From Pectobacterium sp. A5351 (GTDB taxonomy: Bacteria > Pseudomonadota > Gammaproteobacteria > Enterobacterales > Enterobacteriaceae): a DNA stretch of 64,000 nt. The stretch covers positions 3,906,001 through 3,970,000 of the forward strand of contig NZ_CP116477.1 in NCBI RefSeq assembly GCF_028335745.1, given 5' to 3'. A program made the position numbers and the translations under genes. How positions within the stretch are numbered: position 1 is the first letter of the stretch; each line of letters starts with the position of its first letter. The notes beneath the pieces are model-generated. The model saw only the letters and a program-made list of their open reading frames with translations, was not told where the DNA came from and did no database searches. Of the stretch, positions 1-64,000 are shown piece by piece.

Positions 1-1
1 C

Positions 2-493
2 ACCTTCACCAAATCGCTGTTTCCCGGCCTGCGCATCGGCTATATGGTTCTGCCGCCACAACTGGTTGCCCCGATGACCGTGGCCCGCACCCTGATGGAT
101 GGACACAGCGCCCCCATTCCGCAGCTCACGCTGGCCCGTTTTATCGAAGGAGGACACTTCGGTGCCTATGTACGCACGATGCGCGCCGTTTATGCGGAAC
201 GCCGCGATGTGCTGGCACGGTTGGCGCGTCAGCATCTGGCCGACTTTGTGGAACCACAGGTACCAGCCGGAGGCATGCAAATGCCCTGTCTGTTCATCCG
301 TGACATCCCTGAACACGACGCGGTGGAATCCGCACGCCGAGCCGGTATCGACCTGCTCGGGCTGACAGCGCTGTATGCAGCGTCAGGTCAGCATAAAGCC
401 GGTTTCCTCATGGGATTTGCTGCCCACGCGCCGCATGAACTGGAGAGTGCCGTCAAGACATTAGCGAAGGTGCTACGTGCACTGTGCCGATGA
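2..493 (+). CDS. MocR/PdxR-type aminotransferase-domain regulator, 3' fragment
   Basis: The open frame enters from the left edge and ends with TGA at 491-493. It reads as the C-terminal part of a class I/II PLP-dependent aminotransferase fold. The first residues (TFTKSLFPGLRIGYMVLP) match the region just after the PLP-lysine in GntR/MocR chimeric regulators: a TFSK-type lysine motif, then GLRLGY. The tail contains VPAGGMQMPCLF, the usual GGMH-type element. The N-terminal GntR DNA-binding half would lie outside the window. A plain aminotransferase is possible, but the sequence style is MocR. The target is unknown. Confidence 0.7.
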   Translation, partial: TFTKSLFPGLRIGYMVLPPQLVAPMTVARTLMDGHSAPIPQLTLARFIEGGHFGAYVRTMRAVYAERRDVLARLARQHLADFVEPQVPAGGMQMPCLFIRDIPEHDAVESARRAGIDLLGLTALYAASGQHKAGFLMGFAAHAPHELESAVKTLAKVLRALCR

Positions 494-623
494 TCAGTCG
501 CAGTGGTGAATGCGTGATATACGACGTCGCGTGGCCACGGAAAAGTATCAATCAGGCCGAGGATGAGCGTCATTAAAAGACGTTTGCGGGAAGAGGGATG
601 AGATCGCAGGCAATTGTTTTGAA

Positions 624-656
624 GCAAAAAAAAACCGCAGGCCGAAACCTGCGGTT
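624..656 (-). terminator. Rho-independent terminator of fkpA
   Basis: A perfect 9-bp inverted repeat (633-641 with 648-656, arms aaccgcagg/cctgcggtt) has a 6-nt loop. On the minus strand it is followed by a run of T residues. It lies about 20 bp after the fkpA stop codon. Confidence 0.9.
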
Positions 657-677
657 ATCTCATTATTATCGCGAAGC

Positions 678-1496
678 TTATTTAGCCGCTTTCTCTTCGG
701 CTGCTGGTTTTTCAGCTTTCGCATCATCCGCGGCTTTCAGATCAGCTTCGGATTTAATGTCCAGCAGTTCAACGTCGAACACCAGCGTAGAGTTAGCCGG
801 GATGCCAGGCACGCCATTTTCGCCATAGGCCAGTGCAGGCGGGATAGCCAGCTTGATTTTGCCGCCTTTCTTAACGTGTTTCAGGCCTTCGGTCCAGCCA
901 GGAATTACACCGTCCAGACGGAAAGAAAGCGGCTCGCCACGTTTGTAGGAGTTATCGAACTCGCTACCGTCAACCAGCGTACCTTTGTAGTTAACCACCA
1001 CGGTATCGCTATCTTTCGGCGCATTGCCGCTACCTTCTTTCTCAACCTGATACAGAAGGCCAGATGCAGTTTTCTTCACGTCTTTTTCTTTAGCGAAGGA
1101 CTCAAGATACTTGGCACCTTTGTCCGCATTATCTTTCGCATCTTGCTTCATTTTGGCTTCAGCGGCAGCTTTAACTTTGCCTTCAAAACCTTGCAGTGTT
1201 TTCTCGATTTCTTCGTCAGTCAACTTGCTCTTGTCAGCAAACGCATCTTGCACGCCGGCAATCAACTGCTCTTTATCCAGTTTGATACCTAATTTTTCTT
1301 GTTCTTTCAGAGAGTTATCCATGTAACGCCCTAAAGATGCACCTAACGCATAAGCCGCTGCCTGCTCATCGTTCTTGAATTTGGCTGCCGCAGTATTGTC
1401 AGACGCCTGCGCCTTGTCTGCCGCCAGAACCTGGCCTGCGTTCAGAGCCAGAGCCATCGTTGTTGCTAACAGCGTTACTTTAAACAGTGATTTCAT
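678..1496 (-). CDS. fkpA: FKBP-type peptidyl-prolyl isomerase FkpA, periplasmic
   Basis: This is a 272-residue periplasmic foldase/chaperone. It has an N-terminal signal peptide (MKSLFKVTLLATTMALALNA, cleaved after QVLA). A helical dimerisation domain follows at about residues 30-140, rich in K, E and A. The C-terminal FKBP domain contains VVNYKGTLVDGSEFDNSY, GVIPGWTEGL and the AYGENGVPGIPANSTLVFDVEL core. A frame is open further upstream, but the start at 1496 has a good GGAGAA Shine-Dalgarno and gives the expected signal peptide and family length (about 270). A lysine/alanine tail follows the FKBP fold. The gene is monocistronic, ending at a strong terminator. Confidence 0.97.
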   Translation of the reverse strand: MKSLFKVTLLATTMALALNAGQVLAADKAQASDNTAAAKFKNDEQAAAYALGASLGRYMDNSLKEQEKLGIKLDKEQLIAGVQDAFADKSKLTDEEIEKTLQGFEGKVKAAAEAKMKQDAKDNADKGAKYLESFAKEKDVKKTASGLLYQVEKEGSGNAPKDSDTVVVNYKGTLVDGSEFDNSYKRGEPLSFRLDGVIPGWTEGLKHVKKGGKIKLAIPPALAYGENGVPGIPANSTLVFDVELLDIKSEADLKAADDAKAEKPAAEEKAAK

Positions 1497-1603
1497 CCAT
1501 TTCTCCAGCATCTGGAGCGACGTGCCCCAGCCATCATTAAAATACATTCGCGCCTACTATAACTGTGCGGACGAAGACAACACAACGACGCACTCGACAA
1601 TCC

Positions 1604-1632
1604 TTTGATAAAAAACGTCAGGAAGCTTTTCC
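1604..1632 (-). promoter_or_regulatory. Candidate sigma-E-type promoter of fkpA
   Basis: On the minus strand, GGAAAA is followed after 18 nt by TCAAA, resembling the envelope-stress sigma-E consensus (GGAACTT, TCAAA). fkpA is a known sigma-E gene in E. coli. The -35 match is partial, and the element lies about 110 nt upstream of the start codon. Confidence 0.35.
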
Positions 1633-1778
1633 GGCATCATTTGTGTCGTCCTAAGGCCATCTGGCAACAATACGCCCCACTCAGGATGGTGCATTGCGCC
1701 CTACTGCGACCATTTTTACTACCAGAAGTTTCCACTTTCTGACAAACTCATGGGTAACAAGAAGTAAGAGGAATCGCG

Positions 1779-1997
1779 ATGTCACCATCAGCCCTTGAAG
1801 AACGACTCGAACAGTTGGAAAGCCGACAGGCTTTCCAGGAAGTCGCCATCGAAGAGCTTAACCAAACGGTTATTCAACACGAGCGGGAAATTAGCCGCCT
1901 GCGCGAGCATGTGCGTCTACTCACCGACAGGGTTCGCAACCAGCAAACGTCGCTTGTTGCCCCTCAGTCGGAAGAAACGCCGCCGCCGCATTATTAA
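1779..1997 (+). CDS. slyX: SlyX family protein
   Basis: A 72-residue, charged, almost wholly helical protein. Heptad-like leucines in residues 5-55 ([20 protein letters not shown]...) predict a coiled coil, and the proline-rich C-terminus is short. Length and sequence match the SlyX family, whose function is unknown. It sits between fkpA and slyD as in E. coli. The Shine-Dalgarno AAGAGGA precedes the ATG, and the gene ends before the bidirectional terminator at 2041-2080. Confidence 0.92.
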
Positions 1998-2040
1998 GAT
2001 CTGCACCTCGTTGTATCAGCGCTCAAGACGGGCCAGATAT

Positions 2041-2080
2041 AAAAAACCTCAGGTGATAATCATCAACCTGAGGTTTTTTT
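2041..2080. terminator. Bidirectional terminator between slyX and slyD
   Basis: The 10-bp stem acctcaggt-type arms (2045-2054 with 2066-2075) are flanked by A6 on the left and T9 on the right. The hairpin therefore carries a U-tract when transcribed from either side. It separates the convergent slyX and slyD genes. Confidence 0.92.
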
Positions 2081-2098
2081 TTGTGCGCTACGGCTAAA

Positions 2099-2677
2099 TT
2101 AGTGGCAGCCGCATCCACCGTGGCCACCGCAGCCGCCTTTACCGTGCTCATGGCCGTGGTCATGGTCATGGCCGTGACCGCCACAGCAGCCGTCGCCGTG
2201 TTCATGATCGTGCTCACCGTGAACGTGACCGTGCGCCAGCTCTTCTTCCGTTGCTTCGCGGATAGCAACAACTTCAACATTGAAGCTCAGGTTCTGGCCT
2301 GCCAGCATGTGGTTGCCGTCAACAACAACGTGGTCATCTTCAACTTCGGTGATTTCAACGGGTACTGGACCCTGATCGGTCTCAGCCAGGAAACGCATGC
2401 CAACCTGCAGCTCGTCAACACCCATAAAGACATCTTTCGGTACGCGCTGAACCAGATTTTCATCATAGTTGCCGTAAGCGTCGCTGGAACCAATGTTCAC
2501 ATCAAACTTCGCGCCAGCTTCACGGCCTTCCAAGGCTTTTTCCAAACCAGAAATCAGGGAACCGTGACCATGCAGATAGTCCAACGGCGCGCTCACCGGA
2601 GACTCATCAACCAACACACCGTCTTCTGTACGTACCTGATAGGCCAGGCTGACCACCAGATCTTTTGCTACTTTCAT
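2099..2677 (-). CDS. slyD: FKBP-type peptidyl-prolyl isomerase and metallochaperone SlyD
   Basis: This 192-residue cytoplasmic foldase combines an FKBP domain with an inserted flap. The FKBP domain starts MKVAKDLVVSLAYQVRTEDG and contains PLDYLHGHGSLISGLEKAL. The C-terminal tail from about residue 148 is extremely rich in His, Cys and Gly (HGHVHGEHDHEHGDGCCGG and on to CGCH). In the family this tail binds nickel and other metals and supports hydrogenase maturation. The full Cys/His tail is present, so metal binding should be retained. The long plus-strand frame opposite is an antisense shadow of the repetitive tail. Confidence 0.97.
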   Translation of the reverse strand: MKVAKDLVVSLAYQVRTEDGVLVDESPVSAPLDYLHGHGSLISGLEKALEGREAGAKFDVNIGSSDAYGNYDENLVQRVPKDVFMGVDELQVGMRFLAETDQGPVPVEITEVEDDHVVVDGNHMLAGQNLSFNVEVVAIREATEEELAHGHVHGEHDHEHGDGCCGGHGHDHDHGHEHGKGGCGGHGGCGCH

Positions 2678-2798
2678 GATATCTCCTACCGTTGGAAATC
2701 AAACTGGCGCAAATTGTAGCTGAAAAATGTCCCTATGTACCGTCCGGAATCAAAAAACGTCGACGGTTGATGACAATGCCATCATGGACACGTCTCCC

Positions 2799-3005
2799 TC
2801 ATTCAGGCCGGAAGATCCCGATGATCTCGTTAGCCTGCGGGGCAGATACCGTCGCAGGTTCTTCAGTCTGGCTCTGGCGATATCCGCACTTCACGCACAC
2901 GACCACCTCGACGTGATCCTCTCGTCCAACCGCCAGCGTGTCCTGCGCCTGACACGTCGGGCACACGGCTCCTGCAATAAAGCGTTTACGCATAATAACT
3001 CCCAT
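2799..3005 (-). CDS. yheV: YheV family small zinc-ribbon protein
   Basis: A 68-residue protein with two CxxC pairs (CPTC at about 15-18, CVKC at about 37-40), as in a one-knuckle zinc ribbon. It ends IIGIFRPE, matching the conserved YheV end (IGIFHPD in E. coli). The function is unknown. Two starts are possible, 3005 (GGAGATGA ahead) and 2993 (MRKRF, with GGGAG ahead); the first is listed. It lies 50 bp downstream of kefB and is probably cotranscribed. Confidence 0.88.
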   Translation of the reverse strand: MGVIMRKRFIAGAVCPTCQAQDTLAVGREDHVEVVVCVKCGYRQSQTEEPATVSAPQANEIIGIFRPE

Positions 3006-3055
3006 TCATCTCCGTTCCAGCACCCAGAACCTATTCCGGTAGGCGTTATTGGTGC

Positions 3056-4867
3056 TTACTCGTCGTCCTCATCCCATACACTAGGCCGACGCCGCTCACG
3101 TTGCATTTCTCGCTGGAAAATATCCTCCAGCTCGCGTCGCGCCTCTTTCACACGGGAGATTTGTGCAACATCTCCCGTCAGTTGCGGCACCAGCTCACGC
3201 AGCATACGCATATCCAGACGGCGGAAGTGCTGTTGCGCACGCATCGCCTGATGGGGGTGCATACCCAGCGTCACCAGCGTTTTCCGCCCTAGCTCTAACG
3301 CGCTGGAAAAGGTTTCACGCGAAAAGTGTCTTACGCCCGTCTGCAACAGTTCATGGGCTTCAACACGTCCGCGCGCCCGCGCCAGAATTTCCAGATTCGG
3401 AAAATGCTGCTGACAAAGGTGCACAATCTCCATCGTATCTTCCGGCGCATTACAGGTGATCACGATTGAGCGCGCTTTATCCGCACCCGCCGAACGCAGC
3501 AGTTCCAGCTCTGTGGCATCGCCATAGTAAACCTTATAGCCATAGCTGCGCATCAGGCTCACGGCGCTGATGTCACGTTCCAAAACCGTAATCCGCATTT
3601 TGTTCGCCATGAGCAAGCGGCTGATCACCTGTCCGAAACGGCCGAACCCCACCACAATCACCTGTGGCTCGTCATCCTCGACATACGGTTTCTCATCCGG
3701 TACATCCTGCACGTTATAACGACGCGCCAGAATGCGGTCGATCACCTGCATCAGCAACGGCGTCGTCATCATCGATAAGGTCACCGTCACCAGCAACAGC
3801 GGCAACTGTTCGCCTTTCAATACGTTGAATGACGCCGCAGCGGAAAACAGGACGAAAGCGAACTCGCCGCCCTGACTCAGCACGCCGGCAAACTGCAAGC
3901 GCTCGGAGCGGCGCATCCGGTTAACCCGCGCAAGGAAATACAGTACAGCCGCTTTCACTGCCACCAGCACCAGCACCGCAACCATAATCTTCACAATGTG
4001 GGTGTAGAGGATGCCGAGATTCAGCGCCATCCCCACCGAAATAAAGAACAGGCCCAGCAACAAGCCTTTGAACGGTTCGATAGCAATTTCCAACTCATGC
4101 CGATACTCGCTTTCCGCCAGCAAAATACCGGCGATAAAAGTCCCTAGCGCCATGGAAAGCCCCAGCGTTTCCATAAACAGCGCCGAGCCGAGCACCAGCA
4201 ACAACGCGGCGGCAGTAAACACCTCACGTACGCCGGATGCCGCGATAAAGCGGAACAGCGGACGCACCAGATAGCGGCCACCGATTAACATACCGAGAAA
4301 CGCAGCGACCTTCAGACCAATCCGTTCCCAATCCCCGAAATCGCCCTGCACACCCGCCAAAATCGGAATCAACGCCAATGCAGGAATCACAGCCAAATCC
4401 TGAAACAGCAGGACAGAGAAGCCAAGCTGCCCGGACTCGCTACGGTTCATGCCCTTTTCACGCATCAACTGTAGCGCCATGGCCGTCGATGACATCGCCA
4501 GCCCGACGCCACCAATCAGCGCGGACTGCCACGAAAAGTCAGTCAGATACAAGGCACCGCCTAAAAGCAGCGCACTCAGGCCAACCTGCGCGGCCCCCAC
4601 GCCAAAAATCGAGCGGCGCAGCGTCCAGAGCTTAGAGGGATTCAACTCCAGACCGATGATGAACATCAGGAAAACGACACCCAGCTCCGAGAAATGCAGA
4701 ATCGCTTCCACATCACGGATAAAGCCAAGACCCCACGGGCCAATGGCGATCCCGGCGATCAAATAGCCCAGTACAGCGCCAATTCCTAGTCGGGCAGCAA
4801 TCGGTACGGCTACGACCGCCACAAACAAAAACAAGACTCCAGCGGTCAGTAGCGCGGAACTCTCCAT
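3056..4867 (-). CDS. kefB: Glutathione-regulated potassium/proton antiporter KefB
   Basis: A 603-residue inner-membrane protein. Residues 1-375 form a CPA2-type exchanger of about 12 membrane segments, with [12 protein letters not shown] and [20 protein letters not shown]. An RCK/TrkA-N domain starts near residue 400 with the dinucleotide-binding motif [10 protein letters not shown], and the C-terminal tail is charged. The system expels potassium and acidifies the cytoplasm during electrophile stress; glutathione keeps it closed and glutathione adducts open it. Start 4867 (MESSALL) matches E. coli KefB and leaves a 1-bp gap to kefG. The frame upstream of 4867 lies inside kefG and is not used. 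Confidence 0.97.
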
Positions 4868-4868
4868 A

Positions 4869-5423
4869 TTAGCGTTCCTCTTCAGGTAAAGGGGAGGATA
4901 GCCATTCACCGTAAGCTTTGGCTTGACTCGACAACACATCGGGCTGTAAACGGCGCGCCCAGTAAACAATCATGGGGTGCATCCAATGCATACGGCACAT
5001 GGCTGCCGTTAGCTCAAACGGACGTAGCAACTCTTCCATCGAGTAGCGATTACTCCCGTCAGGATGATAGGCATCTTCCGGTTCACCGGTCGTAATCACC
5101 GAGCGCCAGTATTTCCCCGCCAGCGCATTACCGCCAATCCCATTGGCAAAGCCGCGGGATAGCACCCTATCGAGCCACTCTTTCAGCAAAGCCGGACAGC
5201 TGTAGGTATAAAATGGATGTTGGAAAACAATGACCTGATGCTCACGCAGCAGCTGTTGTTCATGATGAATATCGATAAAAAAATCAGGATAGTGCGCGTA
5301 AAGATCGTGCACGGTTACATTCGCCAACTGCTGCGCCGGTTGCAATAAGATCCGGTTTGCCACCGAATCCTGTGGTTCCGGATGGGCATACAGCAGCAAA
5401 ATCTTCGGTGGCTGCGACATCAT
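4869..5423 (-). CDS. kefG: KefB ancillary quinone oxidoreductase KefG
   Basis: A 184-residue flavodoxin-like NAD(P)H:quinone oxidoreductase of the KefF/KefG type. It opens [20 protein letters not shown] and carries [18 protein letters not shown] and the [17 protein letters not shown] region. KefG is required for full KefB activity and sits on its cytoplasmic face. The length equals that of E. coli KefG when the second in-frame methionine pair (5423) is used. The gene is directly upstream of kefB (1-bp gap), so translation is probably coupled. yheS diverges on the other side. Confidence 0.95.
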
Positions 5424-5545
5424 TCCCCTCCAAAGCGTCGTCATGATAATTGTTTTCCGTTACCATGCTGCGCAACGACTAAAAACAGGACACCGCGTGT
5501 CCTGATATGTCCATAATTTAACATACTCTGAACATACGGCGCTTT

Positions 5546-7459
5546 ATGATTGTTTTCTCTTCGCTGCAAATTCGACGTGGTGTGCGCGTTCTGATCGACA
5601 ACGCGACAGCAACGGTTAATCCCGGCCAGAAAGTCGGTCTGGTTGGCAAGAACGGCTGTGGTAAATCTACCCTGCTGTCCTTACTGAAAGGTGAAATCAG
5701 CGCCGACGGCGGCAGCGCGACATTCCCGCAAAACTGGTCGCTGGCCTGGGTTAATCAGGAAACACCGGCATTGGACAAACCCGCGCTGGACTACGTGATT
5801 GACGGCGACCGCGAGTTTCGCCAACTGGAAGCCGCGTTGCATACCGCCAACGAAGAGAACGACGGCAACGCCATCGCCACGCTACACGGCAAACTGGATG
5901 CGATTCAGGCCTGGACGATTCAGGCCAGAGCCTCGAGCCTGCTCAACGGACTAGGGTTTTCTCAGTCACAATTACAGCAGCCTGTCAGCGCTTTTTCCGG
6001 CGGCTGGCGGATGCGCCTGAATCTGGCACAGGCGCTGATCTGTCGTTCAGACCTGCTGCTGCTGGATGAACCCACCAACCACCTCGATCTGGATGCCGTC
6101 ATCTGGCTGGAAAAGTGGCTGAAAAACTACACTGGCACGCTGGTTCTTATCTCGCACGACCGCGATTTCCTCGATCCGGTGGTGACCAAGATTCTGCACA
6201 TCGAGCAGCAGTCGCTCAACGAGTACACCGGTAACTACTCCTCGTTTGAACGCCAGCGCGCCACCCGTCTTGCACAGCAGCAGTCACTTTATGAGCATCA
6301 GCAGGAACGCGTCGCACATCTGCAACACTATATTGACCGCTTCCGCGCGAAAGCGACCAAAGCCAAGCAGGCGCAAAGCAGGATAAAAATGCTGGAACGC
6401 ATGGAGCTGATTGCGCCCGCGCATGTCGATAATCCTTTCCGCTTCAGCTTTCGTGCCCCGGAATCGTTGCCCAATCCACTCATGAAGATGGAAAAGGTCA
6501 GCGCAGGCTATGGCGACAAGCTGATTCTGGAATCGATTAAACTCAATTTAGTACCGGGTTCCCGCATCGGACTGCTCGGCCATAACGGCGCGGGTAAATC
6601 CACGCTGATCAAATTGCTTGCTGGGTCACTTGCCCCGTTGAAAGGGGAAATCGGGCTGGCAAAAGGCGTGAAGCTCGGTTATTTCGCTCAGCACCAGTTA
6701 GAGTTTCTGCGTGCGGACGAGTCGCCCTTGCAGCATCTGGTACGTCTGGCAGAGCGGGAAACGGAACAGCAGCTACGTGATTACCTCGGCGGTTTCGGTT
6801 TTCAGGGCGATAAAGTCACCGAGATCACCGAACGTTTCTCCGGCGGCGAAAAAGCCCGTCTGGTGCTGGCGCTGATCGTCTGGCAGCGTCCGAATCTCCT
6901 GCTGCTCGACGAACCGACCAACCACCTCGATCTGGATATGCGTCAGGCGTTGACTGAAGCGTTAATCGATTTTGAAGGCGCGCTGGTTGTTGTCTCGCAC
7001 GATCGACACCTGATCCGTTCGACTACCGACGATCTCTATCTGGTACACGACCAAAAAGTAGAGCCGTTCGACGGCGATTTGGAAGATTACCAACAGTGGC
7101 TGGTTAGCCTGCAACGTCAGGAAAATGCAGCGGCTGAAACACCAAAAGAAAATACGACCAACAGCGCGCAGGGCAGAAAAGATCAGAAACGTCGCGAAGC
7201 CGAGTTGAGAACACAAACCCAGCCACTGCGCAAACAGATCGCTAAGTTTGAACAGCAGATGGAAAAGCTGGGTGAAACGCTGGCAGCGCTTGAAGCCCGA
7301 CTGGCGGACAGCGCAATCTACGACATCAGCCGCAAGGCCGAACTCACCGACTGCCTGCAACAGCAAACCAAAGTCAAAATCGAGCTGGAAGAAACGGAAA
7401 TGTCCTGGCTGGATGCGCAGGAACAGCTAGAGCAAATGATGCAGAGCGATTCGCTTTAA
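5546..7459 (+). CDS. yheS: ABC-F type ATPase YheS
   Basis: A 637-residue soluble protein with two ABC ATPase domains and no membrane segments. Domain 1 has Walker A GLVGKNGCGKST (about 33-44), signature FSGGW and Walker B LLLLDEPTNHLDLD. Domain 2 has GLLGHNGAGKST (about 345), FSGGEKARL and a second LLLLDEPTNHLDLD. The linker (about 240-295) is helical and charged. A C-terminal coiled coil follows (EAELRTQTQPLRKQIAKFEQ onward). The family (ABC-F) acts on ribosomes. Length is identical to E. coli YheS. Confidence 0.95.
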   Translation: MIVFSSLQIRRGVRVLIDNATATVNPGQKVGLVGKNGCGKSTLLSLLKGEISADGGSATFPQNWSLAWVNQETPALDKPALDYVIDGDREFRQLEAALHTANEENDGNAIATLHGKLDAIQAWTIQARASSLLNGLGFSQSQLQQPVSAFSGGWRMRLNLAQALICRSDLLLLDEPTNHLDLDAVIWLEKWLKNYTGTLVLISHDRDFLDPVVTKILHIEQQSLNEYTGNYSSFERQRATRLAQQQSLYEHQQERVAHLQHYIDRFRAKATKAKQAQSRIKMLERMELIAPAHVDNPFRFSFRAPESLPNPLMKMEKVSAGYGDKLILESIKLNLVPGSRIGLLGHNGAGKSTLIKLLAGSLAPLKGEIGLAKGVKLGYFAQHQLEFLRADESPLQHLVRLAERETEQQLRDYLGGFGFQGDKVTEITERFSGGEKARLVLALIVWQRPNLLLLDEPTNHLDLDMRQALTEALIDFEGALVVVSHDRHLIRSTTDDLYLVHDQKVEPFDGDLEDYQQWLVSLQRQENAAAETPKENTTNSAQGRKDQKRREAELRTQTQPLRKQIAKFEQQMEKLGETLAALEARLADSAIYDISRKAELTDCLQQQTKVKIELEETEMSWLDAQEQLEQMMQSDSL

Positions 7460-7477
7460 GATTTGTGCCCTGAAAGA

Positions 7478-7507
7478 CGTCGCGAGCGGAAAACTGCTCG
7501 CGACGTT
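7478..7507. terminator. Hairpin between convergent yheS and LysE-type gene
   Basis: An 11-bp perfect inverted repeat (7478-7488 with 7497-7507) has an 8-nt loop in the 60-bp gap between the two convergent genes. The T-tract is weak on either side, so intrinsic termination is likely but not certain. Confidence 0.6.
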
Positions 7508-7519
7508 ATCAACGAAGCA

Positions 7520-8122
7520 TTAATGCCAAATCAACAACACGCAGGCGGCGGTCAGCAGTCCCATTGACACATTAAAGATAATCCACGCCTTCTTACTGCG
7601 CAGCAGTCGCCCAATCATCGTGCCGAATCCGAGCCAGATAACACCGGACACCAGATTCACCAGCACAATCCCGATGCTTATCGCGATCACAGAATGGTTA
7701 TACTCTTCACCCGCCAGACTAAAACTGGCCACCGCGCCCAGCGCCATGAGCCACGCTTTCGGGTTCAGGAATTGCAGCAACCACCCTTGATAAAGCCGGA
7801 TCGGCTGGGGCGGCGCAACGGACGTTTCCAGCCGTTCGTAAGCCGCCGTGGCGATTTTCCACGCCAGCCAGAGCAGATAGGCGCTACCGAGAACTTTCAG
7901 GATAACGTGCAGCGCAGGGTAAATCAGAATCAAACCACCGACACCGAATGCCACCAGCAACAAAATGCTTTGCATGCCCAGCATGATGCCAATCATCAGC
8001 CACAGCGAACGCATAAAGCCAAAATTCGCGCCCGAGGTGGTCAACAGCATATTATTCGGCCCCGGCGTGATGGCCGCCACCCACAAAAAACCCAACATCG
8101 ACAGAAATAAACTCAGCTCCAT
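7520..8122 (-). CDS. LysE/RhtB family amino-acid exporter
   Basis: A 200-residue inner-membrane protein with about six hydrophobic segments. It has the family hallmark near the N-terminus, ITPGPNNMLLTTSGANFG, and a central FLNPKAWLMALGAV motif, both typical of LysE/RhtB/EamB-type effluxers. The substrate cannot be read from sequence; cysteine/O-acetylserine exporters of the EamB kind are the nearest in style. The start at 8122 (MELSLFLSML) is preferred over an upstream in-frame codon because the extra residues are polar and unlike the family. No homologue sits here in E. coli, so this is a local insertion between yheS and yheT. Confidence 0.85.
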   Translation of the reverse strand: MELSLFLSMLGFLWVAAITPGPNNMLLTTSGANFGFMRSLWLMIGIMLGMQSILLLVAFGVGGLILIYPALHVILKVLGSAYLLWLAWKIATAAYERLETSVAPPQPIRLYQGWLLQFLNPKAWLMALGAVASFSLAGEEYNHSVIAISIGIVLVNLVSGVIWLGFGTMIGRLLRSKKAWIIFNVSMGLLTAACVLLIWH

Positions 8123-8228
8123 TATTTGTGGGCGCTCCTGACCCAAATATCGTACCAACTGGCAGCATTGAAGCTAACAGTGTGATATTGATCGTACAAG
8201 AGCCAACAACAAGATTTTCATATCCTTT

Positions 8229-9260
8229 ATGCATGACCATTTTCGTCCGCTGAGCGGCGCTCGTAACCCACATCTGCAAACGCTATTACCGCGCCTGATT
8301 CGCCGTCACGCGCAGTTCTTGCCAGTCTGGCAAGCGCTCGAATTACCGGACGGCGATTTCGTCGATCTGGCGTGGAGCGAAGCGCCTGAACAGGCGCGGC
8401 ACAAACCGCGAGTGGTGCTGTTTCACGGGCTGGAAGGCAGCTTCCACAGCCCTTACGCTCACGGCCTGTTACATGCCTGTAGACAGCGCGGTTGGCTAGC
8501 CGTCATCATGCATTTTCGTGGATGCAGCGGTAAGCCCAACCGAATGAAGCGTATTTATCACTCTGGTGAAACCAGTGATGCCAGCTATTTTCTGCACTGG
8601 ATGCAAGAGACGCTGGGCGAGGTACCTACCGCCGCCATCGGCGTCTCGCTTGGCGGCAACATGCTGGCATATCTGCTCGCACAGCAGGGTGAAGCCTGTT
8701 CTTTGTCCGCTGCCGTGGTTGTTTCCGCGCCATTGATGCTCGAACCCTGTAGCCGTCGAATGGAGCAAGGCTTCTCCCGTGTCTATCAGCACTATCTTCT
8801 GCGACTGTTGAAACAAAACGCCCGACGCAAACTAGCAGCTTATCCAGACACGCTGCCGATTCAGTTGCCACAGTTGAAGCGAATCCGCCAACTGCGAGAG
8901 TTTGATGACGTTATTACTTCACGTATCCACGGCTTCCGCGATGCGGCCGACTATTATCGACGCTGTAGCGCCCTGCCGCTGTTACCTCAGATACGCAAAC
9001 CGCTGCTCATCATCCATGCGAAGGACGATCCTTTCATGACATCAGAGGTGATTCCCGATTTGTCGCAGTTACCGTCTACTATTGAATATCAGCTAACGGA
9101 ACACGGTGGACATGTTGGCTTCGTCGGTGGCACGTTGCTGAAACCGGAAATGTGGCTGGAACAGCGCATTCCTAACTGGCTTAGCCCATTTTTGGACCAC
9201 GCCACCGATTCTTCAGGAACCTTTCACTCAGGAACCTCTTATTCAGGAGGAATAGCGTGA
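8229..9260 (+). CDS. yheT: Alpha/beta hydrolase YheT
   Basis: A 343-residue predicted esterase of the YheT/EMB8 family. The oxyanion region is [10 protein letters not shown] (about 58-67). The nucleophile elbow is GVSLGGNM (about 138-145). The acid loop is [10 protein letters not shown] (about 262), and the catalytic histidine is in EHGGHVGF (about 296). The physiological substrate is unknown. The C-terminus is longer than in E. coli because of an in-frame 15-bp tandem repeat encoding [13 protein letters not shown]. The stop overlaps the yheU start (GTGA). Confidence 0.94.
9213..9248. repeat. 15-bp tandem repeat at the yheT 3' end
   Basis: Two 15-bp units (9213-9227 and 9228-9242, both beginning tcaggaacct) are followed by a third start (9243-9248). 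They encode a pentapeptide-like repeat in YheT. The third partial unit supplies the AGGAGG Shine-Dalgarno of yheU. Confidence 0.85.
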
Positions 9261-9493
9261 TTATTCCCTGGCAACAGCTCGATCCAGAAACGCTGGATAA
9301 CATCATCGAATCTTTCGTCCTGCGGGAAGGTACCGATTACGGCGAACAGGAACATTCGCTGGCGCAGAAAGTGGAAGATATTCGCAGCCAGCTCAAATCG
9401 GGCGAGGTGGTGTTGGTGTGGTCTGAGTTACATGAAACTCTCAATATCATGTCCCGCAACCAGCTCAATTCTGGAGGACATGCTCCTTATTGA
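9257..9493 (+). CDS. yheU: YheU family protein (UPF0270)
   Basis: A 78-residue acidic protein starting with GTG. It matches the UPF0270/YheU family: [20 protein letters not shown], then [13 protein letters not shown] and [13 protein letters not shown]. The function is unknown. It overlaps the yheT stop by four bases (GTGA) with AGGAGG eight bases upstream, so translation is coupled to yheT. prkB follows 125 bp later. Confidence 0.93.
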
Positions 9494-9618
9494 GCACGCC
9501 GAAAGTCGTGAAAGAACGCGTCAAACATGCTAACAATGATAAAAACTTACGTCATTTTTGAGGATGCGCGCAGGCTCTCAGCCGATGCGGGCATCGCGAT
9601 CACGGAGTTACGCGCCTT

Positions 9619-10488
9619 ATGTCACATCAGCATCCGATTATTGCGGTTACCGGCTCCAGCGGGGCGGGAACAACGACAACCAGCCTGGCCTTCCGTAAGA
9701 TTTTTCAGCAGCTTGACCTGCGAGCCGCCCAGCTGGAAGGGGACAGTTTTCACCGCTATACCCGCCCAGAAATGGATATGGCCATTCGCAAAGCACGTGA
9801 TTTAGGACGCCACATCAGCTACTTCGGCCCGGAAGCGAATGACTTCAGCCTGCTGGAACAGTCGTTTATCGAATATGGCCTGCACGGCCGCGGTCAGACG
9901 CGTAAATACCTTCATACTTACGATGAAGCGATTCCCTATAATCAGGTTCCCGGAACCTTCACGCCGTGGGAGCCGATGCCGGAACCCACCGACATTCTGT
10001 TTTATGAAGGGCTGCACGGCGGTGTGGTCACCGAGCAAAACGACGTGGCACAGCATGTCGATTTGCTCGTCGGCGTGGTGCCGATCGTCAACCTGGAATG
10101 GATCCAAAAGCTGATTCGTGATGTCAATGAACGTGGTCACTCGCGTGAAGCGGTGATGGATTCCGTCGTCCGTTCGATGGAAGACTACATCACCTACATC
10201 ACCCCGCAGTTCTCTCGTACGCACATCAACTTCCAGCGCGTACCCACCGTGGACACCTCCAACCCGTTTGCTGCCAAATCGATCCCGTCACTGGATGAAA
10301 GCTTCGTCGTTATTCACTTTCAGGGGTTGGATAATATTGATTACCCCTATCTGCTGGCCATGTTGCAGGGATCGTTTATCTCCCACATCAACACGTTGGT
10401 CGTTCCCGGCGGGAAAATGGGGCTGGCGATGGAGCTCATCATGGCACCGCTGGTGCAGCGGTTAATTGAAGGGAAAACCATCGAATAA
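9619..10488 (+). CDS. prkB: Phosphoribulokinase-like protein PrkB
   Basis: A 289-residue P-loop kinase of the phosphoribulokinase family. The Walker A region is VTGSSGAGTTTT (about 10-21), DSFHRYTRPEMD follows, and FYEGLHGGVV is the Walker B/acid region. Heterotrophic enterobacteria carry this protein without RuBisCO, so a Calvin-cycle role is unlikely and the in vivo substrate is uncertain. It forms the end of yheT-yheU-prkB, as in E. coli. Confidence 0.93.
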   Translation: MSHQHPIIAVTGSSGAGTTTTSLAFRKIFQQLDLRAAQLEGDSFHRYTRPEMDMAIRKARDLGRHISYFGPEANDFSLLEQSFIEYGLHGRGQTRKYLHTYDEAIPYNQVPGTFTPWEPMPEPTDILFYEGLHGGVVTEQNDVAQHVDLLVGVVPIVNLEWIQKLIRDVNERGHSREAVMDSVVRSMEDYITYITPQFSRTHINFQRVPTVDTSNPFAAKSIPSLDESFVVIHFQGLDNIDYPYLLAMLQGSFISHINTLVVPGGKMGLAMELIMAPLVQRLIEGKTIE

Positions 10489-10500
10489 GCATCGAGATAT

Positions 10501-10553
10501 ACGGGCGACCACAGGGTGAGGCCTCCCTGCGGGAACCTCCCCCTGTGTTTCCG
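10501..10553. repeat. Palindromic intergenic element, copy 1 (prkB 3' end)
   Basis: A 12-bp inverted repeat with one mismatch (10510-10521 with 10536-10547) surrounds tccctgcggga. The whole stretch, from gggcgaccac to gtgtttcc, matches the reverse complement of 38628-38682 with a few differences. It is therefore a dispersed repeat that may also end prkB transcription. Confidence 0.75.
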
Positions 10554-10599
10554 CTAATAACAGGCTTAAGTGACCAGAATTAGTACCCAGAGAAAGGGA

Positions 10600-11007
10600 T
10601 TATTCCAGCACTCTAATTTCGTGGCTGTGCGTTACCTCAACGGCTTTGCCCAGCATCAGTGCCACAGAGCAGTATTTTTCCGCTGATAGTGCGACAGCTC
10701 GCTCAACGGCTTTGTCGGTCAGCCCTTTTCCCGTCACGATAAAATGCAGATTGATATGGGTAAATAAACGCGGCGCGTCAGACCGGCGCTCTGACGTCAG
10801 TTTCACTTCGCAGTCCGCCACATCGTTGCGGCCTTTTTGCAGAATCGACACCACATCAATCGCGCTGCATCCCCCCACAGACATCAACACCATTTCCATC
10901 GGACTGGGCGCTTTATCACCGGAATTACCGTCCATCAAGATCTGGTGCCCTGACGCGGATTCGCCCAAAAACGTTAAGCCTTCAACCCATTTTACCCGTG
11001 CCTGCAT
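10600..11007 (-). CDS. yhfA: OsmC family protein YhfA
   Basis: A 135-residue OsmC/Ohr-fold protein, nearly identical in its first 50 residues to E. coli YhfA (MQARVKWVEGLTFLGESASG). The two cysteines of the OsmC pair are present, in VGGCSAIDVV (about 47) and AEKYCSVALML (about 109). Family members reduce organic hydroperoxides, but the role of this subfamily is not established. It is divergent from crp, sharing a 376-bp intergenic region as in E. coli. Confidence 0.93.
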   Translation of the reverse strand: MQARVKWVEGLTFLGESASGHQILMDGNSGDKAPSPMEMVLMSVGGCSAIDVVSILQKGRNDVADCEVKLTSERRSDAPRLFTHINLHFIVTGKGLTDKAVERAVALSAEKYCSVALMLGKAVEVTHSHEIRVLE

Positions 11008-11383
11008 GGTGCCTCTCCACTAAAAATTTTTTGAAAATTTATACCGTTACTGTACAAAAACCAGCGTTAATCAGAGCTTTGTCATGCTGAAGCGAGACAA
11101 CACAAGACACGTCCTTAAAGCTGTGTTAAAACGAAAATAGAATAGACCTTTTCTGGACAAACCCAGAAACGAAGAAGATGATGACGTAGCCGGACATACC
11201 CCAGCCACGTTTACGGTGCGGCAAGGCAGCAACCGGAAAATCAAGGGTACAGTGGTTCCAGTATATTCCCTGACGTCATTCTGCCTAGACTGAATTTTAT
11301 TTTTTTTAGCAGTTAAACACGCCGTACAGGGAACTCTGACCCCTGTAATTTGCGCAGTGAATTACAACAGAGGATGATAGCGA
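11008..11383. promoter_or_regulatory. Divergent yhfA/crp control region and crp leader
   Basis: A 376-bp gap with no convincing reading frame. It contains an A/T-rich tract (11294-11308), then a perfect 7-bp inverted repeat tacaggg/ccctgta (11325-11331 with 11341-11347) ending 36 nt before the crp ATG. The last 20 nt (aacagaggatgatagcg) resemble the E. coli crp ribosome-binding region. Autoregulatory CRP sites are expected from E. coli, but no good TGTGA-N6-TCACA match was found. Confidence 0.5.
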
Positions 11384-12016
11384 ATGGTTCTCGGCAAACC
11401 GCAAACAGACCCAACTCTCGAATGGTTCCTTTCCCATTGTCATATCCACAAGTATCCATCGAAGAGCACGCTTATTCACCAAGGTGAAAAAGCAGAAACG
11501 CTTTACTACATCGTGAAAGGCTCTGTCGCAGTGCTAATCAAAGATGAAGAAGGCAAGGAAATGATCCTTTCCTACCTCAATCAGGGCGATTTTATCGGCG
11601 AGCTCGGCCTGTTTGAAGAAGGTCAGGAACGCAGCGCTTGGGTGCGGGCAAAAACCGCCTGTGAAGTGGCTGAAATTTCCTATAAAAAGTTCCGCCAGCT
11701 CATTCAGGTTAACCCAGATATCCTCATGCGTCTGTCTGCGCAAATGGCAAGCAGACTCCAGGTTACTTCAGAGAAAGTCGGCAACCTCGCCTTCCTTGAT
11801 GTGACCGGCCGTATTGCTCAAACGCTACTCAACCTGGCCAAACAACCTGATGCCATGACGCATCCAGATGGCATGCAAATAAAAATTACTCGTCAGGAAA
11901 TTGGGCAAATCGTTGGCTGCTCGCGTGAAACCGTGGGCCGCATTCTGAAAATGTTAGAAGACCAGAACCTGATCTCTGCGCACGGTAAAACGATTGTCGT
12001 TTACGGCACTCGCTAA
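11384..12016 (+). CDS. crp: cAMP receptor protein (global regulator)
   Basis: A 210-residue protein, the standard CRP length, essentially colinear with the E. coli protein. The cyclic-nucleotide-binding beta-barrel spans about 20-110 ([20 protein letters not shown] carries the phosphate-binding cassette). The dimerisation helix is about 112-137. The C-terminal winged helix has recognition helix [13 protein letters not shown] (about 179-191). CRP-cAMP controls carbon-source genes and, in soft-rot bacteria, pectinase genes. A strong terminator follows. Confidence 0.98.
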
Positions 12017-12052
12017 ATCCCTGCCGCTGTACCCTACCAATAAAAAAGCGTG

Positions 12053-12077
12053 AAGCCTCGGCCTCAGGCTTTTTTTA
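12053..12077 (+). terminator. crp terminator
   Basis: A short stem aagcct/aggctt with flanking A6 and T7 (12053-12077) lies 37 bp after the crp stop. A second hairpin, tggcgagc/gctcgcca, follows at 12078-12098. Confidence 0.8.
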
Positions 12078-12174
12078 TGGCGAGCTTCCTGCTCGCCACC
12101 CTTCGGGCCGTTGCTGACGCAACGTTGAAAAACGTTCCCTACGTTTTTTTATGGCTGCTCTTTTGAGAGCGCAC

Positions 12175-13472
<1,298 letters not shown>

Positions 13473-13520
13473 AACAGGCAATATTAAATCGGCTATTGGA
13501 GAGAATAACTCTCTATATGG

Positions 13521-14096
13521 CTAAATTTTAAGGAAATTATCCAAAAGTTGATGCCCTTGCTGGCTGAGAATGCTTTCTGGATGAAACTGCACTCCCTCCA
13601 GCGGCAATACGCGATGGCGGATTCCCATAATTTCGTCACGTTTTCCTTCCGATTCGCTCCAGGCCGTAACCTCAAAGCAATCGGGTAGAGAGGCGGAATC
13701 AATGATGAGTGAATGATAGCGGGTAACCGTCAAAGGCTGAGCTAGCCCCGTAAAAACGCCTGTATTGCTGTGCGCAATCGCAGACGTTTTCCCGTGCATG
13801 ACCTGCCGTGCCCGCACCACGCGCGCGCCGAACGCCTGCCCCATCGCCTGATGGCCAAGGCATACGCCCAGAATCGGTAATTTATCGGCGAAGTGACGGA
13901 TTGCAGCCAGTGAAATACCCGCCTCATCCGGTGTACAAGGGCCCGGTGAAATGACCAATCGCTCAGGCGCAAGCTGTTCAATCTCACGCAGCGTGAGTTC
14001 ATCATTACGCTTCACCACAACCTGCGCACCAAGCTCACAAAAGTATTGGTAAAGGTTGTAGGTAAAGGAGTCGTAGTTATCGATAATTAGCAGCAT
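13521..14096 (-). CDS. pabA: Aminodeoxychorismate synthase, glutamine amidotransferase subunit
   Basis: A 191-residue class I glutamine amidotransferase supplying ammonia to PabB for p-aminobenzoate and folate. The N-terminus [19 protein letters not shown], oxyanion region [12 protein letters not shown], nucleophile [14 protein letters not shown] (Cys about 79) and the His/Glu pair [10 protein letters not shown] are all present. It lies 119 bp upstream of argD on the same strand. The fic-yhfG pair usually upstream in E. coli is replaced here by a decayed gene. Confidence 0.96.
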
Positions 14097-14130
14097 ATTT
14101 TACTTAACCCATTGATAAATAATAAACATA

Positions 14131-14506
14131 TTATTTATTTTTTCTTTCCATACTCGCATGAATACCTGCAATTTTTTTCGATACCTTCTTATTGTTTGGG
14201 CTAAAGCGATAAAAACCATTGTACCCGTCTCCGGCATGAAAGGGATGACAAGAAATTGCCGTTAACAAAGCCCCCTGCCCACATATCATCACGCACTAAT
14301 GAGCTGGTGCAGCCTTCGTCATTGGCCGTGCGTGAGCGAATGGCCTACCACAGAGTAAAATGATTTTCTGTCAGCCGCGCAATGCCCGCCAACTCGGGGT
14401 CGCTGGCAGTATCATCTTCCCTGACTTCACCCGATGAGAAAAGAAGTCTGAAAATTACGAGGCCATGTTGCATTTTGCCTGTGGCCTTATCGTCTGGAAT
14501 AAAGTC
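14131..14506 (-). pseudogene. Decayed unidentified gene between pabA and nirB
   Basis: Reading the minus strand by hand gives a coding-like chain broken by disablements. From 14506 it reads DFIPDDKATGKMQHG..., LTENHFTLW, an in-frame TAG (14345-14347), AIRSRTANDEGC..., and LVRDDMWAGGFVNGNF. It then shifts frame near 14246-14255 to HPFHAGDGYNGFYRFSPNNK, ending at TAA 14131-14133. A further TAG lies at 14507-14509, and open stretches continue upstream in another frame to about 14640. The composition is protein-like and has no A/T bias. The family was not recognised. Confidence 0.6.
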
Positions 14507-14706
14507 CTATTGAGATAGGCCCTTAGTTTTATGTTTAAGCATCCAGCAGAACGAATGATTGACGAGGGGGACGATTACTCTGATACCGGATTGGCCGCTA
14601 ATCAGTCGGCTTCTGACCAAAAGCGTGCTATAGGTCTCATTTTTTCCTGCCACCAAAACCCCAACAAAAACCAACACTTAATAAAAAATAAGTAAAATCA
14701 TAAAGA

Positions 14707-14722
14707 TACTCATAAAGTAGTA
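14707..14722 (+). promoter_or_regulatory. NarL/NarP-type 7-2-7 site of nirB
   Basis: TACTCAT, AA, AGTAGTA form an inverted heptamer pair with 2-bp spacing. The first heptamer fits TACYYMT exactly; the second has one mismatch. Its centre is 69.5 bp upstream of the predicted start point, the same place as in E. coli nirB. Confidence 0.65.
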
Positions 14723-14735
14723 TATAAAAGACTAT

Positions 14736-14776
14736 TTGATGTACATCAATAAGCGCCCTCTGTAGAGCGATAAGGT
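14736..14776 (+). promoter_or_regulatory. nirB: FNR-dependent nirB promoter
   Basis: TTGATGTACATCAA (14736-14749) is a perfect FNR palindrome (TTGAT-N4-ATCAA). The -10 element TAAGGT is at 14771-14776. This puts the FNR site at about -41.5 from a start near 14784, a class II arrangement that matches the E. coli nirB promoter almost base for base. Anaerobic induction is therefore expected. Confidence 0.9.
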
Positions 14777-14806
14777 AACCTCAGAAGAAGCAATTTTGAG
14801 GCAAAA

Positions 14807-17359
14807 ATGAACAAAGTCAGACTCGCTGTTATCGGTAACGGGATGGTCGGCCACCGTTTTATCGAAGAGTTGCTGGATAAGACCCCGACGTCCACCTACG
14901 AGATTACCGTTTTTTGTGAAGAACCCCGCGTCGCCTACGATCGTGTCCACCTCTCTTCTTACTTCGCGCACCACACGGTAGAAGAGCTTTCTTTAGTACG
15001 CGAAGGCTACTATGAAAAAAATGGTGTTAACGTCCTGCTCGGTGAACGCGCCATCACCATCAACCGCAGTGAAAAAGCGATTCACTCCAATTCCGGCCGA
15101 ACCGTGTATTACGACAAGCTGATCATGGCAACCGGTTCTTATCCTTGGATCCCTGCCATTAAAGGCTCAAACGGGCAAGACTGTTTCGTCTACCGCACCA
15201 TTGAAGATCTGAATGCCATCGAAAACTGCGCCCGCCGTAGCAAACGCGGTGCGGTAATCGGCGGCGGGCTGTTAGGTCTGGAAGCGGCAGGCGCGCTGAA
15301 ACACCTCGGCGTGGAAACGCACGTCATTGAGTTCGCTCCCGTACTCATGGCCGAGCAGTTGGATGCGCAGGGCGGCGCCCTGCTGCAACGCAAGATTGAA
15401 AACATGGGTGTGCGCGTGCATACCAGCAAGAATACGCAGGCCATCCAGCATTCTGGTCTGGAAAGCCGCAAGACGATGGTGTTTGCCGATGGCAGTACGC
15501 TGGAAGTCGACTTTATCGTGTTCTCTACCGGCATCCGCGCGCAGGACAAACTGGCGCGCCAGTGTGCGCTGGAAATTGGCCCACGCGGCGGTATCGCGAT
15601 TAATGACTGGTGCCAGACGTCCGATCCCGATGTCTACGCCATCGGCGAATGTGCCGCCTGGCAAGGCAGACCATTCGGTCTGGTCGCGCCCGGCTACAAG
15701 ATGGCGCAGGTGGCCGTCGACCACCTGTTAGGGCATGAAAACCGATTCCAGGGCGCCGATATGAGCGCCAAGCTCAAGCTGATGGGCGTCGATGTCGGCG
15801 GAATTGGCGATGCACACGGCCACACACCGGGCTCCCGCAGCTACATGTGGCTGGATGAAAACAAAGAAACCTACAAACGTTTGATCGTCAGCGCCGACAA
15901 TAAAACGCTGCTCGGTGCCGTTCTGGTCGGCGACACGCGGGATTACGGCAACCTGCTGCAATTCATGCTCAACAAGATCCCGCTGCCGGATTCCCCCGAA
16001 GCGATGATTCTTCCTGCGACGGCTGGCAATGCAAAACCGACGCTGGGTGTAGATGCGTTACCGGAAAGCGCCCAAATCTGCTCCTGTTTCGACGTATCCA
16101 AAGGCGACATCATCAAAGCGATTAACGGCGGCTGTCACACCGTTGCGGCGATTAAGGAAACCACCAAAGCGGGCACTGGCTGCGGCGGCTGTATCCCGCT
16201 AATCACACAGGTGTTAAACACCGAACTCAGCAAACAGGGAATTGAAGTCAATAATCACCTGTGCGAACACTTCGCCTACTCGCGTCAGGAGTTATACCAC
16301 CTGATCCAAATCGAGAAAATCAAAACGTTCGATCAGCTGCTGGAGAAACACGGCTCAGGCTACGGCTGTGAAGTCTGTAAACCGACAGCGGCGTCCCTGC
16401 TGGCTTCCTGCTGGAATGAATACGTGCTCAAACCACAGCACACTCCACTACAGGATTCCAACGATAACTTCCTCGGCAACATCCAGAAAGATGGAACGTA
16501 CTCCGTGATCCCACGCTCCGCAGGCGGGGAAATCACGCCGGATGGTCTGATCGCCATCGGTCGCATCGCGAAGCAATATAGCCTGTACACCAAAATGACC
16601 GGTTCCCAGCGCATGGCGCTATTTGGCGTGCAGAAAGACGATCTGCCGGACGTATGGGCCCAGCTCATCGAAGCCGGGTTTGAAACCGGCCATGCTTACG
16701 CCAAGGCGTTACGCATGGCAAAAACCTGCGTCGGCAGCACCTGGTGCCGCTTTGGCGTCGGCGACAGCGTAGGCTTTGGCGTCGAGCTGGAAAACCGCTA
16801 CAAAGGCATCCGCACGCCGCACAAAATGAAATTTGGCGTCTCCGGCTGTACGCGGGAATGTGCAGAAGCACAGGGTAAAGACGTGGGGATTATCGCCACC
16901 GAAAAAGGCTGGAACCTCTATGTATGCGGCAACGGCGGGATGAAGCCGCGCCACGCCGACCTTCTGGAAGCCGATTTAGATCGCGAGACCTTAATCCGCT
17001 ATCTGGACCGCTTCATGATGTTCTATATCCGCACGGCCGATAAGCTCCAGCGTACCTCCGTTTGGCTGGATAACCTCGAAGGCGGCATCGACTATCTGCG
17101 CAACGTGATTGTGAAAGACAAACTGGGCATTAACGATCAGCTTGAAGCCGATATCGCACGGCTGCGCGACGGCTACGTCTGTGAATGGCAGGCGACGCTG
17201 ACAGCCCCGGAAGCACAGAAACGCTTTGCCCACTTCATTAACAGCCCGGAACGTGATCCAAACGTGCAAATGGTGAGTGAACGCCAACAACATCGTCCGG
17301 CGCGCCCTGTTGAGCGCATTCCTGTGCAACAGATTGAACCAGAAGAGGAAAACGCATGA
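14807..17359 (+). CDS. nirB: NADH-dependent nitrite reductase, large subunit
   Basis: An 850-residue cytoplasmic flavo-iron-sulfur sirohaem enzyme reducing nitrite to ammonium with NADH. The FAD/NAD domains span about 1-400 (VIGNGMVGHRFIEELL; GGGLLGLEAAGALKHLG). A BFD-type [2Fe-2S] domain is near 425-480 (CSCFDVSKGDI, GTGCGGC). The nitrite/sulfite reductase half is C-terminal. Its four cluster/sirohaem cysteines lie in TCVGSTWCRFG and GCTRECAEAQGKDVG. The length equals that of other enterobacterial NirB proteins (about 847). nirD overlaps by four bases, and cysG, which makes the sirohaem, follows. Confidence 0.98.
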   Translation: MNKVRLAVIGNGMVGHRFIEELLDKTPTSTYEITVFCEEPRVAYDRVHLSSYFAHHTVEELSLVREGYYEKNGVNVLLGERAITINRSEKAIHSNSGRTVYYDKLIMATGSYPWIPAIKGSNGQDCFVYRTIEDLNAIENCARRSKRGAVIGGGLLGLEAAGALKHLGVETHVIEFAPVLMAEQLDAQGGALLQRKIENMGVRVHTSKNTQAIQHSGLESRKTMVFADGSTLEVDFIVFSTGIRAQDKLARQCALEIGPRGGIAINDWCQTSDPDVYAIGECAAWQGRPFGLVAPGYKMAQVAVDHLLGHENRFQGADMSAKLKLMGVDVGGIGDAHGHTPGSRSYMWLDENKETYKRLIVSADNKTLLGAVLVGDTRDYGNLLQFMLNKIPLPDSPEAMILPATAGNAKPTLGVDALPESAQICSCFDVSKGDIIKAINGGCHTVAAIKETTKAGTGCGGCIPLITQVLNTELSKQGIEVNNHLCEHFAYSRQELYHLIQIEKIKTFDQLLEKHGSGYGCEVCKPTAASLLASCWNEYVLKPQHTPLQDSNDNFLGNIQKDGTYSVIPRSAGGEITPDGLIAIGRIAKQYSLYTKMTGSQRMALFGVQKDDLPDVWAQLIEAGFETGHAYAKALRMAKTCVGSTWCRFGVGDSVGFGVELENRYKGIRTPHKMKFGVSGCTRECAEAQGKDVGIIATEKGWNLYVCGNGGMKPRHADLLEADLDRETLIRYLDRFMMFYIRTADKLQRTSVWLDNLEGGIDYLRNVIVKDKLGINDQLEADIARLRDGYVCEWQATLTAPEAQKRFAHFINSPERDPNVQMVSERQQHRPARPVERIPVQQIEPEEENA

Positions 17360-17724
17360 GACAGTGGACTACAGTATGTAAGTTAGACGACATTCTGCCC
17401 GGCACTGGCGTTTGCGCACTCGTCGAACAGCAGCAGGTCGCCGTGTTCCGGCCTCGTAACGACGAGCAGGTTTACGCCATCAGCAATATCGATCCGTTCG
17501 CGCAGGCTAGCGTATTAAGCCGTGGCATACTGGCCGAACATCATGAGGAGCTTTGGGTAGCAAGCCCATTGAAAAAACAACATTTTCGCCTTTATGATGG
17601 CTTCTGTCTGGAGGATGGAGCCTATTCTGTTGCAGCGTACGATGCTCAGGTCACCAATGGTAATGTGCAAATATCCATCGCAGACCATGACATAGCGGTT
17701 GATAATAGCCAACCATTACCTTAA
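17356..17724 (+). CDS. nirD: Nitrite reductase, small subunit NirD
   Basis: A 122-residue Rieske-fold subunit. The Cys/His cluster ligands of true Rieske proteins are absent, as usual in NirD. Conserved elements are QVYAISNIDPFAQASVLSRG and KQHFRLYDGFCLEDG. It overlaps nirB (ATGA), so the two are translationally coupled. The C-terminus is slightly longer than in E. coli (108 residues). The nirC nitrite channel gene that follows in E. coli is absent; cysG starts 81 bp later. Confidence 0.94.
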   Translation: MRQWTTVCKLDDILPGTGVCALVEQQQVAVFRPRNDEQVYAISNIDPFAQASVLSRGILAEHHEELWVASPLKKQHFRLYDGFCLEDGAYSVAAYDAQVTNGNVQISIADHDIAVDNSQPLP

Positions 17725-17805
17725 TGAAATGGTCGATGCCCTGTGGCCGCAGGGCACAACCCCATTTGATTTTTCAAGAAAATCTGCGTGTTCAAGAGGC
17801 GTTAC

Positions 17806-19185
17806 ATGGATTACCTGCCAATATTCTGTCAGCTACACGATAAACCTTGTCTATTGGTGGGAGGGGGTGAAATCGCCGAGCGCAAAGCCCGGCTGTTGTT
17901 GGACGCTGGTGCAATCATTACCGTCAACGCACTCGATTTTAACGATCAATTTCGGGCCTGGGAGCAGGACGCGCAATTAACGCTGGTACACGGCACTTTC
18001 GATCCGACGTTACTGGACGACGTGTGGCTGGTGATTGCCGCCACTGACGATCAGGACGTCAACAACCATGTCTATGCCAGCGCCAGCGAACGCCGGATTT
18101 TCTGCAATGTCGTCGATTCACCTGAACGCGCCAGCTTCATTATGCCGTCGATCATCGACCGTTCACCACTCATGGTCGCCGTGTCTTCTGGCGGTACCGC
18201 GCCGGTATTGGCACGACTGCTGCGGGAAAAGCTGGAAAGTATTCTGCCGCAACATCTCGGTAAACTGGCGACATTCGCAGGCGAACTGCGCAGCCGGGTG
18301 AAAAGCCGGTTCCGCAATATGAGCGCACGTCGTCGCTTCTGGGAAAAACTCTTCGTCCACGATCGGCTGGCGCAGGCGCTGGCCAATGAAAATAGCCAAA
18401 GCGTTCAACAGCTGACGGAACTGCTCTTTTCCGCCCCGCTGGATGACCGAGGCGAAGTGACGCTGGTCGGCGCTGGGCCGGGCGACGCGGGATTACTGAC
18501 GTTGAAAGGCCTACAGCATTTACAACAGGCCGACATCGTCGTTTACGATCGGCTGGTCTCGAAAGAGATTCTCGACCTGTCACGCCGCGACGCCGAGCGC
18601 ATCTTCGTCGGTAAATCATCTGGCTATCACAGCGTTCCTCAGGAGCAAATCAATCAGCTACTGGAAGAAAAGGCGCGGGCTGGCCATCGCGTCGTCCGGC
18701 TGAAAGGCGGCGACCCTTTTATCTTCGGCCGTGGTGCCGAAGAGCTGGAGTATCTGCAACAGGCGGGCGTGCCGTTCTCTGTCGTGCCCGGTATTACCGC
18801 CGCGTCGGGCTGTTCAGCCTACAGCGGTATCCCGCTCACCCATCGCGATCACTCGCAGGGCGTCAGGCTGATCACCGGACACGTCAAGCACGACAACGAT
18901 CTGGACTGGTCCAGCCTCGCAGCGGAAAAACAGACGCTGGTGTTTTACATGGGGCTTCAACAGGCTGGGTACATTCAAAGCAAGCTGATCGAACAGCAGC
19001 TACCAGAAACCGTGCCTATTGCCATTATCGAAAACGGCACCTCAACCAAACAGCGCGTTCTGAGTGGACAACTCTCCCAACTGAGCGAATTAGCACAACA
19101 GGCAAGCAGCCCAAGTTTGATCATCATCGGCAGCGTCGTCGGACTACGGGAGAAATTGAGCTGGTTCTCTGATCAGACAGCATAA
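17806..19185 (+). CDS. cysG: Sirohaem synthase CysG (trifunctional)
   Basis: A 459-residue enzyme converting uroporphyrinogen III to sirohaem, the cofactor of NirB and sulfite reductase. The N-terminal dehydrogenase/ferrochelatase half opens [20 protein letters not shown], with an NAD-binding GGGE motif. The C-terminal methyltransferase half contains [19 protein letters not shown] (about 217), [20 protein letters not shown] and [19 protein letters not shown]. Start 17806 aligns with E. coli; an in-frame ATG 18 bp upstream lacks a good Shine-Dalgarno. It is the last gene of nirBD-cysG. Confidence 0.97.
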
Positions 19186-19666
19186 TCCTCTCCCTGCCTC
19201 TCGGCTTACCCGCTATCCGTTCTACCGGATAGCGGTTATGCACCATCATAATGCAACGCACTATCAAATAGCATAACAATGCACTATTTTGAACATACTC
19301 CCTTACAAAATGTCACTTTAATGCTTTACCGCAGGCCATATCTGCCTTATTTTGACTAAAACAAAACTCATTAATAAGCGGACTATATGAATAAATAATC
19401 AATAATAGTTTACGTAAAATGTGGCTTGGCTATTGCTTAGCCTTCTAATAGATTCTCGGCACGGCCCCTGAGTCGTTCATATCGAACCGATCTCATCGTC
19501 AAGCCATCGTGGTTTATCGAAATGAGTGCCTCATCCCATGAGTACATATCAAAGGGTGATACATCGCGTCATGACGTATTTCTACTCTCGTTTCTGAACA
19601 GAGACGGAACATAGAGTCCTCTCATCACAAAAAGAGTTCTGTTTAGCAGAACAACAAGCAAGCCGT
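19186..19666. other. Gene-free stretch after cysG
   Basis: These 481 bp hold no convincing gene. A perfect 9-bp inverted repeat (19211-19219 with 19226-19234) may end nirBD-cysG, although its T-tract is poor. A small hairpin, gttctg/cagaac, is at about 19636-19652. The rest is A/T-rich. It probably includes the promoter and perhaps lost upstream genes of the decayed ABC locus that follows. Confidence 0.5.
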
Positions 19667-19678
19667 TTGGAGTCACTT

Positions 19679-20386
19679 GTGGAAGACGTTACTTTCTGGC
19701 AACTCATCAGTTTTGGTGAACAGGGCTGGGGAAAATTATTACTGATTGGGGCAGGCATGACGCTCGCACTGGCGATCTGCGGTTTCCTGCTGGGGGCGAC
19801 GATCGGCACGATTGGCACCTGGTCCAAAATTTGTGGCAATCGTCCCGTGCGCTATCTGGCCGATGGGTACACTACCATCACCCGCGGCATTCCAGACCTG
19901 CTCATCATCTATCTGCTGTATTTCGGCGGTAGCTCCGCGTTAACACTGCTGGCTAAACTGTTTGGCAGCAACGAATTCCTGGGCTTTCCAGGCTTCCTCG
20001 CGGGTGTCTTCGCTGTCGACATTTCCTCCGGCGCACAGCAGACGGAAGTTTATCGCGGTGCGTTCTACGCCGTCTCCAAGGGGAAATTGAAGCCGCCAAA
20101 GCCTGTGGCATGCCAACGATGTTACGCCTGCGCCGCATCATCATGCCGCTTCTGCTGCGCCACGCCATCCCCGCGCTCGGCAACGTCTGGCAACTGGTGC
20201 TGAAAACCTCCGCGCTGGTTTCCGTTACCGGTGTCGCCGAGCTAATGACCCAGTCGCAAACCGGGGCTGGATCGACTGGCAAACCGTTTGATTTCTTCAT
20301 GGCTGCTGTATCTGTTTATTTCGATCGGTTCTGGCTGGATTATGCGCCGCGCCGAGTCTCATTATTCTCGGGGGGTGAAACACTGA
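19679..20386 (+). pseudogene. HisQ/OccQ-type amino-acid ABC permease, frameshifted
   Basis: Three frames together rebuild a polar amino-acid ABC transporter permease. GTG at 19679, with GGAG seven bases ahead, starts VEDVTFWQLISFGEQGWGKL. TTITRGIPDLLIIYLLYFGG and QQTEVYRGAFYAVSKG follow. One base missing from the G run at 20080-20083 shifts the frame. The chain resumes as EAAKACGMPTMLRLRRIIMP, the EAA motif that docks the ATPase, and AIPALGNVWQLVLKTSALVS. A second shift near 20300 moves to LLYLFISIGSGWIMRRAESH, ending at TGA 20384-20386. An intact gene would encode about 235 residues. No ATPase or binding-protein gene remains nearby. Confidence 0.85.
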
Positions 20387-20512
20387 TGGATTTCCCTTTT
20401 CTGTACGACACGTTTCTGGAGATGATTCCCGGCATTCCGCTGACGCTGCAACTGGCGGTCAGCTCCGTTTTTCTGGGCTTCTTTCTGGCATTAGGTTTGG
20501 CATTGATGCAAC
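20386..20512 (+). pseudogene. HisM/OccM-type ABC permease, 5' fragment
   Basis: ATG at 20386 overlaps the preceding stop (TGATG), the usual coupling of paired permeases. It reads MDFPFLYDTFLEMIPGIPLT, then LQLAVSSVFLGFFLALGLAL, the first membrane segment. The similarity ends abruptly near 20505-20515, where the sequence switches to an M20 amidohydrolase in a different frame. About 80% of the permease is missing. Confidence 0.8.
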
Positions 20513-21151
20513 AGTCATCCTTTGCCGGAACTGCACCAGCTCGTCAAACGTGTGAAGAAAATTGCCGAGGGCGCGGCGCTGATGACAGAAACCGAAGTCA
20601 GTAGCGAAGTGATTAGCGGCGATGCCAATCTGCTGGCAAATCCGCCGCTGGAAGCGCGTATGCACGAACATCTGCTGGCGCTCGGCCCAATACCGTTCGA
20701 TGACGAAGACCGTAAGATGGCGGCGATGTTCCAGACCGCGCTGAGCGCAGAAGACATCGCCGAATCCTACGCGCGTTTCGGCGTTAAACCGCAGCCGGGT
20801 TTAACGCTGCACGACGGAATTTATCCGCTGTATAGCCCGAATGACGCCTTCATCGGCTCTACGGACGTGGGAACGGTCAGTTGGGTTGTGCCGACCGTGC
20901 AGATTCGCAGCGCCACCTATGCCATCGGCACACCGGCGCATTCGTGGCAGTTGGTCGCACAGGGGAAAACCGGTGCGGCACACAAAGGCATGGAGTATGC
21001 AGCGAAAGCGATGGCCTCACTGGCTATCGATCTGCTCGTGACGCCTGAACTGATTGCACAGGCAAAAGCCGACCATCAGGAAAGATTGCAACAGACGCCG
21101 TTCGAAAACCCGATTCAAGACGATGTGTTCCCGCCTATCCCACAGGGATAA
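20507..21151 (+). pseudogene. M20 family amidohydrolase, 3' fragment (AbgB-like)
   Basis: An open frame of about 210 residues without a proper start (TTG at 20522 is the first initiator-like codon). It corresponds to the C-terminal 45% of M20D amidohydrolases of the p-aminobenzoyl-glutamate hydrolase subunit B type. GSTDVGTVSWVVPTVQIRSA and PAHSWQLVAQGKTGAAHKGM carry the conserved family tail, including the late metal/substrate histidine. The N-terminal metal-binding half is absent. The deletion joins it to the permease fragment upstream. A shortened expressed peptide cannot be excluded, but catalysis is very unlikely. Confidence 0.8.
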
Positions 21152-21186
21152 GACGCGAATTCGAAGAGATGGAAAAGTGACAAGAT

Positions 21187-21213
21187 ACCGTCAGGAGATA
21201 CCCTCCTGACGGT
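21187..21213 (-). terminator. Terminator hairpin after trpS
   Basis: A perfect 11-bp stem (21187-21197 with 21203-21213) has a 5-nt loop and lies 10 bp after the trpS stop on the minus strand. A loosely T-rich stretch follows. It closes the aroK-trpS group. Confidence 0.75.
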
Positions 21214-21222
21214 GATTAAGAC

Positions 21223-22227
21223 TTACGGGCGAGCAACAAAACCCACGGCGTCATAGACTTTCTTCAGCGTTTCCTGTGCACGAGCGCTGGCTTTTTCCGC
21301 GCCTTCACGCATGACCTGTTGCAGGAATGCCTCATCGTTACGGAAGCGGTGATAACGCTCTTGCAGTTCAGACAGCATGCCGGATACCGCATCCGCCACC
21401 GCGCCTTTCAGGTGACCATACATCTGGCCGTTAAATTCCTGCTCCAGCTCAGGGATGGTTTTTCCCGTCACGCCAGACAGAATATCCAACAGGTTCGATA
21501 CCCCAGCTTTATTCTTCACATCATAGCGAATGACTGGCGGCTCATCGGAATCCGTCATCGCGCGTTTGATCTTCTTCACCACCGCTTTCGGATCTTCCAG
21601 CAGCCCGATAACGTTATTGCGGTTATCGTCAGACTTGGACATCTTCTTGGTCGGTTCCAGCAGCGACATCACGCGCGCGCCCGATTTCGGAATGAACGGC
21701 TCTGGCACGTTGAAAATATCACCATACAGGCTGTTAAAGCGCTGGCCAACGTCACGGCTCAGTTCCAGATGCTGCTTCTGATCTTCACCCACTGGCACCT
21801 GATTCGTTTGATACAGCAGGATATCCGCCGCCATCAGCACCGGATAATCAAACAGACCCGCGTTGATGTTCTCTTCATAACGCGCGGATTTATCCTTGAA
21901 CTGCGTCATACGACTCAGTTCACCGAAATACGCGTAGCAGTTCAGTATCCAGCTCAGTTGGCTGTGCTCAGGCACGTGGGACTGAACAAAAATGGTGCTC
22001 TTTTTCGGATCGATACCACAAGCCAGGTACAGCGCCAGCGTATCCAGCGTCGCTTTTCTCAGCGCCTGCGGATCCTGACGTACCGTGATGGCGTGCAAAT
22101 CCACGATGCAATAGATGCAGTCGTAATCGTCCTGCATGTTGACCCACTGACGTAACGCCCCCATGTAGTTACCAATGGTCAATTCACCAGACGGTTGCGC
22201 ACCGCTAAATACAATGGGCTTGCTCAT
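21223..22227 (-). CDS. trpS: Tryptophan--tRNA ligase
   Basis: A 334-residue class Ic aminoacyl-tRNA synthetase, the same length as in E. coli. The HIGH-type signature is in [16 protein letters not shown] (about 8-23) and the KMSKS loop is in [12 protein letters not shown] (about 192-203). It is the last gene of the aroKB-damX-dam-rpe-gph-trpS group; its ATG overlaps the gph stop by four bases. Confidence 0.98.
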
Positions 22228-22928
22228 ACTAAGGGTTCCTGATTGTGTGAAGAAGAATGCCCGATCAGGGGCAAAATATCGGCAAAACGATCCAGAACGA
22301 CATCCGGCTGGCTCAGTTCGATCGCTTCACCATAGTTATAACCATACGTCATGCCGACGCTACGGCAGCCCGCCGCCTGTGCCGCCTGAATGTCGTTGCG
22401 AGAATCGCCGACGAACAGGAGTTCGCTGGCACGCAGCCCCAACTTACCCAGAACCAGATAGAGCGGCGCAGGGTGAGGCTTTTTCACAATGACGTCATCA
22501 CCACCGATGATCAGCGAAAAATAATCACCAATCCCCAAGCCTGCCAATAACGGGGCAACGAACGGCGTGGGCTTATTGGTCACCACCGCCATCGGAACGC
22601 CCTGCTGCGCCAACTGCGCCAGCGTCTCTTTTACCTGCGGAAACAGCGTACTACCGCTATCCACCGTCTGCGCATAATAGCCATCGAACCGCTCACGGGT
22701 TTCCTGCAAGCGCGCCGCCGTTGGCTCAACACCAGCCCAGCGCAGCGCACGTTCCACCATCACGTCCGCACCGTTACCAATCCAGGTTGCGACACGGGCT
22801 TCACCCGCCGCAGGTAACGATTGCGCCACTAACGCCTGATCAATAGCGGCCGCCAGACCCGGTGCGCTGTGAATCAGTGTGCCGTCCAAATCAAAAGCCA
22901 AGCTGCGAACTGCGGTTAATTCAGTCAT
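22224..22928 (-). CDS. gph: Phosphoglycolate phosphatase
   Basis: A 234-residue HAD phosphatase that removes 2-phosphoglycolate, for example from DNA 3'-phosphoglycolate repair. Motif I is [10 protein letters not shown] (about 12-21), motif II is VVTNKP, motif III lies around [11 protein letters not shown], and motif IV is [12 protein letters not shown]. Start 22928 ([16 protein letters not shown]) matches the family start and overlaps rpe by 8 bp. The frame extends upstream inside rpe and is not used. Confidence 0.95.
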
Positions 22929-23598
22929 GTGTCGTCCTTGAAATTTCATTACGCATTTGATCAATGACGGTTCGATAATCTGGGTGACCAAAAATAGCCG
23001 ATCCCGCCACAAACATATCCGCGCCTGCTTCAGCAATCGCGCCGATATTCTCTACTTTTACACCACCATCGACTTCCAGTCGAATGTCGTAACCGCTGTC
23101 GTCGATCAAGCGGCGAACCTGACGCAGCTTATCCAACGTGCTGGGAATAAAGGACTGGCCGCCAAATCCGGGGTTAACCGACATCAGCAGAATGATATCC
23201 AGCTTATCCATGACGTAATCGAGATAACTTAACGGCGTCGCAGGGTTAAACACCAGCCCGGCTTTGCAACCGTGATCTTTGATCAGTTGCAGAGAACGAT
23301 CGAGGTGATCGGTGGCTTCAGGATGAAAGGTAATGAAACTGGCTCCCGCGTTGGCGAAATCGGGGATGATACGATCAACGGGTTTCACCATCAGGTGAAC
23401 GTCAATCGGCGCGGTAATGCCGTAATCGCGCAGGGATTTCAGTACCAGCGGGCCAATCGTCAAATTTGGCACATAGTGGTTATCCATGACATCAAAATGG
23501 ACCACATCCGCACCGGCAGCCAATACGTTAGCGGTATCGTCACCAAGACGGGCAAAATCAGCCGACAAAATGGACGGCGCGATTAAAAACGGTTTCAT
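22921..23598 (-). CDS. rpe: Ribulose-phosphate 3-epimerase
   Basis: A 225-residue TIM-barrel epimerase interconverting ribulose-5-P and xylulose-5-P. It has [16 protein letters not shown] at the start, the metal/catalytic stretch [34 protein letters not shown], and the C-terminal VDGGV and VAGSAIFG phosphate-binding loops. It overlaps gph by 8 bp and lies 122 bp downstream of dam. Confidence 0.97.
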
Positions 23599-23720
23599 TC
23601 ATTTCTCCAAACGGTAAAGTCTGAATGCCTGCGGGTAACCTGTTCCCGGTTAATAACGTCTTTCACGCCATTAACCGATTCACTGCGCTCTGTTTACCCC
23701 ACCCTGTATACAAAACGGTA

Positions 23721-24533
23721 TCACCGATAGAGGGCTAATAACTCGCTTACTTTACTACGCCCTAAAATATTACGGCTAATTGTTCGACGCGCTTTAACCA
23801 CATACAGCACAGCTTCCTGATACCACTCACGGGTCAGCAACGTGTCATGATTGGAAATCAGTACCGGAATCTGGCTTTCTACCGACAAACGGCGCGCCAA
23901 TTGCGCCAAACTCTGCTGATCGGCACGGCTGAAATTATTGGTGTGATAGGCCGTAAAATTTGCGGTCGCAGACAGCGGCGCATAAGGCGGATCGCAATAA
24001 ATAACCGATCCTTTCTCTGCTTTTTCCAGCGTGTCCTGATAGTGCTCACAGACAAAGGTGGCATTTTGCGCCTTAAAGGCGAACCAGCGGATCTCTTCTT
24101 CAGGAAAATAGGGCTTTTTATAGCGCCCGAAAGGAACATTGAATTCCCCACGCATGTTGTAGCGGCACAGGCCGTTATAGCAGTGGCGATTCAAATAGAG
24201 AAACAGCAGCGCGCGCCGATAGGCGTCGCTGCAAAGGTTAAATTCATCACGCAGCAGATAAAACGCCTCAGACGTGTTCACCTCTTCCGTAAACAGTTTA
24301 CGGGCGTCGAGAACAAACTCATCGGCATTCGATTTGACGATATTGTACAGGTTAATCAGGTCGCTATTAATATCGGCCAGTATGTAGCGATCGTATTCCG
24401 TATTCAGAAATACGGAACCCGCGCCGACAAAGGGCTCAATAAGACAGTCTCCTGCGGGTAAATAGCGACGAATCTCTTCTACCAGCGGATATTTACCACC
24501 AGCCCATTTTAAAAAAGCGCGGTTCTTCTTCAT
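23721..24533 (-). CDS. dam: DNA adenine methylase (GATC)
   Basis: A 270-residue class alpha N6-adenine methyltransferase. The AdoMet motif is in FLKWAGGKYPLVEEIRRYLP (about 8-27), FVGAGSVF follows, and the catalytic motif is DPPY in VIYCDPPYAPLSATANF (about 181). GATC methylation directs mismatch repair, SeqA binding and replication timing. It is cotranscribed after damX, as in E. coli. Confidence 0.98.
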   Translation of the reverse strand: MKKNRAFLKWAGGKYPLVEEIRRYLPAGDCLIEPFVGAGSVFLNTEYDRYILADINSDLINLYNIVKSNADEFVLDARKLFTEEVNTSEAFYLLRDEFNLCSDAYRRALLFLYLNRHCYNGLCRYNMRGEFNVPFGRYKKPYFPEEEIRWFAFKAQNATFVCEHYQDTLEKAEKGSVIYCDPPYAPLSATANFTAYHTNNFSRADQQSLAQLARRLSVESQIPVLISNHDTLLTREWYQEAVLYVVKARRTISRNILGRSKVSELLALYR

Positions 24534-24612
24534 GCCGTCGTTAGTTACTCATACGTTTCAGAGCCGCGGATTGTACTCTGTGTCAGACAGCACATCAGGG
24601 CTAAAATTGGTG

Positions 24613-25629
24613 TTACTTATTCAAGTCCTGCTTCACCTGACGGATCGGCTTAACCCATGGTTTTTTCGCTTGAACTTCTGCGGGCAAGGTGGCAATCGCC
24701 TGTTTTGCTTCCGCAGAAGACGCATAGACTCCGGTCACTAACACATACCAGGATTTTCCGTCTCGTTTCGTTTCGTACACCCACGAATGGGTGAGGTTGT
24801 TCTGTTTCGCGTAGGCTTTCAGCGTGTCCGCGCGTGACGCGCTGCTCAGTTGTAACGTAAAGTGGCTGGCAGGTGCATTCTGTACGGAGACGGTCTGCCC
24901 GGCTGCCGCCGGCGCCGCTTTGGCATTAGCCGCTGGCTTGCTTACGACTGGCGCTTTTGGTGCGCTGTTCGCCGCAGGTTTGGTGCCATTCGCATGTGCA
25001 GGCACCGTATTGTGCGTATTTTTAGCGGATGAGGTTGCTGGCGTTTTCCCCGTCGGCACGACGGTCGCAGGTGCCGTCGGCAGCGTAGAGTTTCCTGTCG
25101 TACCCTGAGAGAATTCGCTCACGCGCCCTTGCTGTTGTGACAACGCATCGGTGATATTGCCCGGCAGCTCGATACGCTGCTGGCCTGCCACTGGCTGCTG
25201 AACTTGCGCATCCGTCGGCGTACCGGAAATTGGCGGAGCGCTTAATGTCTGAGGCGACGTCGGCATCTGAGAAGACGCCTGCCCTGACAGTTGGCCATGG
25301 CTGGCATCGCCGGAAACTGCCGCAGGGCTTTCACCCTGTGAGGAAGGCTGCGTGCTCTGCGTCATGGAGGACGAGGAAGAGAGATCGATATTTCTCTCGC
25401 CGCTCGCTTGATTCTGCGTCTGTGACGTTTGTGGCTGAGAAGGTGCCTGCAAAGCAGAACCGATACCCACGATCAGCAACACCAGCACAACAATCCCGAT
25501 ACCAATCATCAGGTGCTGTCTGGAAAGCGCGATTTTAGGTACCGCGAAGTTGCTGCTTTTTTGCTGACGAGTAGGTCGACGGTCACTGGTATCAGGCTTC
25601 AGCTCATCTTCCGGCTTGAACTCATCCAT
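24613..25629 (-). CDS. damX: Cell-division SPOR-domain protein DamX
   Basis: A 338-residue inner-membrane protein. The cytoplasmic N-terminus is charged, and one membrane helix (LMIGIGIVVLVLLIVGIGSA) lies at about 40-60. A long Ser/Gln/Pro/Ala-rich low-complexity periplasmic linker follows. The C-terminal SPOR domain (about 255-330, HFTLQLSSASRADTLKAYA... SWYVLVTGVYASS) binds denuded septal peptidoglycan. It is about 90 residues shorter than E. coli DamX, the difference lying in the linker. Confidence 0.93.
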   Translation of the reverse strand: MDEFKPEDELKPDTSDRRPTRQQKSSNFAVPKIALSRQHLMIGIGIVVLVLLIVGIGSALQAPSQPQTSQTQNQASGERNIDLSSSSSMTQSTQPSSQGESPAAVSGDASHGQLSGQASSQMPTSPQTLSAPPISGTPTDAQVQQPVAGQQRIELPGNITDALSQQQGRVSEFSQGTTGNSTLPTAPATVVPTGKTPATSSAKNTHNTVPAHANGTKPAANSAPKAPVVSKPAANAKAAPAAAGQTVSVQNAPASHFTLQLSSASRADTLKAYAKQNNLTHSWVYETKRDGKSWYVLVTGVYASSAEAKQAIATLPAEVQAKKPWVKPIRQVKQDLNK

Positions 25630-25796
25630 TTAACATCTCCCCACTAAAAAGCTCGAATCCGCCGCGCAGTCGCCAGGGCGAATCATTGAATCGTAACGCA
25701 TTGTATTTTATTAACCATAACCCATCAGGGCGTGTCTGTCGTTAATACTTATCTTTCATAACCGATCGTCTTTCACAACCCGATAGCGCTATCGCA

Positions 25797-26882
25797 TCAG
25801 GCCAGGCAATCAGCTATTGAGGCCAGCACCATGTCATGCGCTACGCCGCCACGGACTTCCGATTGGCCAATTGCCGTTGGCAGTACCAGACGTAACTCAC
25901 CCGCCAGCACTTTCTTGTCGCGCATCATATGAGGAAGATAGGCTTCAGGCGCCATTTGTGCAGGGCCGTTCACCGGCAGGCCCGCGCGAACCAGCAGAGA
26001 TTTGACTCGCTCGACATCCTCAACGGAGAACTGCCCAAGGCGACGTGCCGTATGTGCAGCCATCACCATACCTGCCGCAACCGCTTCACCATGAAGCCAG
26101 TTGCCGTAGCCCATTTCCGCTTCGATAGCATGACCGTAAGTATGGCCCAAATTGAGCAGCGCACGCATACCACTTTCACGTTCATCTGCCGCGACCACTG
26201 CCGCTTTGATTTCACAGCAGCGTCGAATGCAATAAGCCAGCGCGTCATGCTGTAACCCACGCACTGCTTCAATGTTTTCTTCAAGCCAAAGAAAGAAATC
26301 GCGATCCAGAATGATGCCGTACTTGATGACTTCCGCCAGCCCGGATGACAATTCCCGTGCCGGTAAAGACTTCAGGCAATCCAGATCGATCACAACCGAT
26401 ACGGGCTGGTAGAACGCCCCGATCATGTTTTTACCCAACGGGTGATTGACGGCGGTTTTACCACCGACGGAGGAATCTACCTGCGATAACAGCGTGGTTG
26501 GCACCTGAATAAACCGGACGCCACGCTGATAACTGGCTGCGGCAAAACCGGCTAAATCGCCGATAACACCGCCACCCAAGGCAACAATCGTCGTATCACG
26601 ACCATGCGGCTTCGCCAACAGCGCGCTAAAGACCTGATCCAATACGGCCAGCGATTTGTACTGCTCACCATCAGGCAAAATCACCTGATCGACATGTACA
26701 CCGTTGTTTTCCAGCACACCACGAACACGGTCAAGATACAGAGGAGCCAACGTCTGGTTAGTCACCAGCATGGCCTGCTCCCCCGCTTTCAACGGCATAA
26801 AAGAAGCCGAATCATCAAATAATCCGGCGGCTATCGTAATGGGATAACTGCGTTCCCCGAGTGTTACGGTAATTCTTTCCAT
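25797..26882 (-). CDS. aroB: 3-dehydroquinate synthase
   Basis: A 361-residue NAD- and zinc-dependent enzyme, second step of the shikimate pathway. The NAD-binding/phosphate region is [20 protein letters not shown] (about 95-114), with [21 protein letters not shown] after it. Zn ligands are the Glu in GLAEVIKYG and the histidines in [12 protein letters not shown] and [12 protein letters not shown]. Cotranscribed with aroK upstream (52-bp gap). Confidence 0.98.
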
Positions 26883-26934
26883 GCGCGTTAAACAACCCGT
26901 TCAGGATCCGCTCAATGCGGATAAAGGTATGCTT

Positions 26935-27456
26935 TTAGTTACTTTCCAGCATATTGATAATCTGGTTAGCAACGACCTTAGCACTTTGCTCGTCAGTCCG
27001 AATGGTCACGTCAGCGATTTCTTCATAAAGCGGGTTCCGCTCTTTCGCCAACGCTTCCAATACTTCACGTGGAGGGGCTTCAACCTGAAGTAACGGACGC
27101 TTCTTATCACGCTGCGTGCGAGCCAACTGCTTCTCGATCGTCGTTTCCAAATAAACGACAACGCCCCGCGCGGAAAGACGGTTACGCGTCTCACGTGATT
27201 TGACTGAGCCACCGCCTGTCGCCAGCACGATGCCTTGCTTTTCCGTCAATTCATTAATGACCTTCTCTTCACGATCGCGGAAGCCTTCTTCGCCTTCCAC
27301 ATCGAATACCCAGCCCACATCAGCCCCAGTGCGTCGCTCAATTTCTTGATCAGAGTCGAAAAACTCCATATTGAGTTGCTGAGCTAACTGACGGCCAATA
27401 GTGCTTTTGCCGGCACCCATAGGCCCAACCAGAAAGATATTGCGTTTCTCTGCCAT
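26935..27456 (-). CDS. aroK: Shikimate kinase I
   Basis: A 173-residue NMP-kinase-fold enzyme. The P-loop is [15 protein letters not shown] (about 11-25), the shikimate-binding Asp/Arg region is [31 protein letters not shown] follows, and a lid arginine lies in RDKKRPLL. It is the first gene of the aroK-aroB-damX-dam-rpe-gph-trpS group. Length equals E. coli AroK. Confidence 0.97.
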
Positions 27457-27805
27457 GTTTTTTGGTATTACTAAGACAATTCGTTAATGATAACCCGCCC
27501 CGCCAATCAAACCAGCGGCGGGACCTAAACTGAAACCTCATGAGCGATAGTGCGAGAATCAGACAAAAAATTATCTCAAGACTCAGGGTAGTTTGGCAAC
27601 CGAATAAAATGTCACACCGACCACAGGGGGTCAATGCAGTATGTTTTATCGACATTTTCGGTGGAACAACACTTCAGTGCTCAATTCGCTAACCCTTGTA
27701 AGCTAAATCCGCCGCAGCGTCAAACGCATAAGCGCGAACGCGACAAAATATTGTGTCCTGCCAGAAAAAAATAACCGTATGGCATCAGTGTATGACTGGG
27801 TTTAC
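27457..27805. other. Intergenic region between hofQ and aroK
   Basis: A 349-bp gap with no credible gene on either strand. It contains an imperfect G/C-rich inverted repeat around 27494-27524 close to the aroK start and must hold the aroK promoter. No clear terminator for hofQ was found. Confidence 0.5.
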
Positions 27806-29077
27806 TCACGATGAGGCAGGTATCAGCGTCGGGGTAATGAAAATGACTAATTCTCGACGCGTGTGCTGCTGAGTATGGTTTCTGAACAGGTGACCAAATA
27901 CGGGAACCTCACCCAAGAGTGGCACTTGTTTGTCGCTGTTCTTTTTTTGCTGCTGGAAAATGCCGCCCAATACGATAGTTTCGCCATCGGCGACCGTCAC
28001 CTGAGTTTGGATTTCCTGTTTATCAATCGCCAACGCTTCGCCATTATCGCCCTGCTTAATCGTCTGTCCTGGCATGTTTTGACTGATTTTCAGGTTCAGT
28101 GTAATCCGCCCGGCACGCAAAATAGCCGGCGTGACCTCCATTCCGAGCACCGCTTCCTTAAACTCGATGGACGTTGATCCGCTGGCACCACTGGAAACCT
28201 GATATGGGATTTCCGTACCTTGTTTAATACTGGCAGTCTGCTGGTGCGCGGTAAACAGGCGAGGGCTGGCAATAATTTCAACCTGACTTTCCTGCTCCAG
28301 CGCCATGAGTTCCAGATCCAGCAGGCGGCCATTCAATCGCGCTAAATGGAATCCCGCATTGATTGCTGGCGTATCTACTGGCAAACCAACATTAAAATTA
28401 TTCAGCCTGAGCGCTTTATTCGCCGCACCGCCTTCCCCCAACCCCCAATTAACGCCCAGTTCCTGAAGGTGTTCACTACTGATGGTGACAATATGCGCCG
28501 CCAACTGTACCTGCGCTAAGGGGAGATCGAGCGCCTTCACCCACGGTTCGAGCTGTGCCAGAGCCTCTTCTGTATCGCGAATCAATAGCGTATTCGTCCG
28601 TTTATCCACCGTTACGCTGCCGCGAGTAGAGAGCAGCGCTCCGCGCTGAGCCTGAACGCTAGCCGCCACTTCCGTCGCTTCGGCATACTGCAACGCGACA
28701 GAGAGATTGTGCAGCGGCAATTTCTGCGCCTGCTCCGCCATACGTTCGTCCTGCTCCTTCAATAAAGACTCAAGGTGCCCGGCAGGGAAAACCAATAGCA
28801 CATTACCGCTACGTTCTACGCTGAGCTTCCCCATGCGCAGCACAATATCCAGCGCCTGCTGCCACGGTACGTCTGCCAGCCTCAAACTCAGATTACCCGC
28901 CACGCCCGGCGCCATCACGACGTTAAGCTGCTGGTGATCGGCTAACGCCTGTAGCACCCGTGCTATCGGTGCATCCTCAAACGCCATCGATACCGAACTT
29001 TCCGCGCGAACATAAGACGACGCGGTAAGAAAAAGCAGCCCGATCCACACCACCTGACATAACATCCTCATGTTCAT
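27806..29077 (-). CDS. hofQ: Secretin HofQ (PilQ-like, DNA uptake)
   Basis: A 423-residue outer-membrane secretin. It has a signal peptide (to about SYVRAES), an N-terminal secretin/TonB short domain (MAFEDAPIARVLQALADHQQ), an N1 domain with TRGSVTVDKRTNTLLIRDTE, and the C-terminal secretin core. The core contains QVEIIASPRLFTAHQQTASI, VADGETIVLGGIFQQQ and the closing PLLGEVPVFGHLFRNHTQ and LVIFITPTLI. HofQ is thought to form the pore for DNA used as nutrient or taken up. Start 29077 has AAGGAAA ahead. It is the last gene of hofMNOPQ. Confidence 0.93.
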   Translation of the reverse strand: MNMRMLCQVVWIGLLFLTASSYVRAESSVSMAFEDAPIARVLQALADHQQLNVVMAPGVAGNLSLRLADVPWQQALDIVLRMGKLSVERSGNVLLVFPAGHLESLLKEQDERMAEQAQKLPLHNLSVALQYAEATEVAASVQAQRGALLSTRGSVTVDKRTNTLLIRDTEEALAQLEPWVKALDLPLAQVQLAAHIVTISSEHLQELGVNWGLGEGGAANKALRLNNFNVGLPVDTPAINAGFHLARLNGRLLDLELMALEQESQVEIIASPRLFTAHQQTASIKQGTEIPYQVSSGASGSTSIEFKEAVLGMEVTPAILRAGRITLNLKISQNMPGQTIKQGDNGEALAIDKQEIQTQVTVADGETIVLGGIFQQQKKNSDKQVPLLGEVPVFGHLFRNHTQQHTRRELVIFITPTLIPASS

Positions 29078-29169
29078 CACTTTCCTTATTATTGAGATAC
29101 GCTGTTATCAGCGTTGTTTTCAAAGAGCGGCTGCCAAAAAACGAATACGCGGCACCAGTCAGATTTCGC

Positions 29170-29547
29170 CTATTCCTCTGGCTTATTGATAAACGGAGAA
29201 GCCAGCAGCAGGCTATCCGGCAGGCCATCACAGCCCATCTCACGCACGATAGGGACAAGTTTTGCACCGGATTTATCCAGTTGGCTAACCATCCAGTTCC
29301 CAGGAGGGATCGTTTCGCCGCTCGCCAGCCGGACCCAGCCAGCCTCTGGCTGCGCCAACCAGCCAATCCAGCGTTCGCCAGAGCCAATCACGCCTTTTAG
29401 CTGCCACGCGGGGAGCACTGCGGAGGGCAAACAACGCGCGGTGACCAACGGCTGAAAAGGGTCGATACGTTCTGCGAGCTTTTCTGCCAGCACGCTATGT
29501 GGCACGAATAGCAGCACCAATGTGATCCGAAAGAAGGCAAGACTCAT
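29170..29547 (-). CDS. hofP: HofP (PilP-like) protein
   Basis: A 125-residue protein with an N-terminal hydrophobic signal (FFRITLVLLFVPHSVLAEKL). A short domain (DPFQPLVTARCLPSA ... WQLKGVIGSGERWIGWL) has the homology style of PilP/GspC, which link the inner-membrane assembly to the secretin. It is weakly conserved. Assignment rests on position between hofO and hofQ as much as on sequence. It overlaps hofO by four bases. Confidence 0.82.
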   Translation of the reverse strand: MSLAFFRITLVLLFVPHSVLAEKLAERIDPFQPLVTARCLPSAVLPAWQLKGVIGSGERWIGWLAQPEAGWVRLASGETIPPGNWMVSQLDKSGAKLVPIVREMGCDGLPDSLLLASPFINKPEE

Positions 29548-30131
29548 GGCACGTCCTCCGGCCCGCTCAACGTTAATGCGACCTGAAGCGGCGGTGTTTC
29601 CGGCGGCGATGCGGTTAGAACCGCATCAGGCTTGATACTCAACTGTGCAATACGCAGCACATAAGGCAGCGCAGCCAGTTCACGCAGCACCTGCAACACG
29701 CCCGTATAATCTGCGCTAAACGCCAATTGCCAACGTTCCTGATGAGGTTCCCCTGCGTGACTCGGAGCTGGCTGCCAGGACAGTAGCGATGCGCCAGCCT
29801 GTGCCAGCGGCTCGACGATAAGCTGCGACAGCCTGTCCGGCTGGAAAGGTTGGTCTTGCGCGATTTTCTCCGCTAATTGCTCGCGTAGCTCTGACAGCTG
29901 CGGCATCACGTCTAGCTTTTGTTGGAGTTCCCGTAACGCGAAGCGCGCCTGAGCGGTTTGCGCTTCTATACCAAGCACCACCTGCCGGGCTTCGCCGATA
30001 AGTAACCAACCGGCCAGCAGTCCGGTAACGACGACAAATGCCAATTGAAGAGCTATCTGTTGCCAGAGCGGTTTATTCACCAGCTCTGGCCGGCGCAGTA
30101 CGACGTCAATCAGGAGCGTTTGATTAATCAT
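29544..30131 (-). CDS. hofO: HofO (PilO-like) inner-membrane protein
   Basis: A 195-residue bitopic protein: a short cytoplasmic start, a membrane helix (IALQLAFVVVTGLLAGWLLI, about 28-47), a periplasmic coiled coil (about 55-100), and a ferredoxin-like tail, as in PilO. Start 30131 (MINQTLLIDVV) overlaps hofN by 8 bp; the upstream part of the frame lies inside hofN. It is expected to pair with HofN in the pilus/DNA-uptake alignment complex. Confidence 0.82.
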   Translation of the reverse strand: MINQTLLIDVVLRRPELVNKPLWQQIALQLAFVVVTGLLAGWLLIGEARQVVLGIEAQTAQARFALRELQQKLDVMPQLSELREQLAEKIAQDQPFQPDRLSQLIVEPLAQAGASLLSWQPAPSHAGEPHQERWQLAFSADYTGVLQVLRELAALPYVLRIAQLSIKPDAVLTASPPETPPLQVALTLSGPEDVP

Positions 30132-30693
30132 GGCCTTCCCCCAATGAGGAAGTACCCACATCACGCCAGTTAGCCTGAAAGGAAAAGCGCAGCCCGGTGT
30201 TCACGCCACGCTCTTGGGAAGTATGCAGCAGTTGTACACGTTCGACGGAAGCATGGCGCAATAATGCATGCTGTAACGTAACGATATCGCGATAGCTTTC
30301 ACTCACGCCTGAAAGCAACAGATGCGATCCGCGGTCGGCGATTTCCGTCAGCCACAGACGCGCGGGCATCATGCCAGCAATCTGCTCTAGCAAATGGAGG
30401 TTACGACGATTGTCATTCAGGATTATCGCCTGAATCCGTTCTTGTTCCAGATAGCGACGCAGCGTTTCCCGCGCCTGATGCGTTTGTTGATATCGCACCG
30501 TCAGTTGCTGTTGCTGGGCCAGCACCGTATTGAGTGCATCCTGCGCCTGTTGCTGCCTGTGCTGCCAAAACAGATAACTCGCGGCGATAAGGCATAACGC
30601 CATCCCTGTCTGTAGCCACAACAGCCCCACCCAGCGACGTGCCTGCCAATGCATCCGGTTTTTGCGCCAGGGTAAAAGATTAATCAGCAGCAT
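30124..30693 (-). CDS. hofN: HofN (PilN-like) inner-membrane protein
   Basis: A 189-residue protein starting MLLINLLPWRKNRM, the conserved PilN N-terminal INLLPWR motif that binds PilM. A membrane helix follows (about 22-43, LLWLQTGMALCLIAASYLFW), then a coiled coil and a small C-terminal domain. It lies 2 bp after hofM, so the two are probably translationally coupled. Confidence 0.9.
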   Translation of the reverse strand: MLLINLLPWRKNRMHWQARRWVGLLWLQTGMALCLIAASYLFWQHRQQQAQDALNTVLAQQQQLTVRYQQTHQARETLRRYLEQERIQAIILNDNRRNLHLLEQIAGMMPARLWLTEIADRGSHLLLSGVSESYRDIVTLQHALLRHASVERVQLLHTSQERGVNTGLRFSFQANWRDVGTSSLGEGHD

Positions 30694-30695
30694 AG

Positions 30696-31547
30696 TCAGA
30701 CATCCTCAGGGCGCAATGCCAGTCCACCCGCAATCGCAAAAGCCGAGGGGAAACTCGGCAACGGTGGTTGCAGGTGGCTAAACACCGTTAACGGCGACCA
30801 CGGCTGTAATACGTCGACCTTCTGATTGAGAAAATCGGGCGAAACGCCAGAGTAATAGGCGATATTATCGATGTCATGCTGATAGCGAGTGCTTACAATC
30901 GATAAGATATCAACCTCGTCGTTCAGTTCATCAAGATGTATGACCCCCGAGTGAAAAGCGTGGTTCAACGGGGATACCCACAGCCAACCATCCAACAGGC
31001 GATGCAGCAACAGACGATGAGATTCAAGCCCTGCCAGCTGCGCCATCGTTCGAAGCGCACACGTTGAGACGTCAAGGACATCAGGACGCAGCCCCGCGCT
31101 ATTCAGGCATGCCTGCCATTTATCAATTTCCTGCCGGCGTGCTGCCGTCACCAGCAGCGCCCCCTGTTCCTGCGGGTCTTCCCGATAGTCTATCGCCAGC
31201 GATTCGCTGCTAACTGGCAGCTTACGCGCCGCCATGGTTTCAATATAGAGACTGCGCCCTGGCTCCTGTAAGCGCTGGTCGGGCATCGGTAGATGCTGCT
31301 GCAAGATCAGCTGGGCAGGAAACCCGACCCGTAGCGAAATGTGTCCAGGCAGCAAACAACGCCATGTGCGCAAGGCCTCACAAAGCGCCTCAGTATGGTG
31401 TAGACTACCCGTGCGCAACGTATCGTCTGGTAACGGACATTGCCACCAGTGACGAAGCTGCCAGCCATAGCGGCGGCGCTGAACCGCCAGAGCGCGCATG
31501 AAGCCGTTCTGTATATCTAATCCAACCCGCCAGATGTGATAAGCCAT
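30696..31547 (-). CDS. hofM: HofM (PilM-like) actin-fold protein
   Basis: A 283-residue cytoplasmic protein of the PilM/actin-like ATPase type: WRVGLDIQNGFMRALAVQRR at the start and DYREDPQEQGALLVTAARRQ in the middle. It is the first gene of hofMNOPQ. Start 31547 (MAYHIWRVGLDIQNG) fits the family; a TTG 24 bp upstream is a less likely alternative. The promoter must lie in the 110 bp shared with divergent mrcA. Confidence 0.88.
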   Translation of the reverse strand: MAYHIWRVGLDIQNGFMRALAVQRRRYGWQLRHWWQCPLPDDTLRTGSLHHTEALCEALRTWRCLLPGHISLRVGFPAQLILQQHLPMPDQRLQEPGRSLYIETMAARKLPVSSESLAIDYREDPQEQGALLVTAARRQEIDKWQACLNSAGLRPDVLDVSTCALRTMAQLAGLESHRLLLHRLLDGWLWVSPLNHAFHSGVIHLDELNDEVDILSIVSTRYQHDIDNIAYYSGVSPDFLNQKVDVLQPWSPLTVFSHLQPPLPSFPSAFAIAGGLALRPEDV

Positions 31548-31658
31548 GTTCAACCCGATTTCCTTATCCAATAAACATATCCACAGTGCTGGCTTACCTT
31601 TATACTAGCGCCCGGTTGTTTATAAACTGTCCAAACGCTACTGAATGGAAAATCCCAG

Positions 31659-34214
31659 GTGAAGTTCGTAAAGTATCTATTCATCCTTGCAGTCTCTTGC
31701 ATTCTGCTGGGAGCTGCCTCGATATACGGTTTGTACCGCTATATCGAACCCCAACTGCCCGATGTCGCCACGCTGAAAGACGTTCGGTTGCAAACGCCGA
31801 TGCAGGTCTACAGCGCCGATGGCGAACTGATCGCCCAATTTGGTGAAAAACGCCGTATCCCGCTCAAGCTGGACCAGATTCCCCCTGAGTTGGTACACGC
31901 CTTTATCGCGACCGAAGACAGCCGCTTCTACGATCACCACGGTGTCGATCCCGTCGGGATTATCCGTGCCGCGTCTATCGCGTTAACGTCGGGTCACGCC
32001 TCTCAAGGGGCGAGTACCATTACGCAGCAGCTCGCCAGGAACTTCTTCCTGAGCCCAGAACGCACCCTGATTCGTAAGATCAAGGAAGTGTTTCTGGCTA
32101 TCCGCATTGAGCAGTTGCTGACCAAGGATGAAATCCTTGAGCTCTATCTGAACAAGATTTACCTCGGCTATCGCGCCTATGGCGTTGGCGCGGCGGCACA
32201 GGTGTACTTTGGCCGCCCTGTTGACCAGTTGACGCTGAGCGAAATGGCGATGATCGCCGGCCTGCCGAAAGCACCGTCAACGTTCAACCCGCTCTATTCC
32301 TATGACCGCGCCGTTGCCCGCCGCAACGTGGTACTTGCGCGCATGAGGGATGAAAACTACATCACGCAGGCGCAATACGATGCAGCGCGTAGCGAAACGC
32401 TGGTCGCGAACTATCACGCACCGGATATTTCGTTCTCCGCACCGTATGTCGCGGAAATGGCGCGGCAGGAGATGGTTAAACGCTACGGCGAAGACGCTTA
32501 TAACGACGGTTATAAGGTCTACACGACGGTCACCAAAAAATTGCAAACAGCCGCGCAGGACGCCCTGCGTAATAACGTGATGGCCTATGACATGCGCCAC
32601 GGTTACCGCGGCCCGAGCAAAGTACTCTGGAAAGTGGGTGAAGGCGTTTGGGATCAGGCGAAAATGATTGCCGCGTTGAAAGCGCTGCCGGTCTATGGCC
32701 CGCTCTCTCCGGCTATCGTTACCAGCACCACGGCAGACAACGCGATTGCGATCCTGTCTGACGGCAGCAATATTGCTCTGCCAATGGCGGGCATGCGTTG
32801 GGCACGTCCATACCGTTCCGATACGCAGCAAGGGCCAACGCCGAAACGCGTAACGGACGTGGTGCAGGCAGGCCAGCAGATCTGGGTACGTAAAGTGAAT
32901 GATGACTGGTGGCTGGCACAGGTGCCGGACGTCAACTCCGCCATCGTTTCTCTCAACCCGAAAGATGGCGCGATAGAAGCGCTGGTCGGCGGTTTTGACT
33001 TTAACCAAAGTAAATTCAACCGTGCGACGCAGGCTTTGCGGCAGATTGGTTCCAACATCAAACCGTTCCTGTACACCGCAGCGATGGACAAAGGGTTAAC
33101 GCTGGCAACGATTCTGAACGACGTGCCGATTACCCGTTGGGATGCGGGTGCTGGATCTGACTGGCGGCCAAAAAACTCACCGGCAACCTATGATGGTCCG
33201 ATCCGTCTGCGTCAGGGGCTGGGTCAGTCCAAAAACGTAGTGATGGTACGTGCCATGCGCGCGATGGGCGTGGATTATGCGGCGGATTACCTGCAACGCT
33301 TCGGTTTCCCTGAGCAGAATATCGTCCATACCGAATCGCTAGCGCTGGGTGCCGCTTCGTTTACGCCGCTTCAGGTCGTGCGGGGTTATGCCGTGATGGC
33401 AAATGGCGGCTATCTGGTCGATCCCTATCTGATTACCAGAATAGAGAGCGAAGCAGGCGGTACGGTCTTTACGGCGACGCCTAAAGTAGTCTGCGATACT
33501 TGTAACTTACCGCTGGTCTACGGCGAAACGCCACGCTCACCGGTGTTGGCGACCACTAACGTTGAAGACGTCGCCACATCAAACGAAGCGCCACCGCAAG
33601 GTCTGCCGCAGCCGGAGCTGGAGCCTGTCACACCAGAGGCGGCACAGCAAAACGCGGCACAGCCTTACGCTCCGCACGTCATCAGCACGCCGCTGGCGTT
33701 CCTGATTAAAGACGCGCTGAACAGTAACGTCTTTGGCGAACCCGGCTGGATGGGTACGGGCTGGCGCGCAGGTCGTGATTTGAAGCGTCGGGATATCGGC
33801 GGTAAAACCGGTACAACGAACAGTTCCAAAGACGCTTGGTTCTCCGGCTATGGTCCGAATCTGGTCACCTCGGTCTGGATAGGCTTTGACGATCACCGCC
33901 GCGATCTGGGCACCAGCAGCGCCTCTGGCGTCATCAAAGATCAGATCTCCGGCTATGAAGGTGGGGCGAAATCCGCACAGCCTGCGTGGGATGATTTCAT
34001 GAAATCCGCGCTGGATGGCGTACCGGAACAGCCGCTAACACCACCACCCGGCGTCGTCAGTGTCGTCATTGACCGCAGTAGCGGCAAACTGTCCAATGGT
34101 GGCGGGAACAGCCGTTCCGAATACTTCATTGACGGAACGCAGCCAAAAGAATATGAAGTGCACGAAGTCGGCACTACGCTGATGGATAACGGACAAAGCG
34201 AAGAGCTGTTCTGA
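31659..34214 (+). CDS. mrcA: Penicillin-binding protein 1A
   Basis: An 851-residue bifunctional class A peptidoglycan synthase, starting with GTG. One membrane anchor lies at about 5-27. The GT51 glycosyltransferase domain has ATEDSRFYDHHGVDPVGI (catalytic Glu) and QGASTITQQLARNFFL (about 110-125). The transpeptidase domain has the acylation motif SNIK in RQIGSNIKPFLYTAAM, the SKN triad in GQSKNVVMVRAM and KTGTT in IGGKTGTTNSSKDAW. It is colinear with E. coli PBP1A. A strong terminator follows. Confidence 0.98.
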   Translation: MKFVKYLFILAVSCILLGAASIYGLYRYIEPQLPDVATLKDVRLQTPMQVYSADGELIAQFGEKRRIPLKLDQIPPELVHAFIATEDSRFYDHHGVDPVGIIRAASIALTSGHASQGASTITQQLARNFFLSPERTLIRKIKEVFLAIRIEQLLTKDEILELYLNKIYLGYRAYGVGAAAQVYFGRPVDQLTLSEMAMIAGLPKAPSTFNPLYSYDRAVARRNVVLARMRDENYITQAQYDAARSETLVANYHAPDISFSAPYVAEMARQEMVKRYGEDAYNDGYKVYTTVTKKLQTAAQDALRNNVMAYDMRHGYRGPSKVLWKVGEGVWDQAKMIAALKALPVYGPLSPAIVTSTTADNAIAILSDGSNIALPMAGMRWARPYRSDTQQGPTPKRVTDVVQAGQQIWVRKVNDDWWLAQVPDVNSAIVSLNPKDGAIEALVGGFDFNQSKFNRATQALRQIGSNIKPFLYTAAMDKGLTLATILNDVPITRWDAGAGSDWRPKNSPATYDGPIRLRQGLGQSKNVVMVRAMRAMGVDYAADYLQRFGFPEQNIVHTESLALGAASFTPLQVVRGYAVMANGGYLVDPYLITRIESEAGGTVFTATPKVVCDTCNLPLVYGETPRSPVLATTNVEDVATSNEAPPQGLPQPELEPVTPEAAQQNAAQPYAPHVISTPLAFLIKDALNSNVFGEPGWMGTGWRAGRDLKRRDIGGKTGTTNSSKDAWFSGYGPNLVTSVWIGFDDHRRDLGTSSASGVIKDQISGYEGGAKSAQPAWDDFMKSALDGVPEQPLTPPPGVVSVVIDRSSGKLSNGGGNSRSEYFIDGTQPKEYEVHEVGTTLMDNGQSEELF

Positions 34215-34236
34215 TATCCGGTATCACGTTCATTGA

Positions 34237-34265
34237 TGGCCTTCCTGACGGAAGGCCATTTTTAT
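34237..34265 (+). terminator. mrcA terminator
   Basis: A perfect 10-bp stem atggccttcc/ggaaggccat (34237-34246 with 34251-34260) has a 4-nt loop and TTTTATT after it, 22 bp past the mrcA stop. Confidence 0.92.
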
Positions 34266-34324
34266 TGGCACAATGCCTTGTAGATCGGGCTATCGGCGTT
34301 CAATCCTTCACCTTTCAAACCACA

Positions 34325-34656
34325 TCACCTGGGCACCACGGTGACAATCGCCCGACGATAGGAGAACAGGTTCGGTGTTCCCTCATCTTTCGCCTGTAAA
34401 ATGATATGAAAAAGCGTCGGTGTTTTAACGTCTGACGCAATGCCTCCGCAAACGGATAGCCGGACGCATGCTGACGCAGGTTAGGCAACACCTGCTCGTA
34501 AGCATCAAGGCGCGGCATAATCATCTCTGGATTGACCTTATTCCTCAGCCAGGTTGAGGTGGTTGCCGCAATCCCTTCGACATCGAATTCGTTACTGTAG
34601 AGCAGGAAGCGAACCAAAGACTGCGAGTCATCAGGTTCAGTACGCTTTCCGTTATG
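34325..34656 (-). pseudogene. DUF1593 (cellulose-binding Sde0182, nucleoside-hydrolase-like) protein remnant
   Basis: On the minus strand, RTEPDDSQSLVRFLLYSNEF, then DVEGIAATTSTWLRN and MPRLDAYEQVLPNLRQHASG match the conserved N-terminal nucleoside-hydrolase-like block of DUF1593 proteins. After a frame change near 34420 the chain becomes FHIILQAKDEGTPNLFSYRR followed by AIVTVVPR and TGA (stop at 34325-34327). This resembles the C-terminal strand block of the same family (HIILEA..DDGTPPLTRYRR style). About 300 central residues and the secretion signal are missing. It is a deletion derivative wedged between mrcA and nudE. Family identification is from memory. Confidence 0.7.
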
Positions 34657-34666
34657 TCACAGGAAA

Positions 34667-35224
34667 TTAGCGGGGTGTACGACACAACCAATCGTGAGCC
34701 AGAAACAGCGCACTGACATTACGCGCTTCACGGAAATCAGGCTCTTGCAGCAGTGACATCATGTTATCCACAGGCCAACGGACTTGTGGCATGGGCTCCG
34801 GCTCGTCCCCTTCCAAGCTTTGCGGATACAATCCGCGCGCCACCACGATATTCATCTGGCTGGAAAAATAGGACGGCGCCATGGTTAATGTCGCCAGTAA
34901 CTCCAACTGCTCCGCCCCAAAGCCGATTTCTTCCATTAGTTCGCGATTAGCGGCTTCAAAGACTGTTTCACCGGGATCGATCAGCCCTTTGGGGAAGCCT
35001 AATTCGTATTCCTCAATGCCGACGGCGTATTCACGGATCAACACCAGTTCATCATCAATAACTGGGACAACCATTACCGCCTGTCGACCGCTTGAACGCA
35101 TCCGTTCATAAACCCGGCGTACCCCGTTGCTAAATTCAAGATCGACGGACTCCACATTAAACAGGCTCGAACGTGCTACTGTTTCTACCTTGAGGATTTT
35201 AGGTTTTTGCAGGTTATGACTCAT
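34667..35224 (-). CDS. nudE: ADP compounds hydrolase NudE
   Basis: A 185-residue Nudix hydrolase cleaving ADP-ribose, Ap3A and NADH-type compounds. The Nudix box GX5EX7REUXEEXGU is intact: GLIDPGETVFEAAN followed by RELMEEIGF (about 87-110). Start 35224 (MSHNLQKPKILKVETVARSS) aligns with E. coli NudE. It is divergent from igaA, as in E. coli. Confidence 0.96.
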   Translation of the reverse strand: MSHNLQKPKILKVETVARSSLFNVESVDLEFSNGVRRVYERMRSSGRQAVMVVPVIDDELVLIREYAVGIEEYELGFPKGLIDPGETVFEAANRELMEEIGFGAEQLELLATLTMAPSYFSSQMNIVVARGLYPQSLEGDEPEPMPQVRWPVDNMMSLLQEPDFREARNVSALFLAHDWLCRTPR

Positions 35225-35661
35225 TGATGCCCCCAGAGCGTTACGACCAGAACGGCATCTTAGCCCAACCCCCATGAGAGACTGCATCTAAGACAATCTG
35301 AATATGGCATGCTGTTGGAGTAAGAAGAGATCGTAAATATTCTTTTTTGATTCTGTTCACATTGTGCGTTAACAGTTGCCTTCGCTGCAACTATCGTGAC
35401 GATGAATTTACGTGTGAGCAACATACGGGATACATTCTGTATGAGAAACCGCCGCTAAAAGTCAATACCGTAAGAAAAATAGGAATATCCTCATTCAAGA
35501 GGCATTTTTTGCTTGTTACTATCATCGCCTTATACGATTAATCCCACTCACAATTACCTTATTAATCTAAGAAAACAATGCCATACGGATTATCATCAAT
35601 TGTATAATTTTGTTAAACTCCGACGAAAACAAGGAGCCTCGCGTTTTGGAAAGGAGATGAC
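35225..35661. other. Divergent nudE/igaA control region
   Basis: A 437-bp A/T-rich gap. A 64-codon frame inside it (35347-35541) has poor composition and no ribosome-binding site, so it is not called. The last 30 bp carry AAGGAG-like sequence ahead of igaA. No operator could be recognised. Confidence 0.45.
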
Positions 35662-37809
35662 ATGAGCACAATATTTACCTTATTGGCGATATTGCTTGCC
35701 TGTCTGATCGTGATCGGAGGTCTTGTCAGCTACCGACTGCGCCGTCGTTTCTTATCTACCCCGCCATTACCCGTTTCGCAATCGCTTCCCCGACGGCTAA
35801 CTGAAGATGAACGGATCGCCGTTGAACGTTATCTGGCTCAGGAAAATAGCCAGCAAACCACGCCGCTTGATACCCCGAATGCGCAGCCAAAACTGCCGCG
35901 TTCCCTACAAAGTAATCGGGTTTACCCCGTCACCCATACGATTACCCGCTACGGCCTGAGCACCGATGCTCAGAATAAGTGGCGCTACTACATCGATACA
36001 CAAGAGATCCATTTGCCGCCCAGTTGGGAGCAGTTCATTACCGAAAACAACACCGTCGAACTGATAAAGACACGCTCGATCCCGCTGGTTATTTCCCTGA
36101 ACGGGCACTCGCTAACAGAGTGCCTCGACGATCGGCCGCTGTCTCCATTACCGAGCGACATTCCTCTCCCGAATGCCTCCATTCGTCAGGAAGGCAGTGA
36201 GCATGTCGAGTTGGTCACGATCCGTAAGGAAACACGTGAAGAACACGCCATGCATTACTCTGGGGGCTTGAAGGAAACCGCCGTACTCTGCCTGGCTTTT
36301 CTGCTCTTGTTCATCAGCCTGAATAGCCCTATCCCCCTGCTCCCCTGGCTGATCGGTACCGCATCCTTATTAGCGGGCTGGAGCCTGTGGCAGCTTTTTC
36401 GCTCGCCGTCCGCTCATGAACTGCGGGATGTGCACTGCCTTCACGGCACACCGCAAGGTTTGGGCCTGTTTGGCGAATCCAATCAGGGGCCGCTCGGCAA
36501 TATCTCGCTCGGTAATATCGATTTGATTTACCCGCCTCATTGGCAACCCTACATCACGCAGGATCTGGGCAGAAAAACGGATGTCGATATCTATCTCGAT
36601 CGACAGGTCATCCGTCAGGGAGAACACCTTTCGCTGCATGATGAAGTGAAAAATTTCCCGCTACAGCGCTGGGGCAGAAATCTGCTGCTGTCCGTTGGTT
36701 CACTGCTCAGCCTGATTTTACTGGTTACCAACGTGCAGCTTGAACTGCCGCTCAGGCTCAGTCTGGCCTGGCTTCAGGGCGCACAGCGTATTGAGGTTAC
36801 GCAGGTCAGCGATCTGGAAAAAGCCCAACTCCGCATTGGGGATATGCTGGCGGTGCGTGGCAGCGGCATGTGCTATGTGCCCGCAGAAATTCGTCCCGTC
36901 TCCACGCCGTCGTCCTACGCGTTCAGCCCATTCGACTGTTCCGCCATTTACTGGAATAAAGCCGCACCGTTGCCATTACCGGAATCCGAGACGATTGAAA
37001 AAGCCTCTGCCTTGCTGAAATCCGTCAACAGCCAGCTTCACCCGCAGGCGGAAAAAGAAGGTCAGGTAAATTCTCAGCTAGCGTCCACGATCCAGAAATC
37101 AGGGCTGATCCTGATGAAAAACTTCGCTGATGTTGTCCTGAAAACACAAGATCTGTGTAGACAGGAAAACGATTGTTCCCGCCTGAAGAATGCGCTGGTG
37201 AATCTGAGCGATGTCAAAAACTGGAATACGCTGGTCAAAGACGCCAACTCCGGCACCCTGAAAGGCATGAACGTGGTGCTGCCCGCCGTCAGCGCAGAAA
37301 CGCTGGAATCTCTGGTCAACAGTTCTACCGATCAATTCTTCTATCAGGAAATCAATAATGCGGCAGAGTCGCTAAACAGCCCACCGCCCGGAGGATTCCT
37401 GATTCGCAGCGACGAGGGAAAGCAGTTCGTCAGCCATCCGCTTCCTCCGATGCCGCTCAATGATTATCGTCCATCAGATCAGTGGCAAGAGCTACAGCGG
37501 CTTTCCGCGATGCTGCTGCATACCCCGTTTAATGCCACGGGCGTTATCACCCAACTCAGCACCGATGCCAACGGAACGCAGCACATCAACCTGCACAGCG
37601 AACCCGACGTCATTACCGTCTGGCGCTATCTCGGCAGTTGCCTGCTGCTGCTGCTGTTTTCTGCAACGTTTATCGTTAATGCGGTTCTGACCGGCATTAA
37701 AATGCGTAAAAGCCAGAAACGCATTAGCGATATTCAGCGCTATTACGCTTCCCGTTTCAACATGATGACGAATGCATTCCTGGACAATCGCCCCCAGCTC
37801 CCCCGCTAA
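35662..37809 (+). CDS. igaA: IgaA/UmoB family inner-membrane Rcs repressor
   Basis: A 715-residue multi-pass inner-membrane protein. Membrane segments lie at about 5-23, 205-245 (LCLAFLLLFISLNSPIPLLP), 340-360 (LLLSVGSLLSLILLVTNVQL) and 655-675. A large cytoplasmic domain lies between the early segments and a periplasmic domain of about 290 residues precedes the last. The family holds the Rcs phosphorelay off by acting on RcsD and is essential when Rcs is intact. Rcs controls capsule and motility. Genomic position next to nudE and yrfG is conserved. Confidence 0.94.
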   Translation: MSTIFTLLAILLACLIVIGGLVSYRLRRRFLSTPPLPVSQSLPRRLTEDERIAVERYLAQENSQQTTPLDTPNAQPKLPRSLQSNRVYPVTHTITRYGLSTDAQNKWRYYIDTQEIHLPPSWEQFITENNTVELIKTRSIPLVISLNGHSLTECLDDRPLSPLPSDIPLPNASIRQEGSEHVELVTIRKETREEHAMHYSGGLKETAVLCLAFLLLFISLNSPIPLLPWLIGTASLLAGWSLWQLFRSPSAHELRDVHCLHGTPQGLGLFGESNQGPLGNISLGNIDLIYPPHWQPYITQDLGRKTDVDIYLDRQVIRQGEHLSLHDEVKNFPLQRWGRNLLLSVGSLLSLILLVTNVQLELPLRLSLAWLQGAQRIEVTQVSDLEKAQLRIGDMLAVRGSGMCYVPAEIRPVSTPSSYAFSPFDCSAIYWNKAAPLPLPESETIEKASALLKSVNSQLHPQAEKEGQVNSQLASTIQKSGLILMKNFADVVLKTQDLCRQENDCSRLKNALVNLSDVKNWNTLVKDANSGTLKGMNVVLPAVSAETLESLVNSSTDQFFYQEINNAAESLNSPPPGGFLIRSDEGKQFVSHPLPPMPLNDYRPSDQWQELQRLSAMLLHTPFNATGVITQLSTDANGTQHINLHSEPDVITVWRYLGSCLLLLLFSATFIVNAVLTGIKMRKSQKRISDIQRYYASRFNMMTNAFLDNRPQLPR

Positions 37810-37926
37810 CGGCATCGTGTCCGCTCTGCGGTTATGCTAACCTAGCGGAATCGGTTTCCCGTCACTATTGCATTGCGCGTCTCCTGCTTCATCATCCTTA
37901 TGGCACGCGCGACATCTGGAGTCGTT

Positions 37927-38613
37927 ATGAATCCCCACGTTAACTGGCACGACATCGACACCGTGATACTGGATATGGATGGCACGCTGCTCGATCTGGC
38001 ATTTGACAGCTACTTCTGGCTTCAACTGGTACCGCAGTCGCTCAGTGAAAAGCGCCATATCAGCCTTGAGCAGGCACACCAACTTATCAAGCAAGAGTAT
38101 CAGGCGGTTCAGCACACGCTAAACTGGTATTGTTTCGATTACTGGTCAGAACGTCTCGATCTGGACATCTATCAAATGACGACGGATATCGGCACGCGTG
38201 CCCGCTTGCGCGATGACACCACGCCATTTTTAACGGCGCTGCGCGAGTGCGGTAAAGAGACGATTCTGCTGACCAATGCTCATCCACACAGTCTGGCGGT
38301 AAAAATCGAACATACCGGGCTGGATCAGCACCTTGATTTATTACTTTCCACCCATACTTATGGGTATCCGAAAGAGAATCAGCGCTTGTGGCAGGCCGTC
38401 CAGCAGCAAACCGGCTTCGACCCTGCCAGAACATTATTCGTGGATGACAGCGAGCCGATTCTGGATGCCGCGAAAACCTTCGGCATCCATTACTGTCTGG
38501 GCGTGCGTAATCCAGATTCCGGCGAGCAGGAAAAGGTATTCCTGCAACATCCGTCAATGAACGACTATCTTGCGCTGCTACCCGCTCTGCGTCACTCCGT
38601 TAACGCCGGGTAA
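37927..38613 (+). CDS. yrfG: GMP/IMP nucleotidase YrfG
   Basis: A 228-residue HAD-superfamily 5'-nucleotidase. Motif I is LDMDGTLLDLAFDSYFW (about 14-30), motif II LLTNAHPH, motif III around YGYPKENQRLW, and motif IV LFVDDSEPILDAA. Start 37927 (MNPHVNWHDIDTVILDMDG) aligns with E. coli YrfG (MHINIAWQDVDTVLLDMDG). An in-frame codon 54 bp upstream adds unrelated residues and is rejected. Confidence 0.94.
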   Translation: MNPHVNWHDIDTVILDMDGTLLDLAFDSYFWLQLVPQSLSEKRHISLEQAHQLIKQEYQAVQHTLNWYCFDYWSERLDLDIYQMTTDIGTRARLRDDTTPFLTALRECGKETILLTNAHPHSLAVKIEHTGLDQHLDLLLSTHTYGYPKENQRLWQAVQQQTGFDPARTLFVDDSEPILDAAKTFGIHYCLGVRNPDSGEQEKVFLQHPSMNDYLALLPALRHSVNAG

Positions 38614-38627
38614 TGCAGTGGCATGAA

Positions 38628-38682
38628 GGGGAAACACGGCGATGAGGTTCCCGCAGGGATGCCTCGCGCCGTGGTCGCCCCC
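38628..38682. repeat. Palindromic intergenic element, copy 2 (before hslR)
   Basis: The reverse complement of this stretch matches 10501-10553 in the same order: gggcgaccac, a G/C-rich half, tccctgcgggaacctc and ccgtgtttcc. It is an imperfect palindrome of about 55 bp in the gap between yrfG and hslR, in the opposite orientation to copy 1. Confidence 0.75.
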
Positions 38683-38730
38683 AGTATTTCGATCCTTAAA
38701 CGATCGGCATGAGGGTAATCAGGGGGATTG

Positions 38731-39141
38731 ATGGCGAAAATTACCGAGCAGGCCGACAACGCCGTTCGTCTGGACAAATGGCTCTGGGCAGCCCGTTTCT
38801 ATAAAACCCGGGCCATTGCCCGCGAAATGATCGACGGCGGCAAAGTCCACTATAACGGGCAACGCGGTAAGCCGAGCAAACAGGTCGAACTGAATGCCGA
38901 GGTTAAACTGCGTCAGGGCAATGACGAACGCACCGTGGTCATTTTAGCCGTCAGCGGCCAGCGCAGAAGTGCGACAGAGGCGCAGGCGCTGTATCAGGAA
39001 ACGGCCGACAGTATTGAGAAGCGAGAAAAGCTGGCGCAGGCGCGGAAAATGAATGCGCTAACGATGCCACACCCCGATCGCCGCCCTGATAAAAAAGAGC
39101 GACGCGATCTGATTAAATTTAAATACAGCGATCAGGAATAA
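38731..39141 (+). CDS. hslR: Ribosome-associated heat shock protein Hsp15
   Basis: A 136-residue S4-domain RNA-binding protein. The S4 motif is VRLDKWLWAARFYKTRAIAR (about 12-31), then MIDGGKVHYNGQRGKPSKQV. The C-terminal tail is basic. Hsp15 recognises 50S subunits carrying nascent-chain-tRNA after abortive translation. Start ATG 38731 has AGGGGG ahead; the TTG immediately before it is in frame but superfluous. hslO follows. Confidence 0.94.
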   Translation: MAKITEQADNAVRLDKWLWAARFYKTRAIAREMIDGGKVHYNGQRGKPSKQVELNAEVKLRQGNDERTVVILAVSGQRRSATEAQALYQETADSIEKREKLAQARKMNALTMPHPDRRPDKKERRDLIKFKYSDQE

Positions 39142-39226
39142 CGCTCCGCCCTTCATTTGTTGGTCATCAAACTGATGACAATAGAGAGAAGGCTCAGCGA
39201 TCGCTGCACCATTCATTCGCCGTACC

Positions 39227-39260
39227 ACTCATCGCGCACTACAACTCATCGCGCACTACA
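39227..39260. repeat. 17-bp perfect tandem duplication ahead of hslO
   Basis: actcatcgcgcactaca occurs twice without a gap (39227-39243, 39244-39260), ending 16 bp before the hslO ATG. Confidence 0.9.
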
Positions 39261-39276
39261 ACAACGAGAAAACATT

Positions 39277-40146
39277 ATGGCTCACGACCAATTACACCGT
39301 TACCTATTTGAAAATCATGCTGTTCGTGGCGAACTAGTCACCGTTAACCAGACGTATCAACGTATTTTGACCAACCACGACTATCCGTCTGCGGTGCAAA
39401 CGCTACTGGGTGAAATGCTGGTTGCCACCAGCCTGTTGACGGCCACGCTAAAATTCAGCGGCGATATTACCGTTCAGCTTCAGGGCGACGGTCCACTGAA
39501 ACTGGCAGTGATTAACGGCAACCATCAGCAGCAAATGCGTGGCGTTGCCCGCCTGCAAGGGGATATCGCGCCGGGGAGTTCGCTGAAAGAGATGGTCGGC
39601 AATGGCTATCTGGTGATTACCATTACGCCGACGGAAGGTGAACGCTATCAGGGCGTTGTCGGTTTAGAAGGTGAGACCGTTGCCGAATGTCTGGAGAGCT
39701 ATTTCCAGCAGTCCGAGCAGTTGCCGACACGGCTGTTTATCCGTACCGGACAGCACGAGGGTAATCAGGCGGCCGCAGGTATGCTGCTTCAGGTACTACC
39801 TGCACAGGATGCCAATCGTAATGATTTTGATCACCTGACGCAGCTCACCACCACGGTCAAAGCCGAAGAGCTATTTTCCCTGCCCGCCACCGAGGTGCTG
39901 TATCGCCTTTACCATCAGGAAGAGGTGACCGTGTACGAACCGCAGGATGTCGAATTCCGCTGCCACTGTTCGCGCGATCGTTGCGCTGATGCATTAATGA
40001 CGCTGTCCGATCAGGAGATCAATGAAATGATCGAGCAGGATGGTGAAATCGATATGCACTGTGATTATTGTGGTACGCACTACTTGTTTAATTCGCTGGA
40101 CATCCGCGCCATACGGAATGATTCATCAGAAAATCTGTTGCATTAA
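39277..40146 (+). CDS. hslO: Redox-regulated chaperonin Hsp33
   Basis: A 289-residue holdase activated by oxidative unfolding. The C-terminal zinc switch is intact: CHC in [11 protein letters not shown] (about 230) and CDYC in [10 protein letters not shown] (about 262). The N-terminal core starts [20 protein letters not shown]. Start 39277 is chosen from alignment with E. coli; upstream in-frame codons give an unrelated leader. It pairs with hslR (135-bp gap), as in E. coli. Confidence 0.96.
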
Positions 40147-40153
40147 TCGTTTT

Positions 40154-40182
40154 AACGGGTACGACAGTACCCGTTTTATTTT
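40154..40182 (+). terminator. hslO terminator
   Basis: A perfect 9-bp stem aacgggtac/gtacccgtt (40154-40162 with 40167-40175) is followed by TTATTTT, 7 bp after the hslO stop. Confidence 0.9.
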
Positions 40183-40310
40183 GCTTATTTTCCCATCTGT
40201 AAATCGCCGTGATTATTTTTCAAACACCCTAAATAAGCAAAGTTATTAATGAATTTATTTAATTTTATGATTGCTATCGCGGTTAAAATAAGCTCACTCC
40301 CTACAATGTT

Positions 40311-40437
<127 letters not shown>

Positions 40438-40468
40438 GTAGTACGACTATAACTTGAGGAGTGGCAAC

Positions 40469-42088
40469 ATGCAGATCAACGGTATTACCCCGCAAGCCCT
40501 GACGGCTTATGGAATCCACGATGTCCGCGATATTGTCTACAACCCCAGCTATGAACTGCTTTTTGAAGAAGAATGCTCCCCTACTCTACAAGGTTATGAA
40601 CGCGGTATCGAAACCCAACTGGGTGCCGTAGCCGTCGATACTGGCATCTTTACCGGCCGTTCCCCGAAAGACAAATACATCGTGCGCGATGACGTAACCC
40701 GTGACACCGTGTGGTGGTCCGATCAGGGTAAAGGTAAGAACGATAACCACCCGTTGAGCCAGGAAACCTGGACGCACCTGAAGCAGCTCGTCACTACGCA
40801 GCTTTCTGGCAAGCGGTTATTCATCATCGATGCCTTCTGCGGCGCGAATCCAGACAGCCGCCTTAGCGTACGTTTCGTGACGGAAGTGGCCTGGCAGGCG
40901 CATTTCGTCAAAAACATGTTTATCCCCCCGAGCGATGAAGAACTGGAAGGCTTTGAGCCGGATTTCATCGTGATGAACGGCGCAAAATGCACTAACCCGA
41001 ACTGGCAGGAACAGGGGCTGAACTCCGAGAACTTTGTCGCGTTCAACCTGACAGAGCGCATCCAACTGATTGGCGGCACCTGGTACGGCGGCGAAATGAA
41101 GAAAGGGATGTTCTCCATCATGAACTACCTGCTGCCGCTGAAAGGCATCGCCTCCATGCACTGTTCGGCAAACGTCGGTAAAAAAGGCGATGTGGCGGTG
41201 TTCTTTGGTCTGTCCGGTACGGGAAAAACCACGCTTTCCACCGATCCCAAACGCCAGTTGATTGGCGATGACGAACACGGCTGGGACGACGATGGCGTCT
41301 TCAATTTTGAAGGCGGCTGCTATGCCAAAACCATCAAGCTTTCCAAAGAAGCCGAACCGGATATCTTTGGTGCCATCAAGCGCGATGCGCTGCTGGAGAA
41401 CGTCACGGTGCTGGCAGACGGCACCGTAGACTTCAACGACGGTTCCAAAACCGAAAACACCCGTGTTTCTTATCCGATCTACCACATTCAGAATATCGTT
41501 AAACCGGTCTCCAAAGCGGGCCATGCAACGAAAGTGATCTTCCTGACGGCTGATGCATTCGGCGTGTTGCCTCCTGTTTCTCGCCTGACGTCCGATCAAA
41601 CGCAGTATCACTTCCTGTCTGGCTTTACCGCCAAGCTGGCGGGAACCGAACGCGGCGTGACGGAACCAACACCGACATTCTCCGCCTGCTTCGGCGCGGC
41701 ATTCCTGATGCTGCACCCAACGCAGTACGCTGAAGTGCTGGTAAAACGCATGAAGGCGGCGGGCGCACAGGCCTATCTGGTGAACACCGGCTGGAACGGC
41801 AGCGGTAAACGTATCTCTATTAAGGATACGCGCGGGATTATTGACGCCATCCTGAATGGCAGCATTGATAATGCAGAAATGCAGACGTTGCCGGTCTTCG
41901 ATTTGGCGATCCCCACTTCGCTGCCCGGCGTTAATCCTGACATTCTCGACCCACGTGATACCTACGCGAGCGTCGAGCAGTGGCAGGAAAAAGCGGACGA
42001 CCTGGCACAGCGCTTTATCACCAACTTCGATAAATACACCGATGCACCAGCAGGCGCAGCGCTGGTGAAAGCAGGACCGAAGCGGTAA
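40469..42088 (+). CDS. pckA: Phosphoenolpyruvate carboxykinase (ATP)
   Basis: A 539-residue gluconeogenic enzyme converting oxaloacetate and ATP to PEP. Motifs: [15 protein letters not shown] near the N-terminus, P-loop [12 protein letters not shown] (about 246-257), metal-binding [20 protein letters not shown], and [20 protein letters not shown]. Start ATG 40469 has GAGGAG ahead; the frame is open 15 bp further to a TTG that forms part of the ribosome-binding site. Convergent with envZ across a terminator. Confidence 0.98.
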
Positions 42089-42112
42089 ACACTGAAGAGA
42101 GTCCATAACGAA

Positions 42113-42140
42113 AAAGGCGCGGACTCCGCGCCTTTCTTTT
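42113..42140. terminator. Terminator between convergent pckA and envZ
   Basis: A perfect 10-bp stem aaaggcgcgg/ccgcgccttt (42113-42122 with 42126-42135) has a 3-nt loop. On the plus strand it is followed by cttttattc; on the minus strand the stem is followed by TTcg. It probably works in both directions. Confidence 0.88.
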
Positions 42141-42183
42141 ATTCATATCTGAACAGCTTTAATGCCAGTGCTGCCCAACATAC

Positions 42184-44261
<2,078 letters not shown>

Positions 44262-44427
44262 TCTCTTTCTCCAAAGGCGTAATAGCGCCGACGCTGCTAT
44301 TGTTCAGAAACACACGAATTACTGACAGTCGTTTCTGGTATACATTCTAGGCAAAATTGTTACAAAGCATATTAAAATTCGTGTAATCAATCATTTCCTT
44401 TGCCATCAGTCATAAAATAATCGGCGA

Positions 44428-44507
44428 TTTACGGTGATTGTCGCTTACGAAGAGAGTCGTTTATGAAGGCTGTGATTTATGAAAATTGCCTTTTACGAAG
44501 ATTATAG
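44428..44507. repeat. Five degenerate 16-bp tandem repeats upstream of ompR
   Basis: Units at 44428, 44444, 44460, 44476 and 44492 are each exactly 16 bp. They begin TTTACGGTG, CTTACGAAG, TTTATGAAG, TTTATGAAA and TTTACGAAG. The first nine bases are well conserved (TTTAYGAAG) and the last seven diverge. The array ends about 170 bp from the ompR start side. Confidence 0.75.
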
Positions 44508-44571
44508 TAACGCCGCCGACAATAAAAAGGCACGGTAGCGGCAAAAGCAGGAGAAAAAGAGAAAAGAGAGG

Positions 44572-44602
44572 GCGTTGCCACCCGGATCCAGGGCGACAAC
44601 GT
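44572..44602 (-). terminator. Possible terminator of the siderophore operon
   Basis: On the minus strand an imperfect hairpin with cgttg/caacg outer arms and ccctggatccggg inside is followed by a C/T-rich stretch (ctctcttttctcttttt). It starts 24 bp after the last gene of the operon. Confidence 0.5.
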
Positions 44603-44625
44603 AAGGCGGTTAGCGCTAGCCATGA

Positions 44626-45036
44626 TTAGCGCATCAGTTCATCCAGCACCACGCTCACCGACGGCAGTGCGGGCTGGAAAAAATGGCGCGTGGTCTTGTA
44701 GGGAAACAGGCTCTTTTCCGTCACGATCGTCTGCATAATCAGATTCTTGCAAAAAGGCTGTCCGGTCTTCCAATGGTAAACCGATACGCGAGGATCTTCG
44801 TAATCGAGCAGCGCGCAAGGAATATGCTTTAACCCCAGTTCGGTGGCGGCTCGTAGCCGATGGTTGCCATCCATAATAATTCCGGTCTCTTTCTCTATCG
44901 GTACCGGCGTCGTCCAGCAGCCACAGCGGCAAATATCCTCCATCAGACACTCCACGTTCGACATATCAACATTTTCAGAGGGAAGCAGGAACTGCACGGG
45001 CGTAAGGGCAATGTGGTAACTCATACCTTCAAACAT
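44626..45036 (-). CDS. ParB/SbnI-like protein, putative O-phosphoserine supply enzyme
   Basis: A 136-residue ParB/sulfiredoxin-fold protein. Its core is IMDGNHRLRAATELGLKHIP (about 52-71), preceded by VECLMEDICRCGCWTTPVPI. The DGxHR signature is shared with SbnI and archaeal SerK, free-serine kinases making O-phospho-L-serine. SbnI is about 250 residues, so this is a short form. Next to an SbnA-like synthase that needs phosphoserine, a kinase role is an attractive inference; a regulatory ParB-like role is the alternative. AGGAGG lies eight bases before the ATG. It is the last gene of the operon, 67 bp after the binding-protein gene, with a small hairpin (45068-45089) in the gap. Confidence 0.75.
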   Translation of the reverse strand: MFEGMSYHIALTPVQFLLPSENVDMSNVECLMEDICRCGCWTTPVPIEKETGIIMDGNHRLRAATELGLKHIPCALLDYEDPRVSVYHWKTGQPFCKNLIMQTIVTEKSLFPYKTTRHFFQPALPSVSVVLDELMR

Positions 45037-45103
45037 TATCCACCTCCTGACGTAACGGTCTCGTGTCGCTCCGGTTTATCTACCGGAGCCGCCTCTTATT
45101 GAC

Positions 45104-46264
45104 TTACTGCTCAAGACTGACGAAATAGCCCGGCTGGTAATCAACTGGTAAAAATTGCTGATGAAGCTGGCGGAAGGTGTCATCCGCATTGATATCGCGG
45201 AATAGGTCAGGGTGGAACCACTCAGCCAGTTGCTGAATCGCAATGAAATCATAGGGGCCGTTGTAGAACTGGTGCCAGATGGCATGGAAGGCGCGTTGCT
45301 GTTTCGCAACGGTGTTGGTATACGCAGGCCGCCCCAAAAACCATTCAAGCCGCTTGCGCCCTTCCGTCATGTCCTGCCCCGGCCCCAATCCAATCCAGCG
45401 CCCACCGGGCACGAAGGCTTCAAAGTTGCCGCTAGTGATGACGACGATTTCCGGGTTCTCCACAATCACCTGTTCCGGGTGCATCTGCATAAACGTGTTC
45501 GGCGCACTTTTCGCCGCAACATTATCGCCACCGGCCAGTTGTACGAACTTACCGAAGTTATCCCGGCCGAACGTCAGGCAGCATTCATCGGTGTACCCTC
45601 CCAATCGCTCAATGAACACGCGTGGAGAGCGCGGTTTTTTGGCCGCCAGCAGGTCGGAAACGCGTTTTAGCTGCGCCTCACGGAACGCGAGAAACGCTTC
45701 GGCACGCGCTTCCTGATGAAACAGCTTGCCGAAAAGACGCAGGGTTGGCGCGGTGTTTTCCAACGGGTGATAACGGAAATCGACATACACAATCGGAATG
45801 CCGACGCTATCCAGTATCCGGTCATAGCCCGCATCCACAATCGCCCGCTGCGCCTCAATGTTCATAATGATGACGTCCGGCTTGAGCGACACCGCCTGCT
45901 CCACGTCAAACGTGCCCTTTTCCGTACCATCGAACGTCGGGATTTTCGTCAGTTGTGGGAAACGATCGCGATACTGGTGCCACGTTGCCGGATCGGACTG
46001 AATCAGATCGCGCCGCCAGGCGACAATCCTTTTCGCCGGATCTTCCCTGTCGAGCATCGCAACCAGATAAAGCTGACGCCCCTCGCCCAACATAACGCGC
46101 TGCACTGGCGTGTTGACTCTCACCTCACGCCCCAGCACGTCCTTGATGACGGTTGACGTTTGCGCGATTTGCTCAGCCTGACCCGCCAGCGGCGACAGAC
46201 CGACCATCAACAGCGCACTCAGCAATAACCGACGGCAATGTTGCCGCGTCCAACGATTACACAT
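45104..46264 (-). CDS. Periplasmic iron-siderophore-type binding protein
   Basis: A 386-residue class III solute-binding protein. It has a signal peptide (RRLLLSALLMVGLSPLAGQA) and TSTVIKDVLGREVRVNTPVQ, the typical entry strand of BtuF/FecB-like proteins. LKPDVIIMN, GIPIVYVDF and a long helical linker follow, then QVIVENPEIVVITSGNF. It should bind an iron or cobalamin-like chelate in the periplasm. No permease or ATPase gene accompanies it, so it must use another transporter or work with the MFS protein upstream. Start 46264 gives a good signal peptide; 46297 is an in-frame alternative. It overlaps the MFS gene slightly. Confidence 0.85.
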   Translation of the reverse strand: MCNRWTRQHCRRLLLSALLMVGLSPLAGQAEQIAQTSTVIKDVLGREVRVNTPVQRVMLGEGRQLYLVAMLDREDPAKRIVAWRRDLIQSDPATWHQYRDRFPQLTKIPTFDGTEKGTFDVEQAVSLKPDVIIMNIEAQRAIVDAGYDRILDSVGIPIVYVDFRYHPLENTAPTLRLFGKLFHQEARAEAFLAFREAQLKRVSDLLAAKKPRSPRVFIERLGGYTDECCLTFGRDNFGKFVQLAGGDNVAAKSAPNTFMQMHPEQVIVENPEIVVITSGNFEAFVPGGRWIGLGPGQDMTEGRKRLEWFLGRPAYTNTVAKQQRAFHAIWHQFYNGPYDFIAIQQLAEWFHPDLFRDINADDTFRQLHQQFLPVDYQPGYFVSLEQ

Positions 46265-47507
46265 TTTCGATATTTCCCTTCGTCGAGAGAGCGTCATGTT
46301 TTTCCGCCTGTCTCCGCAGGCGTCGTAGCAGCATCAGCGAGACCAGGAAGGTCACCAGGTAAGCGGCGCCAACGCAGAAGAACAGCGAACGTAGTCCGGG
46401 GGAGTAGAGCACCACTCCGCCCAAAGAAATGCCCAGAATAGAGGCAAACTGGCTGACGCTTTGCGCCACACCGAGTAGGTAACCCTGCTGCCCATCCCCC
46501 GCCGAGCGAGAAATCAGCGCCATCAGAACGGGCGTCGTCGCCCCCAACAGCACGCCCCACAGAAAATAAAGCGGGATGAAAATCGCAATATCCAGGATCG
46601 TGGCGGCCGTCAACGTGACGATGGCGCAGGCCAGCATCACCACACACAGGCGGCTCAGCGTCTGCGACAGCGAGAGGTTTTCAAAATAGCGCGCCCACAG
46701 CGATGCAGAGACAATCACGCCGGTCGCCTGCAAGCCATAGCACAGGCCAATAATCCATTTATCCACCTGAAAAAAGCCGTCCATATAGAGGGAAAACGGC
46801 GTTTGCGGAATCATGCGGCTGGTCAGCAGCAGGCCAGAAATCAGCAGCAGACCGGAAATCGGAGACAGTGCCCAAATCAGCCTGCGGGAAGCGTTGTTTT
46901 GTGACGTATTCTCAGGTGGAACAGCAGGCACCACCGGCGCAACATGGGGCAGAAACAGCGCGACGGTAATGCCGCACAGCGCACACAGGATCGCCGCACT
47001 CAGGTTGATCCAGAAGAAGTTCAGGTAGTCGAGGATCAGCCCGCCGACAATCGCGCCCAGCAGCGATCCCACGTTAGTGGACACCTGAAGCCAGGCGAAC
47101 AGCCGCGTGCGCTGTAACGGGCTAACCACCGCAACACCGTAAGCCTGCGCGGGGGCGATATAGCCCGCACAGGCACCCTGAATAAAGCGCAGCGCGACGA
47201 TGATCCAGATATCATTCGCCCACGCTAGTCCAAGCTGGGTCAACGCCAGCCCAAACAGCGCGCGGATCATCATGGCTTTGTTGCCCAGCCTATCGCCCAT
47301 CCGTCCCCAGAAGGCGCTGGTCAGCATGATGCCCAGCATCGGCCCGACGTACACGGCAATCCCCGCGATACTCAGTTCCGCGCCGGACGACATACTTTCC
47401 AGATGCAGCGGCCAAAACGGCCCGCTCATCTCCATCGCCCCCATCGCGACCAGTTGCACGACAAACATAAAGTGGATGATGAACGCCACCTGCCCGCTTA
47501 AGCGCAT
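46257..47507 (-). CDS. MFS transporter of the siderophore locus
   Basis: A 416-residue protein with about 12 membrane segments in two halves. The loop 2-3 motif is GRMGDRLGNKAMMIRALFGL (about 68-87), the MFS signature GxxxDRxGxR. GACAGYIAPAQAYGV is in segment 5, the antiporter-type motif region. A central cytoplasmic loop lies at about 190-215. MFS genes in NIS siderophore clusters usually export the product (SbnD, FslB-like) and sometimes import it. AAGGAG precedes the ATG. It is 37 bp downstream of the opine-dehydrogenase gene on the same strand. Confidence 0.88.
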   Translation of the reverse strand: MRLSGQVAFIIHFMFVVQLVAMGAMEMSGPFWPLHLESMSSGAELSIAGIAVYVGPMLGIMLTSAFWGRMGDRLGNKAMMIRALFGLALTQLGLAWANDIWIIVALRFIQGACAGYIAPAQAYGVAVVSPLQRTRLFAWLQVSTNVGSLLGAIVGGLILDYLNFFWINLSAAILCALCGITVALFLPHVAPVVPAVPPENTSQNNASRRLIWALSPISGLLLISGLLLTSRMIPQTPFSLYMDGFFQVDKWIIGLCYGLQATGVIVSASLWARYFENLSLSQTLSRLCVVMLACAIVTLTAATILDIAIFIPLYFLWGVLLGATTPVLMALISRSAGDGQQGYLLGVAQSVSQFASILGISLGGVVLYSPGLRSLFFCVGAAYLVTFLVSLMLLRRLRRQAEKHDALSTKGNIENV

Positions 47508-47544
47508 GCGTCAGCTCCTTCGAGTTCCACAGCATTACCCCACT

Positions 47545-48702
47545 TCATTTCAGCCACTGCGGCGGGAAATAGTCGGGACGATCCTGCGTGGATGCGCCCA
47601 TGTAATCGCTGCACCACCGGTAGACTTCCTCAATATACGGCACGCTAACCGCCAGATTCTCCGCGATGGTCACCAGCAGGCTCAGGCCGTAGGCAATATC
47701 TTCCTGAAACACCCGATGCTGCGTATCAAACACGTACCCACCCCCGTCATGCTGTCGCAGCGGCAGGCCGATGCCGTGGTAAGCCTGATTGGTACGCAGC
47801 ACAGAGAGCATCGTGTGTGCATCGGCAATCTGATCGCCATAGGCATCGATAATCTCCTGCTTGAGCGGCAGTACCGAGTCCAGCCGCACGCCGAGCCGCG
47901 TTTCCAGCGCCGCACACAGCTGCTGGTTCTCTTCATCCATACGTTCCAGATAATAAGCACCGAGTTCCGGGCAATCATTCCACCAGCACAACGGCTGCGG
48001 AAAAGGTCGAGCGTGCCACTGCCCATAGGGGCCGATCAGGCCATAAATCACCGCACTGTGCATAATCGGGTTACCCGGTGTCAGCGTGATTTCCAGATAA
48101 TCCGGCAATAGCACCACGGGCGCAGAATAAAGCCGTTGCAGCAGCGCCATCAGCGCCTGCTGGCGCGCAGCCGTTTCACGCCGATGCGTAGCCGCATACA
48201 GCGTGGATTTTTCGCCCCCCATTTTGATCGACTGACCTGGCTGCAAATCAAACGCAATGTGCGCGACGTCCTTCATTCCCCAAATCACCGCGTTTGGCCG
48301 AGCAGCCAGCTCACGTTCAGCGAGCCAGTCAAAGCCGCAAAAACCGGGGATCGCGCCAACGTAAACCGGCTTGTCGGCGGGCAGATGGGGAACGATCCGC
48401 GCCAGCAGATCGGCACGGAAGTTGGCGGGAACGGTGATAATCACGACATCCGCGTCGCGGCAGGCTTGCGCCGGATCGCAGGTGACGCAGTCTGGTGTCG
48501 CCGTTAGCGTCTCGCCATCCGGCAGCAGTGCGTGTAGCCGCTTACCGTGCTGCTGATAGGCTTCCGGCAGGCGCGGATGGCTGCCCAGCAGCGTCACCTT
48601 AACGTCCGGCAGTTGCTTAAACAGTACCGTGGTGAGATGGCCGGTCTTGCCGGCCCCGCAAATCACCACGTTAAGCGGCTGCCCGCTTAGCGCTTCGGTC
48701 AT
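47545..48702 (-). CDS. Octopine/nopaline dehydrogenase family enzyme, putative diaminopropionate-forming step
   Basis: A 385-residue two-domain dehydrogenase. The N-terminal Rossmann domain carries NVVICGAGKTGHL (GxGxxG about 16-21) and a strand ADVVIITVPANF. The C-terminal helical domain has GNPIMHSAVIYGLIGPYGQW, where opine dehydrogenases have NPxxHPxxxLxN around the catalytic His. Opine dehydrogenases interconvert an amino acid plus 2-oxo acid with a secondary amine. The SbnA product (N-(1-amino-1-carboxy-2-ethyl)-glutamate) is such a secondary amine, and SbnB (ornithine-cyclodeaminase fold) oxidises it to 2,3-diaminopropionate and 2-oxoglutarate. No SbnB homologue is present, so this enzyme is inferred to take that step. 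AAGGAG supports start 48702; SbnA ends 10 bp upstream. Confidence 0.82.
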   Translation of the reverse strand: MTEALSGQPLNVVICGAGKTGHLTTVLFKQLPDVKVTLLGSHPRLPEAYQQHGKRLHALLPDGETLTATPDCVTCDPAQACRDADVVIITVPANFRADLLARIVPHLPADKPVYVGAIPGFCGFDWLAERELAARPNAVIWGMKDVAHIAFDLQPGQSIKMGGEKSTLYAATHRRETAARQQALMALLQRLYSAPVVLLPDYLEITLTPGNPIMHSAVIYGLIGPYGQWHARPFPQPLCWWNDCPELGAYYLERMDEENQQLCAALETRLGVRLDSVLPLKQEIIDAYGDQIADAHTMLSVLRTNQAYHGIGLPLRQHDGGGYVFDTQHRVFQEDIAYGLSLLVTIAENLAVSVPYIEEVYRWCSDYMGASTQDRPDYFPPQWLK

Positions 48703-48712
48703 CCTTGACTCC

Positions 48713-49729
48713 TTAGCTTGCCTGCTCCAGAGCAATCGCGTTGCCCAGCCAGCGATCCAGATCGTGCCATACGCCGCTATCTGTCAGATTACGCGCCGCC
48801 AGCCACTCTTCGTTAAACACCGTGTGCAGGTATTTTTCACCGCCGTCGGCGATCGCCAGCACGACGTTGCCGCCGATGCGATCCTGATAGATCAGTTCCA
48901 GCGCTTTATAGATCACCCCACCCGTCGAGCCGCCGACCAGCAGGCCGTAATGACGTGCGATATAGCGTGCGGTTTCAAACGCCTGCGCATCCGAAACCTG
49001 CTCGCCACAGTCGATGCAGCTGTAATCCAGCACCAGCCCCACGGTATCTCCCGCTGGCGTACCGGTGCCGGATTGATAGTAAGGCTTGCCGGGGTGCCCA
49101 AAGACGATAGAACCCACCGGTTCAACGGCAATGGTTGTAATATCCGGGTTATGGACTTTCAGGCCGTGTGAAATGCCGGTCATCGATCCGCCAGTGCCCA
49201 CGCAGCCGACAAACGCGTCGATCTTGCCAATCTGGCTGAACAGCTCGCGCACCAAGTCGGCATAGCCGCCCGCATTCGCCGCGTTGTCCGACTGGTTCAT
49301 AAACACCGCGCCGGGTATTTCCTGCGCCAGCTGTGCCGCCATGCGCTGGCGTTCCACCACCGCGACCTCATCTTCGCCGTAGTCGCCGGAGACATAGCGA
49401 ATTTCCGCGCCGAGCGCGCGCATGATGGCAATTTTGTCCTGCGCCGCATGATGATCGACCACGGCGATAAAGCGCAGGCCGTATTCAATCGACGCTAGCG
49501 CCAGCCCGATACCGGTATTACCCGATGACGACTCAACAATGGTGCCACCGGGGCGGATTTTGCCTGACTTCAGCCCGGCGACAATCATGTTTCGCGCCAT
49601 GCGATCCTTCATGCTGCCACCGGGGTTATTCTTCTCCACTTTTAAAAACAAACGCGTATCCCCATAGGGAACCGGAATTTGTATAACAGGCGTATTACCA
49701 ATCAAATCAGTTACTTTATTCAGGATCAT
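48713..49729 (-). CDS. SbnA-like 2,3-diaminopropionate biosynthesis synthase (cysteine synthase fold)
   Basis: A 338-residue fold-type II PLP enzyme. MILNKVTDLIGNTPVIQIPV opens it; PLP lysine 41 is in NNPGGSMKDRMARNM; the substrate loop is ESSSGNTGIGLA; the phosphate loop is GTGGSMTGISHG. Unlike CysK, it follows SbnA in style (length, SMKDR, and DYSCIDCGEQVSDAQAFETA in the C-terminal part). SbnA joins O-phosphoserine and glutamate. It overlaps neither neighbour when started at 49729, although its stretch begins 14 bp after the decarboxylase stop. Plain cysteine synthase is less likely given the neighbours. Confidence 0.87.
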   Translation of the reverse strand: MILNKVTDLIGNTPVIQIPVPYGDTRLFLKVEKNNPGGSMKDRMARNMIVAGLKSGKIRPGGTIVESSSGNTGIGLALASIEYGLRFIAVVDHHAAQDKIAIMRALGAEIRYVSGDYGEDEVAVVERQRMAAQLAQEIPGAVFMNQSDNAANAGGYADLVRELFSQIGKIDAFVGCVGTGGSMTGISHGLKVHNPDITTIAVEPVGSIVFGHPGKPYYQSGTGTPAGDTVGLVLDYSCIDCGEQVSDAQAFETARYIARHYGLLVGGSTGGVIYKALELIYQDRIGGNVVLAIADGGEKYLHTVFNEEWLAARNLTDSGVWHDLDRWLGNAIALEQAS

Positions 49730-49742
49730 GGTTCTGCTCCAT

Positions 49743-51146
49743 TCAGTTATCACTGGAAAAAATCAGCTCACCTTTCTTACCTTTGAACGCACACAGGCGC
49801 GCAGGCAGCGGATGCCGATGAAACGCGTTTTCCAGCAGGTCCATCTGGTATCCCGCCGTATTCGCGTAAATCAGTAAATCGCCAGGCTGCGGCACGGTTC
49901 GAAAATGAATCAATCGGTTCGTAATGACATCATCGTCCAGACAGCTGTGTCCGGCGATCCAGGCTTTGCCCGGTGTCGGAGACGTGTCTTTTTTGACGGA
50001 AAAAACATGCAGAGGATCAATCAAAAACTCAGAGTTAAACCAGGTTTCACACGCGCTGAAGCTACTGCCTTCGACAAACACGACGTAGTTGCCATCCGGC
50101 TGGCGGCGCGTGCGCGTGACGCGAAACACCGTAATCGCACTTTGGTCAGCCAGACTGCGTCCCGGCTCTATCGCCAGAATCAGGCCGTGCTGCTTGAGCA
50201 TGTCTGCCACACGGGTATCCCCGATTGAGGCTGACAGAAATGCCTCAAGGTAGTCAGTTGCCGAACGCTCGCCACCATACGGATAAAACGAGGCCGGCAC
50301 CTGACCGTGGCGGTAGTCTGCCCCACTCTGCTTCGCTAAATAGTCCTGATAGCGTGAAGCCGGAAGATATTGAATCGGCAATCCCCCACCGATATCAATA
50401 ATGGCGGGCTGTAATCCCTTTGAGCGCGCCCGCTCCAGCAACGGCAGCACCTCAGCCAATGCGGCCACGCGGGTGTCGGGTTCATAGCCGCCCAGATGGA
50501 AATGGAAGCCCTCCAGATGAAGCGCATTCAGTCTGGTACTCAACGTATCCAGGCAAATAGCGATCTCATCAGCCAGCATGCCAAACCGGCTGTTTTGTGC
50601 GAACGACGGGCGATAGCGCAGCAAAACCCGCACCGGTTCCGTCACGCGCAGTAAATCCGCCAGCGCGAGTACCTCGCCGAACTCTTCCGGCGAATCCAGC
50701 ACGATAAGCGCGCGGTGATAAACCAGCTCCGTCAGGAATTCGCGCGTTTTCGCCGGACCGGTGGCGCACAGCCGCGTGCCGTCACCGCCTGCCCGCAGCG
50801 CATCTTTCAGTTCCTGTAAGCTGGAAACATCCACGCCGACGCCCGCGTTAACCGCCGCCTGAACCAGCCCCGGTGATTTGTTCACCTTCGCGCCGTAGTA
50901 CAGACGGCAGTCCACATCATGACGCTGCAACACGGTTCGCAATGCCGCGATATTGTTGGCCACGGTGTGCGGCCAGACAATATTCAGCGGCGACCCATAC
51001 TGCTCAACCAGCCATGACAGCCTTTGCGGCGAGTTGAAAAGAAACTGCTCAATCTCACTATCCAGATAAGGCGTCAGTCTCTCAGGCCAGTGGGCCTGCG
51101 CGACAGAGGGGGAAGACACTGCGGCAAAGCTAAACAGGTTGCTCAT
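49743..51146 (-). CDS. Fold-type III PLP decarboxylase (SbnH/FslC-like)
   Basis: A 467-residue alanine-racemase-fold decarboxylase related to diaminopimelate, arginine and ornithine decarboxylases. PLP lysine 87 lies in RLYYGAKVNKSPGLVQAA. FHFHLGGYEPDTRV, IDIGGGLPIQYL and ILAIEPGRSLADQ are the cofactor-binding glycines and barrel strands. AGHSCLDDDVITN carries the C-terminal Cys/Asp pair. In staphyloferrin B synthesis SbnH decarboxylates the citryl-diaminopropionate intermediate; in rhizoferrin synthesis FslC supplies the diamine. The Y4yA-type annotation is another label for this subfamily. AAGGAG precedes the ATG; the TonB receptor gene is 41 bp upstream. Confidence 0.87.
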   Translation of the reverse strand: MSNLFSFAAVSSPSVAQAHWPERLTPYLDSEIEQFLFNSPQRLSWLVEQYGSPLNIVWPHTVANNIAALRTVLQRHDVDCRLYYGAKVNKSPGLVQAAVNAGVGVDVSSLQELKDALRAGGDGTRLCATGPAKTREFLTELVYHRALIVLDSPEEFGEVLALADLLRVTEPVRVLLRYRPSFAQNSRFGMLADEIAICLDTLSTRLNALHLEGFHFHLGGYEPDTRVAALAEVLPLLERARSKGLQPAIIDIGGGLPIQYLPASRYQDYLAKQSGADYRHGQVPASFYPYGGERSATDYLEAFLSASIGDTRVADMLKQHGLILAIEPGRSLADQSAITVFRVTRTRRQPDGNYVVFVEGSSFSACETWFNSEFLIDPLHVFSVKKDTSPTPGKAWIAGHSCLDDDVITNRLIHFRTVPQPGDLLIYANTAGYQMDLLENAFHRHPLPARLCAFKGKKGELIFSSDN

Positions 51147-51187
51147 CGCTATCTCCTTAACGTTCGGTTCCTGAAAAATGCCTATCC

Positions 51188-53392
51188 TTAGAAATCCACC
51201 GCGACGGACAGCATCAGCGTTCGCGGCGTTCCTTGCGATACCGTGCTGAACGATGTCACGCCAGACCAGTAATTACGGTCAAAAGCGTTAAGCACATCGG
51301 CACGGAACGTGGTGGGCGCGTTATAGATTCGCGTCTTGTAGCGCGCGCCGAAATCAACGGTGGTCCAGGAAGGAATGGATTGGGTATTGATGGTGTTGAC
51401 GTTCTGCTTCCCGTTATGGGTGACGTTGGCGTTCAGCGTCAGATCGCGCAGGAACGGCAGATCATATTCCACGCCGGCGTTCGCCTGAAAACGTGACGTC
51501 CCCGGCGCGCGCTTGCCCTGTGCACCCGGCGTCACGCTTTTGGTTAGCTCGGCATCCAGCAGCATCACGCCACCGGTCAGACGCAGATCTTCTAGCGGTG
51601 AACCAACCACATCCAGCTCAATACCCCGATTGCGCTGCTCGTTGGCGGTAACAAACTCACTACCCGTACCATTAACCAGCGCACCGCTCGGCTTGGTAAT
51701 CTGGAAGACGCTCAGCGTAGAGATCGTCCCCAGCGCGTCCACTTTCACCCCAGCTTCGTACTGCTTGCTCTTATACGGTGCCAACACCTGCCCCGCATTG
51801 CTCGCCGTCGTGGGTGCCACGTCCCCTTTACTCAGCCCTTCGATGTAATTGGCGTAGAGCGAGACGTGCTGCCAGGGTTTAACAATCACCCCGAGCATCG
51901 GGGTGATTGCGCTCTTGTCATAAGAAGAGCGCGCCCCGCCATCCGGCGCAGCGAAGTTATCCGAGTTGATTTGCTGATAACGCAGTCCTCCCGTCACTTG
52001 CAATGCATCGTTCCAGAAGCCGAGCGTATCCGCCAATGCGATGCCTGACAGCGCAGTGGATGAACGCTTATACACGCTTGGGGGAGCAGCAATATTCTGT
52101 GTGGGTGAGGAAACTGGATTATAAATATTTGAATTAATGGTTGTTCCTCGCGCATTAGCGCTAGCCTGGCGATCGCGATAGTAGCTAGTCTGTGCCGACA
52201 GTTTGTGCGTCACCGATCCGGTTTCCACATCCGCCCGAACACCGGTCGCCAGCGTGTAGCGGCTGGTAGTAAAACGGAAATTCCTCACGTCGGAACTCAC
52301 ATCACCATTGTTATTCGTCACCTGCGGCACCTGCTCCGACAGTCGGCTCACGTGTGCGCTGGAACCGCCCAGATCGGTAAACCAGGTGACGTTATCCGCC
52401 AGATCGTATTCGGTATGCAGCAGCACCGACTGGTCTTTGGAATGCCAGAATCCCCATGGCTGAGAGATATTGTTATTGCCATCCGGCGCGTCGGGCACGG
52501 TCACACCGGCCGCAAACGAATAAGGACGCGACGGTGCCCGGGTTTTCAGGTGCTGAGTGATGAGATCCAGCGTGGTGCGGAAACGTTCTGACGAGAAATC
52601 CAGCCCGAGCGCGCCGACCTGCGTGCGCTTGTCGCTGCCGTCCCACACCGTGTCGCCGTAGCCGTAATTCCCGTTAAAGCGAATGCCGAGCAGGTTGTTG
52701 TTCTCCAACGCATAGACGCGGGAAATATCCGCATGCTGCATGAGTTGGGAATCAGACTGCCAGCTGGTGGTCAGTCGGGTCAGATTGCCTACGGTGGTCG
52801 GGCGTTTGGTGACGGCGTTAATCACGCCACCCACACTGCTGTTAGGCGACAACCCATACAGCAGCGCCGACGGCCCTTTCAGCACTTCCACCCGCTCGAT
52901 GTAGTCAGTCATCAGTTGATAGTTGGGCGCAACACCGTAGACACCGTTCATGGCGATGTCGCTCAGGTTTCCTTCATTGAGTGGAAAGCCGCGGATGTAA
53001 TAAGAATCCAACAGGCCGCCCTGAGAACTGCTCACCCGCACCGATGCATCATGTGCGACCACCTGCCCCAGCGTCTGTGCCTGTTTATTTTCAATAAACG
53101 ATGAGGTCATGTTGCTGACGTTAAACGGCGTATCCATCACGTCCTTTTTGCCCAGCAGCCCGGTACTGGACGAACGCGCCGACATGCCACCCGCCACCAG
53201 CCCCTGAACGGCTTCCGCGTTTTTGGCTTCAACCACGATAGTGGAATCATCGCGCTCGCCCGTTTCAGCCTGCGCGGGTATCGCGATGCCGGTTAGCACA
53301 GTGAGTGCCGTCGTGACGGCGGCGGCCAACGCGGAGGGAATAGGAAAACGCGTTTTCCCGGTAGGTGGAGTGAAGTTCTTCCTGGCGTTCAT
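51188..53392 (-). CDS. TonB-dependent siderophore receptor
   Basis: A 734-residue outer-membrane protein. It has a signal peptide (residues 1 to about 41, ending IPAQA), a TonB box around STIVVEAK, a plug domain (DTPFNVSNMTSSFIENKQAQ; SYYIRGFPL-like DSYYIRGFPLNEG; ERVEVLKGPSALLYG), and a 22-strand barrel ending in F (TLMLSVAVDF). Start 53392 is chosen for the signal peptide; the frame is open to 53629 but that part lies inside the synthetase gene. It should import the ferric form of the locus's own siderophore. A hairpin with a U-tract separates it from the synthetase gene. Confidence 0.93.
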   Translation of the reverse strand: MNARKNFTPPTGKTRFPIPSALAAAVTTALTVLTGIAIPAQAETGERDDSTIVVEAKNAEAVQGLVAGGMSARSSSTGLLGKKDVMDTPFNVSNMTSSFIENKQAQTLGQVVAHDASVRVSSSQGGLLDSYYIRGFPLNEGNLSDIAMNGVYGVAPNYQLMTDYIERVEVLKGPSALLYGLSPNSSVGGVINAVTKRPTTVGNLTRLTTSWQSDSQLMQHADISRVYALENNNLLGIRFNGNYGYGDTVWDGSDKRTQVGALGLDFSSERFRTTLDLITQHLKTRAPSRPYSFAAGVTVPDAPDGNNNISQPWGFWHSKDQSVLLHTEYDLADNVTWFTDLGGSSAHVSRLSEQVPQVTNNNGDVSSDVRNFRFTTSRYTLATGVRADVETGSVTHKLSAQTSYYRDRQASANARGTTINSNIYNPVSSPTQNIAAPPSVYKRSSTALSGIALADTLGFWNDALQVTGGLRYQQINSDNFAAPDGGARSSYDKSAITPMLGVIVKPWQHVSLYANYIEGLSKGDVAPTTASNAGQVLAPYKSKQYEAGVKVDALGTISTLSVFQITKPSGALVNGTGSEFVTANEQRNRGIELDVVGSPLEDLRLTGGVMLLDAELTKSVTPGAQGKRAPGTSRFQANAGVEYDLPFLRDLTLNANVTHNGKQNVNTINTQSIPSWTTVDFGARYKTRIYNAPTTFRADVLNAFDRNYWSGVTSFSTVSQGTPRTLMLSVAVDF

Positions 53393-53424
53393 CAACAAAG
53401 TTATCCATCTCAAAATGAGGAGTG

Positions 53425-53467
53425 AAAAAGATGCTCCCGTGTTTTCAGCCTGTAAGGCGGGAGCATC
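53425..53467 (-). terminator. Hairpin with U-tract between NIS synthetase and receptor genes
   Basis: A perfect 10-bp stem gatgctcccg/cgggagcatc (53430-53439 with 53458-53467) has an 18-nt loop. On the minus strand it is followed at once by TTTTT. It lies in the 83-bp gap between two genes that should be co-expressed, so partial termination or mRNA end-stabilisation would set the receptor level. Confidence 0.75.
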
Positions 53468-53475
53468 GCCATACA

Positions 53476-55377
53476 TCACGATCCGAGGCGGGTTTCTTCC
53501 CCTGCCGTGAGAAAGGGGTTGCTCAGACCGTGCTGAATCCGGTAGTCGCGATATTCCTGGATATGCATCCGCAGCAGCGAACGCGTATACCAGGGCTGGG
53601 TCAAAAACATGTCGCGTTCGGTCTGCCACAGTTCGCCATCAACGCGCGACTTCACCGCATCAAACGCTGCGGCCGTTTCTTCTTTCATCACCTGCCACAG
53701 ACGCGCATCGGCAAAGCCGTATTCCGCACTCAGCGCCAGCGCCAGTTCGTGCAGGTGGCTGACAAAACAGGCATCGACGACAAACATCCGCACGGGTTCG
53801 ATATCGCCTTCAAACACCGTGGGCAGAATGCCGGGCCAAACGTAGGGTTGCAGGTGATAGCCGCGCTGACGCAGCAGCGGCGCGTAGGTACGCCCGTCGC
53901 CGAAATCGCGGATTAATAATCCCTGCGCGACGCCTTCAGATGAAAAGAGGATCTGGCTGTTCTGCTGATGCGCTTCCAGCCCGATGCCGTACAGCAGATA
54001 GATAGCGATGACAGGCCGGGTCACGGCGCGCACGTATTGGCAGAACCACGCTTCGGGGACAAGCCCGGACAGCGTGACCAGCTCGGTGAACAACGGCTGG
54101 TCGCGATGAGGCAGCGCCGTAAACAGCGTGGCGACGGTCACGGGCAGCGCGCCGTCAGCGCGTTCATAGGCGTGTGCATCGCGGAACACAACCGAAAGGT
54201 GTTTGCCCGGCGCATCATCCTGATGAACCGCGTGCTTGTAGTGGAACGCTGCCTCTTCACGGAAAAACTCCAGCCGCTGCTCGAATCCGCCTTCCTGTGC
54301 CAAAATCGCTTCGATAATGGTGCTGATACGTGGCCCCATGTGGATCGATTTCGCCTGTAGGCTGCGCATTTCGCTGGTCATCCAGATGGCGACAGGCAGT
54401 TTGATGAAGGGGGACGCAGGCGGTTCAACGGGCAAAACGGTACGGAACGACATACCCGGCAGCGTGATGAGATCGGGACCATCGGTCAGTAGAATCCCTT
54501 CGGCGATCTCATCCGCGTAGTGAGATTTCACCCAGTTTTCCAGATGCCAGCTGTGGATAGGCAGCGGGAGCCACTGCGCCTCATCCAGCCCCTGTTGATT
54601 CAGGCGCTGCTTCCAGTCCTGCCAGAGCGCGGGGAACGCCTGAGCAAACCACGCATGAAAATCATCGACGTGAGGCATGGATTCCACATACGCCATATCG
54701 CGGCGCAGCGCGGTAATACGCAGCGGCACGCGGGCGTTGAATTCGGGTGACAGTTGCTGGACGTCTTCGTCACTCAGGCCAGGGCGGGATTTCCAGGTCG
54801 GGTAGTAAGGGTGGCCTTCCAGCGATCCCCACTGATCGAGAAACATGGCCGCATCGCGAATGCTTAACTGCCGGCGCAGCCACGGCGTGAAATGGTTCTG
54901 CCCGTCCTGCTGCATGGCATCAGCCACCTCAGCACGCCATTGGCAGCGATAGCGCCGGGCATGGGTATCATTGCGAATACTGTTACCCACATCTTTTTTC
55001 AGGCCGCTGATGCCGCTCTCTTCAGGGAGAAAATCGAAATTATCGCGAAGTAAATCAATCAATCGCTCGTGGCTGGTAACGGGAAAAGACGCGCCATCTG
55101 AATTAATATGATAAATATTTCCATTATTAATATAAGTGTTTGCCGGTGATGGGGAAATATCGTCGAATTTCAATATACCTTTGCCACCCTGCAACGCCAG
55201 CGTTGCTTTCCGGGAATTATCCTTAATAAAATTCAGGTCATTTTTATTCAAAATCCCTTCTGCAAAAAAACAGCGAATCAATCGCCTTAACGCGTTTTTA
55301 TTTGAATAATCAGAAAGAAAACCATCTACATCCTGATGTATATCCCTGTATTTAACGTCGTCAGCCTTGATATTCAT
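53476..55377 (-). CDS. NIS siderophore synthetase, IucA/IucC family
   Basis: A 633-residue ATP-dependent synthetase joining a carboxylate (usually citrate) to an amine or alcohol. The ATP-binding motif is GHPYYPTWKSRPGLS (about 190-204). KLPVAIWMTSEMRSLQAKSI lies in the palm. The catalytic region is GIGLEAHQQNSQIL (about 470), followed by LIRDFGDGR and a C-terminal FhuF-like helical part. It is the only NIS synthetase in the window. Start 55377 has GAGGAG five bases ahead; GTG 6 bp earlier is in frame. The first 110 codons are markedly A/T-rich compared with the rest. It is the first gene of the minus-strand operon. Confidence 0.94.
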   Translation of the reverse strand: MNIKADDVKYRDIHQDVDGFLSDYSNKNALRRLIRCFFAEGILNKNDLNFIKDNSRKATLALQGGKGILKFDDISPSPANTYINNGNIYHINSDGASFPVTSHERLIDLLRDNFDFLPEESGISGLKKDVGNSIRNDTHARRYRCQWRAEVADAMQQDGQNHFTPWLRRQLSIRDAAMFLDQWGSLEGHPYYPTWKSRPGLSDEDVQQLSPEFNARVPLRITALRRDMAYVESMPHVDDFHAWFAQAFPALWQDWKQRLNQQGLDEAQWLPLPIHSWHLENWVKSHYADEIAEGILLTDGPDLITLPGMSFRTVLPVEPPASPFIKLPVAIWMTSEMRSLQAKSIHMGPRISTIIEAILAQEGGFEQRLEFFREEAAFHYKHAVHQDDAPGKHLSVVFRDAHAYERADGALPVTVATLFTALPHRDQPLFTELVTLSGLVPEAWFCQYVRAVTRPVIAIYLLYGIGLEAHQQNSQILFSSEGVAQGLLIRDFGDGRTYAPLLRQRGYHLQPYVWPGILPTVFEGDIEPVRMFVVDACFVSHLHELALALSAEYGFADARLWQVMKEETAAAFDAVKSRVDGELWQTERDMFLTQPWYTRSLLRMHIQEYRDYRIQHGLSNPFLTAGEETRLGS

Positions 55378-55627
55378 AACCACTCCTCATACCGATAAAA
55401 CAAGTAAAAACCGATTGCAGTAACGTATAAAAGGGTGTCATTAAAGCTCGGGTTAACACATCCCGAAACTTAATAAAAATGTCGTGATAGATGGATTGAA
55501 AAATAATGAACGGAAAGCTAGCATATCACTAACGTCAATGTAAATAGGTATCATTCTTATTCGCAATTAATTAGTTACATTTTAATAAAATGTAATTTAA
55601 TCAATTAATTAACAAAATGAGAGCAGC
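55378..55627. promoter_or_regulatory. Divergent promoter region with candidate Fur box
   Basis: A 250-bp A/T-rich region between the synthetase and CitE-like genes. The reverse complement of 55540-55562 reads gaataagaatgatacc then tatttac; its 19-bp core agrees with the Fur consensus (GATAATGATAATCATTATC) at 12 of 19 positions by eye. Iron repression of both directions is inferred. Confidence 0.55.
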
Positions 55628-56509
55628 ATGGAACACGCTAAAACCTATCTCTTTGTACCCGGTAATGCGCCCCGCCGCTTTCAACATGCCGTCAACTGCG
55701 GGGCCGATGCCGTGATATTTGATTTAGAAGATGCTGTTCATCCTGATGAGAAAAACCAGGCCAGAGAGAATATTATCGAGTGGGATAAAAACGATACTCC
55801 CGTCTCTGAAATAAATTGCAAAAAATATATACGTTTAAATAAATTTGGATCAATGGCATTCAGCGAAGACATCGAGTTTCTGAATAAACTCAGCAATAAA
55901 GAGAAATTAAGAAATAACACATCATCCAAACATAAAATAGTCACATGGGAAATTGTTTTACCTAAAATAGAATCAGCAGAAATGCTGAATGACGCGCGGG
56001 AAATGATAAATCGTAATAGATTGGAAAACGTGAATATTATTGCGATTATTGAAACCGTGCGCGGGCTGCATAATGCAGAAGAAATTTGTGCGGCAGGAGT
56101 AGAAAGAGTCGCATTTGGCTCACTGGATTTCTCACTCGATATGCATTGCGATCAATCCCTGCATGCCTTGCTGTATGCCAGAAGCCGTATTGTCGTGGCT
56201 TCAAGACAGGCCGATTTGCCCCCGCCAATAGATTGCGTCAACCCTGACTTCACACATCATGACCGGGTGTTAGCCGATGCATTACATGCGCGCTCGCTCG
56301 GCTTCTCGGCCAAACTCTGTATTCACCCCTCACAGATCGATGCCGTTCAGCAGGCGTTCGCAACGGATCGCAGCAAAATAGACTGGGCAAAGCAGGTTCT
56401 GAAAGCGGCCGAACACAGCTACGCTTTCCAGATAAACGGCGAGATGGTGGATTTACCCGTCATTGAGCAGGCCAGGCAGCTATTGCGAGCGAAAAATGTA
56501 GATGACTAA
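55628..56509 (+). CDS. CitE-like HpcH/HpaI aldolase of the siderophore locus
   Basis: A 293-residue TIM-barrel protein of the citrate lyase beta/HpcH family. AKTYLFVPGNAPRRFQHAV, ADAVIFDLEDAVHPDEKNQA (metal-binding Glu/Asp), IIAIIETVRGLHNAEEI, VAFGSLDFSLDM and SAKLCIHPSQIDAVQQAF appear in family order. It is divergent from the synthetase and shares its promoter region. SbnG in staphyloferrin B loci belongs to this superfamily and makes citrate, so a citrate-supplying or siderophore-cleaving role is inferred. Codons up to about 140 are very A/T-rich; the rest is ordinary. Confidence 0.85.
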   Translation: MEHAKTYLFVPGNAPRRFQHAVNCGADAVIFDLEDAVHPDEKNQARENIIEWDKNDTPVSEINCKKYIRLNKFGSMAFSEDIEFLNKLSNKEKLRNNTSSKHKIVTWEIVLPKIESAEMLNDAREMINRNRLENVNIIAIIETVRGLHNAEEICAAGVERVAFGSLDFSLDMHCDQSLHALLYARSRIVVASRQADLPPPIDCVNPDFTHHDRVLADALHARSLGFSAKLCIHPSQIDAVQQAFATDRSKIDWAKQVLKAAEHSYAFQINGEMVDLPVIEQARQLLRAKNVDD

Positions 56510-56526
56510 ACCTCTGGTGCCACTAG

Positions 56527-56579
56527 GGCACGAAGGGAGAATGCGCTAGCATGGCTTGTTGCGTGTTCCCCTACGTGCC
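56527..56579. terminator. Long hairpin between convergent CitE-like gene and greB
   Basis: Outer arms ggcacg/cgtgcc (56527-56532 with 56574-56579) are continued by ggg/ccc pairs and a loop of about 30 nt. No T-tract follows. It fills the 83-bp gap and may end both genes. Confidence 0.5.
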
Positions 56580-56592
56580 GCTACCGAGCGGT

Positions 56593-57072
56593 TTATGACT
56601 TAACGTAATCAATGGAATTGACGAACCACTCACGCGGGCCGTCTGGCGTATTCACGGTGAATTCCTCATCAACCGCTTTTTTCAGCATGGCACGCGCCAT
56701 CGGGGAATCGATCGAAATATAGTCTTTATTGTCGCCGTAGATCTCATCCGGGCCGACAATCCGAAAATGCTTCACATCACCTTGCTCATTTTCGATCTCT
56801 ACCCAGGCACCAAAAAATACGCTGCCATCCTGCTGCGGCGAATAATCAACGATTTTCAATTCCGTCAGGCATTTTCTCAGGTAACGCACACGCCTGTCGA
56901 TCTGGCGTAATAAACGCTTGTTATAGGTGTAGTCTGCATTTTCTGAACGATCCCCCAAGCTGGCTGCCCAGGAAACAATTTTGGTAATTTCCGGGCGCTT
57001 TACATTCCAGAGATGGTCATGCTCTGCCCGCAGTTTGTCATACCCCTCGCGGGTAATCAGGTTGGTTTTCAA
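56593..57072 (-). CDS. greB: Transcript cleavage factor GreB
   Basis: A 159-residue protein. The N-terminal coiled-coil finger opens TNLITREGYDKLRAEHDHLW and carries the two acidic tip residues in SLGDRSENADYTYNKRLLRQ. The C-terminal FKBP-like domain has SVFFGAWVEIENEQGDVKHF and DYISIDSPMARAMLKKAV. GreB rescues backtracked RNA polymerase. The start is TTG (57072), overlapping the hipA stop (TTGA), with only a weak GGGG Shine-Dalgarno. In E. coli greB has its own promoter and faces the same way as tex; here it is on the opposite strand to tex and downstream of hipBA. Confidence 0.96.
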   Translation of the reverse strand: MKTNLITREGYDKLRAEHDHLWNVKRPEITKIVSWAASLGDRSENADYTYNKRLLRQIDRRVRYLRKCLTELKIVDYSPQQDGSVFFGAWVEIENEQGDVKHFRIVGPDEIYGDNKDYISIDSPMARAMLKKAVDEEFTVNTPDGPREWFVNSIDYVKS

Positions 57073-58367
57073 GTCATTAACCCCGTTAGGCGCTTAGTGC
57101 GTAAGCTGTCCGGCGTACCTTCAAAAATAAAAGGGTTGAGAAACATCCGGCCCCAAAACAGCTTGCGATCCACTTCGCTTAATGCGACTTCATCGCAGAT
57201 GCTTTCCCAGCACGCACGCACCGTTTCTATCTGATGCATGATGATCTCAATAGCTTCAGCTTCGCTCAGCAGAAATTTAGGTGCAGCCGCCAGACAGACA
57301 GCGAAATTGCTCATCCTGTTTTCACCCGTGATCAACATTGCCTGCGTCGCCTCATTACCCGCCCGATTCTGCGGGCAAATATCATAGGCTGGAGTCAGCT
57401 TTAGTGTTCGGCCATCCCAGAATGCCGCGTGGTTTCGGGCATGATCGTCGGTGTTTCCGCAGATGATGTTGAAGACCAGGCGGCCAAACAACTCACGCAG
57501 CGTCGCTTTCGGTTCGTCGAAACGTTGCCGGATGATGTCCGAGAATTCTTCGTAGCTCGCATATCTCGCCATCATTTCATCAAGGCTGAAAAGCGTCAGT
57601 GCAGAGACCATTAGCCTGCGTTTCCAGCCACCTTCTGCTTTCATACGGTCAAAACGTTCTATCAGAATAACGTCCTTCCCCGCCGTCTGACGAAAGTGCA
57701 CCGGAGCCACATCTAAGCCAGCACTTGCGGCCAACCGCATAGCGATATATTCGGCCTTAACAACGTTGTAGGTATCCGTTGAAGATGAAAATTTTGCGAT
57801 GAACTTATGGTTCTCATCTTCAATCATCGCTTTCGGCCGTGCGCCCCCCAACGAACTCCCATGGAAAAGTGCTTGATCAAGCTCAGGCGTCAACAAGGCA
57901 CCGTTTTCCACCATAGTGGCAGCAAGCATCAACTCTTCAAGAGAAGCATTTTGAGCTGAACGCGGGACATACTCTGTCGGCAATGCCTGAAAATCGAGCC
58001 CGCCAATTCTGTCTGAACCGGACTCAAGCAGATATGTCAATTCATCCAGCGTACTGCTATCTGTTCCCCTGCCTCTGACACCCATCAGTCGATTAAGGAT
58101 GACCCTGCGTCCCCATGCGTCAGGTGCGGCATCGCGTAATGCACTCGCCTGCCATAGGCCCGCCGCTGGCGGTATAGCACCACGCATTAACGGCAGTTCA
58201 GGTTCATAGATAGGGATCGCGTCTTTTCGCTCCAGATAGTTACGACCATAATTGAAAATGAGTCGGTCGCCGTCCCGGCTCAATAAACCAGCCACAACAG
58301 GCTTCGTCGCATCAGGCAACCAGATCCATACATAGGCTTTGTCGATAGCGTTATCAGAAGTCATCAT
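57069..58367 (-). CDS. HipA family serine/threonine kinase toxin
   Basis: A 432-residue HipA-like protein. N-terminal region: YVWIWLPDATKPVVAGLLSR, then LMRGAIPPAAGLWQASALRD. The HipA_C kinase part has GSSLGGARPKAMIEDE (P-loop-like), KFSSSTDTYNVVKAEYIAMR (Lys/Glu), ILIERFDR-like VILIERFDR, catalytic NIICGNTDDHARNHAAFWD (about 300) and metal Asp in LTPAYDICPQ. Known HipA toxins phosphorylate tRNA synthetases and cause persistence; the target here is unknown. It overlaps hipB by 14 bp and greB by 4 bp, an arrangement implying one transcript. Confidence 0.92.
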   Translation of the reverse strand: MMTSDNAIDKAYVWIWLPDATKPVVAGLLSRDGDRLIFNYGRNYLERKDAIPIYEPELPLMRGAIPPAAGLWQASALRDAAPDAWGRRVILNRLMGVRGRGTDSSTLDELTYLLESGSDRIGGLDFQALPTEYVPRSAQNASLEELMLAATMVENGALLTPELDQALFHGSSLGGARPKAMIEDENHKFIAKFSSSTDTYNVVKAEYIAMRLAASAGLDVAPVHFRQTAGKDVILIERFDRMKAEGGWKRRLMVSALTLFSLDEMMARYASYEEFSDIIRQRFDEPKATLRELFGRLVFNIICGNTDDHARNHAAFWDGRTLKLTPAYDICPQNRAGNEATQAMLITGENRMSNFAVCLAAAPKFLLSEAEAIEIIMHQIETVRACWESICDEVALSEVDRKLFWGRMFLNPFIFEGTPDSLRTKRLTGLMT

Positions 58368-58692
58368 TCACGACCTTTTTGGAATGATGTACAGCGCGCG
58401 GCAGAAGAGAGAGTGTTTTCTCCGTGTTGGCCATATGAAGTGCCATTGCGGATTGGTCCGCGGTAAAAAGAGGGACACCAACAAGGGTAGCCAGCTCAAA
58501 AACCGCGCCAATTGAACATCCCATATCTCCTTCCTCTGCGCGATAGACTAAGCCTCGTGATACGCCTGCCCGTTCAGCTAATTCTTCCACTGTCATATTA
58601 CGTTCGATCCTCGCGCTGCGAAGCATCAACCCGAGTAAACGAGCTGCGTCACGGCTGTAGCGAGAATATGTTCGAGCAGAAGGTTTCGCCAT
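58354..58692 (-). CDS. HipB-like HTH antitoxin
   Basis: A 112-residue protein with a Cro/C1 (XRE) helix-turn-helix: LMLRSARIERNMTVEELAER (about 22-41), then AGVSRGLVYRAEEGDM as recognition helix. An extended C-terminal tail (LSLLPRAVHHSKKVVNDDF) should contact HipA. It is the first gene of hipBA and presumably autorepresses through the inverted repeats upstream. Its stop lies within hipA. Confidence 0.92.
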   Translation of the reverse strand: MAKPSARTYSRYSRDAARLLGLMLRSARIERNMTVEELAERAGVSRGLVYRAEEGDMGCSIGAVFELATLVGVPLFTADQSAMALHMANTEKTLSLLPRAVHHSKKVVNDDF

Positions 58693-58713
58693 CGCTATAT
58701 TCCTGTTCCATTA

Positions 58714-58801
58714 ATGGGGCATACCCCATACTTGACACCTATTTATAGAACATGATGCGTCTGCAATGAAGGGAATACAAGACTTTCGTTCTATTAATAG
58801 G
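58714..58801 (-). promoter_or_regulatory. Candidate hipBA operators
   Basis: A perfect palindrome (58714-58729, arms atgggg-type around cata) lies 22 bp upstream of hipB. A 14-bp inverted pair, cctatttatagaac (58738-58751) and gttctattaatagg (58788-58801), matches at 13 of 14 positions with 36 bp between. Such spaced palindromes are typical of HTH antitoxin operators. Confidence 0.6.
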
Positions 58802-58916
58802 TCATATTGGCAAACTATGCCTTATTAATGAAGCACGGAAAACGACCCTGCATTGAATAACAGCGGCAACAGACCTGTTCTGGCGAGCTTTTTCCACAGC
58901 TAATCAGCATCCTGGG

Positions 58917-59276
58917 TTGGTAATAGCCCGAAAAAATCGCCATACGCCACCCTGGCAGAAAACGGTTTTGCGTTCTCTGCTATTTGAAAATGAAATGCAG
59001 CAATTTGCCCGGCGTTACCCACATTTGAAAGGCTTGGATCCGGTGCTTATCGATCTGAAGAAATTGAAAGCCCCACGCTATCAGCGCTATACCGCCACTT
59101 TTGCCAGCGATAGTCACGCGTATTTTGTCTCTCAGATCACACATTTCATACGAAATCCCCTCTGTCGTAATTTACGTGATCAACTGAACGCTTTTTCTGC
59201 CGATATTAAAGATATTCTTATCTATATATTTTTGAATGCGGGAGTTATCGATGTATCCCGGAAATGTAAAACATAG
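58917..59276 (+). CDS. Unidentified small ORF
   Basis: A 119-codon frame starting at TTG (or ATG near 58995). The product is basic and moderately hydrophobic at its end (DILIYIFLNAGVIDVS). The piece LLFENEMQQFARRYPHLKGL recalls the N-terminal region of some lysophospholipid acyltransferase-type proteins, but nothing after it supports that family. No good ribosome-binding site is visible. It may be a decayed gene or spurious. It precedes the chemotaxis gene by 90 bp. Confidence 0.3.
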   Translation: MVIARKNRHTPPWQKTVLRSLLFENEMQQFARRYPHLKGLDPVLIDLKKLKAPRYQRYTATFASDSHAYFVSQITHFIRNPLCRNLRDQLNAFSADIKDILIYIFLNAGVIDVSRKCKT

Positions 59277-59365
59277 CTATAATACCTTGTCATTACTTGC
59301 ATCGATTACGATAGCAAGTCCCCTCCGTTATGCCTTCATAGCATGTCAAAAAATTAAGGATGTTT

Positions 59366-61033
59366 ATGAATATGCTGAACAGAATCAAACTCGGCAAGAT
59401 GCTGGGTATGGGATTTTCTCTGGTTATCATCATCAGTCTGATGGTGGCATTCTTCGGACGGCTCCAACTGGTTGGGCTGGGTAACGACATCAGCCGCCTT
59501 TCCGGCACTACATTAGCAAACATGCTATTGATTCAGGAAGTTAAAGCCGGTTTCGACGCCAATGCTCGCCTGATTCGCAACATTGCAATCAGCACCGACC
59601 CAGCGCAAATCAGACAGGAAAAGCAGTTTGTCGATGAGCAAATCGCCCGTAATACCGCCAACCTGAAAAAACTGGGGCAACAGCTGGATACCGAAGGAAC
59701 CAGTGCGCTACTGAAGCAGTTTCAGGACACCCGCCCGCCGTACCTTGCGGCCTTTTTGAAAGCCATAGAACTGGTGCAATCCACCGATCCAGAGCAGCGT
59801 CTGAGAGGTAACGCCATTATTCTCAATGAGATGCAGCCCGCGCAAAACGCATTGTTCAAAGTGTTGGACGCGATGATGGCCTCACAGCAGCAAGATACCA
59901 ACGAGATTGTCAGCCACGCACAGCATAGCGCGTACTCCGGCAGCGTCATTATGCTGATTCTCGCCCTTGCCGCCGCTGCCATGGCCGCAGTCGTGGCCTG
60001 GCTGATTACCCGTACGTTGAAAAACCAACTGGGCGGCGAGCCGCTCTACGCGACCCACGTTGCCCGGCAGGTGGCCGATGGCGATCTGGCCGTCGATATT
60101 GCCATAAACACGAATGACCACAGCAGCCTGTTAGCCACAATGCGCCATATGAGCAATAACCTGGGTGATATCGTCGAGCAGGTGCGGGAGAGCAGCGAAG
60201 CTATCGCTTCGGGCTCCAGCCAAATCGCCGCAGGCAGCGAAAACCTGAGCCAACGCACGGAAGAGCAGGCCGCCAGCCTACAGCAGACCGCAGCGTCAAT
60301 GGAACAGATGAGTCAGGCGATTCGCCAGAATGCGCATACCGTGCGTAGCGTCACTCAGCTTGCCAGCCAGGCCAGCAAGACGGCGACCAAGGGCGGTGAG
60401 GCGATCGGCGATATGGTCATTACCATGAAAGAGATCTCCGACAGCTCACATAAAATCCGCGATATCATCAGCGTCATTGATGGCATCGCCTTCCAGACCA
60501 ACATTCTGGCGCTGAATGCAGCGGTCGAAGCCGCACGCGCGGGTGAGCAAGGCCGCGGCTTCGCCGTGGTAGCCGGAGAAGTCCGCTCCCTGGCGCAGCG
60601 TTCCGCCTCCGCCGCCAAAGAGATCGCGGTACTGATCAACACCAGCGTCGAAAAAGTCGAAGCGGGGAACCGTCTGGTCGAAGACACCGGCAGCACCATT
60701 GATGAGCTGGTACGTCAGGCACGCAGCGTGGCAGATTTAATCAGTGAGATCGGGACGACAACGCAGGAGCAGGAATCCGGCATTTCGCAAATTCATGACG
60801 CGGTGAACCAGCTCGATCAGGTCACCCAACAGAACGCGACGCTGGTGGAAGAGTCCGCCAATGCGGCAACCAACCTGCGCGAACAGTCATCCCATCTGGT
60901 TACACTCATGAACCATTTCCACCTGCGCGGCACGCCAGCAGCCCGTCCGGCACCAATGGCGAAGAAAACGCAACCGGCCCGTTTAGCCCTCGCGCCGGTC
61001 GGCAACACACAAGACAACTGGGAAAAATTCTAG
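59366..61033 (+). CDS. Methyl-accepting chemotaxis protein
   Basis: A 555-residue transmembrane chemoreceptor. TM1 is at about 13-32 (LGMGFSLVIIISLMVAFFGR). A four-helix-bundle periplasmic sensor spans about 35-190, and TM2 is about 193-215. HAMP follows. The signalling hairpin tip is IDGIAFQTNILALNAAVEAA and GFAVVAGEVRSLAQRSASAA. The C-terminus ends NWEKF, a variant of the NWETF pentapeptide that tethers CheR/CheB. The ligand is unknown. Start 59366 (MNMLNRIKLG) has AAGG seven bases ahead; ATG 59360 is an alternative. It is absent from this place in E. coli. Confidence 0.94.
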   Translation: MNMLNRIKLGKMLGMGFSLVIIISLMVAFFGRLQLVGLGNDISRLSGTTLANMLLIQEVKAGFDANARLIRNIAISTDPAQIRQEKQFVDEQIARNTANLKKLGQQLDTEGTSALLKQFQDTRPPYLAAFLKAIELVQSTDPEQRLRGNAIILNEMQPAQNALFKVLDAMMASQQQDTNEIVSHAQHSAYSGSVIMLILALAAAAMAAVVAWLITRTLKNQLGGEPLYATHVARQVADGDLAVDIAINTNDHSSLLATMRHMSNNLGDIVEQVRESSEAIASGSSQIAAGSENLSQRTEEQAASLQQTAASMEQMSQAIRQNAHTVRSVTQLASQASKTATKGGEAIGDMVITMKEISDSSHKIRDIISVIDGIAFQTNILALNAAVEAARAGEQGRGFAVVAGEVRSLAQRSASAAKEIAVLINTSVEKVEAGNRLVEDTGSTIDELVRQARSVADLISEIGTTTQEQESGISQIHDAVNQLDQVTQQNATLVEESANAATNLREQSSHLVTLMNHFHLRGTPAARPAPMAKKTQPARLALAPVGNTQDNWEKF

Positions 61034-61050
61034 GCTTATTCCTGCTCACG

Positions 61051-61086
61051 ATCACCATGATGCGCCAATATCGGCATCATGGTGAT
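61051..61086. terminator. Hairpin after the chemoreceptor gene
   Basis: A perfect 13-bp stem (61051-61063 with 61074-61086; atcaccatgatgc and its complement) has a 10-nt loop, 17 bp after the stop. There is no T-tract, so termination may be inefficient. It lies between the convergent chemoreceptor gene and the citrate synthase remnant. Confidence 0.6.
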
Positions 61087-61103
61087 AATCGTGCCAACCT
61101 TGC

Positions 61104-61587
61104 TTAGAGAAAGACTATTTTTGGGAAACATAATCCCGACGGCTGCACGGTATAAATCTGGCGCGCGCGATAGATGTTGATATCTTCCTGCTTGTGCATC
61201 TCATCCCCATGCGCAATCCAGCCAACCATCCTGCCAGCAGTGGAGATAACCGTAAACATTGATGGCGGTGGTTCCATCGCCACCAGTAACAGGCTGTCTT
61301 CCCTGCCGAGTTCGTTGAGCACTTCGTAGCAGATTTTACGCAGAATCGCCGCGTGGGGATCGAAATGCTGGTAGACAGAGTTGCCGAATCTCATCAGGAG
61401 GAAAGAATCACAGCCACCTTTTGCACGTTGTACGAATTCAGGCACGCGATTGACCGTTTGAATCTCTTCCAGCAGACGCATGCAGGCAAACGTGTTCACG
61501 CCAAAAGAGCCAGACACGCTGACCGCCATCGTAGACGGGCATTGACCATGATCGGCATTTTCGACAGTAGCCGCACACTCTTCTATT
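61104..61587 (-). pseudogene. Citrate synthase (gltA-like) remnant
   Basis: The minus-strand chain follows the second half of citrate synthase: NADHGQCPSTMAVSVSGSFG, NTFACMRLLEEIQTVNRVPE, FVQRAKGGCDSFLLMRFGNS, VYQHFDPHAAILRKICYEVL, then SMFTVISTAGRMVGWIAHGD and YRARQIYT. The substrate-binding GGANEA block is deleted. The catalytic GFGHRVY has become RFGNSVY (His to Asn). About 30 residues containing the catalytic Asp are missing between LLVAME and PPPSMFT. The end is frameshifted. The frame has no stop for about 160 codons, so a product could be made, but it cannot be a citrate synthase. Confidence 0.82.
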
Positions 61588-61784
61588 CACCGCATCAATT
61601 AGGTAAATTTTGCTCTACTGTTTTCTCTTTCTCTGGTTGTAATTCGTCGAACAGCGCCGTTATCGCCGCCGTATTCCAGACGGTGACGGCTGGCATTTTG
61701 CGCGCTCAATCCGTATAACTGTCCTCACTTGTTTCACCCACTACTTTTTATTCCACTAATGTGATGACGACTGATATCAGACCT

Positions 61785-64000
61785 ATGAATGATTCATTAA
61801 GCCACATCATCGCCAGCGAATTGCAGGCGCGTACGGAGCAGGTGGACGCCGCAGTCCGCCTGCTGGACGAAGGAAATACCGTCCCTTTTATCGCCCGTTA
61901 CCGTAAAGAAGTGACCGGCGGGCTGGATGACACCCAACTGCGCCAACTCGAAACACGCCTCGGTTACCTGCGTGAGCTGGAAGACCGACGCCAGACTATT
62001 CTGAAATCCATCGACGATCAGGGGAAATTAACCCCACAGCTCGCTACTGCCATTAACGGCACACTGAGCAAAACCGAGCTGGAAGATCTCTACTTGCCGT
62101 ATAAACCGAAACGCCGCACGCGCGGACAGATTGCGATTGAAGCGGGTCTGGAGCCGTTGGCCGACGGCCTGTGGCAAGACCCAAGCCAGGCTCCAGAGCT
62201 GACGGCACAGTCTTATGTCGATGCCGAGAAAGGCGTGGCGGACGTGAAAGCCGCGCTGGACGGTGCTCGTTACATTCTGATGGAGCGCTTCGCCGAAGAT
62301 GCCACGCTGCTGGCAAAAGTGCGTAACTACCTGTGGAAAAACGCCCATCTGGTTTCCCGAGTCGTGGAAGGGAAAGAGGAGGAAGGCGCGAAGTTCCGTG
62401 ACTATTTCGATCATCATGAACCGATCGCTCAGGTGCCTTCACACCGCGCGCTGGCGATGTTCCGTGGCCGGAATGAAGGTGTGCTGCAACTGGCGTTGAA
62501 TGCCGATCCACAGCATGAAGAAGCGCCGCGTGAGAGCTACTGCGAACAGATTATTATCGACCACCTGAACCTACGGTTGGGGAATGCGGCAGCGGACAGT
62601 TGGCGACGCGCCGTGATTAGCTGGACGTGGCGTATTAAAGTGCTGCTGCACCTTGAAACCGAGTTGATGGGCAGCGTGCGTGAAAAAGCCGAAGATGAAG
62701 CGATCAACGTCTTCGCCCGCAACATGCACGACCTGCTGATGGCCGCCCCGGCGGGCATGCGCGCCACGATGGGGCTGGATCCCGGTCTGCGTACCGGCGT
62801 AAAAGTCGCGGTGGTGGATGCCACTGGCAAGCTGGTCGCCACCGACACCATTTATCCGCATACCGGTCAGGCGGCTAAAGCCGCGACGGTTGTGGCCGCG
62901 CTGTGCCTCAAACATCAGGTTGAGCTGGTGGCGATTGGTAACGGTACCGCCTCACGTGAAACCGAGCGTTTCTTCCTCGATACGCAGAAGCAATTCCCGG
63001 ATATCAACGCACAGAAAGTGATCGTCAGCGAAGCGGGCGCATCGGTGTATTCCGCGTCCGAGCTGGCTGCACAAGAATTCCCCGATCTGGATGTGTCGCT
63101 GCGCGGTGCGGTATCCATCGCCCGCCGTTTGCAGGATCCGCTGGCAGAGCTGGTGAAGATCGACCCGAAATCCATCGGCGTTGGCCAGTATCAGCATGAT
63201 GTAAGCCAGAGCCTGCTGGCGAAGAAACTGGATGCAGTGGTCGAAGACTGCGTAAACGCCGTCGGCGTTGACCTGAACACCGCATCCGTGGCGCTGCTGA
63301 CGCGTGTTGCAGGGCTGACGCGCATGATGGCGCAAAATATTGTGACCTGGCGTGATGAGAATGGCCGCTTCCATAATCGTGAGCAACTGCTGAAAGTCAG
63401 CCGTCTGGGGCCAAAAGCCTTTGAACAGTGTGCGGGCTTCCTGCGCATCAACCACGGTAATAACCCGCTGGATGCTTCTACCGTTCACCCGGAAGCATAT
63501 CCGGTCGTGGAACGCATTCTGGCCGCGACGGAACAGGCGTTGCAAGCGCTGATGGGGAATCCAAACGCACTGCGTAATCTGAAACCTTCGGACTTCACCG
63601 ATGAGCGTTTCGGTGTACCGACAGTGACCGACATCATCAAAGAGCTGGAAAAACCGGGTCGCGATCCGCGCCCTGAATTCAAAACCGCCAGCTTCGCCGA
63701 AGGCGTAGAAACCTTAAACGATCTGCTGCCGGGCATGGTTCTGGAAGGGTCGGTCACCAACGTCACCAACTTTGGCGCTTTTGTGGATATCGGCGTCCAT
63801 CAGGACGGTTTGGTCCACATTTCATCACTGGCCGATCATTTCGTCGACGATCCGCATAAGGTCGTAAAAGCGGGCGATATCGTGAAAGTGAAAGTAATGG
63901 AAGTGGATCTGCAACGTAAGCGCATCGCGCTAACCATGCGTCTGGATGATCAGCCGGGCGAGACGGCATCACGCCGTGGCGGCGGCAATGCACGCGGCGA
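61785..64000 (+). CDS. tex: RNA-binding transcription accessory protein Tex, 5' part
   Basis: The frame starts at ATG 61785 ([20 protein letters not shown]) and runs off the right edge after 738 complete codons. It has the N-terminal Tex helical domain, [20 protein letters not shown] (about 29-48), the YqgF/RNase H-like domain ([20 protein letters not shown], about 329), helix-hairpin-helix motifs (about 500-570), and a C-terminal S1 domain ([20 protein letters not shown], about 652). About 40 residues are missing at the end. Tex (YhgF) is implicated in transcription and toxin-gene expression. In E. coli it follows greB directly. Confidence 0.97.

Follow-up and report, generated by a model that had tools for sequence, protein, structure and literature searches.

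Staphyloferrin B requires three NIS synthetases, SbnC, SbnE and SbnF, and the SbnB family is ornithine-cyclodeaminase-like. Achromobactin and aerobactin each require more than one NIS synthetase as well. To our knowledge, the rhizoferrin pathway has neither an SbnA-like nor an opine dehydrogenase step. The NIS siderophore rhizobactin is reportedly produced by Caballeronia mineralivorans PML1(12), going by the title of a 2023 paper (10.1128/aem.00453-23). Pseudomonas sp. FEN makes rhizobactin, the malate form, and a more abundant rhizobactin B, the citramalate form, identified by HR-MS/MS, with 2D NMR for rhizobactin B, at measured masses of 378.1866 and 392.2020 (PMC7676072). In the available parts of that paper, the malate and citramalate forms are the only ones found, and the genes pointed to are the rhizobactin 1021 genes rhbAB rather than the FEN cluster described below (PMC7676072).

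The window, a 64,000-nucleotide stretch of a Pectobacterium chromosome, contains a locus at 44626-56509, flanked by ompR (identified by sequence and position) and greB, that is very probably a rhizobactin-type siderophore cluster, making, exporting and re-importing a lysine-based aminopolycarboxylate. Pfam and NCBIfam profiles confirm nine open reading frames of the families named in a first-pass annotation, eight on the minus strand and a divergent CitE-like gene on the plus strand. That annotation's view of a self-contained carboxylate NIS locus also holds, with O-phosphoserine and SbnA-type supply and its own exporter and uptake genes. On our best reading, the locus adds to the known rhizobactin type, likely as the rhizobactin B form, and is not staphyloferrin B-like. 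Only the receptor, among the nine proteins, passes its NCBIfam cut-off. The listed starts of the receptor, dehydrogenase, SbnA-like enzyme, NIS synthetase and binding protein are probably too long, judging by signal peptides and homolog lengths, and likely starts are given with the coordinates below.

A rhizobactin-type product is likely because all nine genes have close-set counterparts in FEN, a proven producer. The FEN counterparts (locus L012, on a contig from the strain's published assembly) were located by tblastn within about 15.3 kb and cover all nine families, the CitE-like gene and the compact SerK-like gene included. The SbnA-like enzymes are 74% identical, the dehydrogenases 61%, the NIS synthetases 60% and the decarboxylases 52%; since identity over the nine genes is only 48-74%, a shift of substrate, for example to citrate or another amino acid, may have occurred. 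The FEN draft assembly (36 contigs) has one PF04183 gene and one PF02317 gene, both in the cluster. The FEN cluster differs from that of Pectobacterium in gene order and strands, and has sigma factor and FecR-like genes ahead of the receptor, whereas the Pectobacterium locus has none of these. The single PF04183 gene in the draft assembly of PML1(12) is the ortholog of the cluster NIS synthetase, at a locus (L059) with counterparts of the dehydrogenase, exporter, binding protein and SerK-like gene. This cluster is split over contigs, such that the SbnA-like gene, 76% identical, lies on another one; unlike in Pectobacterium, no relative of CitE in the PML1(12) genome exceeds 31% identity.

Close homologues already tied to another product, which the first-pass annotation had named as evidence that would count against its own reading, were found in FEN and, at the level of a title, in C. 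mineralivorans. No paper assigning the rhizobactin cluster was recognised among the titles and abstract starts of the matches listed, but the Caballeronia rhizobactin paper escaped these too, so the absence proves nothing. Two comparative Pectobacterium papers, in their available parts, treat other siderophore genes. The present reading gives the siderophore locus a predicted structure, with an exact mass to look for, and points to the probable genes behind rhizobactin B, a matter left open by the discoverers of the compound.

We infer each pathway step, and the assignment of each bond to an enzyme, from enzyme family and the FEN product. O-phosphoserine would come from the SerK/SbnI-like kinase (44626..45036) or from ordinary serine biosynthesis. 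The SbnA-like PLP enzyme (48713..49753, likely start 49729; PALP 7.8e-66) would then exchange the phosphate of O-phosphoserine for the alpha-amine of lysine. Its top NCBIfam family is TIGR03945, at 238 bits, yet below the cut-off of 350. Our best reading is that it couples O-phosphoserine to lysine rather than making free diaminopropionate, which replaces the SbnA/SbnB supply of diaminopropionate suggested earlier. The PLP decarboxylase (49743..51146; PF02784 Orn_Arg_deC_N 9.5e-22), which has the diaminopimelate/ornithine decarboxylase fold, is predicted to act on the lysine adduct, stripping the new carboxylate to leave N2-(2-aminoethyl)lysine and so the ethylenediamine unit. Its NCBIfam matches are lysA (4.7e-32) and FslC (9.1e-7), and its structure matches are the N-citrylornithine decarboxylase 7kh2 (1.1e-4) and 6knh (2.2e-4), which we take to be SbnH. 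The Octopine_DH-family dehydrogenase (47545..48735, likely start 48702, 385 aa; PF02317 4.3e-30) is predicted to condense pyruvate with the free amine of aminoethyl-lysine and, by reduction, to form a carboxyethyl (alanine-like) arm. It matches octopine dehydrogenase 3c7a at 3.5e-23, and residues H226, R341 and D346, presumably the positions of the octopine dehydrogenase catalytic set, are invariant in 81 of 81 sequences.

The CitE-like C-C lyase (55628..56509, plus strand; HpcH_HpaI 3.7e-34) would join pyruvate and acetyl-CoA to give citramalate, and the NIS synthetase (53476..55383, likely start 55377, 633 aa; PF04183 IucA_IucC 6.7e-57, PF06276 FhuF 1.4e-32) would adenylate citramalate (or malate) and form the amide on the lysine side-chain amine. 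Export is predicted to be the task of the MFS protein (46257..47507; PF07690 MFS_1 1.2e-43), whose top NCBIfam relative is the rhizoferrin exporter FslB (NF041040; 186 bits, below the cut-off of 600). The TonB-dependent siderophore receptor (51188..53629, likely start about 53392; TIGR01783, 330 bits, above the cut-off of 223.5) and a periplasmic iron-siderophore binding protein (45104..46297, likely start about 46264; PF01497 Peripla_BP_2 2.1e-11; NF010649, 218.6 bits, below the cut-off of 374) would return the iron complex. The Pectobacterium locus has no inner-membrane permease or ATPase gene, and several related loci have one. The route balances to C15H27N3O8 ([M+H]+ 378.1871) and C16H29N3O8 (392.2027), which fits both FEN masses.

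The 136-residue SerK/SbnI-like frame matches the SerK model NF053625 at 1.8e-10 and PDB entries 1vk1 and 5x0b, but at 40.4 bits against the NCBIfam cut-off of 380, is about 100 residues shorter than SerK, and matches no Pfam family at E 0.001. In the predicted model (pLDDT 94.8), 130-134 of the 136 residues align with SerK-type and SbnI entries; apart from an absent middle, the match to both proteins runs from one end to the other, and the ParB-type kinase fold and the SerK C-terminal segment are present. It is predicted to be a compact free serine kinase that makes O-phospho-L-serine. Three-frame translation of the downstream gap has no recognisable trace of a further part of the gene. The short gene was considered as a pseudogene, and this was rejected given counterparts that match over a comparably short stretch in 74 of 80 loci and the well-resolved predicted fold.

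The CitE-like protein is predicted to supply citramalate, and rhizobactin B is the predicted main product; that citramalate is the main acid in Pectobacterium is, on balance, probable. The best curated family for the protein is the citramalyl-CoA lyase RipC_Ccl (NF038242), at 154.7 bits against a cut-off of 375, ahead of citE at 124.9 bits, also below its cut-off. Its FEN counterpart, 48% identical within the cluster and 51% in a genome scan, is the sole relative found in that genome. A CitE-like gene occurs in 32 of 80 named loci, that of FEN included, and none was detected among the rhizobial loci; the 48 absences were scored inside the fetched flanks, which contig ends shortened for L059, L063, L074, L084 and L091. 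Loci with the gene come from Pectobacterium, Samsonia, Pseudomonas, a Bosea and a Budvicia-like genome, and those without it from rhizobia, Burkholderiales and Thalassospira. Acid supply need not be in the cluster, since the Caballeronia genome whose locus lacks CitE (L035) encodes a relative of the protein, 41-55% identical, outside that locus, and relatives at 31-34% identity occur in two rhizobial genomes.

The link between the CitE-like gene and citramalate is the new, testable element. It might go further: with slightly less than an even chance, the gene acts as a switch, such that its gain leads to citramalyl rhizobactin B with its own acid supply and its absence to malyl rhizobactin, with the NIS synthetase co-adapted. 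The cluster would be a simple test case for how a chelating acid is changed by the addition of one lyase gene. On the tree of NIS proteins, the CitE-positive and CitE-negative sequences are separated by one change, although the separating branch is weakly supported (22). Fifteen NIS columns split the 32 CitE-positive from the 48 CitE-negative sequences, a split confounded by kinship. In the motif GHPYYPTWKSRPG, Y193 and R200 of the Pectobacterium protein are F and K in 46 of the 48 CitE-less relatives. CitE status tracks taxonomy closely and the separating branch is weak, so the citramalate link may reflect shared ancestry.

The alternative that survives best, unlikely though it seems, is that classical malate rhizobactin is the main product and the CitE-like protein has another job, either making malate from glyoxylate or serving catabolism, a reading that differs from ours only in the acid. 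Malate is freely supplied by central metabolism, and CitE-less loci, that of PML1(12) included, share the core enzymes. FEN itself releases some of the malate form, so the CitE-like gene may not set the acid, but the strain makes more of the citramalate form (PMC7676072). The FEN CitE counterpart adjoins the cluster, and RipC as best curated family, even below its cut-off, likewise argues for citramalate.

Improbable is a citrate analogue in which a citryl group replaces the citramalyl group ([M+H]+ 436.193), made by an FslA-type NIS synthetase and an SbnG-like use of the CitE-like protein, which comes near to the first-pass annotation's idea. Citrate is used by type A NIS enzymes according to a review, staphyloferrin B is a published precedent for SbnG-type citrate supply, and the closest curated NIS model is FslA, of rhizoferrin, a citrate siderophore; however, the NIS synthetase reaches 267.5 bits with this model, whose cut-off is 1000. 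The 60% identical FEN counterpart comes from a strain for which the available text gives malate and citramalate forms only (PMC7676072). The citrate-diamine product proposed earlier is not borne out, as the cluster matches that of a rhizobactin producer and RipC gives the CitE-like protein a better score than citrate lyase does.

The first-pass model, in which citrate and free diaminopropionate are built into a product resembling staphyloferrin B, is highly improbable: the SerK/SbnI-like, SbnA-like and FslC/SbnH-fold decarboxylase genes are all there, as in the O-phosphoserine kinase, SbnA-type enzyme and decarboxylase fold of Staphylococcus aureus sbn, but sbn has three NIS genes and an SbnB of another family, whereas here an octopine-type dehydrogenase is encoded, none of the nine proteins matches the SbnB family (ornithine cyclodeaminase), the only PF04183 gene in the whole genome is the cluster NIS gene, its product scores 84 bits with SbnC and 106 with SbnF (cut-offs 700 and 900), and the matching cluster is that of a rhizobactin producer. 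The same single NIS gene upholds the earlier distinction from achromobactin and aerobactin. The NIS, MFS and decarboxylase proteins resemble FslA, FslB and FslC of Francisella rhizoferrin biosynthesis (fslABC), all far under the cut-offs. Both the staphyloferrin B and the rhizoferrin readings were rejected by gene counts and profile scores.

The rhizobactin-type gene set is no chance neighbourhood, given that it recurs across the 80 named loci retrieved with the dehydrogenase and scored for gene presence. The NIS synthetase is present in all 80, the MFS exporter, SbnA-like enzyme and decarboxylase in 79 each, the receptor in 76, the SerK-like gene in 74 and the binding protein in 70. The lone absence of the exporter (L016) and the lone joint absence of the SbnA-like and decarboxylase genes (L059) are at contig ends; the gaps in the six loci without a SerK-like gene are not explained in this way. 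Among 25 Pectobacterium genomes sampled, 17 have the locus, one of them with a split dehydrogenase. The divergent promoter region (55384..55627) has a match to the 19-base Fur consensus that was equalled by 906 of 2000 single-base shuffles. An alignment of loci defines a Fur-like candidate block in this region, AATGTAAATAGGTATCATTCTTATTCGC, which is found in nine of nine aligned loci; three of its positions vary, two of these in Samsonia (L066) only.

The locus at 44626-56509 is flanked by ompR (43542-44261, identified by its sequence) on one side and greB (56593-57072) on the other, in a host genome of 4.41 Mb that finds its nearest gene relatives in Pectobacterium. The minus strand encodes, in order, a SerK-like protein, a binding protein, an MFS protein, an octopine-type dehydrogenase, an SbnA-like protein, a decarboxylase, a TonB receptor and an NIS synthetase, and a divergent CitE-like gene is the ninth, which agrees with the gene make-up and strands described in the first-pass annotation. 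The accompanying reading, of a staphyloferrin B-like locus for a citrate-diamine siderophore, did not hold up: all nine genes are paralleled in the rhizobactin producer Pseudomonas sp. FEN. Judging from gene content, the locus is very probably a cluster of the rhizobactin kind.

Pseudomonas sp. FEN releases rhizobactin and the more abundant rhizobactin B, in which malic acid is replaced by citramalic acid; the evidence is HR-MS/MS, with 2D NMR of rhizobactin B, and no pyoverdine was found in this strain (PMC7676072). The authors pointed to homologs of rhizobactin 1021 rhbAB without settling the biosynthesis (PMC7676072). L012 is a locus from the FEN assembly, the accession of which is given in PMC7849696. 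By tblastn, L012 contains counterparts of all nine window genes within ~15.3 kb, at 48-74% identity. In the FEN draft genome, the IucA/IucC and Octopine_DH families are each represented by exactly one gene, and both genes sit inside this cluster. Two bonds of rhizobactin, the malyl or citramalyl amide and the carboxyethyl-amine link, are what these two families would be expected to form. Because the sole genes of each family fit the two bonds, the L012 cluster is assigned by elimination as the putative source of rhizobactin and rhizobactin B in FEN. L012 has sigma-70 family and FecR-like genes ahead of the receptor (L012:15114-17083), whereas the Pectobacterium locus does not, which suggests surface signalling that the latter lacks.

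A 2023 paper, by its title, reportedly ties Caballeronia mineralivorans PML1(12) to the NIS siderophore rhizobactin, which would make it a second producer. The one NIS gene of this genome is on the contig of locus L059, where tblastn places it beside dehydrogenase, exporter, binding protein and SerK-like genes; the SbnA-like gene (76% identity) is on a different contig.

Named bacterial genomes were scanned with a 15-row dehydrogenase alignment; 97 relatives were confirmed, and the best 80 of the 97 were compared with the nine window proteins by tblastn. The NIS gene is present in all 80 loci, the MFS, SbnA-like and decarboxylase genes in 79 each, the TonB receptor in 76, the SerK-like gene in 74, the binding protein in 70 and the CitE-like gene in 32. 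The one-strand order decarboxylase, SbnA-like, dehydrogenase is kept in 78 of the 79 loci holding all three, the lone exception being a Bosea locus. Hosts among these 80 include Pectobacterium and Samsonia, Pseudomonas, Burkholderiales and related Betaproteobacteria, rhizobia, Thalassospira and others. Spread is patchy, given that the dehydrogenase was found at E ≤1e-60 in 3 of 398 genomes of an even phylum sample (the window's own counted), two of the three being Pectobacterium. The genomes G174 (~2.2 Mb; L094) and G037 (~1.4 Mb; L095), both small and from the family of the Pectobacterium host, carry eroded cluster remnants with the order kept.

The best-scoring model for the window CitE-like protein is RipC, a citramalyl-CoA lyase (154.7 bits), ahead of the citrate lyase model CitE with 124.9; neither score reaches its cut-off, and the FEN counterpart follows the same pattern (160.8 and 108.1 bits). 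Among the best 80 of 97 loci, the 32 with the gene belong to Pseudomonas (23), Pectobacterium (7), Samsonia (1) and Bosea (1). The 48 without it, five of which end early at contig ends, include every Rhizobium-, Sinorhizobium- or Ensifer-titled locus and both Caballeronia. Malate rhizobactin was first found in the Rhizobium/Sinorhizobium/Ensifer group (PMC7676072). On an NIS tree of 79 of the 80 loci plus the window (L016 omitted as truncated), the two classes are separated by one change, with 0 of 500 shuffles as low, but the dividing branch itself has a low support of 22. Fifteen NIS columns distinguish the classes, including two that fall within the conserved GHPYYPTWKSRPG stretch, and kinship could explain all 15.

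The CitE-like gene may act as a switch between citramalyl and malyl rhizobactin. The cluster gene is the only CitE relative in FEN (51% identity), and the PML1(12) genome has no relative above 31% identity. A strict rule is countered, however, by CitE relatives on another contig of the other Caballeronia (L035, 41-55% identity) and outside the cluster in the two rhizobial genomes tested (L070 and L082, 31-34%); because of these, the switch is put forward tentatively, at somewhat less than even likelihood. That citramalate is the main acid of the Pectobacterium siderophore is predicted with moderate confidence. As far as literature searches show, the placement of rhizobactin B on a gene cluster and the CitE-citramalate proposal are new: neither was found earlier in a search whose reach stopped short of preprints and most subscription papers.

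Within 25 Pectobacterium genomes, the dehydrogenase is a full single frame in 16, in two pieces in G205 and a tail only in G215. Exactly one NIS gene occurs in 17, and these are precisely the genomes whose dehydrogenase is full or in two pieces; in one of them, G218, the NIS frame is shorter (514 aa). Six of the 25 gave no NIS match. G201 and G212 each have two NIS genes ~2.7 kb apart, which we infer to be an aerobactin-like arrangement, and gave no dehydrogenase match in the search of the 25; the two-NIS pattern and the rhizobactin-type dehydrogenase never occur together in this set. In the 14-kb locus of G215 (L096), the receptor, exporter and binding protein match almost full length, NIS and CitE are fragments, and the decarboxylase, SbnA-like and SerK-like proteins gave no match. 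G215 is likely, from these sequence matches, an uptake-only strain, an arrangement that fits a shared siderophore. The window's host genome (G000) also has two NRPS regions (G000:C2:496148-506089 and 2651470-2664184; 8 condensation domain hits), possibly for other siderophores or peptides. HipA-like and HipB-like genes, identified by weak NCBIfam matches, directly adjoin greB at 57069-58692 of the window.
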